In this document: positions 1 through 64,000 of the stretch, in pieces
Position numbering within the stretch: position 1 is the stretch's first letter
How the letters are laid out: each line of letters begins with the position of its first letter
Assembly: GCA_022846035.1 (NCBI GenBank)
Contig: AP025580.1
Location: forward strand, 248,001-312,000
DNA length: 64,000 bases
From: Christensenellaceae bacterium
GTDB taxonomy: Bacteria > Bacillota > Clostridia > Christensenellales > Christensenellaceae
Reading direction: 5' to 3'
The notes under the pieces: model-generated
Seen by the model: only the letters and a program-made list of their open reading frames with translations
What the model was told of the DNA's origin: nothing
The model's database searches: none
Program-made: the position numbers and the translations under genes

Positions 1-296
1 GTAGCGGCCATGATCATCGCCATGGACATGGCGGAAATTCCCAGAACGCTGCCGACGGAAAGATCGATACCGCCGGTAAGCATAACGAAAGTTTGGCCGA
101 TGGAGAGAATCGCGATGATAGCGACCTGCGAGGCGACGTTGCTTAAATTTTGTGCTGTGCGGAAATTTGCCGTCAGGATACACATCAGGATGAAAAATGC
201 GACCATGATAATGCCCATAGCCAGCTCCGTGCGGTATTTTACGCGAATCACGCCCCACTTCGAAGCGCCCTGATTGGGTAATTGATTTTTGCTCAT
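1..296 (-). CDS. Sugar ABC transporter permease, RbsC type (partial, 3' end outside window)
   Basis: Inner-membrane permease of a ribose/galactose-type ABC importer; only the first 98 residues are present. The start ATG (294-296) has a GGAGG eight bases upstream, which lies inside the end of the ATPase gene, so the two are translationally coupled (one base separates stop and start). After a short charged N-terminus a hydrophobic segment (about residues 26-42) is followed by the conserved family stretch around TFVMLTGGIDLSVGSV, typical of RbsC/BPD_transp_2 proteins. The substrate cannot be told. No binding-protein gene is visible on this side, so it probably lies further downstream, outside the window. 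Confidence 0.9.
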   Translation of the reverse strand, partial: MSKNQLPNQGASKWGVIRVKYRTELAMGIIMVAFFILMCILTANFRTAQNLSNVASQVAIIAILSIGQTFVMLTGGIDLSVGSVLGISAMSMAMIMAA

Positions 297-297
297 A

Positions 298-1866
298 TTA
301 TGATACCTCCACTGAATCCGTTGGATTATGTTCACTCCCCGATGTACCGAAGGAAGCAAAGTTCATGATGTTTTCCTCGAAGAATTCATTTTCTTTGTCG
401 TTCATATCCGCGACGATTTTCCCGTCCCGCATAATAATGATCCTGTCGCAGATCCCCAGCAGCTCGGGAAGCTCGGAAGAAATGACGATTACGCAAATCC
501 CCTGCGACACCAGCTTGTGCAAAATATTATAGATTTCAACCTTTGCCGAAATATCGATACCGCGCGTCGGTTCGTCAAGGATAAATACCTTGGGGTCTGT
601 CAGCAACCATTTGCTCAGCACTACTTTTTGCTGATTGCCGCCCGATAAGCTGCTGACGGCATTGTCGGCGCTGGATACCTTGATGTTCAGATCGCCGATC
701 ATCCTGTTGCAGTCCTCTCGTTCGGACTTATGCGGCAAAAGCGCTGCTTTTGAATTGGCGGTTTTCGCAAAAGCGGAATTTTGCAGGACACTCATATTGA
801 GGATCAGGCCTTCCTGCTTGCGGTTTTCCGTCGCCAGCGACAATCCCGCGCGGATCGCGCTCGCGGGGGAGTTTTCCTTGATGGAAACGCCGTCGACCGT
901 CACCGTTCCGGATTTGCGCGGGTCGGCGCCGAAGATGCAGCGCGCGAGCTGCGTACGGCCTGCCCCGACGAGGCCGGAGAATCCCAATATTTCGCCGGTA
1001 TAAGCTTCGAAAGAAAGGTCTTTGATAAAATTGTAAGTATCGCTTAAGTGCTCGACCTTGAGCATTGCCTTTTTCTCCACGCCTTCCTCGAGGGGAAGCT
1101 TCTCGCCGTAAAATTCTTTGATTTCATGCCCGACCATCGCCTTTACCAGCTTTTGCTCAGTCATTTGCCTCATATCTTCGTTGCCGAGCATCAGAAGACC
1201 GTCGCGCAGTACGGTAATACGGTCGGAAATCTCAAATATTTCACTGAAACGGTGGGAAACGATAACAAGCCCCAGCCCTTGTGATTTGAGACGCCGCATT
1301 ACCTCGAACAGCCGGACGGCTTCGTTGTTTGTGAGGGAAGCCGTCGGCTCGTCGAAAAAGATAATTTTTGAATTATAAGAAACCGCTTTAATGATTTCCA
1401 CGATTTGCTGTTCCGCTACGGAAAGTTCGCTCAGCAGCGTTTCCGGATTGATATGATGCTCCATATCAAACAGGCGCAGCAGTTCGTTCGTGCGTGTGAT
1501 GGCTTCCGCCTTGGAGAAAACGCCTCTTTTGAAAAGCTCGTTGTGCCCTAAAAAAATGTTTTCGTATACCGGCAAATGCGGCATGGAATTAAATTCCTGC
1601 ATCACGATGGAGATACCGTTTGTAATCGCATCCAAAGGCGTATTGATTTCCTTTTCAACGCCTTCGATAAAAATCTTGCCCGAATCGGCCGGCTCAATCC
1701 CGCTTATAAGCTTCGCGAGGGTAGATTTTCCGGCGCCATTTTCCCCCATCAGAGCGTGGACCTCGCCTGCGGTTATGGTAAAATCCACATTGTTGAGGGC
1801 AACAACCGCGCCTGCGCCGTACGTTTTGGTCATTCCGTTTGCCTGAAGCAATGGTGTTATACTCAC
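298..1866 (-). CDS. Sugar ABC transporter ATP-binding protein, RbsA/MglA type
   Basis: Cytoplasmic ATPase energising the adjacent RbsC-like permease. At 522 aa it holds two ABC domains, as is normal for the carbohydrate-uptake-2 group. Domain 1 (about 8-240) has Walker A GENGAGKST, signature LSELSVAEQQ and Walker B IIFFDEPTAS. Domain 2 (about 265-500) has a degenerate Walker A region (GLVGAGRTQ), signature SSLSGGNQQK and Walker B VFILDEPTRG. This asymmetry is usual for the family. Translation starts at GTG (1864-1866) after a GAGGG-type ribosome site. It is the first gene of a leftward operon; no regulator or binding protein lies directly upstream. A second protein of this family begins at 63507 but belongs to a different locus. 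Confidence 0.95.
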   Translation of the reverse strand: MSITPLLQANGMTKTYGAGAVVALNNVDFTITAGEVHALMGENGAGKSTLAKLISGIEPADSGKIFIEGVEKEINTPLDAITNGISIVMQEFNSMPHLPVYENIFLGHNELFKRGVFSKAEAITRTNELLRLFDMEHHINPETLLSELSVAEQQIVEIIKAVSYNSKIIFFDEPTASLTNNEAVRLFEVMRRLKSQGLGLVIVSHRFSEIFEISDRITVLRDGLLMLGNEDMRQMTEQKLVKAMVGHEIKEFYGEKLPLEEGVEKKAMLKVEHLSDTYNFIKDLSFEAYTGEILGFSGLVGAGRTQLARCIFGADPRKSGTVTVDGVSIKENSPASAIRAGLSLATENRKQEGLILNMSVLQNSAFAKTANSKAALLPHKSEREDCNRMIGDLNIKVSSADNAVSSLSGGNQQKVVLSKWLLTDPKVFILDEPTRGIDISAKVEIYNILHKLVSQGICVIVISSELPELLGICDRIIIMRDGKIVADMNDKENEFFEENIMNFASFGTSGSEHNPTDSVEVS

Positions 1867-2391
1867 TTTATCCCTCTTTTCTTTATAGATTACTTATGCA
1901 GTTATGATAGTAAAGACAATGATAGATTAACTTTAAGTATTCAAATAATCTTTAAGCGGTATATAATATGTAATCCTTATTTTGTTATGGAGTCTGGTAC
2001 TGGCCGCGCATGTGGTGCGCGGGATTCAGTGTTTATTCTGATCAAACAATCGATGAATTTTCGTAAGATTTTTTCGAGAGAAAATTAACTTTAATTTAGC
2101 TATAGATTTAAGTTAATTTTGCTTCTTGATTTATAATATAATATAATTGTTTCATTATGTCAATCATTGTTTTTAATATTTGCGGCGCCAAACAAAAAAC
2201 AATTTTTTGAAAATTAGAAAAAATGCAGTAAAATGCGGATTTATAGCGGTTTTTGGTTGTGGAAAATTGTGGAGAATCAATAAAATAAAGTTCAAAACGC
2301 AAGCATATTTACTGAAAAACAAAGAAATTAGTGCAAAAAATATGAGCCGATCAAGACAAAAATATGAGTGAATATTGTGTAAAAAGCAGCG
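1867..2391. other. A/T-rich intergenic control region between divergent sugar ABC operon and glycerate kinase
   Basis: No convincing gene is present. Seen here: a GC-rich hairpin (CCGCGC at 2004-2009, GCGCGG at 2017-2022) standing out from A/T-rich DNA; an 11-bp perfect inverted repeat (2081-2091 and 2110-2120); a related TTAACTTTAA at about 1927-1936; and two DnaA-box-like 9-mers, TGTGGAAAA (2258-2266) and TGTGGAGAA (2269-2277). Roughly half of the region should serve the leftward ABC operon, whose promoter I could not place firmly. Confidence 0.5.
2081..2120. promoter_or_regulatory. Inverted repeat, possible operator for the sugar ABC operon
   Basis: AAAATTAACTT and AAGTTAATTTT form perfect 11-bp arms around an 18-base A/T-rich spacer. 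A partial copy (TTAACTTTAA) lies closer to the ABC gene at about 1927-1936. Two copies of one half-site upstream of a sugar operon suggest a repressor or activator target. No regulator for it is encoded nearby; the assignment is inference. Confidence 0.4.
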
Positions 2392-2420
2392 TTGTTTTTT
2401 ACGAAATAGTATGATATAGT
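2392..2420 (+). promoter_or_regulatory. Promoter of glycerate kinase gene
   Basis: TTGTTT (2392-2397), 17-base spacer, TATAGT (2415-2420). The start codon follows 41 bases later with GGGAGG as the ribosome site. Confidence 0.55.
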
Positions 2421-2461
2421 TTCAATATAATCAGACAAAATTCAATAGGCGGGAGGACCGT

Positions 2462-3580
2462 ATGAAAAATTTTATCCTGGCACCGGATTCTTTTAAAGGA
2501 ACGATGAGCGCCCAAGCGGTGTGCTCTATCTGGGCGGAAGCGATCAAAAGGCATATCCCGAATGCCGAAATTTACGAATTGCCTCTGGCCGACGGCGGCG
2601 AAGGAATGGTGGAAGCGTTCCTGGGGGCGTGCGGCGGACAAAAACGGACTGTTTTTGTAAACGGCCCGATAGGCGGCACAGTTGAGGCGGAATACGGAAT
2701 TTTGCCGGATGGAACGGCTGTTCTTGAAATGGCGGCGTGCGCGGGCCTGACGCTCGTCGGGGAAAACAAGAGGCCGGAAGAAGCGACGACCTACGGCGTG
2801 GGAGAGATGCTTAAGTATGCCGCGATGAACGGCGCCGAAAGAATAATCTTGGGTCTTGGCGGAAGCGCGACAAACGATTGTGGAATCGGTATGGCGGCGG
2901 CGCTTGGATACCGTTTTTATGACGTGGGCGGAAAAGAGCTGGAGTCGTTGGCGAAAAATATGACGGGAATTGCCCATATCGAGAGGCCGGAGAGCTTGCC
3001 GGATATTAGGGTTGTCGCGGCATGCGATGTGGATAATCCGCTCTATGGAAAAGACGGCGCTACCTATACTTTCGGTCCGCAAAAGGGAGTTGCCGGAGAC
3101 ATGCTCGGGGAACTGGACGCGGGGCTTGTGAATATGGCGAACGTAATCGAAAGGGACCTCAATATCCGGATTGCCGATGTTCCGGGCGCGGGCGCGGCGG
3201 GAGGACTGGGCGGAGGCGTATTGGCGTTTTTGGGCGGTACGCTGGAGCCGGGAATCGACCTGCTGCTTGACTCGGTGCATTTCGACGATGTATTGGAAGA
3301 CGCGGATATGGTATTCGTAGGGGAAGGGCGGATGGACTGGCAAAGCGCGCATGGCAAAGCGCCAGTCGGTATTTCAAGGCGCGCGAAAAAGCATGGGGTT
3401 CCGTGTATCGCGCTCAATGGAATGGCCGGACAAGGCGCGGAAGAAGTTTACAAGGAGGGGATTTGCGCTTTGTTTTGCGCGGCGCAGGGGGCACGGGATA
3501 TTGCAGAGATCGTAAAAACCTGCGAGGAAGATATGCAGCGGCTGGCGGATGCGGTCGTGCGCGTTTTATGTATATCATAA
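2462..3580 (+). CDS. Glycerate kinase, GarK/GlxK family
   Basis: Phosphorylates D-glycerate with ATP to 2- or 3-phosphoglycerate, feeding glycerate into lower glycolysis. The 372-aa length matches the family (about 375-380). Recognisable marks are the N-terminal LAPDSFKGTMSAQ, the LADGGEG segment at about 42-48, and LGGSATNDCGIGMAAALG in the middle, all typical of type-2 glycerate kinases. ATG 2462 follows GGGAGG at close spacing. The gene stands alone on the plus strand and its last bases overlap the end of the convergent MFS gene. The nearby sugar transporter suggests carbohydrate or sugar-acid catabolism, but nothing ties them functionally. Confidence 0.93.
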   Translation: MKNFILAPDSFKGTMSAQAVCSIWAEAIKRHIPNAEIYELPLADGGEGMVEAFLGACGGQKRTVFVNGPIGGTVEAEYGILPDGTAVLEMAACAGLTLVGENKRPEEATTYGVGEMLKYAAMNGAERIILGLGGSATNDCGIGMAAALGYRFYDVGGKELESLAKNMTGIAHIERPESLPDIRVVAACDVDNPLYGKDGATYTFGPQKGVAGDMLGELDAGLVNMANVIERDLNIRIADVPGAGAAGGLGGGVLAFLGGTLEPGIDLLLDSVHFDDVLEDADMVFVGEGRMDWQSAHGKAPVGISRRAKKHGVPCIALNGMAGQGAEEVYKEGICALFCAAQGARDIAEIVKTCEEDMQRLADAVVRVLCIS

Positions 3581-4768
3581 ATGTTTTTTATGTAATTGTT
3601 TAAAGTTGGCTCTTATTTCGGTTTTTTGATATGCAAGCGTCACCATAAATATCATTACTGCCAGCAAGATAGCAATGTAGAAAGGGAATAGATAATAACT
3701 AATGCTTGCACCTAACAACCCAAATAAGGGCGGCATGAAGGTTGTACCGACATATGCACAGGCCATCTGTAATCCCATCATAGACTGAGAATGCCGGCTT
3801 CCGAAATGATTTGGTGTTTCGTGTAACAGACTGGGGAAAATGGGCGCGCAACCAAGCCCGATTAAGAACAAGCCGACTAACAAGGCGTTGCCTTTCGCTG
3901 GAAGAAGCAAAATGATTATGCCAGCACCGATTAATATCTGTCCAAAGCGAATCATATGTTTGCTTTGAAATTTTATTGAAAGAAAGCCGGAGAAAAATCT
4001 ACCGCATGTAATCCCTAAATAGTATAAAGAAATCCACCACGCAGCAGTTTCAGAGTGTATTCCCCGGATAGTCACAAGATAGCTGCTTCCCCACAATCCT
4101 ACTGTAGATTCAATCGCACAATAGCAAAAACATGCAAGCAAAACCTGCTTTGCACCGGACAGGCGAATAAGATTTTTGGCAGATAAACCTTGTTGCATTT
4201 CCGCGTCTTTATCTGTCGCAATAGCAGCTTTTTTCCAAAGCGGAAGAGTAAAAAGCAACGCTATTACCAGCGCAAACTGTATCAGGCTAATTGCCCCATA
4301 ACCGCAATTCCAGGATTGCCATTGAATCAGACTGTAGGACATTATGATTGGTCCCAGGGAGGCCCCGATACCCCAAAAGCAATGCAGCCAGTTCATATGC
4401 TTTGCTTTATAGTGTAGGGATACAAAATTATTTAAAGCGGCATCTACCGCTCCGGCTCCCAGTCCTAATGGAATAGCACATAAGCACAGTATTACAAAAC
4501 TATTGGAGAATGAAAAGCCCATAAGCGCGATCGCTGTCATGGCAACACTGATTAAAGTGACTTTACCAGTGCCCAAATGTTTTATCATCCTGTCGCTCCA
4601 TAAGCTTGATAAGATAGTGCCACCCGCTATAATCATGGAAATAATCCCGACACTATCAATCGACACTCCCAACCCTTCGTACATAGTTGGCCAAGCGCTT
4701 CCAAGTAACGAATCGGGCAACCCTAAGCTAATAAATGCCAGATAAATAATTACCAAAAGTAAAACCAT
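3575..4768 (-). CDS. Major facilitator superfamily transporter
   Basis: Predicted cytoplasmic-membrane secondary transporter of 397 aa with about twelve hydrophobic segments and a short basic tail, the usual MFS layout. A loop after the second segment (WSDRMIKHLGTGKV) resembles the conserved MFS loop 2-3 motif. Sequence style is like sugar/FucP-type or uncharacterised MFS exporters, but the substrate cannot be named. ATG start with a G-rich ribosome site. It is divergent from an AraC-type regulator 145 bp away, which probably controls it. The pair is visibly more A/T-rich than flanking genes, consistent with later acquisition. Confidence 0.88.
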   Translation of the reverse strand: MVLLLVIIYLAFISLGLPDSLLGSAWPTMYEGLGVSIDSVGIISMIIAGGTILSSLWSDRMIKHLGTGKVTLISVAMTAIALMGFSFSNSFVILCLCAIPLGLGAGAVDAALNNFVSLHYKAKHMNWLHCFWGIGASLGPIIMSYSLIQWQSWNCGYGAISLIQFALVIALLFTLPLWKKAAIATDKDAEMQQGLSAKNLIRLSGAKQVLLACFCYCAIESTVGLWGSSYLVTIRGIHSETAAWWISLYYLGITCGRFFSGFLSIKFQSKHMIRFGQILIGAGIIILLLPAKGNALLVGLFLIGLGCAPIFPSLLHETPNHFGSRHSQSMMGLQMACAYVGTTFMPPLFGLLGASISYYLFPFYIAILLAVMIFMVTLAYQKTEIRANFKQLHKKHL

Positions 4769-4913
4769 TTTATGCCCCCTAATGTTTATTATCTCAAAAA
4801 AGCATCATATTTATTCTCTTTGACGAACATAATATAACAATACCGTCTTTACAGCTTGTATCAATTACAATATTGCCATATACTATAATAAAACCGCCAA
4901 AAGGAGATGCGCT

Positions 4914-5861
4914 ATGGCAGTTAGGCCCTGTTCGCTCAAAATAGATATCCGGAATCATGAATCTGATAACCGAGGAACCCCTATGTTTCCGTGCGGCGGA
5001 TATATCACTGAAGTAGGCGGCAACATCAATAATCAATTACCGTGGCATTGGCATGAAGAAATCGAGATTATGATTGTTGCATGCGGCACACTAAAATTGG
5101 ATGCGCCTGATCACGCTATATTATTAAAGCAAGGAGAGGCTGCGTTCATCAACTCAAACGTTTTACATTCTGCGGCGAGTACTGATAATAGTGTTTGCAA
5201 AGTGAAATCATTTGTTTTTGACCCCAAACTCGTATTTGGTTTTTTAGAAAGCGCTATCGAGCAAAAATATGTGCGTCCATTAATAAACTGCCCCCGGCTA
5301 TGCGCTATTCATTTCCAAAACATTATACAATGGCATAGAGAAGTTATTGAATGCATAGAAATGGCTTATGATTATTATCAGAACGAGCCTTTCGGGCATG
5401 AGTTGATTGTTCGCGATTGCCTTTCAAGATTATGGTTTTTAATTGTGTCTAATTATCAAGCTGAACTGGAACAATATCAGACTTCCAAAAATACGGAAGC
5501 TATTAGGGTAAAAGAAATGCTGGGATATATTCACTCTCATTATGCAGAACCTATCAATCTAAAAAGTATAGCTGATTCAGCAGCAATCAGTGAGCGTGAG
5601 AGTTTACGTTGTTTTAATAAAATATTAGGAACAACGCCAATGAAATATTTACTTGGTTATAGGATATCAATTGCCGCTGGCCTCCTTACAAATTCGGAAT
5701 TGAACATCTCTGAAATATGCAGGTCGTCCGGCTTTGACTCTCCCAGCTATTTTTCGCTAAAATTCAGATCGCTGGTTAACCAAACGCCAAGTGAATATAA
5801 AAAACAAAATAAAAAATCCAAACGCCTCGCCTATAAACACAGGTTTGGAGTTCGGATTTAA
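4914..5861 (+). CDS. AraC family transcriptional regulator with N-terminal cupin domain
   Basis: One-component DNA-binding regulator of 315 aa. The N-terminal part (about 30-110) is a cupin-like sensor with HWHEEIEIMIV and a later histidine in NVLHSA. The C-terminal part (about 195-295) has two helix-turn-helix motifs ending in the typical GFDSPSYFSLKFR and TPSEYKK signature. The start ATG follows AAGGAG. A TATAAT at 4884-4889 is a likely -10 element, but no good -35 is seen. It is divergent from the MFS gene, its probable target. The tail (last about 15 residues) runs beyond the usual family end, to within seven bases of the tRNA gene, and may be a product of a recombination junction. Confidence 0.9.
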   Translation: MAVRPCSLKIDIRNHESDNRGTPMFPCGGYITEVGGNINNQLPWHWHEEIEIMIVACGTLKLDAPDHAILLKQGEAAFINSNVLHSAASTDNSVCKVKSFVFDPKLVFGFLESAIEQKYVRPLINCPRLCAIHFQNIIQWHREVIECIEMAYDYYQNEPFGHELIVRDCLSRLWFLIVSNYQAELEQYQTSKNTEAIRVKEMLGYIHSHYAEPINLKSIADSAAISERESLRCFNKILGTTPMKYLLGYRISIAAGLLTNSELNISEICRSSGFDSPSYFSLKFRSLVNQTPSEYKKQNKKSKRLAYKHRFGVRI

Positions 5862-5867
5862 ATGTTC

Positions 5868-5959
5868 TGGCGGACAGAGGGAGATTCGAACTCCCGGAAC
5901 GCTATTAACGTTCACACGATTTCCAATCGTGCGCCTTAAGCCAACTCAGCCATCTGTCC
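5868..5959 (-). tRNA. tRNA-Ser (anticodon GGA)
   Basis: The reverse strand folds as a class II tRNA: acceptor stem GGACAGA/TCTGTCC (5953-5959 with 5872-5878), discriminator G, and encoded CCA (5868-5870). The anticodon stem CACGA/TCGTG encloses loop TTGGAAA, giving anticodon GGA (reads UCC/UCU). The long variable arm (GAACG...CGTTC) and T-loop TTCGAAT are present. Length 92 nt including CCA. Confidence 0.96.
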
Positions 5960-6061
5960 ACGCTTTTATTTTCTTTACAGCGAAAACTATTTTATCACAA
6001 AATAGGCCCGCTAACAAGCTGTTTTCACATTTTTTATGGAAAATTCACAAGAAAAAAGACT

Positions 6062-6673
6062 CTACCGAGATTTACGCCTCGTTTTGGGTTTCAGTTTCAA
6101 GGGCCCTAAAATAAGCAGCTCAATCAGATCGCCGTAACTGCCATGATAAACGAGCGATTTTTTATTGATCAAAAGAATCATACCGTTGACCATAGCCGAA
6201 AGCAACGGGAGTAGTAAGGCATATTCGTTTTCCGGAATGTTGCATTTTGCAAAATAATCCTGGGCGGTAAGGATATAAGGATGGTCGTAATAGGGCGGCC
6301 TGTAAAGCGCATGGTACGCAGGCCAGGACGTTTGTCCCGACATATCTGCGTGAAGAAGATAATGATATTGGGGGTGCTTGACCATGTAGCGCACGTAGGA
6401 TTTTAGCAGGACGACAAACGCCTCTTCTTCGGGAGCGCGTTTGATCGCGCGATTGATATAAGGATACATATGCGAAAGAACATAAGGAACCGTTGCGCCG
6501 ATCAGTGCATTTTTGTTTTCGTAGTATTTATAGGCGGTGGCATGCGTTACGCCGCATTCGGCAGCTATTTTGCGCAGAGAAATTTTTTCGATCCCGTATT
6601 TTTCGATATGGCGGATCGTCGCTTCCAGCAGAAGATTTTGTATATTCCGTGATTTTCTTACGGCAGACTCCAT
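6062..6673 (-). CDS. TetR/AcrR family transcriptional regulator
   Basis: Predicted dimeric repressor of 203 aa. The N-terminal helix-turn-helix (about residues 18-62) reads ISLRKIAAECGVTHATAYKYYENK, a clear TetR_N pattern. The remaining helical domain, which would bind the inducer, has no recognisable signature. ATG start at 6673. It lies 19 bp downstream of a second TetR gene on the same strand, so the two are probably co-transcribed. No transporter or enzyme sits beside them, so the targets are unknown. Confidence 0.88.
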   Translation of the reverse strand: MESAVRKSRNIQNLLLEATIRHIEKYGIEKISLRKIAAECGVTHATAYKYYENKNALIGATVPYVLSHMYPYINRAIKRAPEEEAFVVLLKSYVRYMVKHPQYHYLLHADMSGQTSWPAYHALYRPPYYDHPYILTAQDYFAKCNIPENEYALLLPLLSAMVNGMILLINKKSLVYHGSYGDLIELLILGPLKLKPKTRRKSR

Positions 6674-6692
6674 AGAATATAACTCCTTTGCC

Positions 6693-7385
6693 TTAGAAAT
6701 ATCTCTTGAAGAAATAGCGCACCAGATCGTTTACCGCCTCTTTACGGTCCCTGCCGGCAGGGATACTTCCGTTTGCAAATACATAAGAAAGACCGTAGAT
6801 AAAGGAAAAAACAGCGACCTGCCCCAGGCATACCGCAGGATCGTCCTCAGCGGGCTCCAGTCCGGAGGGAACGGGCGAAAATACGCGCTCCTGAAACCCT
6901 TTCTTTTTGAGAAGGGCGTCGATGATGGGAGCGGGGAGTTTGCTGAACCGGTTTAAGGTTTTCAGGCTGGGAAATCCGGGGTATTTACTTTTGCAAACCA
7001 ACTCGCCGTTGCTGGAATCTAAAATATAGGAAGGCGATTTTGTTATTTGCGTCTGCTGGAGGACCTGCCAATGGGCGGGATATTCCTCGATCAGCGTCAA
7101 ATAAATATTGGCGAGGGCAGAAATCTTTTGTTCGAATTTTTGGGATGACTCCAGCACAATTTCAACCGCTTTCGCGGTCAGGTTGGCCAGAATACGCTCA
7201 TTAAGCGCCTCCAAAAGCGCGTCTTTATTAGTAAAATGATTATAGATCGCATGGGGAGTGACATAACAAAGAGCCGCCAACTTGCGCATGGTAAGCTCTT
7301 CCAGGCGATGATCGTTTAAAAACGTCAAACTGGCCGCAATCAATTCTTCCCGCAGGGAACGCGGTTGCGATCTTTCCTCTTTCAA
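6693..7385 (-). CDS. TetR/AcrR family transcriptional regulator
   Basis: A second TetR-type protein of 230 aa. The helix-turn-helix is near residues 25-65, with LTMRKLAALCYVTPHAIYNHFTNK. The C-terminal domain is long and unrelated by eye to the neighbour, so this is not a simple duplication. Translation appears to start at TTG (7383-7385); AGGAG lies upstream at a rather long spacing (about 12 bases), so the exact start is less sure. First gene of a two-gene leftward unit, divergent from the HU gene. Confidence 0.85.
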   Translation of the reverse strand: MKEERSQPRSLREELIAASLTFLNDHRLEELTMRKLAALCYVTPHAIYNHFTNKDALLEALNERILANLTAKAVEIVLESSQKFEQKISALANIYLTLIEEYPAHWQVLQQTQITKSPSYILDSSNGELVCKSKYPGFPSLKTLNRFSKLPAPIIDALLKKKGFQERVFSPVPSGLEPAEDDPAVCLGQVAVFSFIYGLSYVFANGSIPAGRDRKEAVNDLVRYFFKRYF

Positions 7386-7523
7386 TGTATTATTCCACTC
7401 CTGATAAGTATTATACTATAGCGATATTGAAGTTACAATGAGCGGAGTGTAAAAAAATGGCTATAAAATTAGGTTTTGAACGGTAAAAATGATACGGATA
7501 CGGTAAAAACAGACCGGCGTATA

Positions 7524-7552
7524 TTGACTTTTTATGCTTTAATGAATACAAT
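7524..7552 (+). promoter_or_regulatory. Promoter upstream of HU gene
   Basis: TTGACT (7524-7529), 17-base spacer, TACAAT (7547-7552). It would give an untranslated leader of about 140 nt before the HU gene. The rest of 7386-7698 shows no gene. Confidence 0.5.
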
Positions 7553-7698
7553 AAAAAGGGTATGGAGTAACCATTGTATACATCTTTGCATTTAGTTGTT
7601 CAGTACAAGGGTATCTGTAGAACATGATAGGATACAATGCGGACAGACTGGCGTTTGTTCTTGTTTTTTTAACACAAAATATATTAAGGAGGTAAGGT

Positions 7699-7977
7699 AT
7701 GAATAAGAAATGTTTGGTTGAAAAAGTTGCGGCAAAGACAGGCTTTATGAAAAAGGATGTGGAAGTATTAACGGACGCGCTTTTGGAAAGTATTTCGGAT
7801 GCCCTCGCCAACAACGAGAGAGTGCAATTTGTGGGATTCGGAACGTTTGAAGTAAGGACGCGCGCGCCTCGGCAATGTAAAAATCCCCGCACCGGCGAAA
7901 TGATCAAAATCGGGGAAACAAAGATTCCTGCTTTCAAAGCCGGAAAAAACCTGAAAGAGACGATCGAGTCGAGGTAG
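7699..7977 (+). CDS. hup: HU family DNA-binding protein
   Basis: Small nucleoid protein of 92 aa that binds and bends DNA as a dimer. It shows the whole family pattern: N-terminal helices, VQFVGFGTFEVRTRAPRQ in the middle, then the DNA-wrapping arm with RNPxTG-like KNPRTGEMIKI and the PAFKAGKNLK end. ATG 7699 follows AAGGAGG. An aquaporin gene begins 33 bp downstream and may share the transcript. It is a paralogue-type HU rather than IHF, judged by its solitary position. Confidence 0.93.
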   Translation: MNKKCLVEKVAAKTGFMKKDVEVLTDALLESISDALANNERVQFVGFGTFEVRTRAPRQCKNPRTGEMIKIGETKIPAFKAGKNLKETIESR

Positions 7978-8010
7978 ATTATAAAGTTTTTTATTATAGG
8001 AGGTATCATA

Positions 8011-8727
8011 ATGAAAAAGTATTTGGCTGAATTTATCGGCACGTTCGTACTCGTACTATTCGGGTGCGGCACGGCGGCGCTTTCGGGCGGTATTGGCGGC
8101 GTGACGGGGATCGTGGGGATTGCGCTTGCATTCGGTCTTTCCATCGTTGCGATGGCGTATTGCATCGGGAATATCTCCGGATGCCACATCAATCCGGCGG
8201 TGTCGTTCGCAATGCTTCTTTCAAAACGCATGAGCGGCAAGGATTTTGTCGGTTATGTGATCGCGCAGGTTCTGGGCGCGATTCTGGCGAGCGCCATCCT
8301 GATGTTTATCGTCAACAGCGCCGATCTGGGCGGTATTGCGCAGACGGGCCTTGGGCAGGACGGCTTCGGCGACGCTTCTTTCGTAGGACTCTCCATGGGC
8401 GGCGCGTTTGTTGTGGAAGTGATTCTGACTTTTGTTTTCGTATTGACGGTCCTGGGCGTAACGTCTTCTGAAAAGATGGGATCGGTTGCCGGTATCGTGA
8501 TCGGTCTGACGCTTGCTTTTGTGCACATCATCGGGATCCCGCTGACAGGAACGTCCGTTAATCCGGCAAGAAGCCTGGCTCCGGCGATCTTCATGGGCGG
8601 CGAAGCACTCGGGCAGGTATGGTTGTTCATCGTAGCCCCGCTGATCGGCGCCGCGATTGCTGCCGTGATCTGGATCGGTTTTATGAAAGGTAGGCAAGAT
8701 AAAAGGGAATCCGGCGAGATCCTATAA
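8011..8727 (+). CDS. Aquaporin, MIP family (AqpZ-like)
   Basis: Channel for water and possibly small neutral solutes in the cytoplasmic membrane. The 238-aa protein has six hydrophobic helices and both NPA boxes, HINPAVSFA (about 62) and SVNPARSLA (about 180). The selectivity region before the second box, HIIGIPLTGTSVNPAR, keeps the His and Arg expected in water-specific aquaporins rather than the Gly/Arg pair of glycerol facilitators. ATG 8011 has AGGAGG. It follows the HU gene closely and ends before a bidirectional terminator. Confidence 0.92.
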   Translation: MKKYLAEFIGTFVLVLFGCGTAALSGGIGGVTGIVGIALAFGLSIVAMAYCIGNISGCHINPAVSFAMLLSKRMSGKDFVGYVIAQVLGAILASAILMFIVNSADLGGIAQTGLGQDGFGDASFVGLSMGGAFVVEVILTFVFVLTVLGVTSSEKMGSVAGIVIGLTLAFVHIIGIPLTGTSVNPARSLAPAIFMGGEALGQVWLFIVAPLIGAAIAAVIWIGFMKGRQDKRESGEIL

Positions 8728-8785
8728 CCACCTGTTCCGGCGGGGTATGGATCTGCCGTTGTCTTCGGAATTGTATCTTAATATG

Positions 8786-8812
8786 AAAAACGGCCGAAAA
8801 CGGCCGTTTTTT
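8786..8812. terminator. Bidirectional terminator between aquaporin and KtrA genes
   Basis: ACGGCCG and CGGCCGT arms flank an AAAA loop, with an A-run on the left and six Ts on the right. It can therefore serve both converging genes. Confidence 0.88.
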
Positions 8813-8822
8813 GATGGCATTT

Positions 8823-9476
8823 TTATTTGCTTTCCTCAAGCTTGCTGATCTGTTCTTCAGAACCGATCACGATGACTACATCACCAGCGGAAATACGGTC
8901 GCCGGGCAGGGGATTGACGTTTACGTCCGTTTCGCCATGCCGTATCGCGATCACGCTGAGGCCGTATTTTTTACGGAAGTCAAGGTCAATAAGCGTCTCG
9001 CCCACCCATGAGGCATGTGCCTCCAGCTCGGCAATACCGTAATCGTCCGAAAGTTCGATAAAGTCGAGGATGTTGGACGAAAGCAAATTATGCGCGACGC
9101 GGATGCCCATATCGCGTTCGGGAAACACGACCTTGTCGACACTCATTTTATAAAGCACCTTGGCATGTACCTCGCTTTGCGCTTTGACCAGAACGAGGTC
9201 GATACCCTGCTCCTTGCAGATGAGGGCTGCCATAATGCTGGATTGGATTTCGCCCAGGCATACGCACGCTACGTCAAAATTGCGGATACCGAGCGATTTT
9301 AAGGCATTTTCGTCCGTGGCGTCCGCCTGCACGCCGTGCGTGGCGTAATGCATGGCGTCATTTATTTTTTCTTCATTTTTGTCAATGACGAGCACGTCCG
9401 CTCCCTGTTCTACTAAAGTTTTCGCAACGCTGGTACCGAAGCGGCCTAGGCCAATGACTACATATTGTTTTTTCAT
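8823..9476 (-). CDS. ktrA: Potassium uptake regulatory subunit KtrA/TrkA (RCK domain)
   Basis: Cytoplasmic gating ring of a Ktr-type potassium uptake system; binds nucleotide and controls the KtrB channel. The 217-aa protein has the N-terminal Rossmann motif VIGLGRFGTSVAKTL (GxGxxG) with acidic end DVLVIDKNEE at about 28-37. A C-terminal RCK_C (TrkA_C) domain, about 135-217, is a known c-di-AMP-binding fold in Firmicutes. ATG 9476. It is downstream of ktrB by 43 bp on the same strand, forming a ktrBA unit. Confidence 0.93.
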   Translation of the reverse strand: MKKQYVVIGLGRFGTSVAKTLVEQGADVLVIDKNEEKINDAMHYATHGVQADATDENALKSLGIRNFDVACVCLGEIQSSIMAALICKEQGIDLVLVKAQSEVHAKVLYKMSVDKVVFPERDMGIRVAHNLLSSNILDFIELSDDYGIAELEAHASWVGETLIDLDFRKKYGLSVIAIRHGETDVNVNPLPGDRISAGDVVIVIGSEEQISKLEESK

Positions 9477-9519
9477 AACGCCTCCATTTGCCGTCTTGAT
9501 GGCGGACGGCGTGCCATAG

Positions 9520-10890
9520 TTAACCGATCATGATTTTATCTTCCGGATAACGGAAGTTGCAGCTTTGCTGGCGCGACATACGCTTTGCGAGCGCGAGCGA
9601 TACCGTAAAGAAGCCTACCCTGCCGCCAAACATTGTCAGGATCAGTAGAATCTGGCTCACGGGCGACAGGGATGCCGTAATACCGCACGAAAGCCCGACC
9701 GTGCCGAAAGCGGACGTGACCTCGTAGAGAATATCCGATACGCTGATGTGGTGCTGCTCAAAAATAGAAATCAGCACAGTCACGACCGCCACGGACAGCG
9801 TCGCCAGCGTAATAATCGTGATTGCCCGCAGCACAAGCTGCTTATTGATACGGCGCTTGCCGAGAACCACGTCGTTCTTGCCGCGGATGACGGTCACAAT
9901 GAGCGCCAAAAGCATGATGGCAGTCGTCGTTTTGATACCACCGCCCGTGCCTGAGGGTGATGCGCCGATAAACATCAGCGCGACGGTAGCGATCTTTGAC
10001 GCGGGTGTGAGGTTTGCCTGAGGAATGCTGGCAAAACCGGCTGTGCGCGTCGTCACGGACTGGAAAGCGGCTCCCAGAATCTTATCTCCATCGGTCACGC
10101 CGGGTGCGCCCAGCGTCTTGGGATTGCCTGACTCCATGGCCAGGAAAAAGACGAAGCCGGCCAAAAGAAGAACGCCTGTCGCGATCAATACAATTTTGGT
10201 GTGCAGGGAAAAACGGTACTTATGCCCTTGCCTTGCCTTGCGGTAGAGCTCCACCACGACGAAAAAGCCAAGTCCGCCGATGACGATCAGGCCCATGATG
10301 GTGCCAAGGACAAGAGGGTCCTTAGCGTAGGAGACGATACTGTCTCCCAGCCCCAGAATATCAAAGCCTGCATTACAGAAAGCGGAAACAGAATGAAACA
10401 GGCTGTAATAAATCCCTGTACTGGCGCCGTATTCCGGTATGAAACGAATGGAGAGCAGGAGCATGCCCGCGACCTCTGAAATGAGCGTAACAATGAGCAC
10501 GTTGCGCGTCATGCGCACTACGCCCTGAAGATTGGACTCGTTCAGGGAATCGCGGATTACAAGACGGTCCTTTAAGGTGATACGCCGCCCGAATAACATA
10601 TAAACCATGGAAGTGGCGGTCATAAACCCAATCCCGCCAAGCTGGATTAATACGAGCATCACAAATTGCCCGAAAAGCGTATAGGCTGTACCGATTTCGA
10701 TGACCGTGAGGCCGGTTACGCAGATGGCTGAAGTGGAGGAAAAAAGAGCCGTTAAAAAACCCACCGATTCACCTGAGGTTGAAGCAATCGGCAGGCATAA
10801 CAATATGGCACCTATTAAAATCATTCCGCCAAACCCAAAAACCAGTATTTCCGCCGGATTCAGCGCCCTTCTTTTTTTCAGAATACGCAA
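9520..10890 (-). CDS. ktrB: Potassium uptake channel subunit KtrB/TrkH
   Basis: Membrane-embedded K+ (Na+-coupled) channel of the Ktr system. The four pore repeats with selectivity-filter glycines are visible in order: ICVTGLTV, SAFCNAGFD, TTRTAGFAS and FGTVGLSCG. I place the start at TTG 10888-10890 (456 aa) because TAGGAG sits seven bases before it. A longer reading from 10935 would begin on top of the -10 element and has no ribosome site. Precedes ktrA in a two-gene operon, divergent from spo0A. Confidence 0.92.
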   Translation of the reverse strand: MRILKKRRALNPAEILVFGFGGMILIGAILLCLPIASTSGESVGFLTALFSSTSAICVTGLTVIEIGTAYTLFGQFVMLVLIQLGGIGFMTATSMVYMLFGRRITLKDRLVIRDSLNESNLQGVVRMTRNVLIVTLISEVAGMLLLSIRFIPEYGASTGIYYSLFHSVSAFCNAGFDILGLGDSIVSYAKDPLVLGTIMGLIVIGGLGFFVVVELYRKARQGHKYRFSLHTKIVLIATGVLLLAGFVFFLAMESGNPKTLGAPGVTDGDKILGAAFQSVTTRTAGFASIPQANLTPASKIATVALMFIGASPSGTGGGIKTTTAIMLLALIVTVIRGKNDVVLGKRRINKQLVLRAITIITLATLSVAVVTVLISIFEQHHISVSDILYEVTSAFGTVGLSCGITASLSPVSQILLILTMFGGRVGFFTVSLALAKRMSRQQSCNFRYPEDKIMIG

Positions 10891-10934
10891 AACGTTTCTC
10901 CTATAATGAAGAACTATTCTATAAATCAACTCCA

Positions 10935-10963
10935 ATTATACACGTTTTGCATAAAAAGTACAG
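10935..10963 (-). promoter_or_regulatory. Promoter of ktrBA
   Basis: Reading leftward: CTGTAC (10958-10963, weak -35), 17-base spacer, TATAAT (10935-10940). Its position rules out the longer KtrB start. The remaining DNA up to spo0A showed no riboswitch that I recognise. Confidence 0.5.
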
Positions 10964-11066
10964 TCCCAAGAAAAAACTTTTTCGAAATCTGTAATATTTT
11001 GACGGGTAGCTGAATATATTAATATATAGGAACTTTTTTTAAGGAATTTTACAGGAGGAAAAAGAG

Positions 11067-11840
11067 ATGCTGGAAGCATTGGATGTGCTTATTGTGGAGG
11101 ACGACCGCAAGACCGCAGAGCATTTGGAAAAATATTTAAAAAAGCAGGAGGATATTCATCAGGTAGACCAAGTGCAGTCCGCGCAGGAAGCGCTGGAGAT
11201 GCTCAGGCTCACGCCGTACGACGTAGTGGTGCTGGATTTGGTGATGCCGTCATGCGACGGGTTTGATTTTTTAGAGCGTATGGCCAATATGCGGGAGGTC
11301 GCGCGTCCGGATGCGATCGTGGTTTCGGCGATCAACAGTGAGGAAGTGATCCGCAAAAGCTTTATGCTGGGAGCAAAATATTATATGATCAAGCCGTTCC
11401 AGGATGAAATCATGTACCACAGAATTTGGGATGTGGTACGTTTGAAACAGCCGGGTGCGCAGGAAGCGGGCGTTGTGCTTGTGCAGGAAGGCGCGGACAG
11501 CGAACGGCGCATTACGGATTTGTTCCTAGCGATCGGCGTTCCGCCGCATTTGAAAGGATACCAATATCTGAAAGAAGCGGTGCGTCTGGCGATGGAAAAC
11601 CGTATGATCGTCTATAGTATTACCAAGCAGCTTTATCCCAGGGTGGCCGAACGGTTTGGCGTGACGCCCACCAAAGTGGAGCTGGCGATCCGTCATGCTA
11701 TCGAGGTAATGTGGGAGCGCGGCAATATAGAAGAGCTGAATAAGGCATTGGGATTTCGCGTTAATTGCAACGGACATAAGCCGACGAACGGCGAGTTTAT
11801 CGCGCTTTTGGCGGACAAGCTGCTGAGCCGTGGCGTTTGA
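11067..11840 (+). CDS. spo0A: Stage 0 sporulation response regulator Spo0A
   Basis: Master transcription factor for entry into sporulation, activated by phosphorylation. The 257-aa protein has a receiver domain (1-120) with acidic EDD at 11-13, phospho-acceptor Asp57 in VVVLDLVMP, a Ser at the usual Thr switch position (VVSAIN) and Lys in MIKPF. The Spo0A_C effector domain (about 150-257) reads IGVPPHLKGYQYL, SITKQLYP, KVELAIRHAIEVMWERGN and KPTNGEFIA, which is diagnostic. ATG 11067 has AGGAGG. It is isolated here, without the recN/spoIVB neighbours seen in many relatives, and is divergent from ktrBA. It implies a spore-forming ancestry, not proof of sporulation. Confidence 0.96.
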   Translation: MLEALDVLIVEDDRKTAEHLEKYLKKQEDIHQVDQVQSAQEALEMLRLTPYDVVVLDLVMPSCDGFDFLERMANMREVARPDAIVVSAINSEEVIRKSFMLGAKYYMIKPFQDEIMYHRIWDVVRLKQPGAQEAGVVLVQEGADSERRITDLFLAIGVPPHLKGYQYLKEAVRLAMENRMIVYSITKQLYPRVAERFGVTPTKVELAIRHAIEVMWERGNIEELNKALGFRVNCNGHKPTNGEFIALLADKLLSRGV

Positions 11841-11898
11841 TGGAATATTTATGCATATTTATAATAGAATGAAAAAAAGCCGAAAATGCATAAATGTG

Positions 11899-11978
11899 GA
11901 CTATGTGGATAAGTAAGTGGATAGATTGCCAAAAAAAAGGCTTAATAAAAGTAATTGTGTATGACTATGTGGATAAGT
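11899..11978. repeat. 16-bp direct repeat containing perfect DnaA-box 9-mers
   Basis: GACTATGTGGATAAGT occurs at 11899-11914 and 11963-11978, exactly 64 bp apart. Each copy holds TGTGGATAA, the complement of the consensus DnaA box TTATCCACA (11904-11912, 11968-11976). Degenerate relatives flank the first copy (TGTGGACTA 11895-11903, AGTGGATAG 11916-11924). The stretch 11841-12239 is otherwise gene-free and A/T-rich. It also holds the inverted pair ATTTATGCAT (11847-11856) and ATGCATAAAT (11886-11895). Confidence 0.75.
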
Positions 11979-12239
11979 CGAATAACTTCATGCATATTCG
12001 GACACGTTTGATGAATATTTTGTAAAAAATTGAGAAAATGTATGACTGTAAAAACTGGATAAAATTTCATTCAAGATTTTGCAAAAACGAATAACTCGCT
12101 ATCTTGATGAATAATTATGCAATTGATTTTGGCAAGCGATAGTTAAGTATAAAAGATTCCCGGGAGAAAATTGTTTCGGGATATTTTATTGCCTGGAAAT
12201 CCGAACGCAACAGAGCTTTTAAAATTTAATGCTGTGTAC

Positions 12240-12296
12240 TTGACAATAGTGTGCGATACACAGTATAATGCAAACATAGTGTACGACGCACACTAT
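12240..12296 (+). promoter_or_regulatory. PadR gene promoter with two operator-like dyads
   Basis: TTGACA (12240-12245), 18-base spacer, TATAAT (12264-12269). Dyad 1 (12246-12266) fills the spacer and covers the -10: ATAGTGT GCGAT ACACAGTAT. Dyad 2 (12276-12296) lies over the start-site region: ATAGTGT, seven bases, ACACTAT. The two begin exactly 30 bp apart, so bound dimers would lie near the same face of the helix. This is the classic pattern of PadR autorepression. Confidence 0.8.
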
Positions 12297-12312
12297 TGGA
12301 GGTGACATCGAT

Positions 12313-12651
12313 ATGGATACGCAGGGTGAGATATTAAGCGGGCTGTTGCAGGAATTACGCCGGGGAACGATTGTTATGTGCGTGCTTTCTCAGCTCGATG
12401 AGCCGCGTTACGGCTACTCGCTGGTACAGCGTTTAAACGATGCTGGTATGCCGACGGAAGCAGGAACGCTCTATCCCTTGCTGCGGCGGCTGGAAAAGCA
12501 GGGGCTTTTGAAAAGCGAATGGGAAACGGGCGGAGCTAAGCCGCGTAAGTATTACGCCATTACGCCGGAGGGCACGGAAATTTATCGAAGTCTGCTCCTG
12601 CAGTGGAACAAAATGTCTGCGGTCATCGGACGTATGACGGGGGAGGAATAA
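12313..12651 (+). CDS. PadR family transcriptional regulator
   Basis: Small winged-helix repressor of 112 aa. The family pattern is clear: GTIVMCVLSQLDEPRYGYSL, the wing-adjacent EAGTLYPLLRRLEKQGLLKSEW, and PRKYYAITPEG. ATG 12313 has GGAGGTGAC upstream. The promoter carries two matching dyads, so autorepression is likely. A HAAS-type membrane protein begins two bases after its stop codon. PadR-HAAS pairs are a known Firmicute arrangement, usually acting in envelope or antimicrobial stress responses; the signal here is unknown. Confidence 0.93.
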   Translation: MDTQGEILSGLLQELRRGTIVMCVLSQLDEPRYGYSLVQRLNDAGMPTEAGTLYPLLRRLEKQGLLKSEWETGGAKPRKYYAITPEGTEIYRSLLLQWNKMSAVIGRMTGEE

Positions 12652-12652
12652 C

Positions 12653-13708
12653 ATGACGACACAGGAAATGATCAAAAGGTATATATATGACGTGGCGCGC
12701 CGGCTGCCCTCGGAGCAGAGGGACGACATCAGCCGCGAGCTGCGGAGTCTTATCGACGATATGATGGAGGAACGGGCGGAAAACGGTAAAACGGAGCAGG
12801 AGAATGCTGAGGACGTATTAAAGGAACTGGGCGCGCCGTTTGTGCTGGCAGGAAAATACCGCGATGAGAAAAAGTACCTAATCGGGCCGGAATATTACGA
12901 GCAATATTGGTTCATACTGAAAATCGTGCTTATCGCGGTGACGGTCGGCATGGTCATCGCCTCGATTGTACAGGGCGCGGCATGGATGATCGGCACGCCG
13001 ACGCAGGCGCAGTTTATCAGTAACACGGCCCTGGGCGTGGGAGAAGCGGTCGCCAATATCATCATGGGCCTTGTCCAGGGCTTTGCCTGGGTGACGATTA
13101 TCTTTGTCATTATCGAACGCTGTTCTATCAAGGTCAACATCAAAGAAACAGTTTCGGGCGCGTGGAAACCGCAGGACTTAAAGGATAAGCCAATCCCCAC
13201 GGAAAAAGCGATCATCAAAAAAGGGGATTCGATTGCAGGCATCGTATTCACGGTGGCGGTGATCATCCTTTTCAATTTTGTGCCTTATCTGATGAGTTTC
13301 TGGCTTACCGATGCAAACGGCGTTCTGCATTTTGTACCCCTGTTTAACCTGGAAACCCTGCGGATTTTCCTGCCGCTTTTCAATATTTGTTTTGTGCTTG
13401 GTATTATCCGCGAGGTGCTGCGCGTGGCGGCAGGCAGGCATACCCTGTGGCTGGGGATCGTGACTACAGCACTGAATATAGCGGCCCTCCTCATCGCCTG
13501 CTTTATCTTTTTCAATCCGGCGATCTGGAATATGGATATGATCAGTCAGGCGGCGGCGATCAACCCTCAGTTCCTGGGCGGTTCGGCGGGTACGCTGAGC
13601 GTCTTCTTTGGTTACTTTACCCGTTTCTTTGGCTGTATCCTGATTTTCGCCTTTGCGCTGGACAGCGCGACCTCGCTTTACAAGGGAATCCGCTATGGGC
13701 GCACTTAA
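12653..13708 (+). CDS. PadR-associated membrane protein with N-terminal HAAS-like domain
   Basis: 351-aa membrane protein. Residues 1-75 form a soluble helical domain (IKRYIYDVARRLPSEQRDDI, then ENAEDVLKELG), like the HAAS domains found next to PadR regulators. About six hydrophobic segments follow (near 85-108, 125-150, 190-210, 225-250, 265-285 and 310-335). The start ATG is one base beyond the padR stop, so the pair is co-transcribed and probably coupled. The biochemical role is unknown. It ends just before a strong terminator. Confidence 0.8.
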   Translation: MTTQEMIKRYIYDVARRLPSEQRDDISRELRSLIDDMMEERAENGKTEQENAEDVLKELGAPFVLAGKYRDEKKYLIGPEYYEQYWFILKIVLIAVTVGMVIASIVQGAAWMIGTPTQAQFISNTALGVGEAVANIIMGLVQGFAWVTIIFVIIERCSIKVNIKETVSGAWKPQDLKDKPIPTEKAIIKKGDSIAGIVFTVAVIILFNFVPYLMSFWLTDANGVLHFVPLFNLETLRIFLPLFNICFVLGIIREVLRVAAGRHTLWLGIVTTALNIAALLIACFIFFNPAIWNMDMISQAAAINPQFLGGSAGTLSVFFGYFTRFFGCILIFAFALDSATSLYKGIRYGRT

Positions 13709-13718
13709 TCAATACAAC

Positions 13719-13748
13719 AAAAAACCGCCGCATTTGCGGCGGTTTTTA
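13719..13748 (+). terminator. Terminator after PadR operon
   Basis: AACCGCCGC and GCGGCGGTT arms with an ATTT loop, then Ts. An A-run on the left means it may also serve the converging PEPCK-like gene. Confidence 0.88.
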
Positions 13749-13775
13749 TTTATGCTTTGATAACAGATTGTCGGG

Positions 13776-15434
13776 TCAGATTTTCTCTGCCTGCTGTACA
13801 ACCTTTTTCAGCACGTCCAGCGTTTCGTCGGGCAGCTTATCAAACTCGTCTCTGGAAGAAATAAAGCCGATTCTGTCTTTCATACGCGCGACCAGTTGTT
13901 TTTTATATTCAGCATCCTTAAAGTCCGGATCAAAACCATCAACAGGCAGATAACTCATACCGTCGATATTGCCGAAAGAAGTAAAGGCGGCTGTGCCCTC
14001 GATGATCGCTTCGAGGCTTCCCAGTGTGATTTGCGGCGTGACCTTTTTTTCGCCGAAGTGGCCGGTATTGAAGATATAGCAATCGAGGCCCTTATCGGCA
14101 AACAGGGAACGGAAGCCGATATAGTCGTCCGCCAGCCTGTAGGTACGGAACGGGTTTGCATACGGCTCAACGACGAGCGCATCCGGATCGACGCCGGGAG
14201 CAAGGCGCTCAGCAGTCGTACGCTTGGTCGCGAGAGTCGCGCCCATCGTGGAAGCGAGCACTGGATCGTCGATTTTCATAACCGGCGGCAGCGTCGGATC
14301 TTTCATAAGCCAGATGATCGCGTTGGCGGGCTCGTGGAAAACGTCCACCCTGTTCGGGCTCCATAGCTTGGATTTCATCGCGCGGCCGTTGCCGTTGCGA
14401 ATATCTTCCGTAACGAGAACTTTACGGCCCTTGTCGTCCAGCGTTACACCGTTGTTCTGTACTGTAACAAGGTATTTGTTGTCTTCGGAATCCATCGGGT
14501 AATCCTGCGTTTTATCAAAGTACGCAGGCTCGAGGGCCACGGAGGAAGCGTCGTTCCTGTCGATGACGAAAGCGTCGTCGTGCAGGACGGTAATGTCGTA
14601 TTTACCGCCATGGTGTGCGTGCGTAATCGTGGATTTGCCGCTACCGGAGAGGCCGAATACGCCAGCTACGAATTTGCTGCCATCTTTTAAATTGTAGCGT
14701 TTTTGACCGCCGTGGCAGGAGACGAAGCCGTTGCGGTTGGCGACGCCCCAGGCAAGCGTGAGCGTACCCTTTTTGTGTTCGCCGAAATAGCGCATGCCAA
14801 GCAGGCAGGCGCAGTTGTGCTCGGGAGCAAAGAACGCAAGGCCCATCGGGAAATCCGGATGAGACCACTGCGGGTCGGAGAAGATGTAAAGATCTCCCTC
14901 CGGAATTTCTTTGGACTCGCCGTACATTTTGTAGTATTCTTCTGTCAGATACTGGAAGTTGTAAAGCCAGGAATACATGATGTTTTCCTCGCCCTCCGGA
15001 ATGCAGAGGTGCGCTTTGACCATGAATTCGGGCGCGAGGCCGATATACGCCTGCGCGTGGTAAAGAGTCCGGTTGCGCGTCTGGTAGATCGCTTCGCGGA
15101 TGATAGGACCGAATTTTGCTTCGGTCACAGGCTCGCCGTAATAGTCGTTGCTGCCGAGGATGCAGCGTGCCGCCGCCGCGCGTCCGCCGACGTTGCCGTC
15201 GTTAAAGAGCAGGATCTTCGCGTCGGCCGGAAGCCCCGTTTTTTCCGGCTCGTAGACCGGCAGGTCCGTGACAACGGTCCCGGGAGAATCGTACGCAAGC
15301 TTATAAGCCTCCTTCAGGGATTCTACGGGGTATACGTTGTTACCATAAAAGCCGGTTTCGATGATCGTGCGCATAGCCGAGAAATAAGTGCCTTTTTTGA
15401 TCTCGCCCCATGCATAGTTTTGTTTTGTTGACAT
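13776..15434 (-). CDS. Divergent phosphoenolpyruvate carboxykinase paralogue
   Basis: 552-aa member of the ATP-type PEPCK superfamily, probably interconverting oxaloacetate and PEP with a nucleotide. It aligns by eye with the upstream pckA around the active site: YFGEHKK for YAGEIKK, SCHGGQK for MHCSANM, P-loop GVFGLSGSGKST for FFGLSGTGKTT, and metal site LHDDAF for IGDDEH. The N-terminus is different and lacks the usual TGRSP arginine motif that binds substrate, so specificity may have shifted. Start ATG 15432-15434 has AGGAGG eight bases upstream; a TTG two codons earlier is less likely. It is downstream of pckA but separated from it by a terminator. Confidence 0.85.
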   Translation of the reverse strand: MSTKQNYAWGEIKKGTYFSAMRTIIETGFYGNNVYPVESLKEAYKLAYDSPGTVVTDLPVYEPEKTGLPADAKILLFNDGNVGGRAAAARCILGSNDYYGEPVTEAKFGPIIREAIYQTRNRTLYHAQAYIGLAPEFMVKAHLCIPEGEENIMYSWLYNFQYLTEEYYKMYGESKEIPEGDLYIFSDPQWSHPDFPMGLAFFAPEHNCACLLGMRYFGEHKKGTLTLAWGVANRNGFVSCHGGQKRYNLKDGSKFVAGVFGLSGSGKSTITHAHHGGKYDITVLHDDAFVIDRNDASSVALEPAYFDKTQDYPMDSEDNKYLVTVQNNGVTLDDKGRKVLVTEDIRNGNGRAMKSKLWSPNRVDVFHEPANAIIWLMKDPTLPPVMKIDDPVLASTMGATLATKRTTAERLAPGVDPDALVVEPYANPFRTYRLADDYIGFRSLFADKGLDCYIFNTGHFGEKKVTPQITLGSLEAIIEGTAAFTSFGNIDGMSYLPVDGFDPDFKDAEYKKQLVARMKDRIGFISSRDEFDKLPDETLDVLKKVVQQAEKI

Positions 15435-15575
15435 GCCCAAAGCCTCCTGAAAATTTTAATAATGAACGATTGAAAACATATCACGATATGTTGTGGGAAC
15501 AAATTTACAATCTATCCCATATTATATTAATTCCACATTGATTCCTTTAAACCTTTTATTTCAGAATAATAAAAA

Positions 15576-15606
15576 AAAGACGCCGGTCATGGTGACCGGC
15601 GTCTTT
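15576..15606 (-). terminator. Terminator of pckA
   Basis: Perfect 14-bp stem (AAAGACGCCGGTCA with its complement) and TGG loop, followed on the minus strand by a T-run. It separates pckA from the downstream PEPCK-like gene, which must therefore have its own promoter or rely on read-through. Confidence 0.88.
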
Positions 15607-15627
15607 GATCGTTGCTTTTTCAGGACA

Positions 15628-17214
15628 TTAACCTCTCGGGCCAGCGTCTGTGATGTTTTTGGGCATGTTCGGATATTTCGCAGCAAAGTTATCTGCGAAC
15701 ATCTTGGCAAGCTTTTTGGCGGATTCGTCATAAGCGGCCTTGTCCTGCCAGGTGTCGCGCGGATTCATGATCTCATCCGGAACGTCAGGACAGCTCTGCG
15801 GAACGTCGACATTGAACACGTCGTCGTGTTTGTACTGGGATTTCTCCAGTTCGCCGTTTAAGGCTGCGGTAATCATTGCGCGGGTATATTTTAGCTTCAT
15901 ACGGCTTCCCACTCCATAAGGGCCGCCGGACCAGCCTGTGTTGACAAGATATACCTTGGTATTGTACTTTTTAAGGCGTTCGCCCAGCATTTCCGCGTAT
16001 ACGGCGGGGTCAAGAGGCATAAACGGCGCGCCGAAGCAGGTGGAGAAAGTCGGCTGCGGCTCCGTGACGCCACGCTCCGTACCGGCCAGCTTGGACGTAA
16101 AACCCGTTACAAAGTGATACATCGCAGCATTTTCATCCAGTCTGCTGATGGGCGGCAAAACGCCGAATGCGTCGGCCGTCAGGAAGATCATAACTTTCGG
16201 TATATCGCCTATGCCCGGGATAGCGGCGTTGGAAATAAAGTCTACCGGATAGCCCACACGGGTATTTTCCGTGAGGCTACCGTCAAAGAAATCGGGCACG
16301 CGCGTCACTGGATCAATGATCACGTTTTCAACAAGGCTGCCGAATTTGATCGCGTTGTAGATTTCCGGCTCGCCCTCGGGATCGAGGTTGATTGTTTTTG
16401 CGTAACAGCCGCCCTCAAAGTTAAAGATGCCGTGCTCAGACCAGCCGTGCTCGTCATCACCGATGAGTTTGCGGTTCGGGTCGGCGGACAGCGTCGTTTT
16501 GCCTGTACCGGAAAGACCGAAGAAAACTGCCGTTTCGCCTGTCTGCGGGTCCATGTTGGCAGAGCAGTGCATGGGCAGGACGTTGCTTTCCTTAGGCATG
16601 AGATAGTTCATGACCGAGAATACGCTCTTTTTAATTTCGCCGGCATATTGCGAACCGGCGATGACCACCAATTTTGCCTCGTAATCAATCATGATTGCGG
16701 CTTCGCTGTGTACGCCGTCCACTTCGGGGATACATTTGAAACCGGGCGCGGCGATGATCGTGAAATCCGCCTCGCCGTAGGACGCGAGCTGATCTGCCGT
16801 AGGACGGATCAGAAGCTGGTGAATGAACAGGTTCTCGCTTGCAAGTTCATTGATGATACGGAATTTCTTCGTGTATGCCGGATCGGCGCCTGCAAAACCG
16901 TCAAAAATAAAGACTTCGCGGTTCTGAAGGTAAGCGCACAGCTTCTCCTTGATCGCGTCGAATTTCGCTTTTTCGATGGGAACATTGATTTTGCCCCATT
17001 TGATGTCATCGTGGATACCGGGGGTATCGACCACAAATTTATCTTCGGGGGAACGCCCCGTGTATTTGCCTGTCGTTACAACAAGCGCGCCTTTGTCACT
17101 CAACTGGCCCTCGCCCCTTCTAAGCGCCGCTTCCACAAGCGCTGCGGGGGAGAGGTTACGCCAAACTGCCGTGGGATTCAGAATTCCTAACTTTTCCAGA
17201 CCATACGTTTCCAT
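15628..17214 (-). CDS. pckA: Phosphoenolpyruvate carboxykinase (ATP)
   Basis: Catalyses oxaloacetate + ATP to PEP + CO2 + ADP, or the reverse CO2-fixing direction in fermenting anaerobes. The 528-aa protein is of standard length and keeps all family landmarks: TGKYTGRSPEDKF (about 48), YAGEIKKSVF (about 200), LPMHCSANM, the P-loop FFGLSGTGKTT (about 238), LIGDDEHGW, and ENTRV near 320. ATG 17214 follows AGGAGG. It has its own promoter with an overlapping dyad and ends at a strong terminator. Confidence 0.97.
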   Translation of the reverse strand: METYGLEKLGILNPTAVWRNLSPAALVEAALRRGEGQLSDKGALVVTTGKYTGRSPEDKFVVDTPGIHDDIKWGKINVPIEKAKFDAIKEKLCAYLQNREVFIFDGFAGADPAYTKKFRIINELASENLFIHQLLIRPTADQLASYGEADFTIIAAPGFKCIPEVDGVHSEAAIMIDYEAKLVVIAGSQYAGEIKKSVFSVMNYLMPKESNVLPMHCSANMDPQTGETAVFFGLSGTGKTTLSADPNRKLIGDDEHGWSEHGIFNFEGGCYAKTINLDPEGEPEIYNAIKFGSLVENVIIDPVTRVPDFFDGSLTENTRVGYPVDFISNAAIPGIGDIPKVMIFLTADAFGVLPPISRLDENAAMYHFVTGFTSKLAGTERGVTEPQPTFSTCFGAPFMPLDPAVYAEMLGERLKKYNTKVYLVNTGWSGGPYGVGSRMKLKYTRAMITAALNGELEKSQYKHDDVFNVDVPQSCPDVPDEIMNPRDTWQDKAAYDESAKKLAKMFADNFAAKYPNMPKNITDAGPRG

Positions 17215-17253
17215 AATAACCTCCTAAAAATAGATAGTTTTTACACTTTAATG

Positions 17254-17295
17254 ATGATTAAGAATCATTATACTACGATAGAACGTGTTTGTAAA
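17254..17295 (-). promoter_or_regulatory. pckA promoter with overlapping dyad
   Basis: Reading leftward: TTTACA (17290-17295), 17-base spacer, TATAAT (17267-17272). Immediately downstream, ATGATT AAG AATCAT (17254-17268) forms a 6-bp dyad touching the -10 and transcription start, a good place for a repressor. Confidence 0.65.
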
Positions 17296-17327
17296 ACAAA
17301 TTGTGAAAAAAACTACAAAGAAAATAC

Positions 17328-18173
17328 TTATTTTTGAAAGAATTCTTTTGCTAAACTGCAAAATTGAACGGGAGAAAGGTTTTGAGCGCGTGTTTTTGGA
17401 TCGATATTGCAATTTTTTAAAATTGCAATTACAGCGCCCGCGCCGCCAAACTGCTTTAAGTTGTTCAGCAGCGTTTTGCGGCGCATGGAAAACGCCGCCC
17501 GTACGATTTTAACGTAGGCTTCGCGCGGCACATCGCATACGGCTGAGCCGGTGACAAAACGGATAATTGCGGAATCCACGTCCGGCGCGGGATAAAAACA
17601 ATGGCGGGATACCTCGAACAGGAGCTTGGGTTTTCCATAGTATAGGCAGGAGGCGGTCAGCGCGCTGTAGTCCGTATCTCCCGGACGGGCGGACAGCCTC
17701 TGCGCAACTTCTTTTTGCACCATGGCGGTGACGCTTAAAACGGGAGCGTCGCTTTCCAGAAGCATCATCAGGATTTTGCTGGTGATATAGTAGGGGAGGT
17801 TTCCGCACACATGAAAGGCGGCGCCGCCAAAATACTCGCGGCAAATTTCACTGAGATCACATTTCAGGATGTCGCCCTCGAGGACGGTGACATTGGCGCA
17901 ATCCGCAAGCGTCTTTTCGTGCAGTTTTAAAAGCCCGGCGTCAATCTCTATGGAAACGACTTTCTTGCCGCGCAGGCAAAGCGCGCGCGTGAGCGCGCCC
18001 AGGCCGGCGCCGATCTCGAGGACATAATCGCTTTTTGTAAGGCCGATACTGTCTGCGATTTTATCTACGATATTGCCGTCGCATAAAAAATTCTGCCCGA
18101 ACTTCTTTAAAGGGGACAGGTTGTTTTCGCTTAATAACCGTACGATTTCGCGCGGAGAGGTGACGTTTACCAT
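17328..18173 (-). CDS. rsmA: 16S rRNA dimethyladenosine transferase RsmA (KsgA)
   Basis: Dimethylates the two adjacent adenines in the 3'-terminal hairpin of 16S rRNA during small-subunit assembly. The 281-aa protein shows FGQNFLCDGNIVDKI, the SAM motif VLEIGAGLGALTRAL, and the catalytic CGNLPYYITSKIL (NLPY). I choose ATG 18171-18173 because AAAGGAG is well placed; a TTG eight codons earlier has no ribosome site. It follows a YabE-like gene after a terminator. In Bacillus, yabE-rnmV-ksgA is conserved; rnmV is missing here. Confidence 0.95.
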   Translation of the reverse strand: MVNVTSPREIVRLLSENNLSPLKKFGQNFLCDGNIVDKIADSIGLTKSDYVLEIGAGLGALTRALCLRGKKVVSIEIDAGLLKLHEKTLADCANVTVLEGDILKCDLSEICREYFGGAAFHVCGNLPYYITSKILMMLLESDAPVLSVTAMVQKEVAQRLSARPGDTDYSALTASCLYYGKPKLLFEVSRHCFYPAPDVDSAIIRFVTGSAVCDVPREAYVKIVRAAFSMRRKTLLNNLKQFGGAGAVIAILKNCNIDPKTRAQNLSPVQFCSLAKEFFQK

Positions 18174-18198
18174 ATATACTCCTTTTGTTACAGACAAA

Positions 18199-18225
18199 AA
18201 CGGCGGGAAAAATGATCCCGCCGTT
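18199..18225 (-). terminator. Terminator of YabE-like gene
   Basis: AACGGCGGGA with its exact complement around a 7-base loop, followed on the minus strand by TTTTTGT. It lies between the YabE-like stop and rsmA. Confidence 0.88.
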
Positions 18226-18236
18226 GCAAATTCCTT

Positions 18237-19646
18237 TTAACCGATGACGTAAACAGTAACACCGTGTTTTCGCCCAAAGGCATTACATGCGTCGTCATTT
18301 GGCTGATCTCCCATATAGATGTCAATGACGTTTCCGCCCATACCGCCGCGGTCTTCAACAACATATTCGCCGTATCCCTCGATATAGATCCGCGTACCAA
18401 GCGGAAGCGAGTTGCAGGCGACTGTCCGTCCTGCCGACGGATACGTACCGGAAGAAGTTTTGCTGCCACTGTTGCAGAAAGAACAATATGCGGTAAGTTG
18501 GAATTTCATGCCCTGCTTACCGTTAAGGTCGGATTCGCCCTTGTTGCTCGAATTCCCCTTGTTGGAACCGGAGCTGCTTCCTTTATTGGAAGAACTGCCG
18601 GTATTTTTCTTTCCGGAACTGCTGGAAGTCGATTTCTTAGGTTCTGGCTCCGGCTCGGGCTTTACATAAGTACCGATTTCCATGATTTGGTTAACGGGCT
18701 GCTGGATCACGTCTTCCGAAATGGAATCGCGGGAAATCAACACGCCGTTTTTATAAAGTTCCTTATAAGTGACCTGCAACACGCCCTCTGCGCCTTCCTG
18801 CACAATCTGCGTCTTGCCTTTTTCAAGCTCAGCGTTATCGCGTGTCGTATTTTCAAAAGGAATCGGCTGGTTTTCCGTCGTTTCCTGCGTGGTAACAATA
18901 ATATGGTCGATCACCATACCCGAACGCACGAGCGAATCGGGCGAAGGATATATTTCGTCATCCGGCGCAACGACGATCCCCGCTTTATCGATCGCATCCT
19001 GCACGGTATGTCCGGCGACGATGCTGACCTCGATTTCCTGACCGTTACTTTTGACGGTAAGGGGCATGGCACGGTAGATCGTGATTGACTGTCCTTCATA
19101 GACGGCGGAAGAAAGATCGGTGGATACGACATCGTCGGGACCGATGGTAACACCGTTGTCGTCCAAAAACTCCTGCACGCTGCGCGCGCTGGTAGACGCC
19201 TGCAAAACACGTCCGTTATCGTTAAGCGTAATATCCGTCGTCGGCTTGGCGAATGTCGTCGGGATGGCGATACAGGATACCGCGACGATTGCCGCACATA
19301 TGATACCAACGTTGCGGAAGAAGTGATCGCGCATATTTCCACGGCCGCCTTTGCCGCTCCGTCCGCCTGCAAACACAACGCGGCCGGTTGCGGAAGATTC
19401 TGCAGCCGGTGCAGCCGGAGCCTTTTGGGCGCCGCGCGCGCGCGAAAGTCTCGGCTTTTTCACCGTCGTGAGGCGGGAAACGGCCTCAGCCAGTTTATTC
19501 GGCTTCTTCTTATGGCGCGCGCTTCTTGATCCGATGGGAGTCAAGTCCTCGTCGGAAAAGCTGGATTTATGCGCCGTATAAAGTATCCCCTTGAATTTTG
19601 AGTTGGGATTTAGTTCATCATCTTTTTTCTTTTTATACAGTGACAT
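18237..19646 (-). CDS. YabE-like cell-wall protein with DUF348, G5 and 3D domains
   Basis: Membrane-anchored, extracytoplasmic protein of 469 aa, probably a peptidoglycan-cleaving or -remodelling enzyme related to resuscitation-promoting factors. Order: basic cytoplasmic part (1-110), transmembrane helix (about 113-132, GIICAAIVAVSCIAIPTTFA), two DUF348 modules (about 135-245), a G5 domain (about 250-330), a Ser/Lys/Gly linker, and a C-terminal 3D domain with the acidic VEDRGGMGGNVIDIYMGD. The 3D fold resembles the MltA barrel. ATG 19644-19646 is preferred because GGAGG is six bases upstream; the longer reading lacks a ribosome site. Confidence 0.92.
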   Translation of the reverse strand: MSLYKKKKDDELNPNSKFKGILYTAHKSSFSDEDLTPIGSRSARHKKKPNKLAEAVSRLTTVKKPRLSRARGAQKAPAAPAAESSATGRVVFAGGRSGKGGRGNMRDHFFRNVGIICAAIVAVSCIAIPTTFAKPTTDITLNDNGRVLQASTSARSVQEFLDDNGVTIGPDDVVSTDLSSAVYEGQSITIYRAMPLTVKSNGQEIEVSIVAGHTVQDAIDKAGIVVAPDDEIYPSPDSLVRSGMVIDHIIVTTQETTENQPIPFENTTRDNAELEKGKTQIVQEGAEGVLQVTYKELYKNGVLISRDSISEDVIQQPVNQIMEIGTYVKPEPEPEPKKSTSSSSGKKNTGSSSNKGSSSGSNKGNSSNKGESDLNGKQGMKFQLTAYCSFCNSGSKTSSGTYPSAGRTVACNSLPLGTRIYIEGYGEYVVEDRGGMGGNVIDIYMGDQPNDDACNAFGRKHGVTVYVIG

Positions 19647-19898
19647 GTAAAACCTCCGATGCCGATTCTGTCCTAAACGGCACTTAAGCGAAGTATAAAA
19701 CAAAATGGGGAAAAAGTCAATTTTCTGAGGTGAAAAAGGCGCTTTTTACGTTTCAAAAACAGGATAAGTGGGGAACGACAGGCGATACCGGCAATAGAGC
19801 GGAAACCCGCGCAGAACAGGGAATATCGGGCGTGGCGGATGGAGTAAAATAATGGGTAAATTTCCGCGCAAAGAAATTGTAAATAAATCGTTACGTTT

Positions 19899-19927
19899 TT
19901 GCAAATTTTCTGAAATAATAGTATAAT
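19899..19927 (+). promoter_or_regulatory. Promoter of penicillin-binding protein gene
   Basis: TTGCAA (19899-19904), 17-base spacer, TATAAT (19922-19927). The short leader contains a small hairpin, CCGCG/CGCGG (19950-19964), just before the start codon. Confidence 0.65.
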
Positions 19928-19977
19928 CATAATAAAATCCAGAAGAAAGCCGCGTTTTGCGCGGATACGGTTTTTCC

Positions 19978-22116
19978 ATGCGAAAGAAAGTTCTTATATA
20001 TATAATAGTAATAATTTTTCTGAGCGCCGCCTGCCTGGGAACGTTTGCGGGCTGCGCCAAGACGGACGGCGCGCTTAGCACGGGGTATGCGTTTGTGGAC
20101 GCTCTGGTAAAGAAAGATTACGCAGGCGCATACAGCTATGTTTATACGCTGACGTCCGACGTGAAATCTAAGGATGAATTTGTGGCGCGCTTTGAGAATA
20201 TTTATGAGGCGCTGGAGATTACGGACGTGAAGCTTGTAGACCGGAATGTCGAAAAAAAAGGCGAATCCGATACGGAATATATGCTTACGTATACGCTTGA
20301 CATGACGAGCGGGCTTTTGGGCACGGTTACCTATGAATACAGCGCGGATATTGTCAAAGGACCGCAGGGATACACCGTGCTTTACATGCCGAACCTGATC
20401 CTGCCGATGCTGGAAGAGGGCGACAAGGTGCGCGCGGTAACGCAGACCGGAAAACGCGGGGAGATTTTTGCATCGGACGGCACGCTTCTGGCGAAAAACG
20501 ACTATGCGCAAAGCATTTATATCGATTTGGAAAAGAGCCCGAATATCGACGAAGTAAAAAATTACCTGCAGGCCAATTATCAGGTGGATCCGGAAAAGAT
20601 ACAAAAAAAGTACGATAATGCCGTGGAAAAGGGATTCACATCCGAAGTACTGGCAACATACCCGAAAGGGACGCTTACGGAGCAGCAGAAGCAGGACATC
20701 GAAACCATAAACGGCCTGGGGGTGGATGAGGGCAAGATGACGCCTATGCGGTATTATCCGTTAAAGGACGATGCAGCGCATATCATCGGTTATCTGGGCT
20801 CGCCGGACGAGGACCAAATCAATGAAGAGGCGGGCATCACGGAAAATTCGACAGTCGGTAAGACGGGGCTGGAGAGACAGTATGAGGACGTTTTGCGTGG
20901 TACGAACGGCAAGGCAGTGTATATCGAAGACGACAGGGGAAACCGCAAGCAAACGCTGTATGAAGACGTCAAGACGGACGGCTCGGATGTGACGCTCACC
21001 ATCGATTCCAAAAAGCAGCAGGAAGCCTATACGCTGATGGCAGCAAACATCGCCGAGGGCGACAGCGGCGCGGTGGTTGTGCTGGATTACACGAACGGGG
21101 ATGTGAAAGCGATGGTATCTTATCCATCGTTCGATAACAATTTGTTCAATTTTGCGCTCGACGAGGCGGTCGTGGAGTACTATATGGGTAGCGACAGCAG
21201 TTCCCCGATGATCAACCGTGCGACACAGTCGATATATACGCCGGGTTCCGCTTTCAAGCCGTTCTCGGCGGCGGCAGCTATGGAGAACGGAAAGCTGACG
21301 GACAGCTCAACTTTGCCGTTTGTAGAAGAGGAACGCAAGGATGGAACGACGGGATATACGTGGACGCCGGACATACCTGAATGGGTTTATCCCGCGATCA
21401 ATACCAAAGAAATCGCTGGCGGCGATCGCTCGTTTTTATACGCGATGAAGTCGTCGGATAACATTTACTTTGCGTATTATGCGCTGCAGGTCGGCGTAGA
21501 CGCGTTCAAAGCTTATATGGAGAGGATCGGCATGGGCGAGGCTCCCGCCTTTGAGTTACCGGTAACAGCGTCCAACGTGATCAACGAGGGCTCGGAATTC
21601 AGTCTGGATTTACTGGCGCGTACCGCCTATGGCACAGGCGAGCTGCAGATCAGCCCACTGCAGGTGGCGTGTATGTATACCGCCTTTGAAAACAACGGCG
21701 ACATGCTCAACCCTACAATCCTGAAAAATATTTCCCATACGGACGAAAACGGTGACCAGGTCATAGACCAGGAAAACGAACATACGGTCTTTAAGGAAGC
21801 GACGATGTCCGCTTCTACGATTAATATGCAGATGCCCGCGCTGGAAGAGGTCATGAAAACGGGCACGGCGGCACTTGCCAAGCTCGGCGATAGAGACGGT
21901 ATTTACGGCAAGACGGGAACCGCGCAGTTCGGACCGCAGAATTCACGGGAATGGAACTGGGTGGTGTCCATCGATCCGCAGACGCAGTGCCTGTACCTGG
22001 TGATCGTGGAAACGGACGCCAACGAGGGAAGTAAGCCGAAACTCAACATTCTGAGCGGGCTGGTAGACGAAAATTTATATGACCTGGCTTTGCAGCAAAG
22101 GGTGCAGGAAAGTTAA
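19978..22116 (+). CDS. Penicillin-binding protein, class B transpeptidase with MecA-type N-terminus
   Basis: Cross-links peptidoglycan outside the membrane. The 712-aa protein begins with a hydrophobic segment ending in TFAGC (Cys26), so it may be a lipoprotein or membrane-anchored. Residues about 30-140 look like the NTF2-like MecA_N domain, about 145-310 the PBP dimerisation domain, and about 330-705 the transpeptidase. Active-site motifs are all present: SAFK with Ser424, SDN, and KTGT near residue 650. ATG 19978 is chosen over a TTG seven codons upstream; neither has a strong ribosome site. It resembles low-affinity PBPs of the PBP3/PBP2a branch, but beta-lactam resistance cannot be inferred. 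Confidence 0.93.
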   Translation: MRKKVLIYIIVIIFLSAACLGTFAGCAKTDGALSTGYAFVDALVKKDYAGAYSYVYTLTSDVKSKDEFVARFENIYEALEITDVKLVDRNVEKKGESDTEYMLTYTLDMTSGLLGTVTYEYSADIVKGPQGYTVLYMPNLILPMLEEGDKVRAVTQTGKRGEIFASDGTLLAKNDYAQSIYIDLEKSPNIDEVKNYLQANYQVDPEKIQKKYDNAVEKGFTSEVLATYPKGTLTEQQKQDIETINGLGVDEGKMTPMRYYPLKDDAAHIIGYLGSPDEDQINEEAGITENSTVGKTGLERQYEDVLRGTNGKAVYIEDDRGNRKQTLYEDVKTDGSDVTLTIDSKKQQEAYTLMAANIAEGDSGAVVVLDYTNGDVKAMVSYPSFDNNLFNFALDEAVVEYYMGSDSSSPMINRATQSIYTPGSAFKPFSAAAAMENGKLTDSSTLPFVEEERKDGTTGYTWTPDIPEWVYPAINTKEIAGGDRSFLYAMKSSDNIYFAYYALQVGVDAFKAYMERIGMGEAPAFELPVTASNVINEGSEFSLDLLARTAYGTGELQISPLQVACMYTAFENNGDMLNPTILKNISHTDENGDQVIDQENEHTVFKEATMSASTINMQMPALEEVMKTGTAALAKLGDRDGIYGKTGTAQFGPQNSREWNWVVSIDPQTQCLYLVIVETDANEGSKPKLNILSGLVDENLYDLALQQRVQES

Positions 22117-22132
22117 AAAAGGGGGCACGGTT

Positions 22133-22771
22133 ATGGATAAAATGGGTACGGTTACCAGAATCCTGAAAGTGGTTCTGGGGATTCTTCTGTTTATCGCAGG
22201 AATTATGCTGCTCAGCGCGCCGGTAGTATCTGCGGTATTTGCACTTGGTATCGCGGGTATCGTAATGATGGCTGTGGGCGTGGTTCAACTGGTCTGCGGC
22301 AGCTCGCGCCGCCGGACAGAAAGGATTTTTGCCGCAAATGTCGTGGTCTCGGTTATGAATATTGCGCTGGGCGCGCTCATCTGGATGATGGGGAGCAGCG
22401 TGCTGGCCGTTTTCCTGCCGTTATTTGTAAGCATCTGGCTGGCGGTGTTCGGCGTGGTGCGCACTGTAGAGGGACTGGCGCTGAAAAAGCAGGGCGGGTC
22501 AAAATGGAAAATGACAATAGGCATCGGCGTGGTTTCGCTGATCGGCGCGGTGCTGCTGATTGTACTGCATTGGGTCGCGGCGATGGATATTATCGGTATC
22601 CTGCTGGGCGCATTCGTGATTATCTACGGGCTGCACGTACTCAGCGATGGGATTGTCAAAGACAGGTCTGTCAGCGCGGCGGAGCGCCTGCAAGAGGATG
22701 AGGAGATTTCCGCGTCGCAAAACGAAGCGTTTCTCAGGTTTGAAGAGAAACTGCACGAGGATGATAAATAA
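22133..22771 (+). CDS. Multi-pass membrane protein, DUF308/HdeD-like
   Basis: 212-aa integral membrane protein with six hydrophobic segments and a charged C-terminal tail. The repeated short TM hairpins with small residues match the DUF308/HdeD family, implicated in acid resistance in enterobacteria but of unknown function in Firmicutes. ATG 22133 has AAAAGGGGG upstream; a longer reading would start inside the PBP gene. It lies 16 bp after the PBP stop and is probably co-transcribed. Confidence 0.78.
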   Translation: MDKMGTVTRILKVVLGILLFIAGIMLLSAPVVSAVFALGIAGIVMMAVGVVQLVCGSSRRRTERIFAANVVVSVMNIALGALIWMMGSSVLAVFLPLFVSIWLAVFGVVRTVEGLALKKQGGSKWKMTIGIGVVSLIGAVLLIVLHWVAAMDIIGILLGAFVIIYGLHVLSDGIVKDRSVSAAERLQEDEEISASQNEAFLRFEEKLHEDDK

Positions 22772-22774
22772 GGT

Positions 22775-23311
22775 TCAGTAGAGAACCAGGCCGGTATTGG
22801 TCACGGTATTCGGCCCGTTTATATAGGAAAGGCCTGCCGCGTCGCAAAGCTGTGAAACGTCGATACCGCAAGCCTCTACGGAAACGATACAGCGCTGCGG
22901 ATACCTGCAGGGCGCGTCGGGATAGGTGCAGGTCTTGCACAATGTGCATTTTCCGGCGCCCAGCACGAGGGATCGCGGCGTTTCCTTTTGCAGATAATCT
23001 TGGATTTTATGGGCGATATTATTGAAAGCCTCATTGGAAGCGAACATACCCTCAACGTCAAAGGAGTCGGTTAGTTTGCCAATATACTGAAAGGCGACGG
23101 CATGCGAAAAACGGCGCGCGCGCTGTGCGAGCATGGGTACGTCGCCGCAGCCGGGCGGACAGCACCAATTGGTATCATAACATCCGCATCTGTTCATTGC
23201 GCATGATTCGCGCAATTCCGGATAAAAGCGAATATCCGAAACGGCAACGCCGGCAGCGTGGTGCGCGCCGTATTCCTTTAAAGTTTGGATGAGTTTTTTT
23301 GCGTCTGGCAT
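22775..23311 (-). CDS. DUF2284 family cysteine-rich metal-binding protein
   Basis: 178-aa cytoplasmic protein of the DUF2284 group (predicted metal or Fe-S binding). Cysteines cluster in two places: NRCGCYDTNWCCPPGCG at about 37-53, and KCTLCKTCTYPDAPCRYPQRC at about 118-138, a ferredoxin-like spacing. ATG 23311 has GGGAGG. It converges on the DUF308-like gene with a three-base gap, leaving no room for a terminator. Function unknown. Confidence 0.85.
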   Translation of the reverse strand: MPDAKKLIQTLKEYGAHHAAGVAVSDIRFYPELRESCAMNRCGCYDTNWCCPPGCGDVPMLAQRARRFSHAVAFQYIGKLTDSFDVEGMFASNEAFNNIAHKIQDYLQKETPRSLVLGAGKCTLCKTCTYPDAPCRYPQRCIVSVEACGIDVSQLCDAAGLSYINGPNTVTNTGLVLY

Positions 23312-23367
23312 AATGCGGCCATCCTCCCAGTACGTTTTTCCCTATTATAACACAATCAGGATATAGT

Positions 23368-23397
23368 AAAAGGCCGATGGTATACCATCGGCCTTTT
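23368..23397. terminator. Palindromic terminator between GH3 gene and DUF2284 gene
   Basis: A perfect 30-bp palindrome (AAAAGGCCGATGGTA and its complement) with terminal T/A runs. It ends transcription of the leftward GH3 gene. The T-run overlaps the likely -35 area of the DUF2284 gene, whose -10 TATAAT is a few bases beyond. Confidence 0.85.
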
Positions 23398-23438
23398 ACT
23401 GATTGGGGGGTATGTATTGTTTTTGTTGCCACTGCACG

Positions 23439-23457
23439 GTGTGCTGCGACACAGTAT
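23439..23457. promoter_or_regulatory. PadR-operator-like dyad
   Basis: GTGTGC TGCG ACACAGTAT closely matches dyad 1 of the padR promoter at 12249-12266 (GTGTGC GAT ACACAGTAT); both halves are identical and the centre is one base longer. It lies between the GH3 stop and the terminator, about 130 bp upstream of the DUF2284 start. Function is inference. Confidence 0.35.
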
Positions 23458-23485
23458 ATATAACCTGCCCGTTATGATATAAACA

Positions 23486-25861
23486 TCATTTTGATTTGAT
23501 TTTGCGCTTCCTGCGTTTGCGGTTGGCGGAAAAAAGTGCCAGCAAGCCCATGAATACCTGCCCGTTGGCGATCATTAAAATCCCGCGCGCCATTCCGTAG
23601 GTGAGCAATCCGCCGGAAAGCGAAATGAGTACGCGCAGCGGATTCTGGTCTAAGAGCTGGAGCATAATCTGCTGTCCCAAATAATTATCCGCAGAGATAT
23701 GTTTGGTGGCAAACCAGCGTGCAATCCGGTGAATCTGCCGGCCGATAAGCGCGGAGTCAAAATCGGTGAGCGTGGCGTTGATGGTAAACGGATGCAGGCT
23801 GAACGAAATCTGGGGAATTTTATCGAACAGGCTGTAAAAGGTAACCGCATCCCAATGCCCATCGGATGCGGCAGGATAATACGGCGGCTGCACTCCAGAC
23901 GGGATACGGACCATGGCTTTCAAGCGAATATCGCGCGAGGACGCGCCCACAAGGACACTGCAATCGTCTAAAAGCTGCCAGCCGTCCTGGTAAAAGGAAA
24001 AGTCGCGGTCTGTAAGGACGCAGGAGAGTTCTTTTGATTCGCCCGGCTGTAAAAAAACTTTATCAAAGGCGCATAAATGCTTCTCGATGGGGGAACGGCC
24101 GATATATACCTGCGCAATTTCGCCGCCGGCGACGCTTCCGGTGTTGGTAACCGTAAAATACACGGTGATTTCTTCGCCTGCCGACATGGTTCCCTGGGAA
24201 AGCCGCAGGTCGGAATAGGCAAAGGTCGTGTAGGAAAGTCCATGACCAAAAGGGAACAGGACTTCTTTTTGCGCCGCGTCGTAGTAACGGTATCCCACAT
24301 AAATACTTTCGCGGTACTCCACGTTATGCCGGTCGTCCGAAAAAAAACGGTAGGCGGGCGTATCGCTCAAATGAACGGGATAGGTTTCCGCGAGCTTGCC
24401 GCTGGGATTTACTTCACCAGTCAGGAGCTGTGCTGCCGCAGAAGCCGAAGCCTCGCCGCCCAGATAACAGTTCAAAAGCGCGGAGACACAGCCGATCCAC
24501 GGCATTTCCACAGGCGCGCCGCCGCATAAAAGCACAATAACAGGTTTGATGGCGGCGACCCTTTCGATGAGTTCTGCCTGGTTCTGCGGTATGCAAATAT
24601 GCGTACGATCAATGCCTTCCATTTCGTAGCGTGCAGGCAGACCCGCAAAAATAACCGCGACGTCAGCGTTTTGCGCGGTATGCAGCGCATCTGCGAGCAG
24701 GGCACCGTCGGTTTCGTCCTGATCGGCTTCGTAACCCTTACTGTATACAAAATCGATTCCATATTTGGGAAATTCTTCGAGGGCGTTTTCAAGGTGCGCG
24801 GGATTGATCATCGAACTGCCTGCGCCCTGGTATCTCGGCTTTTCAGCAAATTCGCCGAGCAGCGCGACCTTTGTGCCAGGCTTTAAGGGCAGCAGGCCGT
24901 TTTCATTTTTGAGCAGGACAGCGCTCGCGGCCGCCGCCTCGCGCGCCAACTCGTGGTTTTTTTGCATATTGCATTCGTAAGGCGTCTTTTTATTTTCCTC
25001 GCAGCGGAATACAAAAGCGAGCACGCTGCGCACGCAAGCATCGAGCGCATCCTCTGAGAGAGTTCCTTTTTGTACGCTGCGAACGATGCGTTCCGTGTTC
25101 TCTCCGCCGGAGTATGGCATTTCCAGATCCATACCTGCGGCAATGCCCTTTTCACGGTTATAGCATGCGCCCCAGTCGGAGACGACCAGGCCCTCAAAGC
25201 CCCAGTCTTTACGCAGTATATCCGTGATTAATTCTTTTGTTTCTCCGCAATAATCGCCGTTGAGCATATTGTAGGCGCTCATGACGGCATAAGGCCTGGA
25301 TTTTTTAATAGCGCGTTCAAATCCCTGCAAATAAATCTCGTGCAGGGCGCGTTTATCGATAATGGAATTAGAGACCATACGAAAATATTCGCGGTTGTTG
25401 GCTGCGAAATGCTTGAGGCACGCGCCTGTACCGGTGCTCTGTATGCCGTTGATCATCTGGGCGCCAAGGTCGCCGGAAAGGAGCGGATCCTCGGAAAAGT
25501 ATTCGAAATTGCGTCCGCACAAGGGAGAGCGTTTGATATTGATTCCCGGTCCCAAAACAAGGGATACACCCTGGCTGCGGGCTTCGCTGCCAAGGGCGGA
25601 GCCTATCCGGTACAAAAGATCCTTGTCCCACGAGCAGGCGGCCGTTGCTGCGGGTGGGAAACATGTGGCGGGCAGAGACGTCTCGAGCATGGCGGTGTCT
25701 TCATCGTATTGTTTGCGCAGCCCATGGGGACCGTCGGTCATCAATATCTCTGGAATGCCAAGCTCCGCGATCGGATAGGTGTTCCAGGCGTTCAGCCCCG
25801 AACAAAGATCCGCCTTTTGTTCCAGCGTCAGTTTGGAAAGAATATCTTCGATTTGATTCAT
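23486..25861 (-). CDS. Glycoside hydrolase family 3 (beta-glucosidase-like)
   Basis: Releases terminal sugars from beta-linked oligosaccharides or glycosides; no signal peptide is seen, so it acts in the cytoplasm or at the membrane. The 791-aa protein has the (beta/alpha)8 domain (about 1-290) with KHFAANNREYFR and the nucleophile Asp229 in LVVSDWGA, the alpha/beta sandwich (about 305-530), and a fibronectin-III-like domain (about 570-645). The last 110 or so residues are unusual: an extra region with hydrophobic stretches and a very basic tail (RKRRKRKIKSK), suggesting membrane association. ATG 25861 has GAGGT upstream. Monocistronic. Confidence 0.93.
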   Translation of the reverse strand: MNQIEDILSKLTLEQKADLCSGLNAWNTYPIAELGIPEILMTDGPHGLRKQYDEDTAMLETSLPATCFPPAATAACSWDKDLLYRIGSALGSEARSQGVSLVLGPGINIKRSPLCGRNFEYFSEDPLLSGDLGAQMINGIQSTGTGACLKHFAANNREYFRMVSNSIIDKRALHEIYLQGFERAIKKSRPYAVMSAYNMLNGDYCGETKELITDILRKDWGFEGLVVSDWGACYNREKGIAAGMDLEMPYSGGENTERIVRSVQKGTLSEDALDACVRSVLAFVFRCEENKKTPYECNMQKNHELAREAAAASAVLLKNENGLLPLKPGTKVALLGEFAEKPRYQGAGSSMINPAHLENALEEFPKYGIDFVYSKGYEADQDETDGALLADALHTAQNADVAVIFAGLPARYEMEGIDRTHICIPQNQAELIERVAAIKPVIVLLCGGAPVEMPWIGCVSALLNCYLGGEASASAAAQLLTGEVNPSGKLAETYPVHLSDTPAYRFFSDDRHNVEYRESIYVGYRYYDAAQKEVLFPFGHGLSYTTFAYSDLRLSQGTMSAGEEITVYFTVTNTGSVAGGEIAQVYIGRSPIEKHLCAFDKVFLQPGESKELSCVLTDRDFSFYQDGWQLLDDCSVLVGASSRDIRLKAMVRIPSGVQPPYYPAASDGHWDAVTFYSLFDKIPQISFSLHPFTINATLTDFDSALIGRQIHRIARWFATKHISADNYLGQQIMLQLLDQNPLRVLISLSGGLLTYGMARGILMIANGQVFMGLLALFSANRKRRKRKIKSK

Positions 25862-26088
25862 ATACGTACCTCGTGGGATTCTGCTTTATATATAATGTAA
25901 CCAAATATAAGATGTCTTAAAAACAATAGTATTATACCATAAATCATTGTGGGGAAAAACCGGCAGGTGTCATGCAACAAATATGACGAAATTGTAAATA
26001 ACATTAAAATTTCCATTGGATTTTCCTGATAAAATAAGGCGTTTACAAGATAAAACGCATAAATATTACAAAAGTATTAAAAAATATA

Positions 26089-26117
26089 TGGACATTTGAG
26101 ACGAATGAGCGTATAAT
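26089..26117 (+). promoter_or_regulatory. Promoter of NlpC/P60 gene
   Basis: TGGACA (26089-26094), 17-base spacer, TATAAT (26112-26117). The start codon follows after 33 bases with AAAAGGAG. The rest of 25862-26088 is A/T-rich and I see no gene in it. Confidence 0.65.
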
Positions 26118-26150
26118 TCGTATTAAACTTGTAACAGAAAAGGAGTTTTT

Positions 26151-27701
26151 ATGAAGCAGATTTTTAGGAGATTCAAAACCGCAAAGATTTTTCGCGGACG
26201 AGAAGCTTCCGTACGCAAAGGACATACATCTTCTGTTGTACATCGTTACAGGGCGAGAAAAAGAAAGCATCTGTTGATCGTTGTCGGGATTATTGTGACA
26301 GTGGTCATGGTCCCCATCCTTGTCTCGACGGCCGCATATGGCGACGAGATATTCCGTACCCAGCCGGAGCCGCAGGTAGAAGCTGCGCAGCTGTCACAGG
26401 AACCTGAACCGACGCCAACGCCTTCGTTAGCGGCCGACCAGGGAATCCTGCTGGAGAACACGCAGGGCGAGGCTCCGGCGGACGATTCCAGTATTGAGGC
26501 ACAGGGCGGGACCGAAGAGGTAACGCCGGAAAGCACGCCGGCACCCGAGCAGACACCGGCAGTAACGCCGGAAAGCACGCCGGCACCCGAGCAGACACCG
26601 GCGGTGACGCCGGAAAGCACGCCGGCACCCGAGCAGACACCGGCGATGACGCCGGAAAGCACGCCGGCACCCGAGCAGACACCGGCAGTAACGCCGGAAA
26701 GCACGCCGGTACCTGAGCAGACACCGGCGGTAACGCCGGAAAATACGCCGGTTCCCGAACAAACACCGGTGCAGGAACAAGCGCAAGCTCCGCAGGCGGC
26801 ACAGCAGGCGGCAGCACCGACAGCTCCGGTCCAGAACGAACAGCAAAAGCTGTTCACGGGGGATATTCAGCCGGAAACGACGGATCCGTTGGTAGCAACG
26901 ATCCAGTCCAGGCTGATGTCACTACATTATATGGACGAGGATGAGCCGACGGAATTCTTCGGCCCGCTGACAAAGCAGGCGATCGGATTTTTCCAGCGCA
27001 AGCACGGCTTTCAGGTAACGGGCGTCGCCACATACGATACGCTGCAAGCCCTTTTTGCGGACGACGCGAAGCCGTATACGGTAACGATCGGCGCGTCGGG
27101 CACAGACGTGGAAGAGATCCAGAAAAGGCTGGACAGCTTAGGCTATGACGTCAGCGCCACGGGATACTTTGGTACGGACACGGAGGGCGCGGTAAAAGCG
27201 TTCCAGAAGAACAACGAATTGGGCATAGACGGTAACGTCGGATATTATACAAAAGAGGCTCTGTACTCTTCCGACGCGATCACCGCTTCCGGCGATAAGG
27301 CAGGCAGCTTGAGTTCGGGCGATTCGAGCGGAGGTTCATCGTCTTCTACGCTCGAGAGATTCATCGACGTACTGGAAGCGCAGCTTGGAAAACCGTATGT
27401 TCTCGGCGCGAAAGGACCTAACGCATTCGACTGTTCGGGACTGATCTATTACGCCCTGAACCAGGCAGGATATGACATCGATTATATGACGTCGGCTGGC
27501 TGGAGAAGCGCGGACTTTACGACAATCAAGAGCATTGGCGATCTGCGGCGCGGCGACATCATCTGTATGAGCGGACATGTGGCGGTTTATATGGGAGACG
27601 GTACGGTAATCGACGCGTCCTCGAGTCAGAATGCAATGATGCACAGGGATTTCGGCTCGTGGTTCAAAAACGGGTTTATCCACGCGAAACGGGTATTCTA
27701 A
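26151..27701 (+). CDS. NlpC/P60 peptidoglycan hydrolase with two peptidoglycan-binding domains
   Basis: Extracytoplasmic endopeptidase, expected to cut stem peptides of peptidoglycan. The 516-aa protein has a basic cytoplasmic tail, a membrane anchor at 41-60, six copies of a 14-residue Pro/Thr/Glu repeat (about 124-207), two PG_binding_1 domains (about 245-303 and 315-370), a Ser/Gly linker, and an NlpC/P60 domain (about 400-516). Catalytic Cys428 lies in FDCSGL and the His in SGHVAVY. The repeats form a flexible spacer reaching through the wall. ATG 26151 has AAAAGGAG. Confidence 0.94.
   Translation: MKQIFRRFKTAKIFRGREASVRKGHTSSVVHRYRARKRKHLLIVVGIIVTVVMVPILVSTAAYGDEIFRTQPEPQVEAAQLSQEPEPTPTPSLAADQGILLENTQGEAPADDSSIEAQGGTEEVTPESTPAPEQTPAVTPESTPAPEQTPAVTPESTPAPEQTPAMTPESTPAPEQTPAVTPESTPVPEQTPAVTPENTPVPEQTPVQEQAQAPQAAQQAAAPTAPVQNEQQKLFTGDIQPETTDPLVATIQSRLMSLHYMDEDEPTEFFGPLTKQAIGFFQRKHGFQVTGVATYDTLQALFADDAKPYTVTIGASGTDVEEIQKRLDSLGYDVSATGYFGTDTEGAVKAFQKNNELGIDGNVGYYTKEALYSSDAITASGDKAGSLSSGDSSGGSSSSTLERFIDVLEAQLGKPYVLGAKGPNAFDCSGLIYYALNQAGYDIDYMTSAGWRSADFTTIKSIGDLRRGDIICMSGHVAVYMGDGTVIDASSSQNAMMHRDFGSWFKNGFIHAKRVF
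26520..26771 (+). repeat. Six tandem 42-bp coding repeats
   Basis: Six head-to-tail units of exactly 42 bp, each encoding TPESTPAPEQTPAV or a near variant. The first five are almost identical at the DNA level; the sixth is more diverged. Units start at 26520, 26562, 26604, 26646, 26688 and 26730. Near identity points to recent slippage or unequal crossing-over, so copy number probably varies between strains. Confidence 0.95.
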
Positions 27702-27712
27702 ACAAATAACGG

Positions 27713-27743
27713 AAAACGGCATGGCAAACGCTGTGCCGTTTTT
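27713..27743 (+). terminator. Terminator of NlpC/P60 gene
   Basis: AAAACGGCA and TGCCGTTTT arms around a 12-base partly paired loop, then a T-rich tail. A second hairpin follows at 27777-27806 (CCGCGAAA...TTTCGCGG) without a T-run; its purpose is unclear. Confidence 0.75.
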
Positions 27744-27912
27744 GTTTTGTGACAACCTGCCTTTAAGGGGGGCTACCGCGAAAGCCCGATAAAATGGGTT
27801 TCGCGGGAAATGAGAGGTGCAGCACGGAAGCGGAGCTGTGTTCATGTTGCGTTCATATGGAAAGCATACAATATAAATTGTAAAAATGACGCGTTTTCCC
27901 TAGCAAATACGG

Positions 27913-27941
27913 TTGTAAAGTTAGATTTTACAGTATATTAT
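27913..27941 (+). promoter_or_regulatory. Promoter of tilS-hpt
   Basis: TTGTAA (27913-27918), 17-base spacer, TATTAT (27936-27941). The start of the spacer forms a small dyad, TGTAAA/TTTACA. Confidence 0.5.
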
Positions 27942-27962
27942 ATATAATAGGGAAATCTTGAC

Positions 27963-29345
27963 ATGGAAAAGATTGTACGGGAGTTTATACAAGAAAACAA
28001 CCTGATCGAAGCAGGACAGACCGTTGGTGTGGCTGTATCGGGAGGACCGGACTCCATGGCGCTGCTGTCTTGCCTTTGTTTGCTTGCGCCATCCGCTTTT
28101 TTTTCTGTGGTATGCATCCACTTTGAGCATGGCATCAGGGGACAAGAGTCGTTGGACGACGCGGATTTTGTCAGTCAGTATTGCCAGGAACACAACATTC
28201 CGTTTTATATGAGCGCGGCGGACGTGCCCGTTCTTGCGGAAGAATGGCACATGGGCAAGCAAAGCGCGGCCAAGCGGGCGCGGGAAGAGTATTTCGCGGC
28301 GCTCGTCGAAAACGGTGATGTAGACGTGGTGGCGACGGCGCACCACCTGAACGATAACGCGGAGAGCGTACTCATGCATATTCTGCGCGGCAGCGGCATA
28401 GACGGGCTGCGGGGGATACACCCTAAAAACGGTTCCTTTATCCGTCCGCTGTTATGCGTGAAGCGAAGCGAAATCATTGCGTATCTTGAGGAAAAGGGAA
28501 TCGGATATGTAACGGACCGGACGAACGAGGAGAACGAATACACCCGCAATTTTGTGAGAAACGTGCTGATGCCGCAGATCGAAGAACGGATCAATGCGGA
28601 TGCGGCGGGCGCGCTTAACCGTCTGAGCGTGATCGCGGAATATGACGCGAAATTTATACGGGATGTGGCGCAAAAGGAATTTGCGAGCTGCGCGGCTGTG
28701 CGCGGCGATCGTGTCGAAATCGATATTCAGGCGTTCCAACGCCTTGCAAAAGCGGTCAGGTGCCGCGTGGTACGGCTGGCCTGCGAGAAGCTGTATATTA
28801 AGCAGGATGTAGAAAACGTACACGTGATTTCCGTGCTGCAGCTTGCGGAGCGTAACCGTACGGGCACGCGCGTGAATCTTTCGAACAATCTGTGCGCGGC
28901 GGTGGAATACGGTAAGCTCCTGATCGGGTTTTCCGGACGGGAGGCGGATGTGAGTTTCTGTATGCCGTTTGATTTTGAAACGGTAAACGAACTGCCGGAC
29001 GGGTCTTTCGTGATATGCAGGGAAGTCGATGAATGCGATTACCAGAACAACGATCCGAACGTCGCGTATATGGACGCCGATAAGCTGCCGGAGCACCTGA
29101 TGCTGAGGACGCGGCACCACGGGGATACGATTCATCCTCTGGGCGCGCCGGGCAAGAAGAAGCTGAAAGATTATTTTATCGATAAAAAGCTGCCGCGCGA
29201 ACGGCGCTTGGAAACGCCGCTTTTGGCGGATGGCAGCCGGATCATCTGGGCCGTGGGACATGTGATTGACGACGGATGCCGCGTGAGGGAAGATACAACG
29301 CGCATTTATTGTTGCAAATATTTAAAAAAGCGGGAGGATACATAA
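27963..29345 (+). CDS. tilS: tRNA(Ile)-lysidine synthase
   Basis: Converts C34 of the CAU-anticodon tRNA-Ile to lysidine using ATP and lysine, so that it reads AUA. The 460-aa protein has the PP-loop AVSGGPDSMALL at about residues 24-35, HFEHGIRG, the family segment TAHHLNDNAES, and a C-terminal TilS_C domain (about 380-450) with RHHGDTIHPLGAPGKKKLKD. ATG start; the ribosome site is weak (GGGAAA). Its stop codon overlaps the hpt start (TAATG). The tilS-hpt-ftsH order is conserved in Firmicutes. Confidence 0.96.
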   Translation: MEKIVREFIQENNLIEAGQTVGVAVSGGPDSMALLSCLCLLAPSAFFSVVCIHFEHGIRGQESLDDADFVSQYCQEHNIPFYMSAADVPVLAEEWHMGKQSAAKRAREEYFAALVENGDVDVVATAHHLNDNAESVLMHILRGSGIDGLRGIHPKNGSFIRPLLCVKRSEIIAYLEEKGIGYVTDRTNEENEYTRNFVRNVLMPQIEERINADAAGALNRLSVIAEYDAKFIRDVAQKEFASCAAVRGDRVEIDIQAFQRLAKAVRCRVVRLACEKLYIKQDVENVHVISVLQLAERNRTGTRVNLSNNLCAAVEYGKLLIGFSGREADVSFCMPFDFETVNELPDGSFVICREVDECDYQNNDPNVAYMDADKLPEHLMLRTRHHGDTIHPLGAPGKKKLKDYFIDKKLPRERRLETPLLADGSRIIWAVGHVIDDGCRVREDTTRIYCCKYLKKREDT

Positions 29346-29893
29346 TGGAGCATTATGTAGAGAGGGACATCGAGAAAATATTGCTCTCCAAAGAGGAGAT
29401 CGCAAAACGGGTAGCGGAGCTGGGGGCTCAGATATCCAAGGATTATGAGGGGAAAGATTTTATCGCCGTCGGCATTTTACGTGGCAGCGTCGTGTTTTTT
29501 TCGGACCTGATGCGCCAAATCAAAATCCCGATGGAAATTGATTTTATGGCGGTTTCGAGCTATGGGCAGGGAAGTTCTTCTACGGGCAGCGTACAAATCA
29601 AGTATGATATGCAAGAAGATATTAGGGGAAAGCACCTGCTTATCATCGAGGATATCATCGATTCCGGCTGGACGCTTCACAACCTGACAAAGCTTTTACA
29701 CGGACGGCAGCCGGCGAGTATCGAGATCTGTTGCCTGTTAAACAAGCAGGACAGACGCGAGGTAGAAGTTCCGGTGAAATACATCGGTTTTGAGATACCG
29801 GACGAATTCGTCGTAGGGTATGGACTCGATTACGCATCAAAATACAGGAATTATGAAAGCGTGGGCATTTTGAAACGTTCGGTTTACGAATAA
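29345..29893 (+). CDS. hpt: Hypoxanthine-guanine phosphoribosyltransferase
   Basis: Salvages hypoxanthine and guanine to IMP and GMP using PRPP. The 182-aa length fits the family. The PRPP-binding loop LLIIEDIIDSGWTL is near residue 100, with the early SSYGQGSSSTG loop and the late VVGYGLDYAS segment also present. I choose ATG 29345, which overlaps the tilS stop as TAATG and has GGGAGG upstream; a longer reading lies inside tilS. Confidence 0.96.
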   Translation: MEHYVERDIEKILLSKEEIAKRVAELGAQISKDYEGKDFIAVGILRGSVVFFSDLMRQIKIPMEIDFMAVSSYGQGSSSTGSVQIKYDMQEDIRGKHLLIIEDIIDSGWTLHNLTKLLHGRQPASIEICCLLNKQDRREVEVPVKYIGFEIPDEFVVGYGLDYASKYRNYESVGILKRSVYE

Positions 29894-30000
29894 TCCGGTT
29901 GTTTGAACATGTATGCGTGTTGGTAAAAATATAAAGTATGTAATTTCGGGCGGTAAGCCCCATGAGCAGTGGGCGGACCCCAGTAGGAGGTAAAACTAGT

Positions 30001-32004
30001 TTGGCAAAATTTTTTAGAGGGCCGTTTATCTATATATTGATCATTGTTGTCATTATTATAGCGGCGCAGTTTCTGGGAAATCCGGAAACCTCAACAGTAG
30101 AGGAGCTGCAATACTACCAGTTTTTGGATAAGGTGGCAGCAAAAGACATAAAAGACGTCGCGATTCAGGACCGGACGCTTGTCGGACGGACGAACGAAAC
30201 AACAATAACGGACGAGAATTTTCCACGGGAATATGATTTTAAAACCACGATTCCCGAATCGATCGGACAGTTTAACCAGGACATCGCACAGGTAACGGGC
30301 AGTGCGAACCCGACGGACTACGGGTTTGCCCTCAACTATGTGCCGACGCCGGAACCGAACATATTCCTGCAGTTCCTGCCATATCTGATCCTGATTGTTC
30401 TCTTCCTCGTTTTGTGGATGGTCATCATCCGGCGCGCGCAGGGCGGCGCAGGCGGTACAGGCGGCGCGATGTCGTTTGGCAAGAGCAAAGCAAGAATGAC
30501 GGACGGCGGCGAGACACACAAAACGTTTGCGGATGTTGCCGGCGCCGATGAAGAAAAAGAGGAATTGGTAGAGATCGTTCAGTTCCTGAAAAATCCGGCG
30601 CGGTTTAAAGAGCTTGGGGCGCGTATTCCTAAGGGAGTTCTTTTGGTCGGACCTCCCGGCGGCGGCAAGACGTTGCTGGCAAAAGCGGTTGCCGGAGAGG
30701 CGAAAGTGCCGTTTTTCTCGATCAGCGGCTCCGACTTTGTGGAAATGTTTGTAGGCGTGGGCGCTTCGCGCGTACGCGACCTGTTTGAAAACGCGAAGAA
30801 AAACGCGCCGTGCATCGTATTCATCGACGAGATCGACGCGGTCGGCCGCCAGAGAGGCGCGGGCCTTGGCGGCGGACACGACGAACGCGAGCAGACGTTA
30901 AACCAGTTGCTGGTTGAGATGGACGGTTTCGAGGTCAACGAAGGAATCATCGTGATGGCGGCAACCAACAGGAAAGATATTCTGGATCCGGCCTTGCTGC
31001 GCGCGGGACGTTTTGACAGGCAGATCATCGTCAATTATCCGGACGTAAAGGGCAGGGAAGACATTCTGAAAGTACACGCCAAGGGCAAGCCGTTCGAGAG
31101 CGATGTCGATTTTAAGGTAATCGCGAGAAGAACGCCGGGCTTTATCGGCGCGGACCTTGAAAACGTGCTCAATGAGGCGGCGATCCTGGCGGCGCGCAGG
31201 CGCAAGAAAAAAATCGGCATGAGCGAAATCGAGGAAGCGATCACGCGCGTGATCGCCGGACCTGAAAAGAAGAGCCGCGTGATGACGGAGGACGACAAGC
31301 GCTGTACGGCTTACCATGAGGTGGGCCACGCGATTCTGGCGCACGTGCTCGACAAAACCGATCCGGTACACGAGGTTTCCATCATTCCGCGCGGTATGGC
31401 GGCGGGATATACGATGACGCTGCCGGAAGAAGATAAGCAGCATGTGTTTAAGAGCAAGCTGATTGACGAGATAACCATGATGCTGGGCGGCAGGGTCGCG
31501 GAATCCCTTACTTTAAAAGACGTATCCACAGGCGCGATCAGCGACTTGCAGCGCGCGACGGAGACGGCCAAGGACATGGTCATGAAATATGGTATGAGCG
31601 ACGAACTGGGACCGGTATTCTTAGCTTCGGGCCACGAAGTATTCCTGGGCAAGGACTTCGGGCAGACGCCTGAGTATTCCGAAACGACGGCGGCGAAGAT
31701 CGACGCGGAAGTGGCGAAGATCGTCGAGGGCGCATACGCGCATGCTGAGCAGCTTCTGAGCAAGAACCTGAAAAAGCTGATCAACATCGGCGAAATCCTG
31801 ATGCGCAAGGAAAAACTTACGGGCGAGGAATTCAAGAGACTGTTCGAGGACGATCTGGATATTGAAAATCCGGATTCCTGGGAGATCGAAGAAAAGACCG
31901 ATACGGAAAAGGAACCGGAGCCTGTCGGGCAGCCCCCGCAGCCGGTAGACGCACAGGCGGTGGAAACGATTATTGTAGAACCGCCAAAGCCGGAAGAAGA
32001 ATAA
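30001..32004 (+). CDS. ftsH: ATP-dependent zinc metalloprotease FtsH
   Basis: Membrane AAA+ protease that removes damaged or regulatory membrane and cytosolic proteins. Order: transmembrane segment near the N-terminus, external domain, second membrane segment (about 120-145), AAA+ domain with Walker [14 protein letters not shown] (Gly replacing the usual Thr), Walker [12 protein letters not shown], second region of homology [19 protein letters not shown], then the zinc motif HEVGH and the protease domain. The C-terminus is a Pro/Glu-rich tail. I favour TTG 30001 (667 aa) because AGGAGG lies ten bases upstream; ATG 29962 (680 aa) has no clear ribosome site. Confidence 0.95.
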
Positions 32005-32011
32005 ACGAGCG

Positions 32012-32044
32012 AAAAATTAGCGGCTGTAAAAGCCGCTAATTTTT
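32012..32044 (+). terminator. Terminator of ftsH
   Basis: A 14-bp stem (AAAAATTAGCGGCT and complement) with a GTAAA loop and T-run. Confidence 0.9.
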
Positions 32045-32077
32045 ACGCATTGCTCAAAGAAGAAGGACAGAATAAAC

Positions 32078-32908
32078 ATGCAGGACTTACATATGCACTC
32101 GACGGCGTCGGATGGAACGGATACGCCGGAAACAATCATTACCAAATGCGCCAAGCTGCGTCTTGCGCTTTCCTCGATCACGGATCACGATACGATCGAC
32201 GCACAAAAAGAGGCGATCAGTACGGCCAGGAAACATAAGATACGCTATTTAACGGGCGTTGAAATATCCGTGCGGCATTTAGGAGAGCTGCATCTTCTCG
32301 GTTATGGGATCGATATTGAGAATACGGCCCTGAAAACGATGATGGAGGACCTGCGCACTTCCCGCGTGGACAGGGTATATGCGATTATTGAATCCTTAAA
32401 ACAGCATAAAATCAATATTACCTTTGAAGATGTGGAACGCTTTGCGGGCGGGAATACGCTGGGAAGACCGCATGTCGCGCTGGCGCTTATTGAAAAGGGC
32501 TACGCGAGCGATTTGCAGGACGCGTTCACAAAATACCTGAATGAAAACGGGCTGTGCTATGTGAAGCGCCGCAAGCTTAATATGGAACAGGCGATGAACC
32601 TGATCCTGGATGCGGGCGGCCTGCCTGTGCTCGCGCATCCGAAATTCATCAAAACGGACGATATTGATTCGCTCGTCTGTGATATGGCGAAGATCGGCCT
32701 TAAGGGGATTGAGGCATATTATCCGGCGCACACGGATGCGGAAGTGGAAAAGTATGTCAGGATCGCCCGAAAAAATGACTTGATCGTTACACAAGGCAGT
32801 GATTATCATGGGAAAATGCGTCCGTACGCGGCGATCGCGTGCGAGAAACGCACGGGAGACACGCTCGCGGATTCCATTAAATTTTTGCTTCAAAACTATG
32901 CAATTTGA
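32078..32908 (+). CDS. PHP domain metal-dependent phosphoesterase (YciV/RNase AM-like)
   Basis: 276-aa cytoplasmic phosphoesterase. The PHP metal ligands appear in order: DLHMHSTASDG (HxH), SITDHDT, GVEIS, LAHPKF and GSDYHG. This layout matches the YciV group, known as 3',5'-nucleotide bisphosphate phosphatase or 5'-3' exonuclease acting on RNA ends. Which of these activities applies here is not visible. ATG 32078 has AAGGA upstream. Confidence 0.9.
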   Translation: MQDLHMHSTASDGTDTPETIITKCAKLRLALSSITDHDTIDAQKEAISTARKHKIRYLTGVEISVRHLGELHLLGYGIDIENTALKTMMEDLRTSRVDRVYAIIESLKQHKINITFEDVERFAGGNTLGRPHVALALIEKGYASDLQDAFTKYLNENGLCYVKRRKLNMEQAMNLILDAGGLPVLAHPKFIKTDDIDSLVCDMAKIGLKGIEAYYPAHTDAEVEKYVRIARKNDLIVTQGSDYHGKMRPYAAIACEKRTGDTLADSIKFLLQNYAI

Positions 32909-32937
32909 TTGAAAAGGTATGACGCCGGTGCTATAAT
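32909..32937 (+). promoter_or_regulatory. Promoter of PRPP synthase gene
   Basis: TTGAAA (32909-32914, overlapping the preceding stop codon region), 17-base spacer, TATAAT (32932-32937). Confidence 0.75.
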
Positions 32938-32975
32938 GAATCTATAATCACATGAAACAAGGATGGTATGATTTT

Positions 32976-34001
32976 ATGCTTAGTGGTAATCCGGATATTA
33001 AGATATTTGCGGGCAGTTCCGGGCTCCCGTTCGCAAAGAAAATGTGCAACTATCTGGGGGCGGAGTTGGGCGCTTCCGAGGTAATACATTTTTCTGACGG
33101 CAATATCTTCATACGTATCAAAGAGACGGTACGTGATAAAGACGTTTATGTAGTGCTCCCTATCGGTTTGGATCCAAACAACGAGTTAGTGGAGCTTTTA
33201 TTTTGGATGGATTCTTTCAAACGCGCAAGCGCAAGCTCGGTTACGGCCATCGTTCCCTATTACGGCTATGCGAAAGGCGACAAGAAAGACGAACCCAGGG
33301 TTTCCATTCGCGCGCGGGTGTGCGCGGACTGCCTGGAAACGGCAGGCGCGGACCGCGTGATCACGATGGATCTGCACAGCGCGCAGGTACAGGGGTTCTT
33401 TAAAATTCCGGTGGACCATCTGCGTTCGCTGCCTATTTTGTGCGAATACTTAAAGGGTATGGATATTATGGAAGATGCGGTCGTCGTTTCGCCGGACGCG
33501 GGCTTTGCCAAGGATGCCAGAAAGTATGCGGATTACCTGAAAGTGCCGGTTGCGATCGGCGACAAGACGCGCACGGGACATGATGAAAACGCGCAGATAC
33601 TGGAGCTGATCGGCGATGTGGAGGGAAAAAACTGCATTATCGTGGACGACTTCTCGATTTCCGGCGGTACGCTCGTCGATGTGGCGCATATGCTAAAGGC
33701 GCGCGGCGCAAAGCGCATCGTTGCCTGCCTGGCGCACATCATGCTGCGTGAAAAGGGTGTGAAAGCGATCAATGAAAGCCCGATCGAATATGTTATCTCC
33801 ACGGACAGTGTGGAAAATCCCTTTATTATCGGTCAGGAAAAATTCCTCACGGTTTCGGTGGCGCCGTTGTTTGCAGAAGCGGTCTACAGGATCCATGAAC
33901 GCGAATCTGTGAGTACGCTGTTTTCCTCGGTGCCGGAAAAGGTCAAAGAGGATATACCGGACGCGCCCAGCGCATGCGTTTGCGCGTGTGAAGAAGACTA
34001 A
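32976..34001 (+). CDS. prs: Ribose-phosphate pyrophosphokinase, divergent form
   Basis: Makes PRPP from ribose 5-phosphate and ATP; PRPP is used by Hpt and by nucleotide, His and Trp synthesis. The 341-aa protein keeps KIFAGSSGLPFAKK at the start, ITMDLHSAQVQGFF in the middle and a PRPP-type loop CIIVDDFSISGGTL, where most bacterial enzymes have a DDMIDTAGT-like form. The C-terminus carries an odd Cys-rich tail (ACVCACEED). ATG 32976 has AAGGATGG upstream; an ATG at 32952 lacks a ribosome site. The substitutions suggest altered regulation, or that this is a second, specialised Prs. Confidence 0.87.
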   Translation: MLSGNPDIKIFAGSSGLPFAKKMCNYLGAELGASEVIHFSDGNIFIRIKETVRDKDVYVVLPIGLDPNNELVELLFWMDSFKRASASSVTAIVPYYGYAKGDKKDEPRVSIRARVCADCLETAGADRVITMDLHSAQVQGFFKIPVDHLRSLPILCEYLKGMDIMEDAVVVSPDAGFAKDARKYADYLKVPVAIGDKTRTGHDENAQILELIGDVEGKNCIIVDDFSISGGTLVDVAHMLKARGAKRIVACLAHIMLREKGVKAINESPIEYVISTDSVENPFIIGQEKFLTVSVAPLFAEAVYRIHERESVSTLFSSVPEKVKEDIPDAPSACVCACEED

Positions 34002-34018
34002 AAAAGTTTTATATCAAG

Positions 34019-34050
34019 AAATCCCTGTTTGTTAAAAACAGGGATTTTTT
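34019..34050 (+). terminator. Terminator of PRPP synthase gene
   Basis: AAATCCCTGTTT and AAACAGGGATTT arms followed by a T-run. Confidence 0.9.
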
Positions 34051-34162
34051 TAAAGAACGGGATTTAAGATGCGAAATTGCGTTTAGGAACATTTATATGA
34101 TAGAATACGTCTAACGGTTGTCATGATAAAAAATGGAATCATAAGTATATGAGGTGAACCGA

Positions 34163-35428
34163 ATGAAACAAACGAAAAAAATACTAGGAATGATCCTTGC
34201 GGTCGTGCTTGTGTTTACACTGTGCGCGCCCGCAGCGTTCGCGGAAACAGACGATCCGCAGCCTACGCCTACGGAGACGGCGGAACCGACGGCGAGCCCT
34301 ACGCCCACGCCTACCCCGACGCCGACGTCGAGTCCTACACCCACGCCGACGTCGACGCCAAAACCAACGGCGAGCCCCACGCCCACCCCGACGCCCAGCC
34401 AGTCGGAAGAGCCGACGCCTTCGCCGTCCGAGGGGCAGGATATTAACCTTACCCTTTATGTATATACGCAGGACGGACAGAGCGCGGACGGGTATACCGT
34501 TATTATAGACAAGAGCTCTCAAACGGCAAACAAGGACGGTATGGTAACGTTCCCCGGCGTTACGGTGGAAACGCACAATATTTCGGTTAAAGATTCGAGC
34601 GGTAAGCTTTCAACGGGTATGCTCTATCTGTCGCGCGGGAATACGACGGGTATCACGGATCAGGCGATGGGCGGAAAATACAGCATTTCCGTCGGCCAGG
34701 ATGTGACGAATGTATATCTTGGGGTCATCTATGTACCGGAAGAAGCGCTGCAGGTTTATTCGGCGGGAACGTCGAAGCCCAATCCGCCTGAGGCGGCAGC
34801 GACGCCTACGCCCGCAGCAGGAAGCTTCAATATTACCGCAAATTTTAAGGACGCGGAGGGCAAAGCGGTCGCAGGCGTGGCGGTGACCGTGACGCAAAGC
34901 GAATTGCCGACGCCGGCAGTGGGCGTATCCGATACAAGCGGGAAGTTTGTATTCAATAGCGCGGGTTTTACGACGTATGCATGGACAATGCTCACGCAGG
35001 GGGCGGCCGAGGACAGCGCGACCGTGATGAACATCGAGTTCCGCCAGGGAACGCAGGCAAAGATCGCGGAGGAGACGGACGGCGGTTATGTGGTGGAGCT
35101 GCCCTCTGCGGCAAAAGACCTGTATATGGACTTTAAGCAGGACGCCAGCGGCAGGTTTGTCCTCGACAAAGTTTCCGACAAAGCGGAAAGCGGGATTAGC
35201 TCCATGCTGCTTGGCATCATCATTATGATCGTGATCATTGTGGTGGTTGTGATTATCATCGTGGTGGTCAGCCGCAACAGGAAAAAGAAAAAAATATACC
35301 AGGCGAAGCAAAATGAATTCCGCGGACGGGAAAAGGATTTTGAAGACCCGAATGTAAATGTCAACGGGCAGGAAAGCCCGAAACGGACGGGCGGCGCGAA
35401 TAAATTCGACGACAGGTCGAGGTTCTAG
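34163..35428 (+). CDS. Pro/Thr-rich surface protein anchored by a C-terminal membrane helix
   Basis: 421-aa predicted exported protein of unknown function. It has a signal peptide (1-27, likely cleavage after AFA), a low-complexity Thr-Pro/Ser/Glu region (about 30-95) built from TPTPTP-like runs, two Ig- or carboxypeptidase-regulatory-like beta modules (about 98-190 and 220-330, each with an SGK/DGMVTF-like turn), a single membrane helix (about 348-372), and a basic cytoplasmic tail. No LPXTG motif is present, so anchoring is by the helix. ATG 34163 follows GAGGTG at good spacing; a GTG three codons earlier would overlap that site. Confidence 0.8.
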   Translation: MKQTKKILGMILAVVLVFTLCAPAAFAETDDPQPTPTETAEPTASPTPTPTPTPTSSPTPTPTSTPKPTASPTPTPTPSQSEEPTPSPSEGQDINLTLYVYTQDGQSADGYTVIIDKSSQTANKDGMVTFPGVTVETHNISVKDSSGKLSTGMLYLSRGNTTGITDQAMGGKYSISVGQDVTNVYLGVIYVPEEALQVYSAGTSKPNPPEAAATPTPAAGSFNITANFKDAEGKAVAGVAVTVTQSELPTPAVGVSDTSGKFVFNSAGFTTYAWTMLTQGAAEDSATVMNIEFRQGTQAKIAEETDGGYVVELPSAAKDLYMDFKQDASGRFVLDKVSDKAESGISSMLLGIIIMIVIIVVVVIIIVVVSRNRKKKKIYQAKQNEFRGREKDFEDPNVNVNGQESPKRTGGANKFDDRSRF

Positions 35429-35433
35429 GATCA

Positions 35434-35462
35434 AAAAAAGGCGGTGTATCACCGCCTTTTTT
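35434..35462. terminator. Bidirectional terminator
   Basis: AAAAAAGGCGGTG and its complement around TAT. It lies between the surface-protein gene and the converging phosphohexomutase gene. Confidence 0.9.
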
Positions 35463-35473
35463 AATTTGCTCTT

Positions 35474-36964
35474 TTATGCGTTCAGGTAATTTTCAATCGG
35501 GGTAAGGTCAAGCTGGTCATACTGCTTCAAAAACGCATACAGTTTTTCCGTGATGATACGCACGCCGCCCTTTTCGTCGCTTTCCACATTGACGGGAATG
35601 AGCGGATCGTGCAGGGAGAGGCGTACCAAAAACCATCCGTCGCCATGCTCCTTGTCAAAAGATACGCGGATACCCTCATGGTTATCCGGAGCGATCAGGA
35701 AAGACTGGTCCTGCTTTGCATATGCGGTCAGGTCTTCGATCACCTGATTGCCGTATGCTTTGAAATCTTCCACACCGATATTCAGGCGGAATTCTTCGCT
35801 TTCCACGGGCTCTTTTAAGTCCGCGATCAGGTCGGAAATGCTATGCCCGCTTTTACGAAGCTTTGCCAGCTCGATTAAGAGGCGTGTTACCAGATAAGCG
35901 CCGTCGTCAAGGAAATAGTTTTCCTTGAGCGCCGCATGGCCTGAAGTTTCGATGGCAAGCTGGGAGTCCGTACCGCTCTCGTTTAAGCGGATGGATTCGT
36001 TGATTACGTTTTTATAACCTCGGCGGAAGCGGTGATGCACGCCGCCGTGCGCTTTGATGAACTGCGCAAGCCCGCTCGAAGTGATGGAATCCGTCACGAT
36101 GGTCGTGCCGGGGAATTCCTTTAACAGGATAGCGGATATGGCCGCGATCAGGCGGTTCTTGTTGAGTACGCTGCCGCCCTTATCGACTGCGCCCGCACGG
36201 TCCACGTCCGTATCGAAGATCAGGCCAAAATCCGCTCCCGTCTTTTTGACGGCCTCAACAATGCTGTCCATGGCTTTTTTATCTTCAGGATTGGGAACGT
36301 GGTTGGGGAAAGTTCCGTCCGGCTCTAAGAACTGACTGCCCGTGGTATCCGCGCCCAAAGGCTTTAAGACCTTATCCACATAAAAACCGCCGGCGCCGTT
36401 ACCCGCATCGACAATGATTTTGAAGCCTTCGAAAGGTTTTTCTTCGCCCGTCGCCTCGCGGATTTTATCCGCAAGTATTTTTGCATATACGCTCATAAAG
36501 TCCGCCTGCCGCACTTTACCGGAACCGTCGCCGTCCCTTACCGTGTCCGCGATTTGGATGAGCCGCGCGATGTCTTCTTTTTCGAGACCGCCCTCGTTGG
36601 TGAAAAACTTAAGGCCGTTGCGGTTCATGGGCAGGTGACTGGCCGTAACCATAACGGAGCCGTCGCACATAAAACCGTCTGTGACCGTTGTCATAAACAT
36701 AGCGGGCGTGGACGCCATACCGCAGTCGATCACGTCCGCGCCGGCGCTTAAAAAGCCGTCGATACATGCTTTTTTAAGGTCGGGTCCGGTGACGCGCGAA
36801 TCCATACCGATGGCGATCGTGAGGCGGGAAGTTCCTTTTTTTTGCTTGAGCCATGCGGCGAACGCAAGAGCCAGATCGCGCGCGGCCTGTATCGTCAGGT
36901 TTGTTCCCTCACCAAGGGCAACGCCGCGTATGTCGCTGCCGTTTTGCAGTTTCCTGTAATCCAT
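35474..36964 (-). CDS. Phosphomannomutase/phosphoglucomutase family protein
   Basis: Alpha-D-phosphohexomutase, interconverting hexose 1- and 6-phosphates to supply nucleotide sugars for wall or capsule polymers. In the 496-aa protein the catalytic phosphoserine is in VTASHLPMNRNGLK (about 108), the Mg2+ loop is DTDVDRAG (about 252), the sugar-binding loop is in the ETSGHAALKENY region (about 340), and the phosphate-binding domain closes the protein (GIRVSF, DGWFLVRLS). Whether glucose, mannose or glucosamine is preferred cannot be read. ATG 36964 has AGGAGG upstream and its own promoter. Confidence 0.9.
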   Translation of the reverse strand: MDYRKLQNGSDIRGVALGEGTNLTIQAARDLALAFAAWLKQKKGTSRLTIAIGMDSRVTGPDLKKACIDGFLSAGADVIDCGMASTPAMFMTTVTDGFMCDGSVMVTASHLPMNRNGLKFFTNEGGLEKEDIARLIQIADTVRDGDGSGKVRQADFMSVYAKILADKIREATGEEKPFEGFKIIVDAGNGAGGFYVDKVLKPLGADTTGSQFLEPDGTFPNHVPNPEDKKAMDSIVEAVKKTGADFGLIFDTDVDRAGAVDKGGSVLNKNRLIAAISAILLKEFPGTTIVTDSITSSGLAQFIKAHGGVHHRFRRGYKNVINESIRLNESGTDSQLAIETSGHAALKENYFLDDGAYLVTRLLIELAKLRKSGHSISDLIADLKEPVESEEFRLNIGVEDFKAYGNQVIEDLTAYAKQDQSFLIAPDNHEGIRVSFDKEHGDGWFLVRLSLHDPLIPVNVESDEKGGVRIITEKLYAFLKQYDQLDLTPIENYLNA

Positions 36965-37002
36965 AATAATCGTTTCCTCCTGATTGTTTCAGATACATTT
37001 TT

Positions 37003-37031
37003 ATTGTACCCGCAATGCATGGACAGTTCAA
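37003..37031 (-). promoter_or_regulatory. Promoter of phosphohexomutase gene
   Basis: Reading leftward: TTGAAC (37026-37031), 17-base spacer, TACAAT (37003-37008). It is back to back with the mbl promoter. Confidence 0.65.
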
Positions 37032-37060
37032 GAGAGTATGACAAAATCGTAATAAAACAG

Positions 37061-37089
37061 TTGAAATATAGCGGTGCTTGTATTATGAT
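37061..37089 (+). promoter_or_regulatory. Promoter of mbl/mreB gene
   Basis: TTGAAA (37061-37066), 17-base spacer, TATGAT (37084-37089). Confidence 0.65.
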
Positions 37090-37154
37090 ATAGTGTATAT
37101 AGGCATGTTCTGCTGTATAGAAAGTAAAGTATAATAGAAGTGAGGCTTGCTTGA

Positions 37155-38204
37155 ATGGGCGTGTTCGGAAATTTTAACGATATAGGAATAGACCTGGGTA
37201 CCGCCACAGTGCTGGTGTACGTCAGGGGAAAGGGAATCGTCCTTCGGGAGCCTTCCGTAGTTGCGGTCGACAGGCTTTCGGGCAGGATGCTCGCGATCGG
37301 TGAAGAAGCGCGTATCATGCTGGGACGTACGCCCGGGAACATCGTAGCGGTGCGGCCGCTTAGGGAAGGCGTAATTTCCAACTTCCACGATACGGAGAGA
37401 ATGCTCAGGTATTTCCTGCGCAAGGTTATCGGAAAGCGGCTGTTCTTTAAACCGCGCGTCGTTGTCTGCGTGCCATCAGGCGTTACGGAAGTGGAAAAGC
37501 GTTCGGTAATCGAGGCGACGGAGGAAGCGGGCGCGCGCCATACGTGCCTGATCGAAGAACCGATCGCGGCCGCGATCGGCGCGGGTATCGATATTGGCGC
37601 TCCGCAGGGCAACATGGTGCTCGATATTGGCGGCGGTACGGCGGATATGGCTGTGATCTCGCTGGGCGGCGCGGTTATCAGCGATTCCATCAAGATCGCA
37701 GGCGATACGTTTGACGAATATATCTCAAGGTACATCAAAAAGAAATACAATATGCTGATCGGCGAGCGCACGGCAGAGGAAATCAAGATCAACATCGGCA
37801 GCGCGTTCCCGCGTAAGGAAGAAGCATATATGGAAGTAACGGGGCGCAACCTGATTTCGGGACTTCCCAAGACGATTACCATCAGCTCCAACGAGACGAT
37901 CGAAGCGATGCAGGAGCCGCTTGACCGCATCATGGAGACTATGCACAGCGTACTGGAGCGTACGCCGCCGGAACTTACGGCAGACATCGCGGAAAACGGT
38001 ATTTGCATGACGGGCGGCGGATCGCTTTTGTACGGCCTCGACCGACTGCTTACCGAACGGACGAAGATTCCTTGCTATGTGGCGGAGGATGCGGTTTCGT
38101 GCGTAGCGATCGGTACGGGCAAGGCGCTTGAGAGCATTGACGTATACAGCGCGGGCGCGGTTTACGATTACCGACGCGGAGATTATTACAACCAGGGATA
38201 TTAA
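37155..38204 (+). CDS. Rod-shape-determining protein, MreB/Mbl family
   Basis: Actin-like filament protein that guides side-wall peptidoglycan synthesis beneath the membrane. The 349-aa protein shows phosphate-1 GIDLGTATVLVYVRGKG, the connect/phosphate-2 region MVLDIGGGTADMAVIS, and the adenosine motif MTGGGSLLYGLDRLL. The lack of mreC and mreD next to it, and its solitary position, favour an Mbl-type paralogue over the mreBCD copy, but I cannot separate them firmly. Followed by two LCP genes, also wall-related. Confidence 0.93.
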   Translation: MGVFGNFNDIGIDLGTATVLVYVRGKGIVLREPSVVAVDRLSGRMLAIGEEARIMLGRTPGNIVAVRPLREGVISNFHDTERMLRYFLRKVIGKRLFFKPRVVVCVPSGVTEVEKRSVIEATEEAGARHTCLIEEPIAAAIGAGIDIGAPQGNMVLDIGGGTADMAVISLGGAVISDSIKIAGDTFDEYISRYIKKKYNMLIGERTAEEIKINIGSAFPRKEEAYMEVTGRNLISGLPKTITISSNETIEAMQEPLDRIMETMHSVLERTPPELTADIAENGICMTGGGSLLYGLDRLLTERTKIPCYVAEDAVSCVAIGTGKALESIDVYSAGAVYDYRRGDYYNQGY

Positions 38205-38378
38205 TCAGGGAACAAAATGTATACAAGAGCCGTCTTATGGTTAAGGCGGTTCTTTTTTGTGCAAAGTTGTATCATTTGTTTTAATAATTTGTGAATATTG
38301 CGTGAAAAATGGGTACAAATGATTGCGTGTGTATTATCATGAAAAGCATGAAGCCGTGAAAGCCGGAGGGGATTTGGG

Positions 38379-39461
38379 GTGGCGTATCAAAAAATTATTA
38401 AAATATTGATTATCGTATTAGTAGCGCTGGGAATCGCCGCCGGTACGGTTGCGGCCTTTTTTTACGGCAGGTATCAAGACCTCAGGGAAAATCCGATACA
38501 GGCTTTTGAAACATCCTCGGCGCGGGGAACCGTCATTTCCGAGGGAAAGGCTTTGGCGCAGCCGACGGAATTCGTAGCGGTCGACGGAAAAAGGTACGGA
38601 AAAAATCCCAATGTGGTATCGATCCTCATGCTGGGCGTGGACTGGGACGGGTCGGAGGAACGCGCGGACGATGGCAAACGCAGCGATATGGTAGTTCTTT
38701 GTACGATAAATATGGAAAGTAACGCCATCGATTTTCATTCTATCCCCCGCGATACGCGCACTGCGGTGCATGCTGTGGATCAAAAGACAGGAAAGATACA
38801 GGATAAGACCTATCTTTCCAAAATCAACCATGCGTATGCCCTGGGCGCGCTTTATGGGGATGAAACGGGAGCGAAAAATGAAATGCTGGCGGTGGAGGAG
38901 CTGATTTCCTGCGGAAGCCGGCTGAATATCCCTGTAGATTATTATGTATCGCTGGAGCTTCGGAGCCTGGCCGACCTTGCGAATGTGCTGGGCGGCGTAG
39001 AGGTGGAGCTGGACCAGGACATCTCCGGCTTCGGCAGCAAGGGAGAGGCGGTATTGCTTGAGGGCGATAACGTACGGCGTTATTTGGAAAAACGCAAGGA
39101 TGTGGGCGGAGAGATGTCGCGCCAGCGCCATCAGCAGGAATTTATCAAGGCCATTGCCAAGGCGGTGAAAAAGCTGGGCGCGGCGCAGACGGCTACAAGG
39201 CTCCTGCCCAAACTTGAGGAGATAGGCATGCAGACGAATATGAACCTGGACCAGGTGGCGGCGACGGCGGGGGTGCTTGACAAGATAGGCTCTGTCGATG
39301 CCGTTTCGATGAAGACGTTCGCCGATGAAGACGCAAACTGGCCGGAAAAAATGCACGATCCGGTATTGGGACAGGATGTATATTATTACCTGATGGACGA
39401 TGAGGAATTATTGAATACGATGCTCGCGCTTTATTACGTTCCCACGGACGGGCAAAGCTAA
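38379..39461 (+). CDS. LytR-CpsA-Psr (LCP) family glycopolymer transferase
   Basis: Attaches anionic or capsular polymers from lipid carriers to peptidoglycan on the outer membrane face. The 360-aa protein has an N-terminal membrane helix (about 6-28), then the LCP domain with SILMLGVDWDG, the conserved acidic-Arg set (RSDMVVLCTI) and SIPRDTRTAV, later LGGVEVELDQDI and MSRQRHQQEFI. GTG start 38379 behind GGAGGGG. A close paralogue follows 95 bp downstream. Confidence 0.93.
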   Translation: MAYQKIIKILIIVLVALGIAAGTVAAFFYGRYQDLRENPIQAFETSSARGTVISEGKALAQPTEFVAVDGKRYGKNPNVVSILMLGVDWDGSEERADDGKRSDMVVLCTINMESNAIDFHSIPRDTRTAVHAVDQKTGKIQDKTYLSKINHAYALGALYGDETGAKNEMLAVEELISCGSRLNIPVDYYVSLELRSLADLANVLGGVEVELDQDISGFGSKGEAVLLEGDNVRRYLEKRKDVGGEMSRQRHQQEFIKAIAKAVKKLGAAQTATRLLPKLEEIGMQTNMNLDQVAATAGVLDKIGSVDAVSMKTFADEDANWPEKMHDPVLGQDVYYYLMDDEELLNTMLALYYVPTDGQS

Positions 39462-39556
39462 TGAAAGAAATTTTTGGCTAAACAGTGGTATTTAAGGCCG
39501 ATTTATATTATAATGTTGAACAGATTTTGATTTGATTTTGTTAGGAGGACTAACAG

Positions 39557-40702
39557 TTGAATTATAAAAAAGGAATAAAAATACTGACAGTGATCCTGAT
39601 CATATTGATCGTATGCGCAGGCGGCGTCAGTTACGCGCTCTATGGCACTTATACCGACCTGAAAGCGAATCCGATCGCGGCATTCAATACGCCGCAGCCA
39701 AGCACGGCGGCAACGGACGACGTCAACTTTGACGCCAACGCCGATGTGGAAACCGTGACTATCGACGGAAAGACATACCAGAAGAATCCGAACGTCGTCA
39801 GCATCCTCATGCTGGGGATCGACTGGGACGGCACAGAAGTGAAAGACGCGACGGGCGCGCGCAGCGATATGATCATGCTGTGTACCATAGACATGGAAAA
39901 CAACGGGATCTCTTTTCTCTCCATTCCACGCGACACGCGTACGATCGTGCATAAGGTAGACCAGAAAACCGGCAAGGTGGAATCCAAGGAATACCTGACG
40001 AAATTAAACCACGCGTATATCCTGGGCGGCGGCAACGATACGACCAAGTGGGGACCGCAGAACGCTATGCGGGCGACGGAAGATCTTGTGGAGATCGACG
40101 GACAGCTAAGCATACCGATCCAGTACTATATCTCGATCGACTTAGAGCACCTGGCCGACCTGGCGGCAGCGCTGGGTGGCGTGGAGGTCACGCTGGACCA
40201 GAATTATCCGGACATCGGCAGCAAGGGCGACACCATCACGCTGGAAGGTAACGCGGTGCGTCTTTACCTGCAGAACAGGAAACAGATGGACGACGGTGAA
40301 ATGTCGCGCCAGCGCCACGAGCAGGAGTTCATGATGGCGATTGCCAAAAAGATCAAAAAGCTGGGCGCGGTGCAGTCTGCTTCTAAGTTATTCTCGCAGC
40401 TCTCAGGAGACGTGCTGCAAACAAACCTGGGGCTTGACCAGATTGTTGCTATGGCGGGCGTGCTCGACAAGCTGGGTTCTATTGACAACATCAAGATGGA
40501 GACTTTCGAGGAGCGCGACGACAGTTGGCAGAACTTCCCTGACCCGATCGTTACCAATCCTTCCAAGCTGAATTATTTTGTGATGGACGAAGACGAGCTG
40601 ATGTCCAAAATGCTTGAACGGTATTATACGCCGCTAAGCGCTGCGGGCGGCACTACTGCTTTTAGCGCATCGGAATCGCCGGACGCAGAGGATGAGGAAT
40701 AA
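39557..40702 (+). CDS. LytR-CpsA-Psr (LCP) family glycopolymer transferase (second copy)
   Basis: 381-aa paralogue of the preceding protein, same architecture: N-terminal helix (about 7-25), SILMLGIDWDG, RSDMIMLCTI, SIPRDTRTIV, LGGVEVTLDQNY and MSRQRHEQEFM. The two are clearly related along their whole length, so they arose by tandem duplication. TTG start 39557 with AGGAGG. A probable -10 TATAAT precedes it, so it may be transcribed separately. The acidic, Ser-rich tail differs from the first copy. Confidence 0.93.
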   Translation: MNYKKGIKILTVILIILIVCAGGVSYALYGTYTDLKANPIAAFNTPQPSTAATDDVNFDANADVETVTIDGKTYQKNPNVVSILMLGIDWDGTEVKDATGARSDMIMLCTIDMENNGISFLSIPRDTRTIVHKVDQKTGKVESKEYLTKLNHAYILGGGNDTTKWGPQNAMRATEDLVEIDGQLSIPIQYYISIDLEHLADLAAALGGVEVTLDQNYPDIGSKGDTITLEGNAVRLYLQNRKQMDDGEMSRQRHEQEFMMAIAKKIKKLGAVQSASKLFSQLSGDVLQTNLGLDQIVAMAGVLDKLGSIDNIKMETFEERDDSWQNFPDPIVTNPSKLNYFVMDEDELMSKMLERYYTPLSAAGGTTAFSASESPDAEDEE

Positions 40703-40714
40703 AGGTGAGAAAAA

Positions 40715-40740
40715 AGCGTACCATATGGTACGCTCTTTTT
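40715..40740 (+). terminator. Terminator after LCP genes
   Basis: A 20-bp palindrome, AGCGTACCAT/ATGGTACGCT, followed by a T-run that reaches the last base of the converging gene. Confidence 0.85.
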
Positions 40741-41468
40741 TAATATTCGGAAAAATCCTTATCCCACAGGTTGTAAGTCTGCGTGTTTTTGATGGCGTTG
40801 AGCATATTATCCGCCGCATTCGGATGCAGGGAATTCAGATATGAAACAATATCTTTGGCCTGTTCACGTTTGGTGGAAAAGTCGATGGGGCACGGGTTTT
40901 TGGCGATGGGAATGCCGTATTTTCCAACGGCGGAAACAATATCGCGCTCCCTGAGGAACACAAACGGACGTACGAGCGTGATCTTTCGCCGCGACAGATA
41001 TGACTTGGGCGAAAATGTGTTTATGCGGCCTTCGTACATGAGGCTCATAAGCAAAGTCTGGATCACGTCGTCCCCGTGGTGTGCAAAGGCCGCCTTATTG
41101 CAATCAAGTGCTTTGGCGTTTTCGTAAAACGCGCCCTTGCGCATTTTCGCGCACAGGGAACAGGGATTCTTTTCTTTGCGGATATTGAAAACAATGTCTG
41201 AAATATTGGTCCGGACGATGGTGAGAGGAACCTCGAGCCCATCTGCGTAGCGTTGCATGACATCCGTCGCATAGTTGCCGAAACCGAGGTCGACCGTAAC
41301 GGCGCACAAGCCGTATTCTTTTTTGGCATATTTTTGGTATAACCTGAGAGCATACAGCAGCAGCATGGAATCCTTGCCGCCGGAAAGCCCGACGGCGATT
41401 TTGTCGCCCGGGCGTATCATTAAAAATTGTTCGTCTGCGCGGCGCAGGGCGCCTAAAATTTTTCTCAT
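40740..41468 (-). CDS. TtcA-like tRNA-thiolation family PP-loop protein
   Basis: 242-aa ATP-pyrophosphatase of the TtcA/CTU1 group, expected to thiolate a tRNA base (2-thiocytidine at position 32 in the E. coli model). It has the PP-loop VGLSGGKDSMLLL (about 28-40), the cluster-binding CSLC pair (about 112-115), HHGDDVIQTLLM, and a further Cys in NPCPID (about 188). The three cysteines would hold a [4Fe-4S] cluster. ATG 41468; the best ribosome site is rather distant. Monocistronic. Confidence 0.85.
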   Translation of the reverse strand: MRKILGALRRADEQFLMIRPGDKIAVGLSGGKDSMLLLYALRLYQKYAKKEYGLCAVTVDLGFGNYATDVMQRYADGLEVPLTIVRTNISDIVFNIRKEKNPCSLCAKMRKGAFYENAKALDCNKAAFAHHGDDVIQTLLMSLMYEGRINTFSPKSYLSRRKITLVRPFVFLRERDIVSAVGKYGIPIAKNPCPIDFSTKREQAKDIVSYLNSLHPNAADNMLNAIKNTQTYNLWDKDFSEY

Positions 41469-41578
41469 AAAATCTAGCTGTTTCCTTAAAAGTTTCTAAA
41501 AAAGGGCCGTTTTCATTGAAATTATATCACAAATACAGTATCATTGTATTGTTTTAAAATGGAAAAAGGGGTATTTGT

Positions 41579-42067
41579 ATGGATGCAGTGATTCCTGCGG
41601 TTAGTTACTGGACGGTATTCGGTACGTCGATCCTGCCGATCATCGAGCTTAAAGGGGCGATCCCGTTAGGGCTCGGGCTGGGAGTGCCGTTCTGGACGAC
41701 ATATTTTCTTGCGCTGATCGGTTCGTGCCTGCCTGCTCCGTTTATCGTGATTTTTATCGAACGTATTATACGTTGGATGCAGAGGAGCAAGGTCAAGCTT
41801 TTTAACCGTTTTGCAAACTGGTTGATGGGCAAAGTGGAAAAGCATAAAGGCGGGATTGAAAGATACGGGTATCTCGGCGTGTTTATTTTCGTAGCGATTC
41901 CGCTGCCGGGTACCGGCGTTTGGACGGGTTCGCTTATTGCCAGCGTGCTGGGGCTAAAACCCGCCAAGGCGATTCCGATCGTTATCTTGGGTAATGTCGT
42001 CGCAGGTTTTATCATGCTCATGCTTTCGAGTATATTTTTTCCGGGGATGGCGCCCTGGGCGGCGTGA
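41579..42067 (+). CDS. Small multidrug-export family membrane protein (COG2426 type)
   Basis: 162-aa integral membrane protein with about four to five hydrophobic segments. The opening ILPIIELKGAIPLG and the central IPLPGTGVWTGSLIAS are characteristic of the Sm_multidrug_ex family, which is distantly related to DedA proteins. The family name is historical and transport of drugs is not established. ATG 41579 has AAAGGGG. Confidence 0.85.
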   Translation: MDAVIPAVSYWTVFGTSILPIIELKGAIPLGLGLGVPFWTTYFLALIGSCLPAPFIVIFIERIIRWMQRSKVKLFNRFANWLMGKVEKHKGGIERYGYLGVFIFVAIPLPGTGVWTGSLIASVLGLKPAKAIPIVILGNVVAGFIMLMLSSIFFPGMAPWAA

Positions 42068-42137
42068 AATGGTTTACAAATGAAAAAATATTGTATTAAA
42101 AAGCGAAAAAACCACATAATATGCAGGCTTTTTAGCA

Positions 42138-42166
42138 TTGAAAACAGGCTTTACATTTGCTATAAT
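42138..42166 (+). promoter_or_regulatory. Promoter of metK operon
   Basis: TTGAAA (42138-42143), 17-base spacer, TATAAT (42161-42166). The leader is only about 45 nt, too short for a SAM riboswitch. Confidence 0.8.
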
Positions 42167-42219
42167 TAGTAATTGGTGGAATCATACATATTTTATGTAG
42201 AACATATGGAGGAAAAGCA

Positions 42220-43392
42220 ATGAGAAGATTATTTACTTCGGAGTCTGTTACGGAAGGACATCCGGATAAAGTATGCGACCAGATTTCCGATTCCGTATTG
42301 GATGCGATTCTGGCGCAGGATCCCGATGCGCGCGTGGCATGCGAGACGGCTGTAAATACAGGTCTTGTTCTGGTCACGGGCGAAATCACGACAAACGCTT
42401 ACGTGGATATTGCAAAAATTGCGCGTGAGACGATCAAGCAGATCGGCTTTGATAAAGCGGATTATGGTTTTGACGGTGAGACGTGCGGCGTGATCACATC
42501 CATTGACGAACAGTCTCCGGATATTGCGATGGGCGTTGATAAGTCTTTGGAAGCAAAAGAAGCGATCGACGACGATGAAAACGGCGCGGGCGACCAGGGT
42601 ATGATGTTTGGATATGCGTGCAACGAAACGCCGGCGTTTATGCCGATGCCCATTTATCTTGCGCATGGTCTTTCAAGAAAGCTCGCGGAAGTCAGGAAAA
42701 ACGGTTCGCTCGATTACCTTCGTCCGGACGGCAAGTCCCAGGTGACGGTGGAATACGATGAGAACTGGAAACCGATCCGTGTGGATGCGATCGTTATTTC
42801 CACGCAGCACGATCCGGAAGCGACGCAGGCGCAGATCAGGCGTGATATGATCGAGCAGGTTGTAAAGCCGATCATTCCTGCGGAAATGATGGACGAGGAT
42901 ACGAAAATTTACATCAACCCGACGGGCCGTTTCGTAATCGGCGGACCGAAAGGCGACAGCGGACTTACTGGCCGCAAGATCATCGTTGACACATACGGCG
43001 GCATGGGACGCCACGGCGGCGGTGCGTTCTCCGGCAAAGACCCGTCCAAGGTGGACAGGAGCGCGGCTTATGCGGCGCGTTACGTAGCCAAGAACGTCGT
43101 TGCGGCAGGGCTTGCCGACCGTTGCGAAATCCAGCTTGCATACGCAATCGGCGTTGCGCGTCCGGTTTCCGTCTTTGTGGAGACATTCGGCACGGGCAAA
43201 AAGCACAGCACGGAAATTGCGGATATTGTAACCAAGCTGTTTGACCTTCGTCCGAGCGCGATCATCGAAAAGCTGCAATTAAAGCGCCCGATCTACAGAC
43301 AGACGGCAGCTTACGGCCACTTTGGCCGCGACGATCTCGATCTGCCGTGGGAAAAGCTTGACATGGTGGAGGCCATCAAGAAAGAGATTTGA
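42220..43392 (+). CDS. metK: S-adenosylmethionine synthetase
   Basis: Forms SAM, the universal methyl donor, from methionine and ATP. The 390-aa length and all signatures fit: [14 protein letters not shown] at the N-terminus, [12 protein letters not shown] (about 125), [18 protein letters not shown] (about 230), and [23 protein letters not shown] 42220 has GGAGG. Its stop codon overlaps the TTG start of recD2 by four bases, so the two are co-transcribed and coupled, an unusual pairing. Confidence 0.98.
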
Positions 43393-45575
43393 CGACCGAA
43401 ATAGTTGGAACAGTACTGAGTATTATTTATGAAAGCGCGGACGGTTATACCGTGGCGGAAGTTGACGCAGGAGAGCCCACCATTGTGGTGGGCAACATGC
43501 CAGACTTAAAGCCCGGCGAACGTACGCGCTTTTTTGGTGTATATAAAACGCACAACAAATATGGTATGCAGTTTTCGGTGCAGTCCTATGAAAGTACGTT
43601 GCCCAAAGATTTAAATGACATCGCCTTGTTTTTATCGGGCGGATTTATCAAAGGACTGGGAGAAACGCTTTCGCGCCGTATCGTAGAAGAATTCGGCGCG
43701 GAAACCTTTGATGTGATCGAAAACGATCATCTTGAGCTGGCGCGTGTACAGGGCGTTTCCAAGCGCCTGGCAAACAGCGTGCATGCGGCTTTCAAGGAAT
43801 ATGCGCTTAAGAAATACGTATATGCAGACCTGATGGGCATGGGCCTTACCACCAGGCAGGCTACGCTTGCGGTTGCGGAACTGGGAGAGGACGCGGCAGC
43901 CAAGGTACGGGAAAACCCATATATCCTCATCGACCATGTACGCGGCGTTGATTTTATGACGGCGGACAGGATCGCCATGCAAATCGGTATCCTGAACGAT
44001 TCGCCGTTCCGCATTAAGAACGGTATTTTGAACGTATTGAAAAAGATGCTGGCGCGCGGCAGTACGTACGTGTTTCGCAGTCAGCTGGTGCCGCACGTGG
44101 CGCAAAGGCTGCACGTCAGTGAGGCAAGTGTGACAAACGCCCTGCTGTCGCTGGCGTTTACCAAAGAGGTTGTGCTCAAAAAATATTATCCTGATATGCA
44201 GGTAGTATTTTTGGAAACGGCATACAGGGCGGAGAGCAAATGCGCATCCAAGCTTTTTGCGATGGCAAACGCTCCACATCCGTTGAAAATACGCAACCTG
44301 CCCGCTCTTCTGAAAAAAAAGGCAAAGGAATATTCGCTGACGGACGAACAGGAAGAAGCGGTCGCTGCGGCGGTGGGCAGCCGCGTTTGTGTGATCACCG
44401 GCGGACCGGGCACGGGAAAAACGACGATTTTAAAAGCAGTGCTCGAAATTCTCGGCGGCGCGGGCGTGGAATGTGCGCTCACAGCCCCGACAGGACGGGC
44501 AGCCAAGCGCATGCAGGAGACGACGGGATGCGCGGCAGGAACGTTACACCGTTTACTGGAATATTCCTATGACGAGGATGCTTTTAATTGCTTTTTCCGC
44601 CGGAACGAGGAGAATCCGTTGGATGCGGACGCGGTCATTGTGGACGAGGTTTCTATGCTGGACGTATTTTTGTTTCGTAACCTGCTCAATGCCTTAAAGG
44701 ACGGATCGCGGCTGATCCTGGTTGGCGACGCCGACCAGCTTCCGTCCGTAGGACCGGGCAACGTGATGCGCGACGTGATCGAGTCGGACGTGATCAGGAG
44801 CGTAAAGCTGACGCACCGTTTCCGTAACGCAGGCGGAATTGCGGATGCGGCGTACGATATTTTAAACGGCATATCCTGCGGGGAATATGACGAAACCTTT
44901 GAGTTTATGGAATGCGATACGCCGGAGGAAGTACGTGCGGCTCTATGCCGCCTCTACCTCGAATATTGGAAAGCAGGCAGCGACGTGCAGGTGATCGCGC
45001 CCATCAAAAAGGGCGAACTGGGTACGCTTGAATTAAATAACGCACTGCGTGAAACAGTCAACGCCAAAGGGAAAAACAAAACAGAAGTGATGTTCGGCGA
45101 CCGCATTTTTCGGGAGGGCGACCGCGTCATGCAAATCAAAAACAATTACGCGCGGCAATGGCGCGACGATACCGCCGTCCAAATGGGAGAGGGCGTTTTC
45201 AACGGGGATATTGGCATGGTGGAGACGATCTGCGGCGGCGTTACGGACGTACTGTTCGAAGATATGAAACGGTGCCAGTACGAGCTGCCGGATTTATCGG
45301 AGCTGGACGGGGCATATGCCTATACGATCCACAAATCACAGGGCAGCGAATTTGACGTGATCCTGATGCCCATGCTTTACGCGGTGAATCCGTTTTTTGC
45401 GCGTAACCTGCTTTATACGGGAGTGACGCGCGCCAAAAAGAAAGTTGTTATTATCGGCAGCCGGCGTACGTTTGAATACATGGTAGGAAACGCGCAGCGC
45501 AGCCGGCGCAACACTATTTTGAAACGGGAACTGAATTACCTGAAAAGGATAACGCGGGATGAACAGGTTTTATGA
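43389..45575 (+). CDS. recD2: RecD2-type ATP-dependent DNA helicase
   Basis: 5'-3' superfamily 1B helicase involved in repair and replication-fork maintenance; unlike RecD it works without RecBC. The 728-aa protein has the long N-terminal region with OB and helix-hairpin-helix parts (about 1-210), Walker [14 protein letters not shown] (about 338), motif [23 protein letters not shown], and motif VI near [16 protein letters not shown] start 43389 overlaps metK (TTGA). It overlaps comF by 17 bases at its end. Confidence 0.95.
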
Positions 45576-46200
45576 GCTGATTAAAAGATTGACGCTCACA
45601 GGCAGCCAATGCGTATATTGCACAAGGGAAATCCCTGAAGGAGAGCTTGTATGCGGAGAATGTGCGCGAAAGGCGGAGCTGCTTAAAAACAGCGAGGGGT
45701 TTTATAAGGGCGGGATATTGTATGCTTACCGTTACGAAGGGCCGGTGCGCTCGCTCATCCACCAGTTTAAATATAATGATATGCCGCGTTATTCCATATT
45801 CATCGCGCAGCAGATGGCGGATTTTCTAAACGATTATGAGGTAAACGCGGATTGCCTGACGTTTGTGCCCATTCATAAAAACCGTCTGAAAGAGCGCGGC
45901 TTTGACCAGGGGGAAATGATCGCCACGCATCTTGGCGTGCTGCTGGGTATTCCGTGCAGGGGACTTTTGGAGCGTACGAGGGACACCAGGCCGCAGTTTA
46001 ATCTGGATGCGGAGCAACGGAGAAATAATATTCGCGGCGCTTTTGCGCTCAGGGAAAAGACGGACCTTACGGGCAAAAACATATTGCTGATCGATGACAT
46101 TTATACGACGGGCGCGACGGTCAGTGAAGCCATGCGGCCGCTAAAAGAGGCGGGAGCCTTGGTCATGGTATTTACCTATTCAAAAGAGTTTCCCGACTGA
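45559..46200 (+). CDS. comF: ComF family phosphoribosyltransferase-like protein
   Basis: 213-aa protein of the ComFC family, linked to DNA uptake during competence and conserved also in non-competent species. It has an N-terminal zinc-ribbon-like set (CVYC and CGEC, about 15-36), LIHQFKYND, and the PRPP-type loop ILLIDDIYTTGATV (about 175-188). ATG 45559 lies inside the end of recD2 (17-base overlap). comFA is not present beside it. Confidence 0.93.
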   Translation: MNRFYELIKRLTLTGSQCVYCTREIPEGELVCGECARKAELLKNSEGFYKGGILYAYRYEGPVRSLIHQFKYNDMPRYSIFIAQQMADFLNDYEVNADCLTFVPIHKNRLKERGFDQGEMIATHLGVLLGIPCRGLLERTRDTRPQFNLDAEQRRNNIRGAFALREKTDLTGKNILLIDDIYTTGATVSEAMRPLKEAGALVMVFTYSKEFPD

Positions 46201-46230
46201 GCGGGCGGGAAATCGGAATTTAGCACAATA

Positions 46231-46259
46231 AAAAGGCCGGCAATTTTTGCCGGCCTTTT
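46231..46259. terminator. Bidirectional terminator between comF and hpf
   Basis: AAAAGGCCGGCAA and its complement around TTT. Confidence 0.9.
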
Positions 46260-46280
46260 ACATTCTATCCAGTACTGGCG

Positions 46281-46811
46281 TTATTGCGGCTCGATCAGGC
46301 CGTAATTTCCATCTGTCCGCTTGTAGAGTACATTAACCTCGTTGTTGTGCATATTGCGGAAAACAAAGAAGTTGTGCCCCAAAAGGTCCATCTGCATGAT
46401 GGCGTCTTCCACATCCATCGGACGCAGCGCGAATTTCTTTTTGCGCACAATTTGCGGTTCCTCTTCCTCGAATGATTCATCGTAATAATCGTATACGGTT
46501 TCCTCGTCGAAAGCGGATTCATGCAGCCTGCGTTCCAGCTTGGTGCGGTGTTTGCGTATCTGGCGCTCCAGCTTTTTGAGCACGGCGTCGATAGAAGAGT
46601 ACATATCGCCGGTGGCCTCTTCGCCGCGCAGTACAACGCCGTCGCACACGATCGTGACTTCCGCGATATGGCGGGATTTTTCGATCGACAGCGTAACCTG
46701 CATTTCGGTGTCCGGTTTGAAGTAGCGTTCCAGCTTACCTGCTTTTTTATTTACGATGTCGCGTAAATAATTGGAAATGCTGATGTTTTTGCCGGAAATA
46801 TTGATTTTCAT
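46281..46811 (-). CDS. hpf: Ribosome hibernation promoting factor, long form (HPF/RaiA)
   Basis: Binds the decoding centre in stationary phase and dimerises 70S ribosomes into 100S particles. The 176-aa protein has the N-terminal S30AE domain (1-100; KINISGKNISISNYLRD, then EEATGDMYSSIDAVLKKLERQ) and the C-terminal dimerisation domain (about 115-176; IVRKKKFALRPMDVEDAIMQMDLLGHNFFVFRN in outline), so it is the long form typical of Firmicutes. ATG 46811 has AAGGGG upstream. The leader upstream carries a large structured RNA candidate. Confidence 0.95.
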   Translation of the reverse strand: MKINISGKNISISNYLRDIVNKKAGKLERYFKPDTEMQVTLSIEKSRHIAEVTIVCDGVVLRGEEATGDMYSSIDAVLKKLERQIRKHRTKLERRLHESAFDEETVYDYYDESFEEEEPQIVRKKKFALRPMDVEDAIMQMDLLGHNFFVFRNMHNNEVNVLYKRTDGNYGLIEPQ

Positions 46812-46887
46812 GTAGTTCGCCCCTTCCGTTTGATATTATCTAAGATATTCTGCATTGCAGTCCCCGTTTCCTTTAAAAACGGAAAAT

Positions 46888-47112
46888 CCACGGCAAAAGA
46901 TTCGCCCGACCTGGTCTTTTCCCCCACATTCGCCGTCCGGAAGCCCCGCAGCCTTTTGGGCCACTCTTACTCCTCTCGCTTTTTTTTAAGCGGACGGTCT
47001 TACGTCTAGCCGCACTATGCTCGCACGAAAAACGTGCTTACGTGGACCGCTTCGCCTGCGACTGGCATCGGCTTGCAACCACGGACGCGAATCTTTTGCC
47101 GTAGATTTTGAT
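46888..47112 (-). ncRNA. Candidate raiA-motif structured RNA upstream of hpf (raiA)
   Basis: On the minus strand an 18-bp long-range stem closes a region of about 215 nt: the 5' arm (47087-47104) pairs with the 3' arm (46888-46905), with 15 perfect consecutive pairs (CGGCAAAAGATTCGC with its complement). Inside are further hairpins, for example GCACG-TTTTT-CGTGC at about 47021-47035, in GC-rich, non-coding sequence. A good promoter begins transcription only a few bases before the stem. The position directly upstream of the raiA/hpf gene, the size and the closing stem fit the published raiA RNA motif of Firmicutes and Actinobacteria. I could not compare it with the covariance model. Confidence 0.75.
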
Positions 47113-47118
47113 ACGCTT

Positions 47119-47147
47119 ATTATAAAGAAAAGCGGCGCAATGTACAA
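47119..47147 (-). promoter_or_regulatory. Promoter of candidate raiA RNA
   Basis: Reading leftward: TTGTAC (47142-47147), 17-base spacer, TATAAT (47119-47124). The predicted start, about 47110-47112, sits right before the closing stem. Confidence 0.75.
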
Positions 47148-47186
47148 TGTATTTATAAACTTTTTGTAGATTTTAAAGCGATTCGA

Positions 47187-47215
47187 TTTACTTAATATAG
47201 CAACTTTGATAAAAT
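47187..47215 (+). promoter_or_regulatory. Promoter of secA
   Basis: TTTACT (47187-47192), 17-base spacer, TAAAAT (47210-47215). Confidence 0.5.
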
Positions 47216-47272
47216 GTAAGGAATTGGGGCTAAAACAATTATTGTGTATAAAGAGAGAAGGTTACAATATTT

Positions 47273-49996
47273 ATGGGATTGTTTTCAAATTCGGCGCTGC
47301 GTCCCGTCAAAAAGCTCGCAGACAAGGTAGAGGCGCTTTCGCCGGTTTATGAGGGGATGAGCGACGAAGAACTCGTTTCCATGACGGAGGAATTTAAAAA
47401 ACGTCATCAAAACGGCGAATCTCTGGACGCTTTGCTGCCGGATGTTTTCGCGCAGGTGCGCGAGGCAAGCTGGCGTGTTCTCGGCATGAAGCATTTCTAC
47501 GCCCAGGTACTGGGCGGCATCGTTCTTCACCAGGGAAATATCGCAGAGATGAAGACTGGTGAGGGCAAAACGCTGGTGGCGACGCTGCCGGCGGTTTTAA
47601 ACGCGATTTCCGGCAAAGGCGTGCATATTGTCACGGTCAATGAATACCTGGCAAAGCGTGACAGCGAGTGGATGGGCAAGGTGTTCCGTTACCTTGGTTA
47701 CACGGTTGGCCTTGTATCGCGCGAGATGGATAAGGCGCAGAAGCAAAGAGCATACGCCTGCGATATTACCTATTCCACCAACAATGAGCTTGGATTCGAT
47801 TATTTAAGAGACAATATGGTCATCCGCAAGAGCGATCTTGTGCAAAGGGAGCTTAATTTTGCTATCGTCGACGAAGTGGACAGTATCCTGGTCGACGAGG
47901 CGCGTACGCCGCTTATCATCTCCGGACAGGGAGACAAGGGAACGGACCTTTACCAACAGGCGGACAGGTTTGTGCGCAAATTAAAGGAAGAGGACGACTA
48001 CGAAGTCGACGAAAAAATGAAAGCCATCAACTTAACGGAAGAGGGCGTCAAAAAAGCGGAGCAGTTCTTTAAGCTGGATAACTTAACGGATATAGAGAAC
48101 ACAGAGATCGTGCACCATATCAACCAGGCCTTAAAAGCGCACCGTTTATTTATCCGCGACAGGGAATACGTGGTGACGGAGGAAAAAGAAGTCGTCATCG
48201 TTGACGAGTTCACCGGCCGGCTGATGATCGGCCGCCGTTATTCCGACGGACTGCACCAGGCGATCGAGGCAAAAGAGGGCGTTAAGGTGGAACGCGAGTC
48301 AAAGACGCTTGCAACCATCACTTTCCAAAATTTCTTCCGTATGTATAACAAGCTTTCGGGGATGACGGGTACGGCAAAAACAGAGGAAGACGAATTCCAG
48401 AGTATTTATAATCTGCAGGTCGTGGAAATTCCCACGCACCGGCCGATGATCCGTAAGGATTTAAACGACGCGATTTATGGTACCAAAAAGGGAAAATTCA
48501 ACGCGGTGGCGGACGAGATCGCTCTGCTGCACGAGACGGGGCGGCCGATCCTTGTGGGAACGGTTTCCGTAGCGGACAACGAATACCTTTCGTCGCTGCT
48601 GGTGCGGCGGGGTATCCAGCACGAGTTATTAAACGCAAAGAACCATTTGCGCGAGGCGCAGATCGTCGCGCAGGCAGGCAAGAAAAACGCGGTCACTATC
48701 GCTACCAACATGGCGGGCCGTGGTACGGATATTATCCTTGGCGGTAACGCCGACTATCTTGCGCGCAACGAGATGCGCGCGGACGGTATGGATGACGAAA
48801 TGATTGAAAACGCGGTCAGCCATGCGGTGACGGAGGATCCGGAAATACTTGCGGCGCGTAAGAAATATGCGGAGCTGCTTGCAAAACATAAAAAGATCAC
48901 GGATGCAGAACATGAGGAAGTCGTCGCTTTGGGCGGGCTTGCGATCATCGGTACCGAGCGGCATGAATCCCGCCGTATCGATAACCAGCTCAGAGGCCGT
49001 AGCGGACGTCAGGGCGACCCGGGATCGTCCAAATTCTTTATCGCGCTGGAAGACGATTTGATGCGTCTTTTCGGCGGTGACCGTATCAAGGCGATGATGG
49101 AGCGCCTTTCCGGCGATGACGACGATATGCCGCTGGAGTTTGGCATGCTCACAAAACAGATCGAGACGGCGCAAAAGCGTATTGAAAGCAACAATTTCAA
49201 TCTAAGAAAACACGTCCTCGACTACGACGACGTTATGAACAAGCAACGCGAAGTGATTTACGGACAGCGCAAGCAGGTGCTGATGGGCGACGATATTACG
49301 GGCAATATCACCGGCATGGTGGAAACGCTTGTGGATGGCGCGCTCGGCGTTTACTGCCCCAAGGGGAAATATCCGGAGGAATGGGACTGGGACGACCTGT
49401 ATGCATACTTTGAACGTGTATTCGCGCTGAAAGTAAGGCGTTACGACGACGATGAGAAAGAAGCGGCGGAGCTTCCCGCGTTGCGCGATGAACTTTTGAG
49501 CGCGGTTAGGGCAGCATATACCAAGAAAGAAGAAGAAATGGACGGCGCAGGCTTCAATATGCGCGACGTCGAGCGTATGGTATTGCTGCGGGTGGTGGAT
49601 TCCAAGTGGATGGACCATATCGACGCGATGGACCAGTTCCGTCGGGGAATCGGCCTGCGCGCTTTAGGGCAGCGCGATCCGATCAATGAATACCGCATTG
49701 AAGGCTTTGACATGTTCGACGCGATGGTGGATGCGATCCGCGAGGAGACCGTCTACATGCTGTACCATATCAAGGTAGAGAGCAAGGTCGAGCAAAAAGA
49801 AGTTGCGGGTGCGCGGGCGAACGTGGACGAGGACGGCAACCCGCTTTCGCAGAGCCGGCAAAGGAATATCCAGGCGGGCACGAACGCGCCGCAGGCGCAA
49901 ATGCCCGTACGCGTGGAAAAGAAAGTTGGCAGGAACGAACCGTGCCCTTGCGGGAGCGGCAAGAAATATAAAAACTGCTGCGGGAAAGACGCCTGA
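47273..49996 (+). CDS. secA: Preprotein translocase ATPase SecA
   Basis: Motor that pushes unfolded preproteins through SecYEG. At 907 aa it is of full length. It has the N-terminal motor domain with [15 protein letters not shown] (about 84), [14 protein letters not shown] (about 205), the preprotein cross-linking domain, the second motor domain with [14 protein letters not shown] and [18 protein letters not shown], the helical scaffold, a linker, and the zinc-binding SEC-C tail [21 protein letters not shown] start. In many Firmicutes prfB follows directly; here four kb of other genes intervene and prfB is inverted. Confidence 0.98.
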
Positions 49997-50150
49997 ATAT
50001 GAAAATCGTATAAGGTTTTCCCGATCTGTATAAAGATGGTGTTAAAAACGCAAAGAGGTTATTGGAAAAGTGTTTAGACGGTTTTATAATGGCCTTACAC
50101 GATCCGCTTAGGCCTGCGGCGTGATACCGAACAAACGGGAGGAAAAAGAT

Positions 50151-50369
50151 ATGATTGCGGCAAGAAGGCAGGAAGTGATGAAAACGCTTTCGCCTGAAAT
50201 ATTTTCGGAAGCGAAACGGGTGCTTGGACAAAACCGGATACTCTGCGACTACAGTGTGGTCTATCACGACCCTACGCGCAAGGGCAGGGAAGTAAGGCAC
50301 CTTTATGTACGGGACAACGATTATTCGAAGGCGCGTCGTCTTCTGTGCAGTCTGGGCTATATCCGGTGA
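50151..50369 (+). CDS. Small conserved-looking protein, paralogue of the gene at 50499
   Basis: 72-aa soluble protein of unknown function. It begins MIAARRQEVMKTLSPEIFSEAKRVL (outline), followed by a strand-like segment (ILCDYSVVYHD), a basic turn, then HLYVRDNDYSKARRLL. By eye it shares RxEV, FSxxK and the YV-DY-KA core with the protein encoded 130 bp downstream, so the two are related. ATG 50151 is chosen because GGGAGG precedes it. It has its own terminator. The strand-helix plan resembles small signal-transducing or ferredoxin-like folds, without any firm match. Confidence 0.7.
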   Translation: MIAARRQEVMKTLSPEIFSEAKRVLGQNRILCDYSVVYHDPTRKGREVRHLYVRDNDYSKARRLLCSLGYIR

Positions 50370-50379
50370 CAAAATGAGA

Positions 50380-50408
50380 AAAAAGGAACGTTTAAAACGT
50401 TCCTTTTT
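50380..50408 (+). terminator. Terminator of first small gene
   Basis: AAAAAGGAACGTTT and its complement almost abut, ending in Ts. Confidence 0.8.
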
Positions 50409-50498
50409 ATTATAAATAGCGCTTGCTTATGACATAGGTTTATGATATGGTGAGCGTAGGAGAAATATGTTTTGTGGTACAAGGAGGAAACGGTTAAA

Positions 50499-50765
50499 AT
50501 GATGCCGTGGAACCGAAAAGAGGTCTGGATGGGGAGCGACGAACAGTTTTTTTCGAAGCTGAAAAACGCGCTTTCTGGAAGCCAGATCAAGTACCAGGCG
50601 GACATGAAGAACGCATGGTCAGGCGGCAGGGGTCTGGACGCTGGTATCAGCCAGGGAATTGCGGCGCGTTATGGAGAGCCCGCGCAGGTAAACACATATT
50701 ACGTTTACGTACATAAATATGATTATGAAAAAGCAATGCATACTTTAAGAAAAGTGGAAAAATGA
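50499..50765 (+). CDS. Small protein, paralogue of the gene at 50151
   Basis: 88-aa soluble protein of unknown function. It shares the plan of the previous gene: NRKEVWMGSDEQFFSKLKNAL, an extended middle rich in Gly and Ala (about 20 residues longer), then YYVYVHKYDYEKAMHTLRKV. ATG 50499 follows AAGGAGG. It is flanked by terminators on both sides, so the two small genes are separate transcription units. The shared C-terminal core suggests a common ligand or partner. Confidence 0.7.
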   Translation: MMPWNRKEVWMGSDEQFFSKLKNALSGSQIKYQADMKNAWSGGRGLDAGISQGIAARYGEPAQVNTYYVYVHKYDYEKAMHTLRKVEK

Positions 50766-50794
50766 AAGAATGCCGAAAAGGCATTCTTTTTTTT
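50765..50794 (+). terminator. Terminator of second small gene
   Basis: AAAGAATGCC and GGCATTCTTT arms around GAAAA, then a T-run. It overlaps the stop codon. Confidence 0.88.
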
Positions 50795-50803
50795 AAAAAG
50801 TAC

Positions 50804-50834
50804 TTGACCTTGCCCCAGGGGCAAAGGATATGAT
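50804..50834 (+). promoter_or_regulatory. MerR-type promoter with 19-bp spacer and central dyad
   Basis: TTGACC (50804-50809), 19-base spacer, TATGAT (50829-50834). The spacer carries the perfect dyad TTGCCCC A GGGGCAA (50810-50824). An overlong spacer with a centred dyad is the hallmark of promoters untwisted by MerR-family activators, so the regulator just downstream is very probably autoregulated. Confidence 0.88.
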
Positions 50835-50868
50835 GGTTTTAAGGATCGATCCCAAAAGGAGAAAGCTG

Positions 50869-51660
50869 ATGTTTACGATAGGAGAATTTTCAACGCTGTG
50901 CCTGGTTACGACCAAGACCCTGCGGCATTACGACAGGATTGGGCTTTTGACGCCCGCCTATACGAGCGGCGAAACAGGATACCGTTATTATGAAGCGTCG
51001 CAGTTCCGCGATATGTTCTTTATCCTGAAATGTAAGGAGTACGGATTTACGCTGGATGAGACAGCAGAGCTTCTGCACGCGGATTACAACATGGTGGCGG
51101 CGCGTTTTGCAGTAAAGTACGAGCAGCAGAAAAAGGGTATCGCACATCAGCGGAACATTCTTGCAAAGATGCGGGAAGACATGGATTTACTGAAGAAAGG
51201 AATCGATATTATGAATAAGGGAACACAGGAAGTAAAACTGATAGAGACAAAGCCGTTTGAGCTCGTGAGCGCGCGTGATGTGATCGCCATTAAGGATTTT
51301 GACAAGCTGTTCGATAAGGCGATGAAAAAATTGCGGGACAACGGACTTAACTGCCAGGGCGGCGTTATCGCGATGTATCATGGAAATGAGTTCGATCCGG
51401 AGCATACGGACGCAGAAGTGGGCGCGATTATTGCGCAGAAAAGCGGCATATCGAGGACCATACCTGGCGGGCTGTGCGCGATGGCGGTACATTTGGGGGC
51501 TTATGCGGGCCTTGGTGAAACGTATGGCGCGATTGTCAAATGGATTGAGGATAACGGTTACCGCGTCGTCGGCGAGCCATATGAAAAATATCTTAATAAT
51601 CCGCACGAGGTACCGGAGGAGGACCTTGTGACGGAAATCTATTTTCCGGTCGCTAAATAA
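50869..51660 (+). CDS. MerR family regulator with GyrI-like effector-binding domain
   Basis: One-component activator of 263 aa. The N-terminal MerR helix-turn-helix (1-70) reads FTIGEFSTLCLVTTKTLRHYDRIGLL; a coiled coil spans about 75-115; and the C-terminal domain (about 120-263) has the GyrI-like/AraC effector-binding pattern ending CAMAVHLGAYAGL and YEKYLNNPHEVPEEDLVTEIYFPV. This is the BmrR-like class that senses small hydrophobic compounds. ATG 50869 has AAAGGAG; an upstream ATG at 50830 lies inside the promoter. No dedicated transporter is adjacent, although the leftward YhiM-like and FUSC-like genes are close. Confidence 0.93.
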   Translation: MFTIGEFSTLCLVTTKTLRHYDRIGLLTPAYTSGETGYRYYEASQFRDMFFILKCKEYGFTLDETAELLHADYNMVAARFAVKYEQQKKGIAHQRNILAKMREDMDLLKKGIDIMNKGTQEVKLIETKPFELVSARDVIAIKDFDKLFDKAMKKLRDNGLNCQGGVIAMYHGNEFDPEHTDAEVGAIIAQKSGISRTIPGGLCAMAVHLGAYAGLGETYGAIVKWIEDNGYRVVGEPYEKYLNNPHEVPEEDLVTEIYFPVAK

Positions 51661-51668
51661 AGGGCAAT

Positions 51669-51700
51669 AAAAAACAGGAGAGATTCTCTCCTGTTTTTTT
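51669..51700. terminator. Terminator after MerR gene
   Basis: AAAACAGGAGAGA and its complement, with T-run on the right and A-run on the left, so it can work in both directions. Confidence 0.88.
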
Positions 51701-51721
51701 GCTTTAACATTTATCATGAGG

Positions 51722-52768
51722 TCAGGATGATTTGGACGTGCCCGATTCGAGGATCGAAACAATGGCAAAAAGGGTAAAGCATACCGCGCCCAGACCGACT
51801 ATGATGTGAGCTGGCACAAAGAAGCTGGGGTTTTCGTAAGAGGCCTCAAAGAGGAACGCCGCCAAAAAGAGGCAGGACAGCGCCGTTATCACGGGGATCA
51901 TGGGAATACGCTTTGCAAGCGGAGCGCTGCGCCGCCATACAGACGCGAGAAGAAGGACTTTGCTGGAAATACTGTAACAGATCATGCCGAGGCCGATGAG
52001 TACGAAACCGGGAGCGACCATCGCCGCGCTGTACGGGATCATGAGCAGGATTCCCCACACAAGGCATACTGTGCCGAGTACAGCGACAAAAATGCTCCAT
52101 TTCCAGCGTTCCTGCTGGCTAAAGGTATTCTGTATCTGCCGCAGGATCGTAGCCACGAGGGCAATCAGGCAGGCGCATATCAGGCCCAGCCCGATCATGA
52201 CATGTCCGGCGACGAGAAAAGGCGTGCTGCCGCCCGCGAGCAGCACAACGCCACGAATAAGGGCAATCGCGGTGCAAATGACGGGAATGCTGAAATAGAC
52301 GGCGTAGGTTCCTTTGGAATAGCTATCCCCGACAGGCTGGCCGTAGGTAAGGTTGGAAGAATTCTCAGTGATTTTGGAGAACTTACCCGACGAAATCGCC
52401 ACCGTGGCTACGCAGCACGCGATAAGGCCCACGCCGGAGACGACGTTTCCAGACACAATATCAACCGATGTATTACCCGAATAAGCGAGCGTTATGCCGC
52501 AGATAAATGTAACGATACCGGCAGCGTATCCGAGGATCGGATAGAATATTCTGTCGGCCTTGTTAAAGCGTTTGATGATCTGGCGAATGATGGTTGCTGC
52601 TGTCGAAAACAGGGCGATACAGATTGCGGTAAGCGAGATAAGCACGTTGCCGGCGATCAGATAGCCGTCGCCTATGCCCATTCCCCTTACGTAAAATCCG
52701 AATCCGAGGCAGATTGCGCCCATCAGAAGCGGAATGGCGCGAAAAAGTACGCTGATTTTTAAATTCAT
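51722..52768 (-). CDS. yhiM: YhiM-like inner membrane protein (DUF2776)
   Basis: 348-aa membrane protein with about ten hydrophobic segments. Length and several stretches match E. coli YhiM as I remember it, notably LIGLGMICYSISSKVLLLA, RRSAPLAKRIPMIPV and GLGAVCFTLFAIVSILE. YhiM has been linked to acid resistance in enterobacteria; the mechanism is unknown. An internal triplication is visible: GHVMIGLG, GFVLIGLG and AHIIVGLG each open a similar unit. ATG 52768 has AGGAGG. Its presence in a Gram-positive anaerobe is uncommon and may reflect transfer. Confidence 0.75.
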   Translation of the reverse strand: MNLKISVLFRAIPLLMGAICLGFGFYVRGMGIGDGYLIAGNVLISLTAICIALFSTAATIIRQIIKRFNKADRIFYPILGYAAGIVTFICGITLAYSGNTSVDIVSGNVVSGVGLIACCVATVAISSGKFSKITENSSNLTYGQPVGDSYSKGTYAVYFSIPVICTAIALIRGVVLLAGGSTPFLVAGHVMIGLGLICACLIALVATILRQIQNTFSQQERWKWSIFVAVLGTVCLVWGILLMIPYSAAMVAPGFVLIGLGMICYSISSKVLLLASVWRRSAPLAKRIPMIPVITALSCLFLAAFLFEASYENPSFFVPAHIIVGLGAVCFTLFAIVSILESGTSKSS

Positions 52769-52883
52769 GATGATTCCTCCTGCTCCGTAAATGTAGTCGC
52801 TTCTTACATACCCCGTACAGGAGGGCGCAACATTAAAAAATTAAAAAATGCACAAAAACGGACCGTGCAGAATGATCCGTATT

Positions 52884-53918
52884 TTAATGTGAGCGTACGG
52901 CGGACCGCTTGCCGTCCGGCGAAGCATGAACCTGCCCATGGCGTTTTGCGATCCCATGGCGGAAGATGCGGCCCAAAAAATACATGCCGAGTACGATAGC
53001 GATACCGATACCCAGCAACAGCAAACGGTTTTCAATAGCGGTTGTGGTGTCGAATAATACGAGGTTGGCGTTAAGGGCGTTGATGGTATTGATGATTTGT
53101 ACATATTTGTATTCCTTGACCCACGTTCCGAGGTAACCAAGGAAGATGATGAATAAAAAGAGATATTCGCGCGGGATCAGGTATTGGCAGAACAAAAGGA
53201 ACAGAAAAACGCCGATCAGCGTTGCGATCAGGCGGTACTTGATGCGTTGGTGCGTTTCTTTTATGTTGATTTGCGTCAACGAAAAGACGACAATACTGAT
53301 CCACATCGGTTTTTTTAGGTGCAGGGCAAAGCTGATGATACCGGCGAGCGTAAGCCCGAGCGCCATGCGCAGGATAAAACTTTTATTGCGGAACGAAAGG
53401 GAGATCTGTTTGCGCAGGCTATGCCGGAAGCCGTCTTTTTGTTTATACCGCCATGTAAAATAGGAGACGGCTGCGACAGCGAGTCCGCCGACGGTGAGAC
53501 ACAGCATGCGCGACGCGACCCCGCCGGCATCCGATACCGGACTGCCCTGCGAAAAAATATAGCACAGCATAAATGTAACGTATGGTTTTAGCTCCTGCGG
53601 TTCGGTGGAGATTAAAAGAATCAGCGTCACCATACCAAAATTGCAGAGGATGCCCAGCCAGACGTTAACAAGGGAGAGCACGGAGGCTATCCCGATCAGG
53701 GGGAACAAGAGAAAAATGGCAAGTGAAAATTGCAGATGGTTGGTTTTGACGTCGATGAGAGGAAAAGTCATCAAGCCGACCACCACCGCTACGGACGGCA
53801 GGGTGTTTTGCGGCCCGAATAAAAAAAGGAACAAATAAATACAGCCCATGCAAAAAGCAAAGGACGCTGTATTTTTGCCGATCAGGCCCCAGATTTTTTT
53901 CTTCTTTTCTGTCAGCAA
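52884..53918 (-). CDS. FUSC-like (aromatic acid exporter type) membrane protein
   Basis: 344-aa membrane protein with two blocks of hydrophobic helices (about 18-155 and 190-315), the layout of FUSC/YccS/ArAE_1-type proteins implicated in export of aromatic acids. The segment KKPMWISIVVFSLTQINIKETHQRIKYRLIATLIG (outline) is the best family mark (W-I-V-T-x-HQR). The start is uncertain: TTG 53918 is in frame but its AAAGG is too close. Lies 115 bp downstream of yhiM's far side as a separate leftward gene. Substrate unknown. Confidence 0.75.
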   Translation of the reverse strand: MLTEKKKKIWGLIGKNTASFAFCMGCIYLFLFLFGPQNTLPSVAVVVGLMTFPLIDVKTNHLQFSLAIFLLFPLIGIASVLSLVNVWLGILCNFGMVTLILLISTEPQELKPYVTFMLCYIFSQGSPVSDAGGVASRMLCLTVGGLAVAAVSYFTWRYKQKDGFRHSLRKQISLSFRNKSFILRMALGLTLAGIISFALHLKKPMWISIVVFSLTQINIKETHQRIKYRLIATLIGVFLFLLFCQYLIPREYLFLFIIFLGYLGTWVKEYKYVQIINTINALNANLVLFDTTTAIENRLLLLGIGIAIVLGMYFLGRIFRHGIAKRHGQVHASPDGKRSAVRSH

Positions 53919-54023
53919 ACCTTTCTCATATCCAATCTGAAAAACAATATTGTCACCATTATAGAAATTTTGCAGACGTGAAACAAGTACGTGTATTTAT
54001 GAACAAATTGTGAACTTTTCAGC

Positions 54024-54051
54024 AAAAAAACAGCGCGTATAAAACGCGCTG
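54024..54051 (-). terminator. Terminator of prfB
   Basis: CAGCGCGT/ACGCGCTG stem (54031-54051) followed on the minus strand by seven Ts. Confidence 0.88.
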
Positions 54052-54066
54052 CGAAAAAACTGTTTA

Positions 54067-55170
54067 TTAGAAGCCTTGTATCAGGCAACCCTTGATGAAA
54101 TCGTCGATCTCACCGTCCATAACGGCGTTGATATTACCGGTCTCCACGCCGGTGCGGTGGTCCTTGACCATTGTATAAGGACAAAATACATAGGAACGGA
54201 TCTGACTCCCCCACTCGATTTTTTTCTGGTCTCCCTTGATTTCTGCAAGGTGCGCCATGCGTTCCTCTTCGCGTTTTTCCGCAAGCTTGGATTTTAACAT
54301 CCGCATCGCGGTCTCGCGGTTTTGAAGCTGGGAACGTTCGTTTTGGCATTGCACGACGATGCCCGTGGGAAAATGCGTAATACGGATCGCCGAGGACGTC
54401 TTGTTGACATGCTGTCCGCCTGCTCCCGAAGAGCGGTAAGTATCCACGCGAATATCGTCGGGATTCACCTCGATGTCGTTATCCGCGTCGTCGATTTCCG
54501 GCGTTACGTCGAGCGAGGCAAACGAGGTATGCCGCCGCGCGTTGGAATCGAAAGGAGAGATACGCACCAGGCGATGCACGCCCTTTTCATTGCGCAAATA
54601 GCCGTAAGCATTGTCGCCGGAGATCAGCATGGTCACGCTTTTGATCCCCGCATCGTCCCCGTCGAGCGAATCCAAGATCCTGACATCGTAGCCGTGGCGT
54701 TCCGCCCAGCGCGTATACATGCGCATAAGCATTTGCGTCCAGTCCTGCGCTTCCGTTCCGCCTGCGCCTGCATGCAGCGAAATGATCGCGTTATTAGCGT
54801 CGTAGGTGCCTGAAAGTAAGGTCTGCAGGTGAAAATCGGTCACATTCTTTTCAAATTCGCTAAGCTCAATATTTAATTCTGTGAGCAGTTCTTCGTCTTG
54901 TTCTTCGTCCACCATCTCCACGAGGACTTTTAAGTCGTCAAGGGCGGAGTGGAGCTTTTCGCATAATGTGATTTTGGCCTTTAACGGCTTTTCCTGACGG
55001 GTGACCTTGTTGGCGTTTTCCACGTCGTTCCAGAAATCGGGAGCTTCCATCTGCGCGGAAAGGGATGCAAGCTCTTCTTTTAAAGCGGGCAGATTGAGGG
55101 AAGCCGTAGCTTCGGCCAGCATCTGCTCCGCCGTTTGTATCCTTTGTTTTTGTTCGTCTGTTACAATCAT
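54067..55170 (-). CDS. prfB: Peptide chain release factor 2
   Basis: Ends translation at UGA and UAA. The 367-aa protein has the SPF stop-codon recognition motif in ISPFDSNARR and the catalytic GGQ in SSGAGGQHVNKT. The reading frame is continuous: there is no in-frame UGA with a shift site near codon 25, so the autoregulatory programmed frameshift of many prfB genes is absent. ATG 55168-55170 with AGAGGT is preferred over a TTG eight codons upstream. Confidence 0.96.
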   Translation of the reverse strand: MIVTDEQKQRIQTAEQMLAEATASLNLPALKEELASLSAQMEAPDFWNDVENANKVTRQEKPLKAKITLCEKLHSALDDLKVLVEMVDEEQDEELLTELNIELSEFEKNVTDFHLQTLLSGTYDANNAIISLHAGAGGTEAQDWTQMLMRMYTRWAERHGYDVRILDSLDGDDAGIKSVTMLISGDNAYGYLRNEKGVHRLVRISPFDSNARRHTSFASLDVTPEIDDADNDIEVNPDDIRVDTYRSSGAGGQHVNKTSSAIRITHFPTGIVVQCQNERSQLQNRETAMRMLKSKLAEKREEERMAHLAEIKGDQKKIEWGSQIRSYVFCPYTMVKDHRTGVETGNINAVMDGEIDDFIKGCLIQGF

Positions 55171-55325
55171 ATTCGACCTCTTGTTTTCTATCAAAAAATA
55201 TCATTTTAAATATAGCATAAAAACGCTCCAAAAGATAGATGGAATTGCAAAAGACAGCCTGATATGGCTATGGCCCGCCATGTGCCCTGTATGCTATACT
55301 AAAGAAAAAATAAAGGAGAAAAAGT

Positions 55326-55637
55326 ATGATATTAGTAAATACCAGCTTTATCACAGGAAGAGAGTTCGACGTCATCACCTTGGTTCGGGGAGCGGTTGTC
55401 CAGGCAAAACATATCGGCAAGGATATTTTGGCCGGATTCAGGAATATTGCGGGAGGTGAAATTATAGAGTATACGGAAATGATGAATGAGGCACGTGAAA
55501 TAGCAACGGCAAGGATGATCGAAGACGCGCAGAAATATGGCGCGGACGCGATCGTCAATGTAAAGTATACTACTGCGGAAATATCGCAGGGAACGGCAGA
55601 GGTGCTCGCGTACGGCACGGCGGTAAAATTTAAGTAA
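55326..55637 (+). CDS. YbjQ family (UPF0145) protein
   Basis: 103-aa cytoplasmic protein of the YbjQ/UPF0145 family, a pentameric fold of unknown function sometimes called a heavy-metal-binding domain. The pattern is clear: VNTSFITGREFDVITLVRG, then YTEMMNEAREIATARMIEDA, and GADAIVNVKY. ATG 55326 follows AAAGGAG. An extended -10 (TGCTATACT) lies about 35 bases upstream. Confidence 0.93.
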   Translation: MILVNTSFITGREFDVITLVRGAVVQAKHIGKDILAGFRNIAGGEIIEYTEMMNEAREIATARMIEDAQKYGADAIVNVKYTTAEISQGTAEVLAYGTAVKFK

Positions 55638-55760
55638 TATGCATTGATGTTACGTTCGGCACACGTCTAAGAATCCCAATAAAATGAAATTTTGCTTTTC
55701 TGACGAAATAAACCTAAAAAGTATGCTACAATGATACTATCATAATTAGGGTGGACAGTC

Positions 55761-57614
55761 ATGAAACGTTCTGCAAAATTTTTTATTCCGGTTCTTTTAA
55801 TATTGCTGCTTGTCATAAGTCTAGCCGCAGTCAAGCTGGTTGCCGACATTGGTAATTATGGCCGCCTGATTAATTACGTGGGTATTGTACGCGGCGCATC
55901 GCAACGCGTGATTAAGCTGGAAACAAATATGATGCCAAGCAATGACCTGATTGATTACGTGGATGGAATCCTTGAGGAATTGGAAACAGGGAAGGGTGAG
56001 TATGGCCTTGTGATCCCCCAAGACACCGCTTATCGAAATGACCTGTCTATGTTGTCCAAGCAGTGGAATATTGTAAAAGACGGGATACAGCAAGTCAGGA
56101 ACGGGGCCGATCCGACACAATTGCTATTGGAAAGCGAAGAATTATTTGATATTGCTAACAATACGGTGTTCGCGATTGAGGATTATTCGAGCCGGCAGAC
56201 GGCGGATTTGTCAAGATTGATTTTTATCATGACGGTTGCATGTATCGTTGCCTGTATTATTGTAGTGACGTTCTACATCAAAAGGATGGTAGAACTCAGG
56301 CATAAAAATGAGACTCTGGAAGACATCGCGTTCAGAGACGAGGTCACGGGAGCATATACTTTAGAAAAATTCAAGGCCGAGGCGGCAGCGATCCTGGAAC
56401 AAAATCCCTCAGAAAAATTTGCGGTTGTCTATATGGATTTTGAAAATTTTAAATACATTAACGATGTTTTTGGTTATGACTGCGGGGACGGCGTATTAAA
56501 AACCTATGCGGAACTGATGATGGAAGATATGGGGGAGTATGAAGTTTTCGGGCACAATACTGCGGATCAGTTTGTAGCGTTATGCCGCTATACGGACAAA
56601 AATGATCTCATCGACCGGCACAGGCGGATCGACAGGGAGTTGGTCGAACGGATTGAGGCATTGAAAAATAAATACATGATTACTCTGGTATATGGAATCT
56701 GCTGCGTAGAGGATGCCGGAAGAACGTGCGAAATGGCTACGCTCCTTAATTACGCGAATTTTGCGCAAAAAACGGTCAAAAATCATGCGGGCAAGCATCG
56801 CTATGCATTTTACAACGAGAGTATACGGAAAAAAATGATCGAAGAAGTCACGATTATGAGCAGGATGCACGAGGCGCTCAGGCAGAACGAATTTATCGTA
56901 TACCTGCAGCCGAAAGTCAGCCTGAAGAGCAGGCGCGTAGAGTGCGCGGAAGCTTTGGTGCGTTGGAATATGCCGGGAAAAGGTATCGTTCCGCCGGATC
57001 ACTTTATCCCCATTTTTGAGCACTGCCGTTTCATCAGCGCGCTGGATCAATATGTATTTGAGAAAATCTGCGTTTGGCTTTGCAGCCGCCTCGACCAGAA
57101 GCTTGAAGTGCTGCCGATTTCGGTGAATGTATCGCGTATCCAGTTTTATGATCCGGATTTCGTATCGGTCTATACGGAAATGAAAGAACGCTACCGGATT
57201 CCGGATCAACTGATAGAAATCGAATTCACGGAAACAGTGGCGTTCGAAAACCAGAAATATATGATCCAGACGGTGAAAGATTTACGTGCAAAAGGCTTTC
57301 GCTGTTCGCTGGACGACTTTGGGAAAGGATATTCTTCGTTGGGCGTTTTAAAGGACATGCCTATCGATGTATTGAAACTGGACGCGGCCTTTTTTACGGA
57401 AAATATGGATGACGAAAAAGACTACACGGTGCTCAAGGGCATCATATCCATTGCAAGGAACCTGCATATACAAACGGTTGCGGAAGGTGTAGAATGGGAA
57501 AAGCAGGTCGAGTTTTTGAGGGCGGAGGGCTGCGATTTTGTGCAGGGCTATTATTACTACAAGCCCATGCCGATTGCCGATTTTGAAACACTGATAAAAA
57601 CACAGGAAAAATAG
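55761..57614 (+). CDS. Membrane-bound cyclic-di-GMP phosphodiesterase (EAL) with degenerate GGDEF
   Basis: 617-aa signalling enzyme expected to hydrolyse c-di-GMP. It has two membrane helices (about 7-27 and 152-174) enclosing an extracytoplasmic sensor of about 125 residues, then a GGDEF-type domain (about 190-345) whose signature is degraded to GHNTADQF, so it should not make c-di-GMP. The EAL domain (about 365-615) keeps its catalytic set: ECAEALVRW, SVNVSRIQF, IEFTET, LDDFGKGYSSL, LKLDA, and VAEGVE...FVQGYYY. ATG 55761 has AGGGTGG. The GGDEF-like part may still bind GTP and regulate EAL. Confidence 0.92.
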   Translation: MKRSAKFFIPVLLILLLVISLAAVKLVADIGNYGRLINYVGIVRGASQRVIKLETNMMPSNDLIDYVDGILEELETGKGEYGLVIPQDTAYRNDLSMLSKQWNIVKDGIQQVRNGADPTQLLLESEELFDIANNTVFAIEDYSSRQTADLSRLIFIMTVACIVACIIVVTFYIKRMVELRHKNETLEDIAFRDEVTGAYTLEKFKAEAAAILEQNPSEKFAVVYMDFENFKYINDVFGYDCGDGVLKTYAELMMEDMGEYEVFGHNTADQFVALCRYTDKNDLIDRHRRIDRELVERIEALKNKYMITLVYGICCVEDAGRTCEMATLLNYANFAQKTVKNHAGKHRYAFYNESIRKKMIEEVTIMSRMHEALRQNEFIVYLQPKVSLKSRRVECAEALVRWNMPGKGIVPPDHFIPIFEHCRFISALDQYVFEKICVWLCSRLDQKLEVLPISVNVSRIQFYDPDFVSVYTEMKERYRIPDQLIEIEFTETVAFENQKYMIQTVKDLRAKGFRCSLDDFGKGYSSLGVLKDMPIDVLKLDAAFFTENMDDEKDYTVLKGIISIARNLHIQTVAEGVEWEKQVEFLRAEGCDFVQGYYYYKPMPIADFETLIKTQEK

Positions 57615-57835
57615 CATATAAAAATGATAACAGAGGAAAAACCGTTTTAAGAAGACTTTTTGTTCTTATACTTTTACTCTACTCCGAATAACTGCAAAAA
57701 CTTTTGCCAAAAGTTAATTCTTCTTTAGGCGCCGGATCGGTTTTGGTTGCCTCCTGTTACCGAAATTGCGTCTGTTTTGATTGCAAATTGTACGGAGGAA
57801 TGCTCGTTTTTATATCAAGACTGAGTTCGGTACGT

Positions 57836-57851
57836 TAATTTACGTAAATTA
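57836..57851. promoter_or_regulatory. 16-bp palindromic operator upstream of LacI-type regulator gene
   Basis: TAATTTACGTAAATTA is a perfect palindrome with the central CG typical of LacI-family operators. The half-site GTTAATTTACG recurs at 60187-60197 and, with one extra T, at 60001-60012. The flanking 57615-58013 is otherwise gene-free and A/T-rich. Confidence 0.75.
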
Positions 57852-57899
57852 CATAGATTTCAACAGATTACGATAAAATATTTCTAACTAATTGATTTT

Positions 57900-57939
57900 G
57901 TTATTGAAAAAAGATTATCATAATGATGATTTCAATAAC
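57900..57939. promoter_or_regulatory. Second dyad upstream of LacI-type gene
   Basis: GTTATTGAAA and TTTCAATAAC form 10-bp perfect arms around 20 bases, with ATCAT/ATGAT nested inside. It is about 75 bp before the start codon. The binding protein is unknown. Confidence 0.4.
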
Positions 57940-58013
57940 AGCTTATTAATATTAATATGATTAATAAAATAGAAGTATTAAAGTAAATTCAAGATTAATT
58001 AGGGAGATAAATT

Positions 58014-60005
58014 TTGAGTATCACAATAAAGGACATTGCCAAAATGGCTGGGGTATCCATTGCTACAGTGTCCCATGTTGTCAACAAAACCCGTTATGTT
58101 AGCCCCGATTTGACGAAAAAAGTAGAACAGGTCATTTATGAAACGGGATATATCAATAAAATACGCAGCAATCAATTCAAATTCGGGAGGCAGTCGAGGA
58201 TGGTGTTTGTGCTGCCCACCATCAGCAGTACTATCTATGCGCAGCTTGCCAACACAATGACAGACCTGCTTGCGAAAGAGGGATATATTCTTTCGATCTA
58301 TGTTTCCCACGATAACGAAGAGTATGAAAAGCATATTCTTTTAAATCTGCTTGCGGATAAAAATACCGCCGGTATTTTTTTATCGCCTACGGTAAACGCG
58401 TCACGGGTATACACAAAAGTAAAGCGTTCAGGGATCCCTTTTGTCTGCGTGGAGCGAAAGACGAAAGATGATGAAATTCCATCTGTGCTGTCTGAAAACG
58501 AGGAAGCAATGTTCAGGGGGACCCGCCATTTGATTCGCAGCGGGCATAAATTGATTGGTATCCTGCTCGAGGATTGCGACCTGCTCAACTGTCAGGAACG
58601 GCTCGCGGGATATAGGCGCGCGCTGGAGGAATATAAAGTTCCTTTTGATAAAAAATTGGTCTGCAGGGTGGACCTTTACCGTGGCGAGGAGGAAAACATT
58701 TTTGAAAAAGCGCACTTCGACACGCTTCCATCCGCATTTATCGCATCGGGAAATACATTGACGCTAAAACTTCTGAAAAACGCGGATGATTATGGCCTTA
58801 AGTGTCCGGACGATATTTCCGTGGTTGGTTTTGGAGACGATGAATGGAGCGGTATTTTTAATCCGTCGCTGACGATTCTCCGACAGGACACCGCCGGAAC
58901 CGCCAAGCGCGCGGTAGAAATGATGATGAAAATACTGAAAGGGAATTCGCTTGCACAGACAGTAGTTCGTATGCCCATCGGTTTTACAGTCCGGAAATCC
59001 ACGCGCGTTATCAACCGTGGCCCGTTTGGGGAAATCGCCGTTCCGCCTGAGTCTATACTGATCGATACGGCGGAAGAAGAATATTTGAAAAAAGGGCAAT
59101 TCAAGGTTGCCATAGCGTTTCACTGTACGGATACGGAATGGTCGCGGCTACAGGAAATGGCGATCCGAGATACGCTTGCGCGTTATAACGTACAGGTCGT
59201 CGCAGTGATGGACGCAAATTTTAACGCGCAATTGCAGGTAACGCAGTTAGACGCGCTTCGCATGCAGAAACCGGATGCGATTATCGGCGTTCCGGTGGAT
59301 GAAAACATTACAGCAGGCAAATTCAAGGAACTCTCCCGCCTGACAAAAATGATTCTTATTGGAAATATACCGCAGGGGATTGACAAGAATGACTATTATA
59401 GCTGCGTTTCAGTGAACGAACGGGAAAACGGGCAGAATGCAGGCAATATCCTGGGGGAATATTTCAAGGAGAGAAAGCATATCAAACTGGGCCTGTTAAA
59501 TCATGGGCTGCCGTTTCATATGACGCGTCAGCGGGATAATGCGGCAGAGCAGGTACTGACGGAAAATTATACCAATTTACAGATCGTGTCCAGCAAAAAT
59601 TTTTATCAAATTCAAAATGTATATGATACCTGCCTGCAAATGATGAGGGAGCATCCGGAGATTTCCGGTCTTTATGTATCCTGGGAACGTCCGGCAATGG
59701 AGGCGATACGCGCCCTGCGTACGCTAGGACGGACAGACGTCGCTATTTCCACAGCAGATCTGGACCTGGAAATTGCCTCTTATATGGCGCGTGGAGAAAT
59801 GGTGCGGGGCATCAGTGCGCAGCGCCCTTACGAGCAGGGAGAAGCAGCCGCAATGATTACAATCCAGGCGTTGCTGGGGAAAAAAGGGTATAAATTTGTG
59901 GGCGTACAACCAGTAGTAGTATATCCGCGCGAGTTGACGCGTTATTGGCGCGAAATCATCAGAAAGCCCGCGCCTGAATTTCTGAAACTGCACAAAAGCC
60001 GTTAA
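58014..60005 (+). CDS. LacI-type regulator with two tandem sugar-binding domains
   Basis: 663-aa protein, about twice the usual LacI length. Residues 1-60 form the LacI helix-turn-helix (ITIKDIAKMAGVSIATVSHVVNK). About 62-340 is a normal periplasmic-binding-like sensor domain (ending DDISVVGFGDDEWSGIFNPSLTILRQDT and then a typical C-lobe). About 362-655 is a second, RbsB-like binding domain (VAIAFHCTDTEW, DAIIGVPVDENI, a hinge, and GISAQRPYEQGEAAA). There is no signal peptide, so both domains are cytoplasmic. TTG 58014 has AGGGAG. Operators surround the gene. It precedes a catabolic operon that it probably controls, perhaps responding to two ligands. Confidence 0.88.
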   Translation: MSITIKDIAKMAGVSIATVSHVVNKTRYVSPDLTKKVEQVIYETGYINKIRSNQFKFGRQSRMVFVLPTISSTIYAQLANTMTDLLAKEGYILSIYVSHDNEEYEKHILLNLLADKNTAGIFLSPTVNASRVYTKVKRSGIPFVCVERKTKDDEIPSVLSENEEAMFRGTRHLIRSGHKLIGILLEDCDLLNCQERLAGYRRALEEYKVPFDKKLVCRVDLYRGEEENIFEKAHFDTLPSAFIASGNTLTLKLLKNADDYGLKCPDDISVVGFGDDEWSGIFNPSLTILRQDTAGTAKRAVEMMMKILKGNSLAQTVVRMPIGFTVRKSTRVINRGPFGEIAVPPESILIDTAEEEYLKKGQFKVAIAFHCTDTEWSRLQEMAIRDTLARYNVQVVAVMDANFNAQLQVTQLDALRMQKPDAIIGVPVDENITAGKFKELSRLTKMILIGNIPQGIDKNDYYSCVSVNERENGQNAGNILGEYFKERKHIKLGLLNHGLPFHMTRQRDNAAEQVLTENYTNLQIVSSKNFYQIQNVYDTCLQMMREHPEISGLYVSWERPAMEAIRALRTLGRTDVAISTADLDLEIASYMARGEMVRGISAQRPYEQGEAAAMITIQALLGKKGYKFVGVQPVVVYPRELTRYWREIIRKPAPEFLKLHKSR

Positions 60006-60197
60006 TTTTACGTAAAAAAGGCATAAAAAAAGCGATTTTTTTGAAAAAAAATTAAAACAGCCAAAATTTCTTTTTTCCTTTTCTTACTGTGCTATAGTAT
60101 CCGTAAACACAAGGGAAAAGCACCGAGATAAAATAAACAAACTATGTACCTGTGGAAGCGGAAAAAACAGAATTTTCCGTAGCTCTGTTAATTTACG
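60006..60197 (+). promoter_or_regulatory. Control region of sugar-utilisation operon: extended -10 and two operators
   Basis: TTTTACGTAAAA (60006-60017) directly follows the regulator's stop codon. An extended -10 TGCTATAGT lies at 60090-60098, with no good -35. The half-site GTTAATTTACG (60187-60197) is about 90 bp downstream of it. Sites on both sides of the promoter suggest repression by looping or roadblock. Confidence 0.55.
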
Positions 60198-60238
60198 CTT
60201 TTTTTAGCACAATAGAAAAAATGAAAAGGAGAAAGCTT

Positions 60239-61054
60239 ATGGAAATCACTTACTCGACGAACGCATGGGGACCGGTTTTGGCGCACTGGGCGGCGCCAAA
60301 TTGTGTAAACGCTGCATATTACAGATGCGCTGGCAAACTCGAACAGGCGCTGGCGGATATTGCAGAAGCAGGATTTGAATCGGTAGAGATATTTGACGGG
60401 GAATTGCTGGAGTTCGAGGGACGCAGCGAGATCCTGAAAAAAATGCTGGAAAAGTACGGCCTGACGCTAAAAGGCGTATATATCGCCTGCAATTTCATTT
60501 ACGATGAGATCTTGCCCGAAGAACTGGACCGTATCTGCCGCGCCGCGCAATTTGCCAAAAATCTTGGGGCAATGGAGATTGTCCTGGGAGGCGGTGCAAT
60601 CCGGTTCGACGGGATCAGGGAATCGGATTACGTAAAATTGGGCGAAGCGCTCGACCGGGTCTGCGATCTTGCGGACAAGCTGGAAATGAGGGCAAGTTAT
60701 CACCCTCATATGGGATCGCTGGTAGAATCTCCGGTCCAGCTGGATAAGGTCATGCCGCATACGCGTATCCGGCTATGCCCCGACCTTGCCCATGTAAAAA
60801 AAGGCGGCGGGGATCCGCTTAAGGTCGTAAAAAAATATCTCGACCGGATCGATTACATCCATCTGAAAGACATCATGGACGACGGTATGTTTTGCCCTAT
60901 TGGCGTCGGGATACTAGACATAGATGCAATCATGGAGGCGCTCAAAAAAGCGCCGCATAAGATTGAGATCGCGATTGAGTGCGACGGCTGGACGGGCGAT
61001 CCGGCGGAGGGAGCGCGGATCACGTCAGATTATTTGAAAAAGCAGGGATTTTAA
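60239..61054 (+). CDS. Sugar phosphate isomerase/epimerase family TIM-barrel protein (IolE-like)
   Basis: 271-aa metal-dependent TIM barrel of the xylose-isomerase-like (AP_endonuc_2) family. Presumed metal ligands lie in ESVEIFDGE (about 43-51), MEIVLGGG, SYHPHMGS, CPDLAHVKKGG, YIHLKD and IAIECDGW. Such proteins act as epimerases, isomerases or dehydratases on inositols, keto-sugars or sugar acids. ATG 60239 has AAAGGAG; a longer reading would pass through the operator. First structural gene of the operon, 25 bp before the dehydrogenase gene. Confidence 0.88.
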   Translation: MEITYSTNAWGPVLAHWAAPNCVNAAYYRCAGKLEQALADIAEAGFESVEIFDGELLEFEGRSEILKKMLEKYGLTLKGVYIACNFIYDEILPEELDRICRAAQFAKNLGAMEIVLGGGAIRFDGIRESDYVKLGEALDRVCDLADKLEMRASYHPHMGSLVESPVQLDKVMPHTRIRLCPDLAHVKKGGGDPLKVVKKYLDRIDYIHLKDIMDDGMFCPIGVGILDIDAIMEALKKAPHKIEIAIECDGWTGDPAEGARITSDYLKKQGF

Positions 61055-61079
61055 GAACCAAAATTGAAAGGAGAAACAG

Positions 61080-62237
61080 ATGAAAACTTATCATGTAGGA
61101 TTGATTGGCGCGGGATTTATGGCAAAAGCACATTCCATCGCATACGATGGGATGCCGATGTTTTTTTGGCCGGCGCCGGGAATGGCGGTCAAAAAGACCA
61201 TTGCCGATTTGACGGAGGAATGCGCGAAAGACGCGGCGCAGAGGCTGGGATTCCAGCAGGGAACAGCGAATTGGCGCGACATCGTGGACGATCCCGAGAT
61301 AGATATCGTTGATATTTGTACGCCAAACGACGTACACTGCGAAATCGCTGTGGCGGCGGCAGAAGCCGGAAAGCATATTCTGTGCGAAAAGCCGATTTCA
61401 AGAACGCTTGAGGAAGCCGAAAAGATGCGCGACGCCGTCAAGAAAGCAGGTGTGATCAATATGCTTGCGTTTAACTATAGACGGACGCCCGCAGTGCAGC
61501 TTGCAAAAAAATTAATTGAAGAGGGAGCGATCGGGACGATCCTGGATTTCCGTGGGACCTATTTGCAGGATTGGTCGGCGGATCCAGACTCCCCGCTTTC
61601 CTGGAGGTTCCAGAAAAAGGTATGCGGCTCGGGCGCGCTCGGGGATATTGCGACGCATGTGGTCGATCTGGCGCGGTTTCTCATCGGTGATTTTGATGAA
61701 GTAAACGCGCGTGTTGCAACGTATATAAACGAGCGGCCGCTGCAAACCGGTTCCGTGGACAGCCTGGGGAATGTAAAAGGCGGCAGTGCGCAGAAAGGCA
61801 CAGTTGACGTAGACGACCAGTGCTGCTTCATGATCAATTTCAAAAGCGGCGCGTTCGGCACGATCGAGGCGACGAGGAACGCGTGGGGCCGCAATAACTT
61901 CATCACGCTTGAGATCCACGGAACGGAAGGTTCCATCTATTTCAATTACGAACGCAGGGATGAACTGCAGGTCTGCTTCGCAAGCGACGCCGGAGACCGC
62001 CGGGGCTTCCGTACGATTTATACCGGTCCGGCTCATCCATACGGAGAGGGTCTATGGCCGATTCCGGCGCTGGGAATCGGATATACGGAGACAAAGATCG
62101 TCGAGTGTTACGATTTCATCAAGGCGATTGCGGAAAACAAACAGGCCTCGCCTAATTTTGAAGACGGCTACCAGATCGAGCGGATCAGCGACGCCGTCAT
62201 GAGATCCGGCGCGAGCCGCGCATGGGAAAAGGTTTGA
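61080..62237 (+). CDS. Gfo/Idh/MocA family NAD(P)-dependent oxidoreductase
   Basis: Probable sugar or inositol dehydrogenase, 385 aa. The N-terminal Rossmann domain (1-125) has GLIGAGFMAKAHSIAY and the family CEKPISRTLEEAEKM with the catalytic Lys region EKP. The C-terminal alpha/beta domain (about 130-345) has GALGDIATHVVDLARFL, where Asp and His act in catalysis. ATG 61080 follows AAAGGAG. It sits between the epimerase-like and glycosidase-like genes, the usual pairing in keto-sugar pathways where oxidation at C3 helps glycoside cleavage or epimerisation. Confidence 0.93.
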   Translation: MKTYHVGLIGAGFMAKAHSIAYDGMPMFFWPAPGMAVKKTIADLTEECAKDAAQRLGFQQGTANWRDIVDDPEIDIVDICTPNDVHCEIAVAAAEAGKHILCEKPISRTLEEAEKMRDAVKKAGVINMLAFNYRRTPAVQLAKKLIEEGAIGTILDFRGTYLQDWSADPDSPLSWRFQKKVCGSGALGDIATHVVDLARFLIGDFDEVNARVATYINERPLQTGSVDSLGNVKGGSAQKGTVDVDDQCCFMINFKSGAFGTIEATRNAWGRNNFITLEIHGTEGSIYFNYERRDELQVCFASDAGDRRGFRTIYTGPAHPYGEGLWPIPALGIGYTETKIVECYDFIKAIAENKQASPNFEDGYQIERISDAVMRSGASRAWEKV

Positions 62238-62267
62238 GTCAAACAGAACAAACAAAGGAGGCGCAAA

Positions 62268-63422
62268 ATGAATCAGCTCGATTATTTTGGAGGAACCGAA
62301 CAAAAGCAATTTGAAGCCACTGGTTTTTTTAGGATTCAGGAGGAGGGAGAACGGCAGTGGTTGATTGATCCGGAAGGGAATGCATTTATTTCCGTAGGGC
62401 TGAATCATCTGGATGATTCTAACTTGAAATATCAGTATAACCTTAACATCTGGAAAGAAAAGTATTCTTCAAATAAAGATAAATGGATCCGTGAAGGCCT
62501 TGTAAAGGACATGAAAGACTGGGGATTCAATACAATTGGATGGACGCAGGAATATATCAGTGGGGACTGGGGCAAGGCGCTCGACTGGGGTGTGAATATT
62601 AACCTCGGGCACTCCACGCCATGGAGCGCGGCGGATTACAGGACGGCGAATATGCCGTATGTTCTCCAGCTGCGCGTCGCGGAAATCGAGGACTGGAACG
62701 GTCATCCTAATTTTCCCGACGTCTATTCCAGGGAATTCGACGTATACGCTGAGTGGTTGGCGCGCAGCATCTGCGCCGACCATGCGGACAGTCAGAACCT
62801 GATCGGATATTTCTTCGTAGACATTGCGTCATGGCAGGACCATGCAAGCGGAAGGGATTTCCCGCAACTGGAAGGACTGGAAAAAGGGGAGAGGGACCGG
62901 AAAGTGTTTGATATTGCTTCCAAATATTATGAAGTGGTCACGAAGCATATCCGCAGCTATGACAAAAACCATCTGATTCTTGGTGACCGGTACAACGGCA
63001 ACAAGGTAATCCCTACTCCGGTACTGGAAGCAATGAAACCGTATGTGGATGTATTTTCCGTGCAGTACTTCCCCGCCAATAACGAGGATGGATACCGGCA
63101 AATGCATGAAGACCTCAGAAAATGGCATGAAATCACGGGAAAACCCGTGCTTATCGCCGATATTGGAAACAGCTGCAAGACGGAGATGAATCCGGACCGG
63201 GTGTACGACCTTGACGGACAGGCCGCGCGCGCGCAGGACTATATCGATTCGCTGCGGCCGCTGCTGGACGAGCCGTGGTTTATCGGTTGGCACTGGTGTG
63301 CGTATGTGGAAAACACGGCGCGCGGATGGGGCTGCAAGACGCCCTTTGACGAACCGTATGAAGAATTTGTAGGGCCGGTGCGGGAATTCAACAACAAGGT
63401 GTACGACAACATCCTGAAATAG
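62268..63422 (+). CDS. Glycosidase-like TIM-barrel protein (agarase-type clan A), catalytic Glu not evident
   Basis: 384-aa protein without signal peptide. The opening GFFRIQEEGERQWLIDPEGNAFISVGLNHL closely follows the pattern of GH50/agarase-like clan GH-A proteins, and a barrel order can be traced to the end. At strand 4, where those enzymes have a DNE-type acid/base Glu, this protein reads IGYFFVDIASWQ. At strand 7, where a nucleophile Glu is expected, it reads VLIADIGNSC. Either the chemistry differs or it is a binding protein. ATG 62268 has AAAGGAGG. Third gene of the operon; substrate likely a plant or algal glycoside, by inference only. Confidence 0.7.
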   Translation: MNQLDYFGGTEQKQFEATGFFRIQEEGERQWLIDPEGNAFISVGLNHLDDSNLKYQYNLNIWKEKYSSNKDKWIREGLVKDMKDWGFNTIGWTQEYISGDWGKALDWGVNINLGHSTPWSAADYRTANMPYVLQLRVAEIEDWNGHPNFPDVYSREFDVYAEWLARSICADHADSQNLIGYFFVDIASWQDHASGRDFPQLEGLEKGERDRKVFDIASKYYEVVTKHIRSYDKNHLILGDRYNGNKVIPTPVLEAMKPYVDVFSVQYFPANNEDGYRQMHEDLRKWHEITGKPVLIADIGNSCKTEMNPDRVYDLDGQAARAQDYIDSLRPLLDEPWFIGWHWCAYVENTARGWGCKTPFDEPYEEFVGPVREFNNKVYDNILK

Positions 63423-63425
63423 CGG

Positions 63426-63488
63426 CGGCAGCAGACTGCTGCCGTTCCTGAAAAGAAGCCGCCGACGCGCGGAACAGCGCGTCGGCGG
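63426..63488 (+). other. Two adjacent strong intercistronic hairpins
   Basis: Hairpin 1: CGGCAGCAG A CTGCTGCCG (63426-63444). Hairpin 2: a 12-bp perfect stem CCGCCGACGCGC/GCGCGTCGGCGG (63459-63470, 63477-63488) with loop GGAACA. Neither has a T-run and the next ribosome site follows six bases later, so they look like mRNA processing or stability elements rather than terminators. Confidence 0.7.
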
Positions 63489-63506
63489 ACAGTAAGGAGT
63501 ATCCAT

Positions 63507-64000
63507 ATGGCCAAACATATCATTGAACTTAAAAAGATTGACATGAGCTTCAACGGCGTAAAGGTACTGGACCAGGTGGATTTCGCGCTGGAAAAAGGTG
63601 AAGTCCACGCACTGGTAGGAGGCAATGGCGCGGGAAAATCCACATTGATGAAAATCATGACCGGCGTATACATGAAAGATGCGGGAGAAATCATATTTGA
63701 CGGCAGTCCGGTCCATTTCCGGTCGCCACAGGATGCGGAAAAACTGGGGATCGCGATGATTTTCCAGGAATTCTCTCTGGCTCCGACCATGACGGTTACG
63801 GAAAATATATTCCTGAACCGAGAATTCAAAAAGAGGAATGGCCTCATTGACAACGGGAAGTGCACAGCGGAAGCGCGGCGTATCTTCAGCGAACTGAACG
63901 TAGCGATGGACCCAGGCGCGGTGATGTCCGACCTTGCTGCAGGGCAATGGCAGATGACGGAAATCGCCAAGGCTCTCGCGACAGACGCAAAGGTACTCGT
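63507..64000 (+). CDS. Sugar ABC transporter ATP-binding protein, RbsA type (partial, 3' end outside window)
   Basis: First 164 residues of a carbohydrate-uptake ATPase. Walker A is GGNGAGKST (about 38-46), the Q-loop is IFQEFSLAPTMTV, and the degraded first signature SDLAAGQWQMTEIAKAL precedes the edge. ATG 63507 has AAGGAG. It belongs to the operon opened by the epimerase-like gene and probably imports the sugar handled by it. Its binding protein and permease should lie beyond the window. Confidence 0.93.
   Translation, partial: MAKHIIELKKIDMSFNGVKVLDQVDFALEKGEVHALVGGNGAGKSTLMKIMTGVYMKDAGEIIFDGSPVHFRSPQDAEKLGIAMIFQEFSLAPTMTVTENIFLNREFKKRNGLIDNGKCTAEARRIFSELNVAMDPGAVMSDLAAGQWQMTEIAKALATDAKVL

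Follow-up and report, generated by a model that had tools for sequence, protein, structure and literature searches.

A raiA/ModT RNA in Christensenella, a genus without the tested core spore genes, and zf_Tbcl as a candidate partner gene

In a 64,000-nt stretch of a Christensenellaceae genome (here called the window), a first-pass annotation made from the sequence had proposed that the minus strand between secA and hpf carries a raiA-motif RNA with its own promoter, and the presence of a Spo0A gene in the same window had implied a tie to sporulation. The locus raises the question of what such an RNA does in this organism, whether as a leader of hpf, as a sporulation factor, or as an independent transcript with another role. 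raiA RNAs occur in more than 2,500 species, with solved structures and knockout phenotypes; to our knowledge, no biochemical function has been assigned to them.

RESULTS

Identity and genomic setting

The Rfam covariance model for raiA RNA (RF03072) matched the minus strand from 47095 to 46897 over model positions 1 to 209, with a score of 151.6 bits (E = 9e-38) compared to a curated cutoff of 101.3 bits. The first-pass annotation had suggested scoring the reverse strand against this model, and the match, above the cutoff across the whole model, bore out its proposal of a raiA-motif RNA. The RNA core (46897 to 47095, minus strand) had a G+C content of 57% and contained no reading frame of note, as had been stated; no overlapping open reading frame (ORF) on either strand was longer than 59 amino acids. 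Its flanks were also as described. secA lies on the plus strand (47273 to 49996), divergent from hpf, and hpf lies downstream of the RNA on the minus strand (46281 to 46811) and encodes a ribosome hibernation factor (hpf/raiA) with both S30AE domains (PF02482 and PF16321). The window genome consists of one contig of 2.77 Mb, and no second raiA RNA was found in a search of it. The named relatives reached through the hpf protein were Christensenella hongkongensis and Christensenella sp. Marseille-P2438. The window RNA is the single chromosomal raiA (ModT) copy of a Christensenella species. It is unexceptional within a known family, so the finding by itself is not novel.

raiA RNA was found in all 12 good genomes of the family and in 75 of 247 genomes of the order, with the reservation that searches over more than 40 genomes used stricter filters, under which weak RNA matches were lost. 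Copies from Christensenella scored 147 to 155 bits, compared to 186 to 201 bits in those genera of the family that carry spore genes. Gaps in metagenome-assembled genomes can imitate absence; several of the key genomes, including the window genome, are single-contig and near complete. A group II intron (RF02001 match) was located near the raiA-hpf locus of genome G006 (L082, 5424 to 5582, minus strand). Elsewhere in the window, two adjoining PEPCK_ATP genes were found on the minus strand (13776 to 15440 and 15628 to 17214), the first of which is very divergent (55 versus 729 bits).

Conserved pairing

The predicted fold had a minimum free energy of −98.7 kcal/mol (z = −4.84), and none of 200 shuffled sequences was equally stable. 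An 18-bp long-range closing stem with 15 pairs had been described in the first-pass annotation; the stem exists, with its length understated. P1 comprises 23 consecutive pairs, including one U·G, between its 5′ strand (47087 to 47109, minus strand) and its 3′ strand (46883 to 46905, minus strand, pairing with 47109 to 47087), of which 9 belong to the Rfam model and 14 lie beyond it. The inner nine pairs covaried strongly among 40 relatives. The outermost pairs (helix 1 of the 40-relative alignment) were not generally conserved (41% paired), so that part of the great length that P1 reaches in the window is a local feature.

The remaining elements were compared among 78 relatives, to which the numbering of the Clostridium acetobutylicum structure (PMC11751092) could be fitted directly; all lie on the minus strand of the window. 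The P3 hairpin (47046 to 47072) kept its pairs in 77 or 78 of the 78, and its loop (AGTCGCA, 47063 to 47057) provides the 5′ half of pseudoknot pk1, forming seven pairs with TGCGGCT in the pk-loop (47008 to 47014), which were likewise kept in 77 to 78 relatives. P4 (47042 to 47045 with 46924 to 46927) was paired in all 78, and P6 (46997 to 46992 with 46938 to 46933), which showed covariation, encloses P7 and P8 (46973 to 46939) within 46933 to 46997. P1b and P1c were also paired in 77 to 78 relatives. Compensatory changes were found at 13-194, at 25-49 in P3, and at 35-90, 36-89, and 39-86 in pk1.

In the alignment of 40 relatives, the covariation score was 0.356, compared to 0.135 for shuffled alignments (0 of 500 shuffles reached the observed value), and 34 pairs showed change on both sides. 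Paired cells made up 86% of the total and fell to 32 to 44% once partners were slid by one to three columns. The compensatory change in relatives that the first-pass annotation had named as a check was thus present, including in the known pseudoknot pk1, and the combination of P1, P3, P4, and P6 with compensatory change places the window RNA within the family. Judged from these substitution patterns, the raiA architecture (P1, P3, P4, P6 to P8, and pk1) is under selection on pairing.

Departures in pk2 and P8

Two elements differed in Christensenella. In the solved structure, pk2 consists of two pairs, U-A and G-C, of which Christensenella RNAs retain one: in the 5′ half (47016 to 47017, minus strand), U83 is kept and G84 is replaced by A, and in the 3′ half (46919 to 46920, minus strand), A182 is kept and C181 is replaced by A. 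Among the 78 relatives, pair 84-181 was G-C in 65, A-U in 2, A·A in 7, and G·A in 4. The A-U pairs represent compensatory change and therefore support pk2, and since 11 of the 78 over-threshold members were also without the second pair, that pair is not strictly required. The A·A set comprised all six Christensenella genomes and G036, a member of another family. Comparison of the two halves of the P8 E-loop showed the AGUA strand to be largely kept and the 3′ strand to be changed from GAA to GGG in all six Christensenella genomes. The window RNA does not have the complete E-loop, an optional, nondefining feature present in about 20% of members (PMC11751092, PMC11706538), and the authors of the ModT study had not tried orthologs lacking it in complementation (PMC11706538). 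Given the lower scores and the departures in pk2 and the E-loop, the function of the RNA could have shifted in Christensenella.

The window RNA shares with the C. acetobutylicum raiA RNA (RF03072; structures 9CXF and 9ELY) its helices, the P3 loop in pk1, the U83-A182 pair, and an own promoter. It differs in having A·A in place of G84-C181, a P8 without the E-loop GAA strand, a P1 lengthened to 23 bp, a nonsporulating host, and a location flanked by the divergent genes secA and hpf, hpf being followed by a convergent comFC.

Promoter and predicted transcript

A sigma-A-type promoter was located on the minus strand (47119 to 47147), exactly as the first-pass annotation had given it, with a −35 element TTGTAC (47147 to 47142), a 17-nt spacer, and a −10 element TATAAT (47124 to 47119). 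In 73 of 78 relatives, the 75 nt preceding the RNA contained a sigma-70-type match at 9 or more of 12 positions, compared to 35 of 1,088 control windows further upstream, and an exact TATAAT lay at most 45 nt from the RNA in 65 of the 78. The window RNA therefore has its own promoter, as is characteristic of raiA/ModT, and the conservation of this promoter agrees with the single mapped SigA promoter of Clostridioides difficile ModT (PMC11706538). The predicted transcription start is near 47112, about 3 nt from the beginning of P1, and the promoter position and the extended P1 together predict a transcript of about 230 nt (46883 to 47112, minus strand), its 3′ end being placed at the end of P1. 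Since P1 reaches nearly to the predicted 5′ end, the transcript would be closed on itself at about 230 nt. C. difficile ModT has in common with the window RNA a stand-alone SigA-type promoter and the structured core; it differs in having a gene for a PTS antiterminator downstream instead of hpf and two mapped 3′ ends, at 215 and 260 nt (PMC11706538), whereas the ends of the Christensenella RNA are predicted ones.

T-rich 8-mers were enriched just past P1 (35% versus 6% of windows). P1 followed by a U-tract was considered as a general intrinsic terminator and was rejected as weak; most loci had no T-rich 8-mer, and no single geometry held.

Sporulation genes

The tie to sporulation implied by Spo0A (11067 to 11840, plus strand) failed. 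In an 18-genome sample of the family, SpoIVA, SpoVAC/E, and SpoIVB were absent from all six Christensenella genomes, including that of the window, as well as from the RNA-bearing genomes G006, G007, G009, and G016, and were present in G010 to G014. All six Christensenella genomes retain raiA RNA. A sporulation link by way of the window's Spo0A was rejected, because with the tested core spore genes absent and the RNA kept, this gene is no evidence for a sporulation role; the host does not carry these core endospore genes, which would accompany an endospore-linked RNA. Published descriptions give the genus as non-spore-forming (PMC8289216, PMC7937921). Two Spo0A-type regulators per Christensenella genome were the only spore-type genes found, the second Spo0A_C gene of the window genome lying elsewhere in it. 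Spo0A, retained in a genus without the tested spore genes, has probably been repurposed.

Across the order, the RNA was kept without SpoIVA in 25 genomes from six families. It was present in 25 of 35 genomes without SpoIVA and in 50 of 212 others (Fisher test, P = 7e-8, phylogeny ignored). This association is not used alone, because many SpoIVA-bearing families lack the RNA and the test takes no account of phylogeny. We infer that the function of raiA RNA is wider than sporulation, here for a defined genus whose close relatives include carriers of spore genes, which agrees with a published remark that many non-spore-formers carry ModT.

DISCUSSION

A trans-acting role

The locus is best explained, and we think quite probably, by an RNA that is transcribed separately, acts in trans, and has a role in leaving exponential growth that does not depend on sporulation; its connection to hpf is probably through read-through. 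By analogy with Clostridium, the window RNA would be abundant, stable, and made during growth. Acting in trans and probably together with a protein, it would time the exit from exponential growth, independently of sporulation. Part of the transcription probably continues into hpf, which would link synthesis of the RNA to the ribosome hibernation factor without hpf being an obligatory target. As the flank examined contained hpf at only 18 of the order's 78 loci, this read-through link may be local chance. ModT is very abundant, was complemented in trans, and appeared to be protein associated in probing and gradient experiments, and trans action, abundance, and probable protein binding in Christensenella are carried over from these results in Clostridium (PMC11706538).

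Among the other genes of the window, one encodes a GGDEF-EAL protein (55761 to 57614, plus strand). This protein is of interest because c-di-GMP rises in C. difficile when ModT is lost.

The zf_Tbcl neighborhood and shortened RNAs

A refinement of the trans-acting reading, not exclusive of it, would make the RNA and a short gene for the treble-clef zinc-finger domain zf_Tbcl (PF13451) one functional unit, either as a ribonucleoprotein or as an RNA-regulated small gene, with hpf and comFC merely ancestral neighbors; the Christensenella gene would have moved and shortened and would still work with the RNA in trans. We regard this as possible but doubtful. In its favor, the domain starts 34 to 56 nt after the RNA in 50 of the 75 RNA-bearing genomes of the order (for example, at loci L016, L017, L042, and L070), making zf_Tbcl a commoner neighbor of the RNA than hpf in the order. 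The two co-occur in 67 genomes of the order, with the RNA only in 8, zf_Tbcl only in 34, and neither in 138 (P of about 1e-25, not corrected for phylogeny). zf_Tbcl was directly downstream in 16 of 24 RNA-bearing genomes of a separate phylum sample of 249 genomes; within the same sample, however, the domain was far more widespread than the RNA (163 versus 24 genomes). The arrangement at L042, L070, L076, and similar loci points to comFC-RNA-zf_Tbcl-hpf as an older gene order.

Five of the six Christensenella genomes (the exception being G003) retain zf_Tbcl in a shorter form, unlinked from the RNA and with its own leader. Such retention would fit a unit acting in trans, as would the probable protein binding of ModT. 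Against it, the gene in the window genome is far from the RNA (contig position 2605661 versus 294897) and has a different leader, and in G003 and several other family members the RNA is present and zf_Tbcl is absent. The leader of the Christensenella gene is itself conserved and carries a TTTGGGGGA...TTTTCCCAAA hairpin immediately upstream of the ribosome-binding site (L168, about 1000 to 1260; also L169 and L170). In family f42 (L145, L146, and L158), the gene after the raiA RNA reads VQGKVKWFN... and is cold-shock-protein-like, another RNA-binding neighbor.

The AlphaFold model of zf_Tbcl (pLDDT, 80.7; pTM, 0.39) gave no Foldseek match at an E value of ≤0.001, a second look reached Z values of up to 3.5 only, and a sequence search of the PDB returned generic zinc fingers as the best matches (E = 0.01), which was uninformative. 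The fold thus offers no informative match from which a function could be drawn, and the partnership is argued from neighborhood alone; adjacency is no proof of binding. Published synteny work lists comFC and raiA as common neighbors of the RNA, and synteny was considered of little use for deducing function. The literature covered yielded no mention of zf_Tbcl; the primary papers (Soares 2024, Weinberg 2017) lay outside its scope and could contain one.

Further adjacency came from shortened raiA-like RNAs. Seven subthreshold RF03072 matches in the phylum sample were RNAs of about 113 to 120 nt, and a model (R1) built from these seven found 13 shortened RNAs among 398 genomes sampled from the phylum, all in two families, with scores of 97 to 148 bits; 7 of the 13 were the training sequences. 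The shortened RNAs (L172 to L184, matches at about 1501 to 1630) were 112 to 119 nt long and scored 42 to 59 bits with RF03072, below its threshold. They share with raiA RNA P1, the UGAAA turn, P3, a pk1 strand complementary to the P3 loop, and a promoter, and differ in missing P6 to P8 and the pk2 loop. All 13 lie about 30 to 35 nt upstream of a zf_Tbcl frame and have a TATAAT-type −10 element, which speaks for the unit. On sequence grounds, the shortened RNAs constitute a candidate new subfamily and, if real, mark a minimal core.

Control of hpf in cis

That the RNA is a leader or riboswitch that senses something and controls hpf on the same transcript appears very improbable. Such an arrangement would fit the hpf start 86 nt downstream of the RNA core on the same strand (Shine-Dalgarno sequence GGAAGGGG, 46820 to 46827, minus strand), the failure to find a promoter-like site between the two on the minus strand, and the position of hpf directly after the RNA in each of the six Christensenella genomes; Rfam also types RF03072 as “Cis-reg; riboswitch.” However, no clear expression platform was found in the RNA-hpf interval, where there was no clear terminator and terminator-like sites were at chance level (2 found versus 2.2 expected). 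Nor is the spacing between RNA and hpf conserved; members of the genus differ in it, from about 86 up to 291 nt. Across the order, the flank examined contained no hpf at 60 of 78 loci. In two Clostridia, where the RNA was complemented in trans, an exclusively cis-acting role is excluded (PMC11706538). The Rfam label is at odds with this published complementation.

Decay after loss of sporulation

It is very unlikely that the RNA is a decaying relic that lost its main job with sporulation and is drifting in Christensenella: scores are lower in genera g1, g2, and g5, which have no spore genes (146 to 163 bits, versus 186 to 201 in g3/g4), and the pk2 pair and the E-loop strand are lost, but the RNA persists in all six species together with a strong promoter and P1, P3, P4, P6, and pk1, compensatory changes being present within the genus, G007 and G009 reach 195 to 200 bits without the tested spore genes, and the pk2 changes are common to all six, as expected of a fixed variant.

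Implications

The window RNA has its value as a sporulation-free, E-loop-altered natural variant and in the two leads that came from following it. Christensenella offers a nonsporulating host in which the function of raiA RNA can be studied free of sporulation, and its RNA, without the full E-loop, is of the ortholog type that the ModT authors had not tried (PMC11706538). The zf_Tbcl neighborhood across the phylum and the shortened RNAs provide a candidate partner and a candidate minimal core, both of which are testable. Tentatively, and with the odds in our estimation against it, raiA/ModT may pair with zf_Tbcl in a ribonucleoprotein or regulatory relationship, with P1, P3, and pk1 as the minimal core, and the Christensenella form may be a derived, sporulation-free one whose partner gene has moved.
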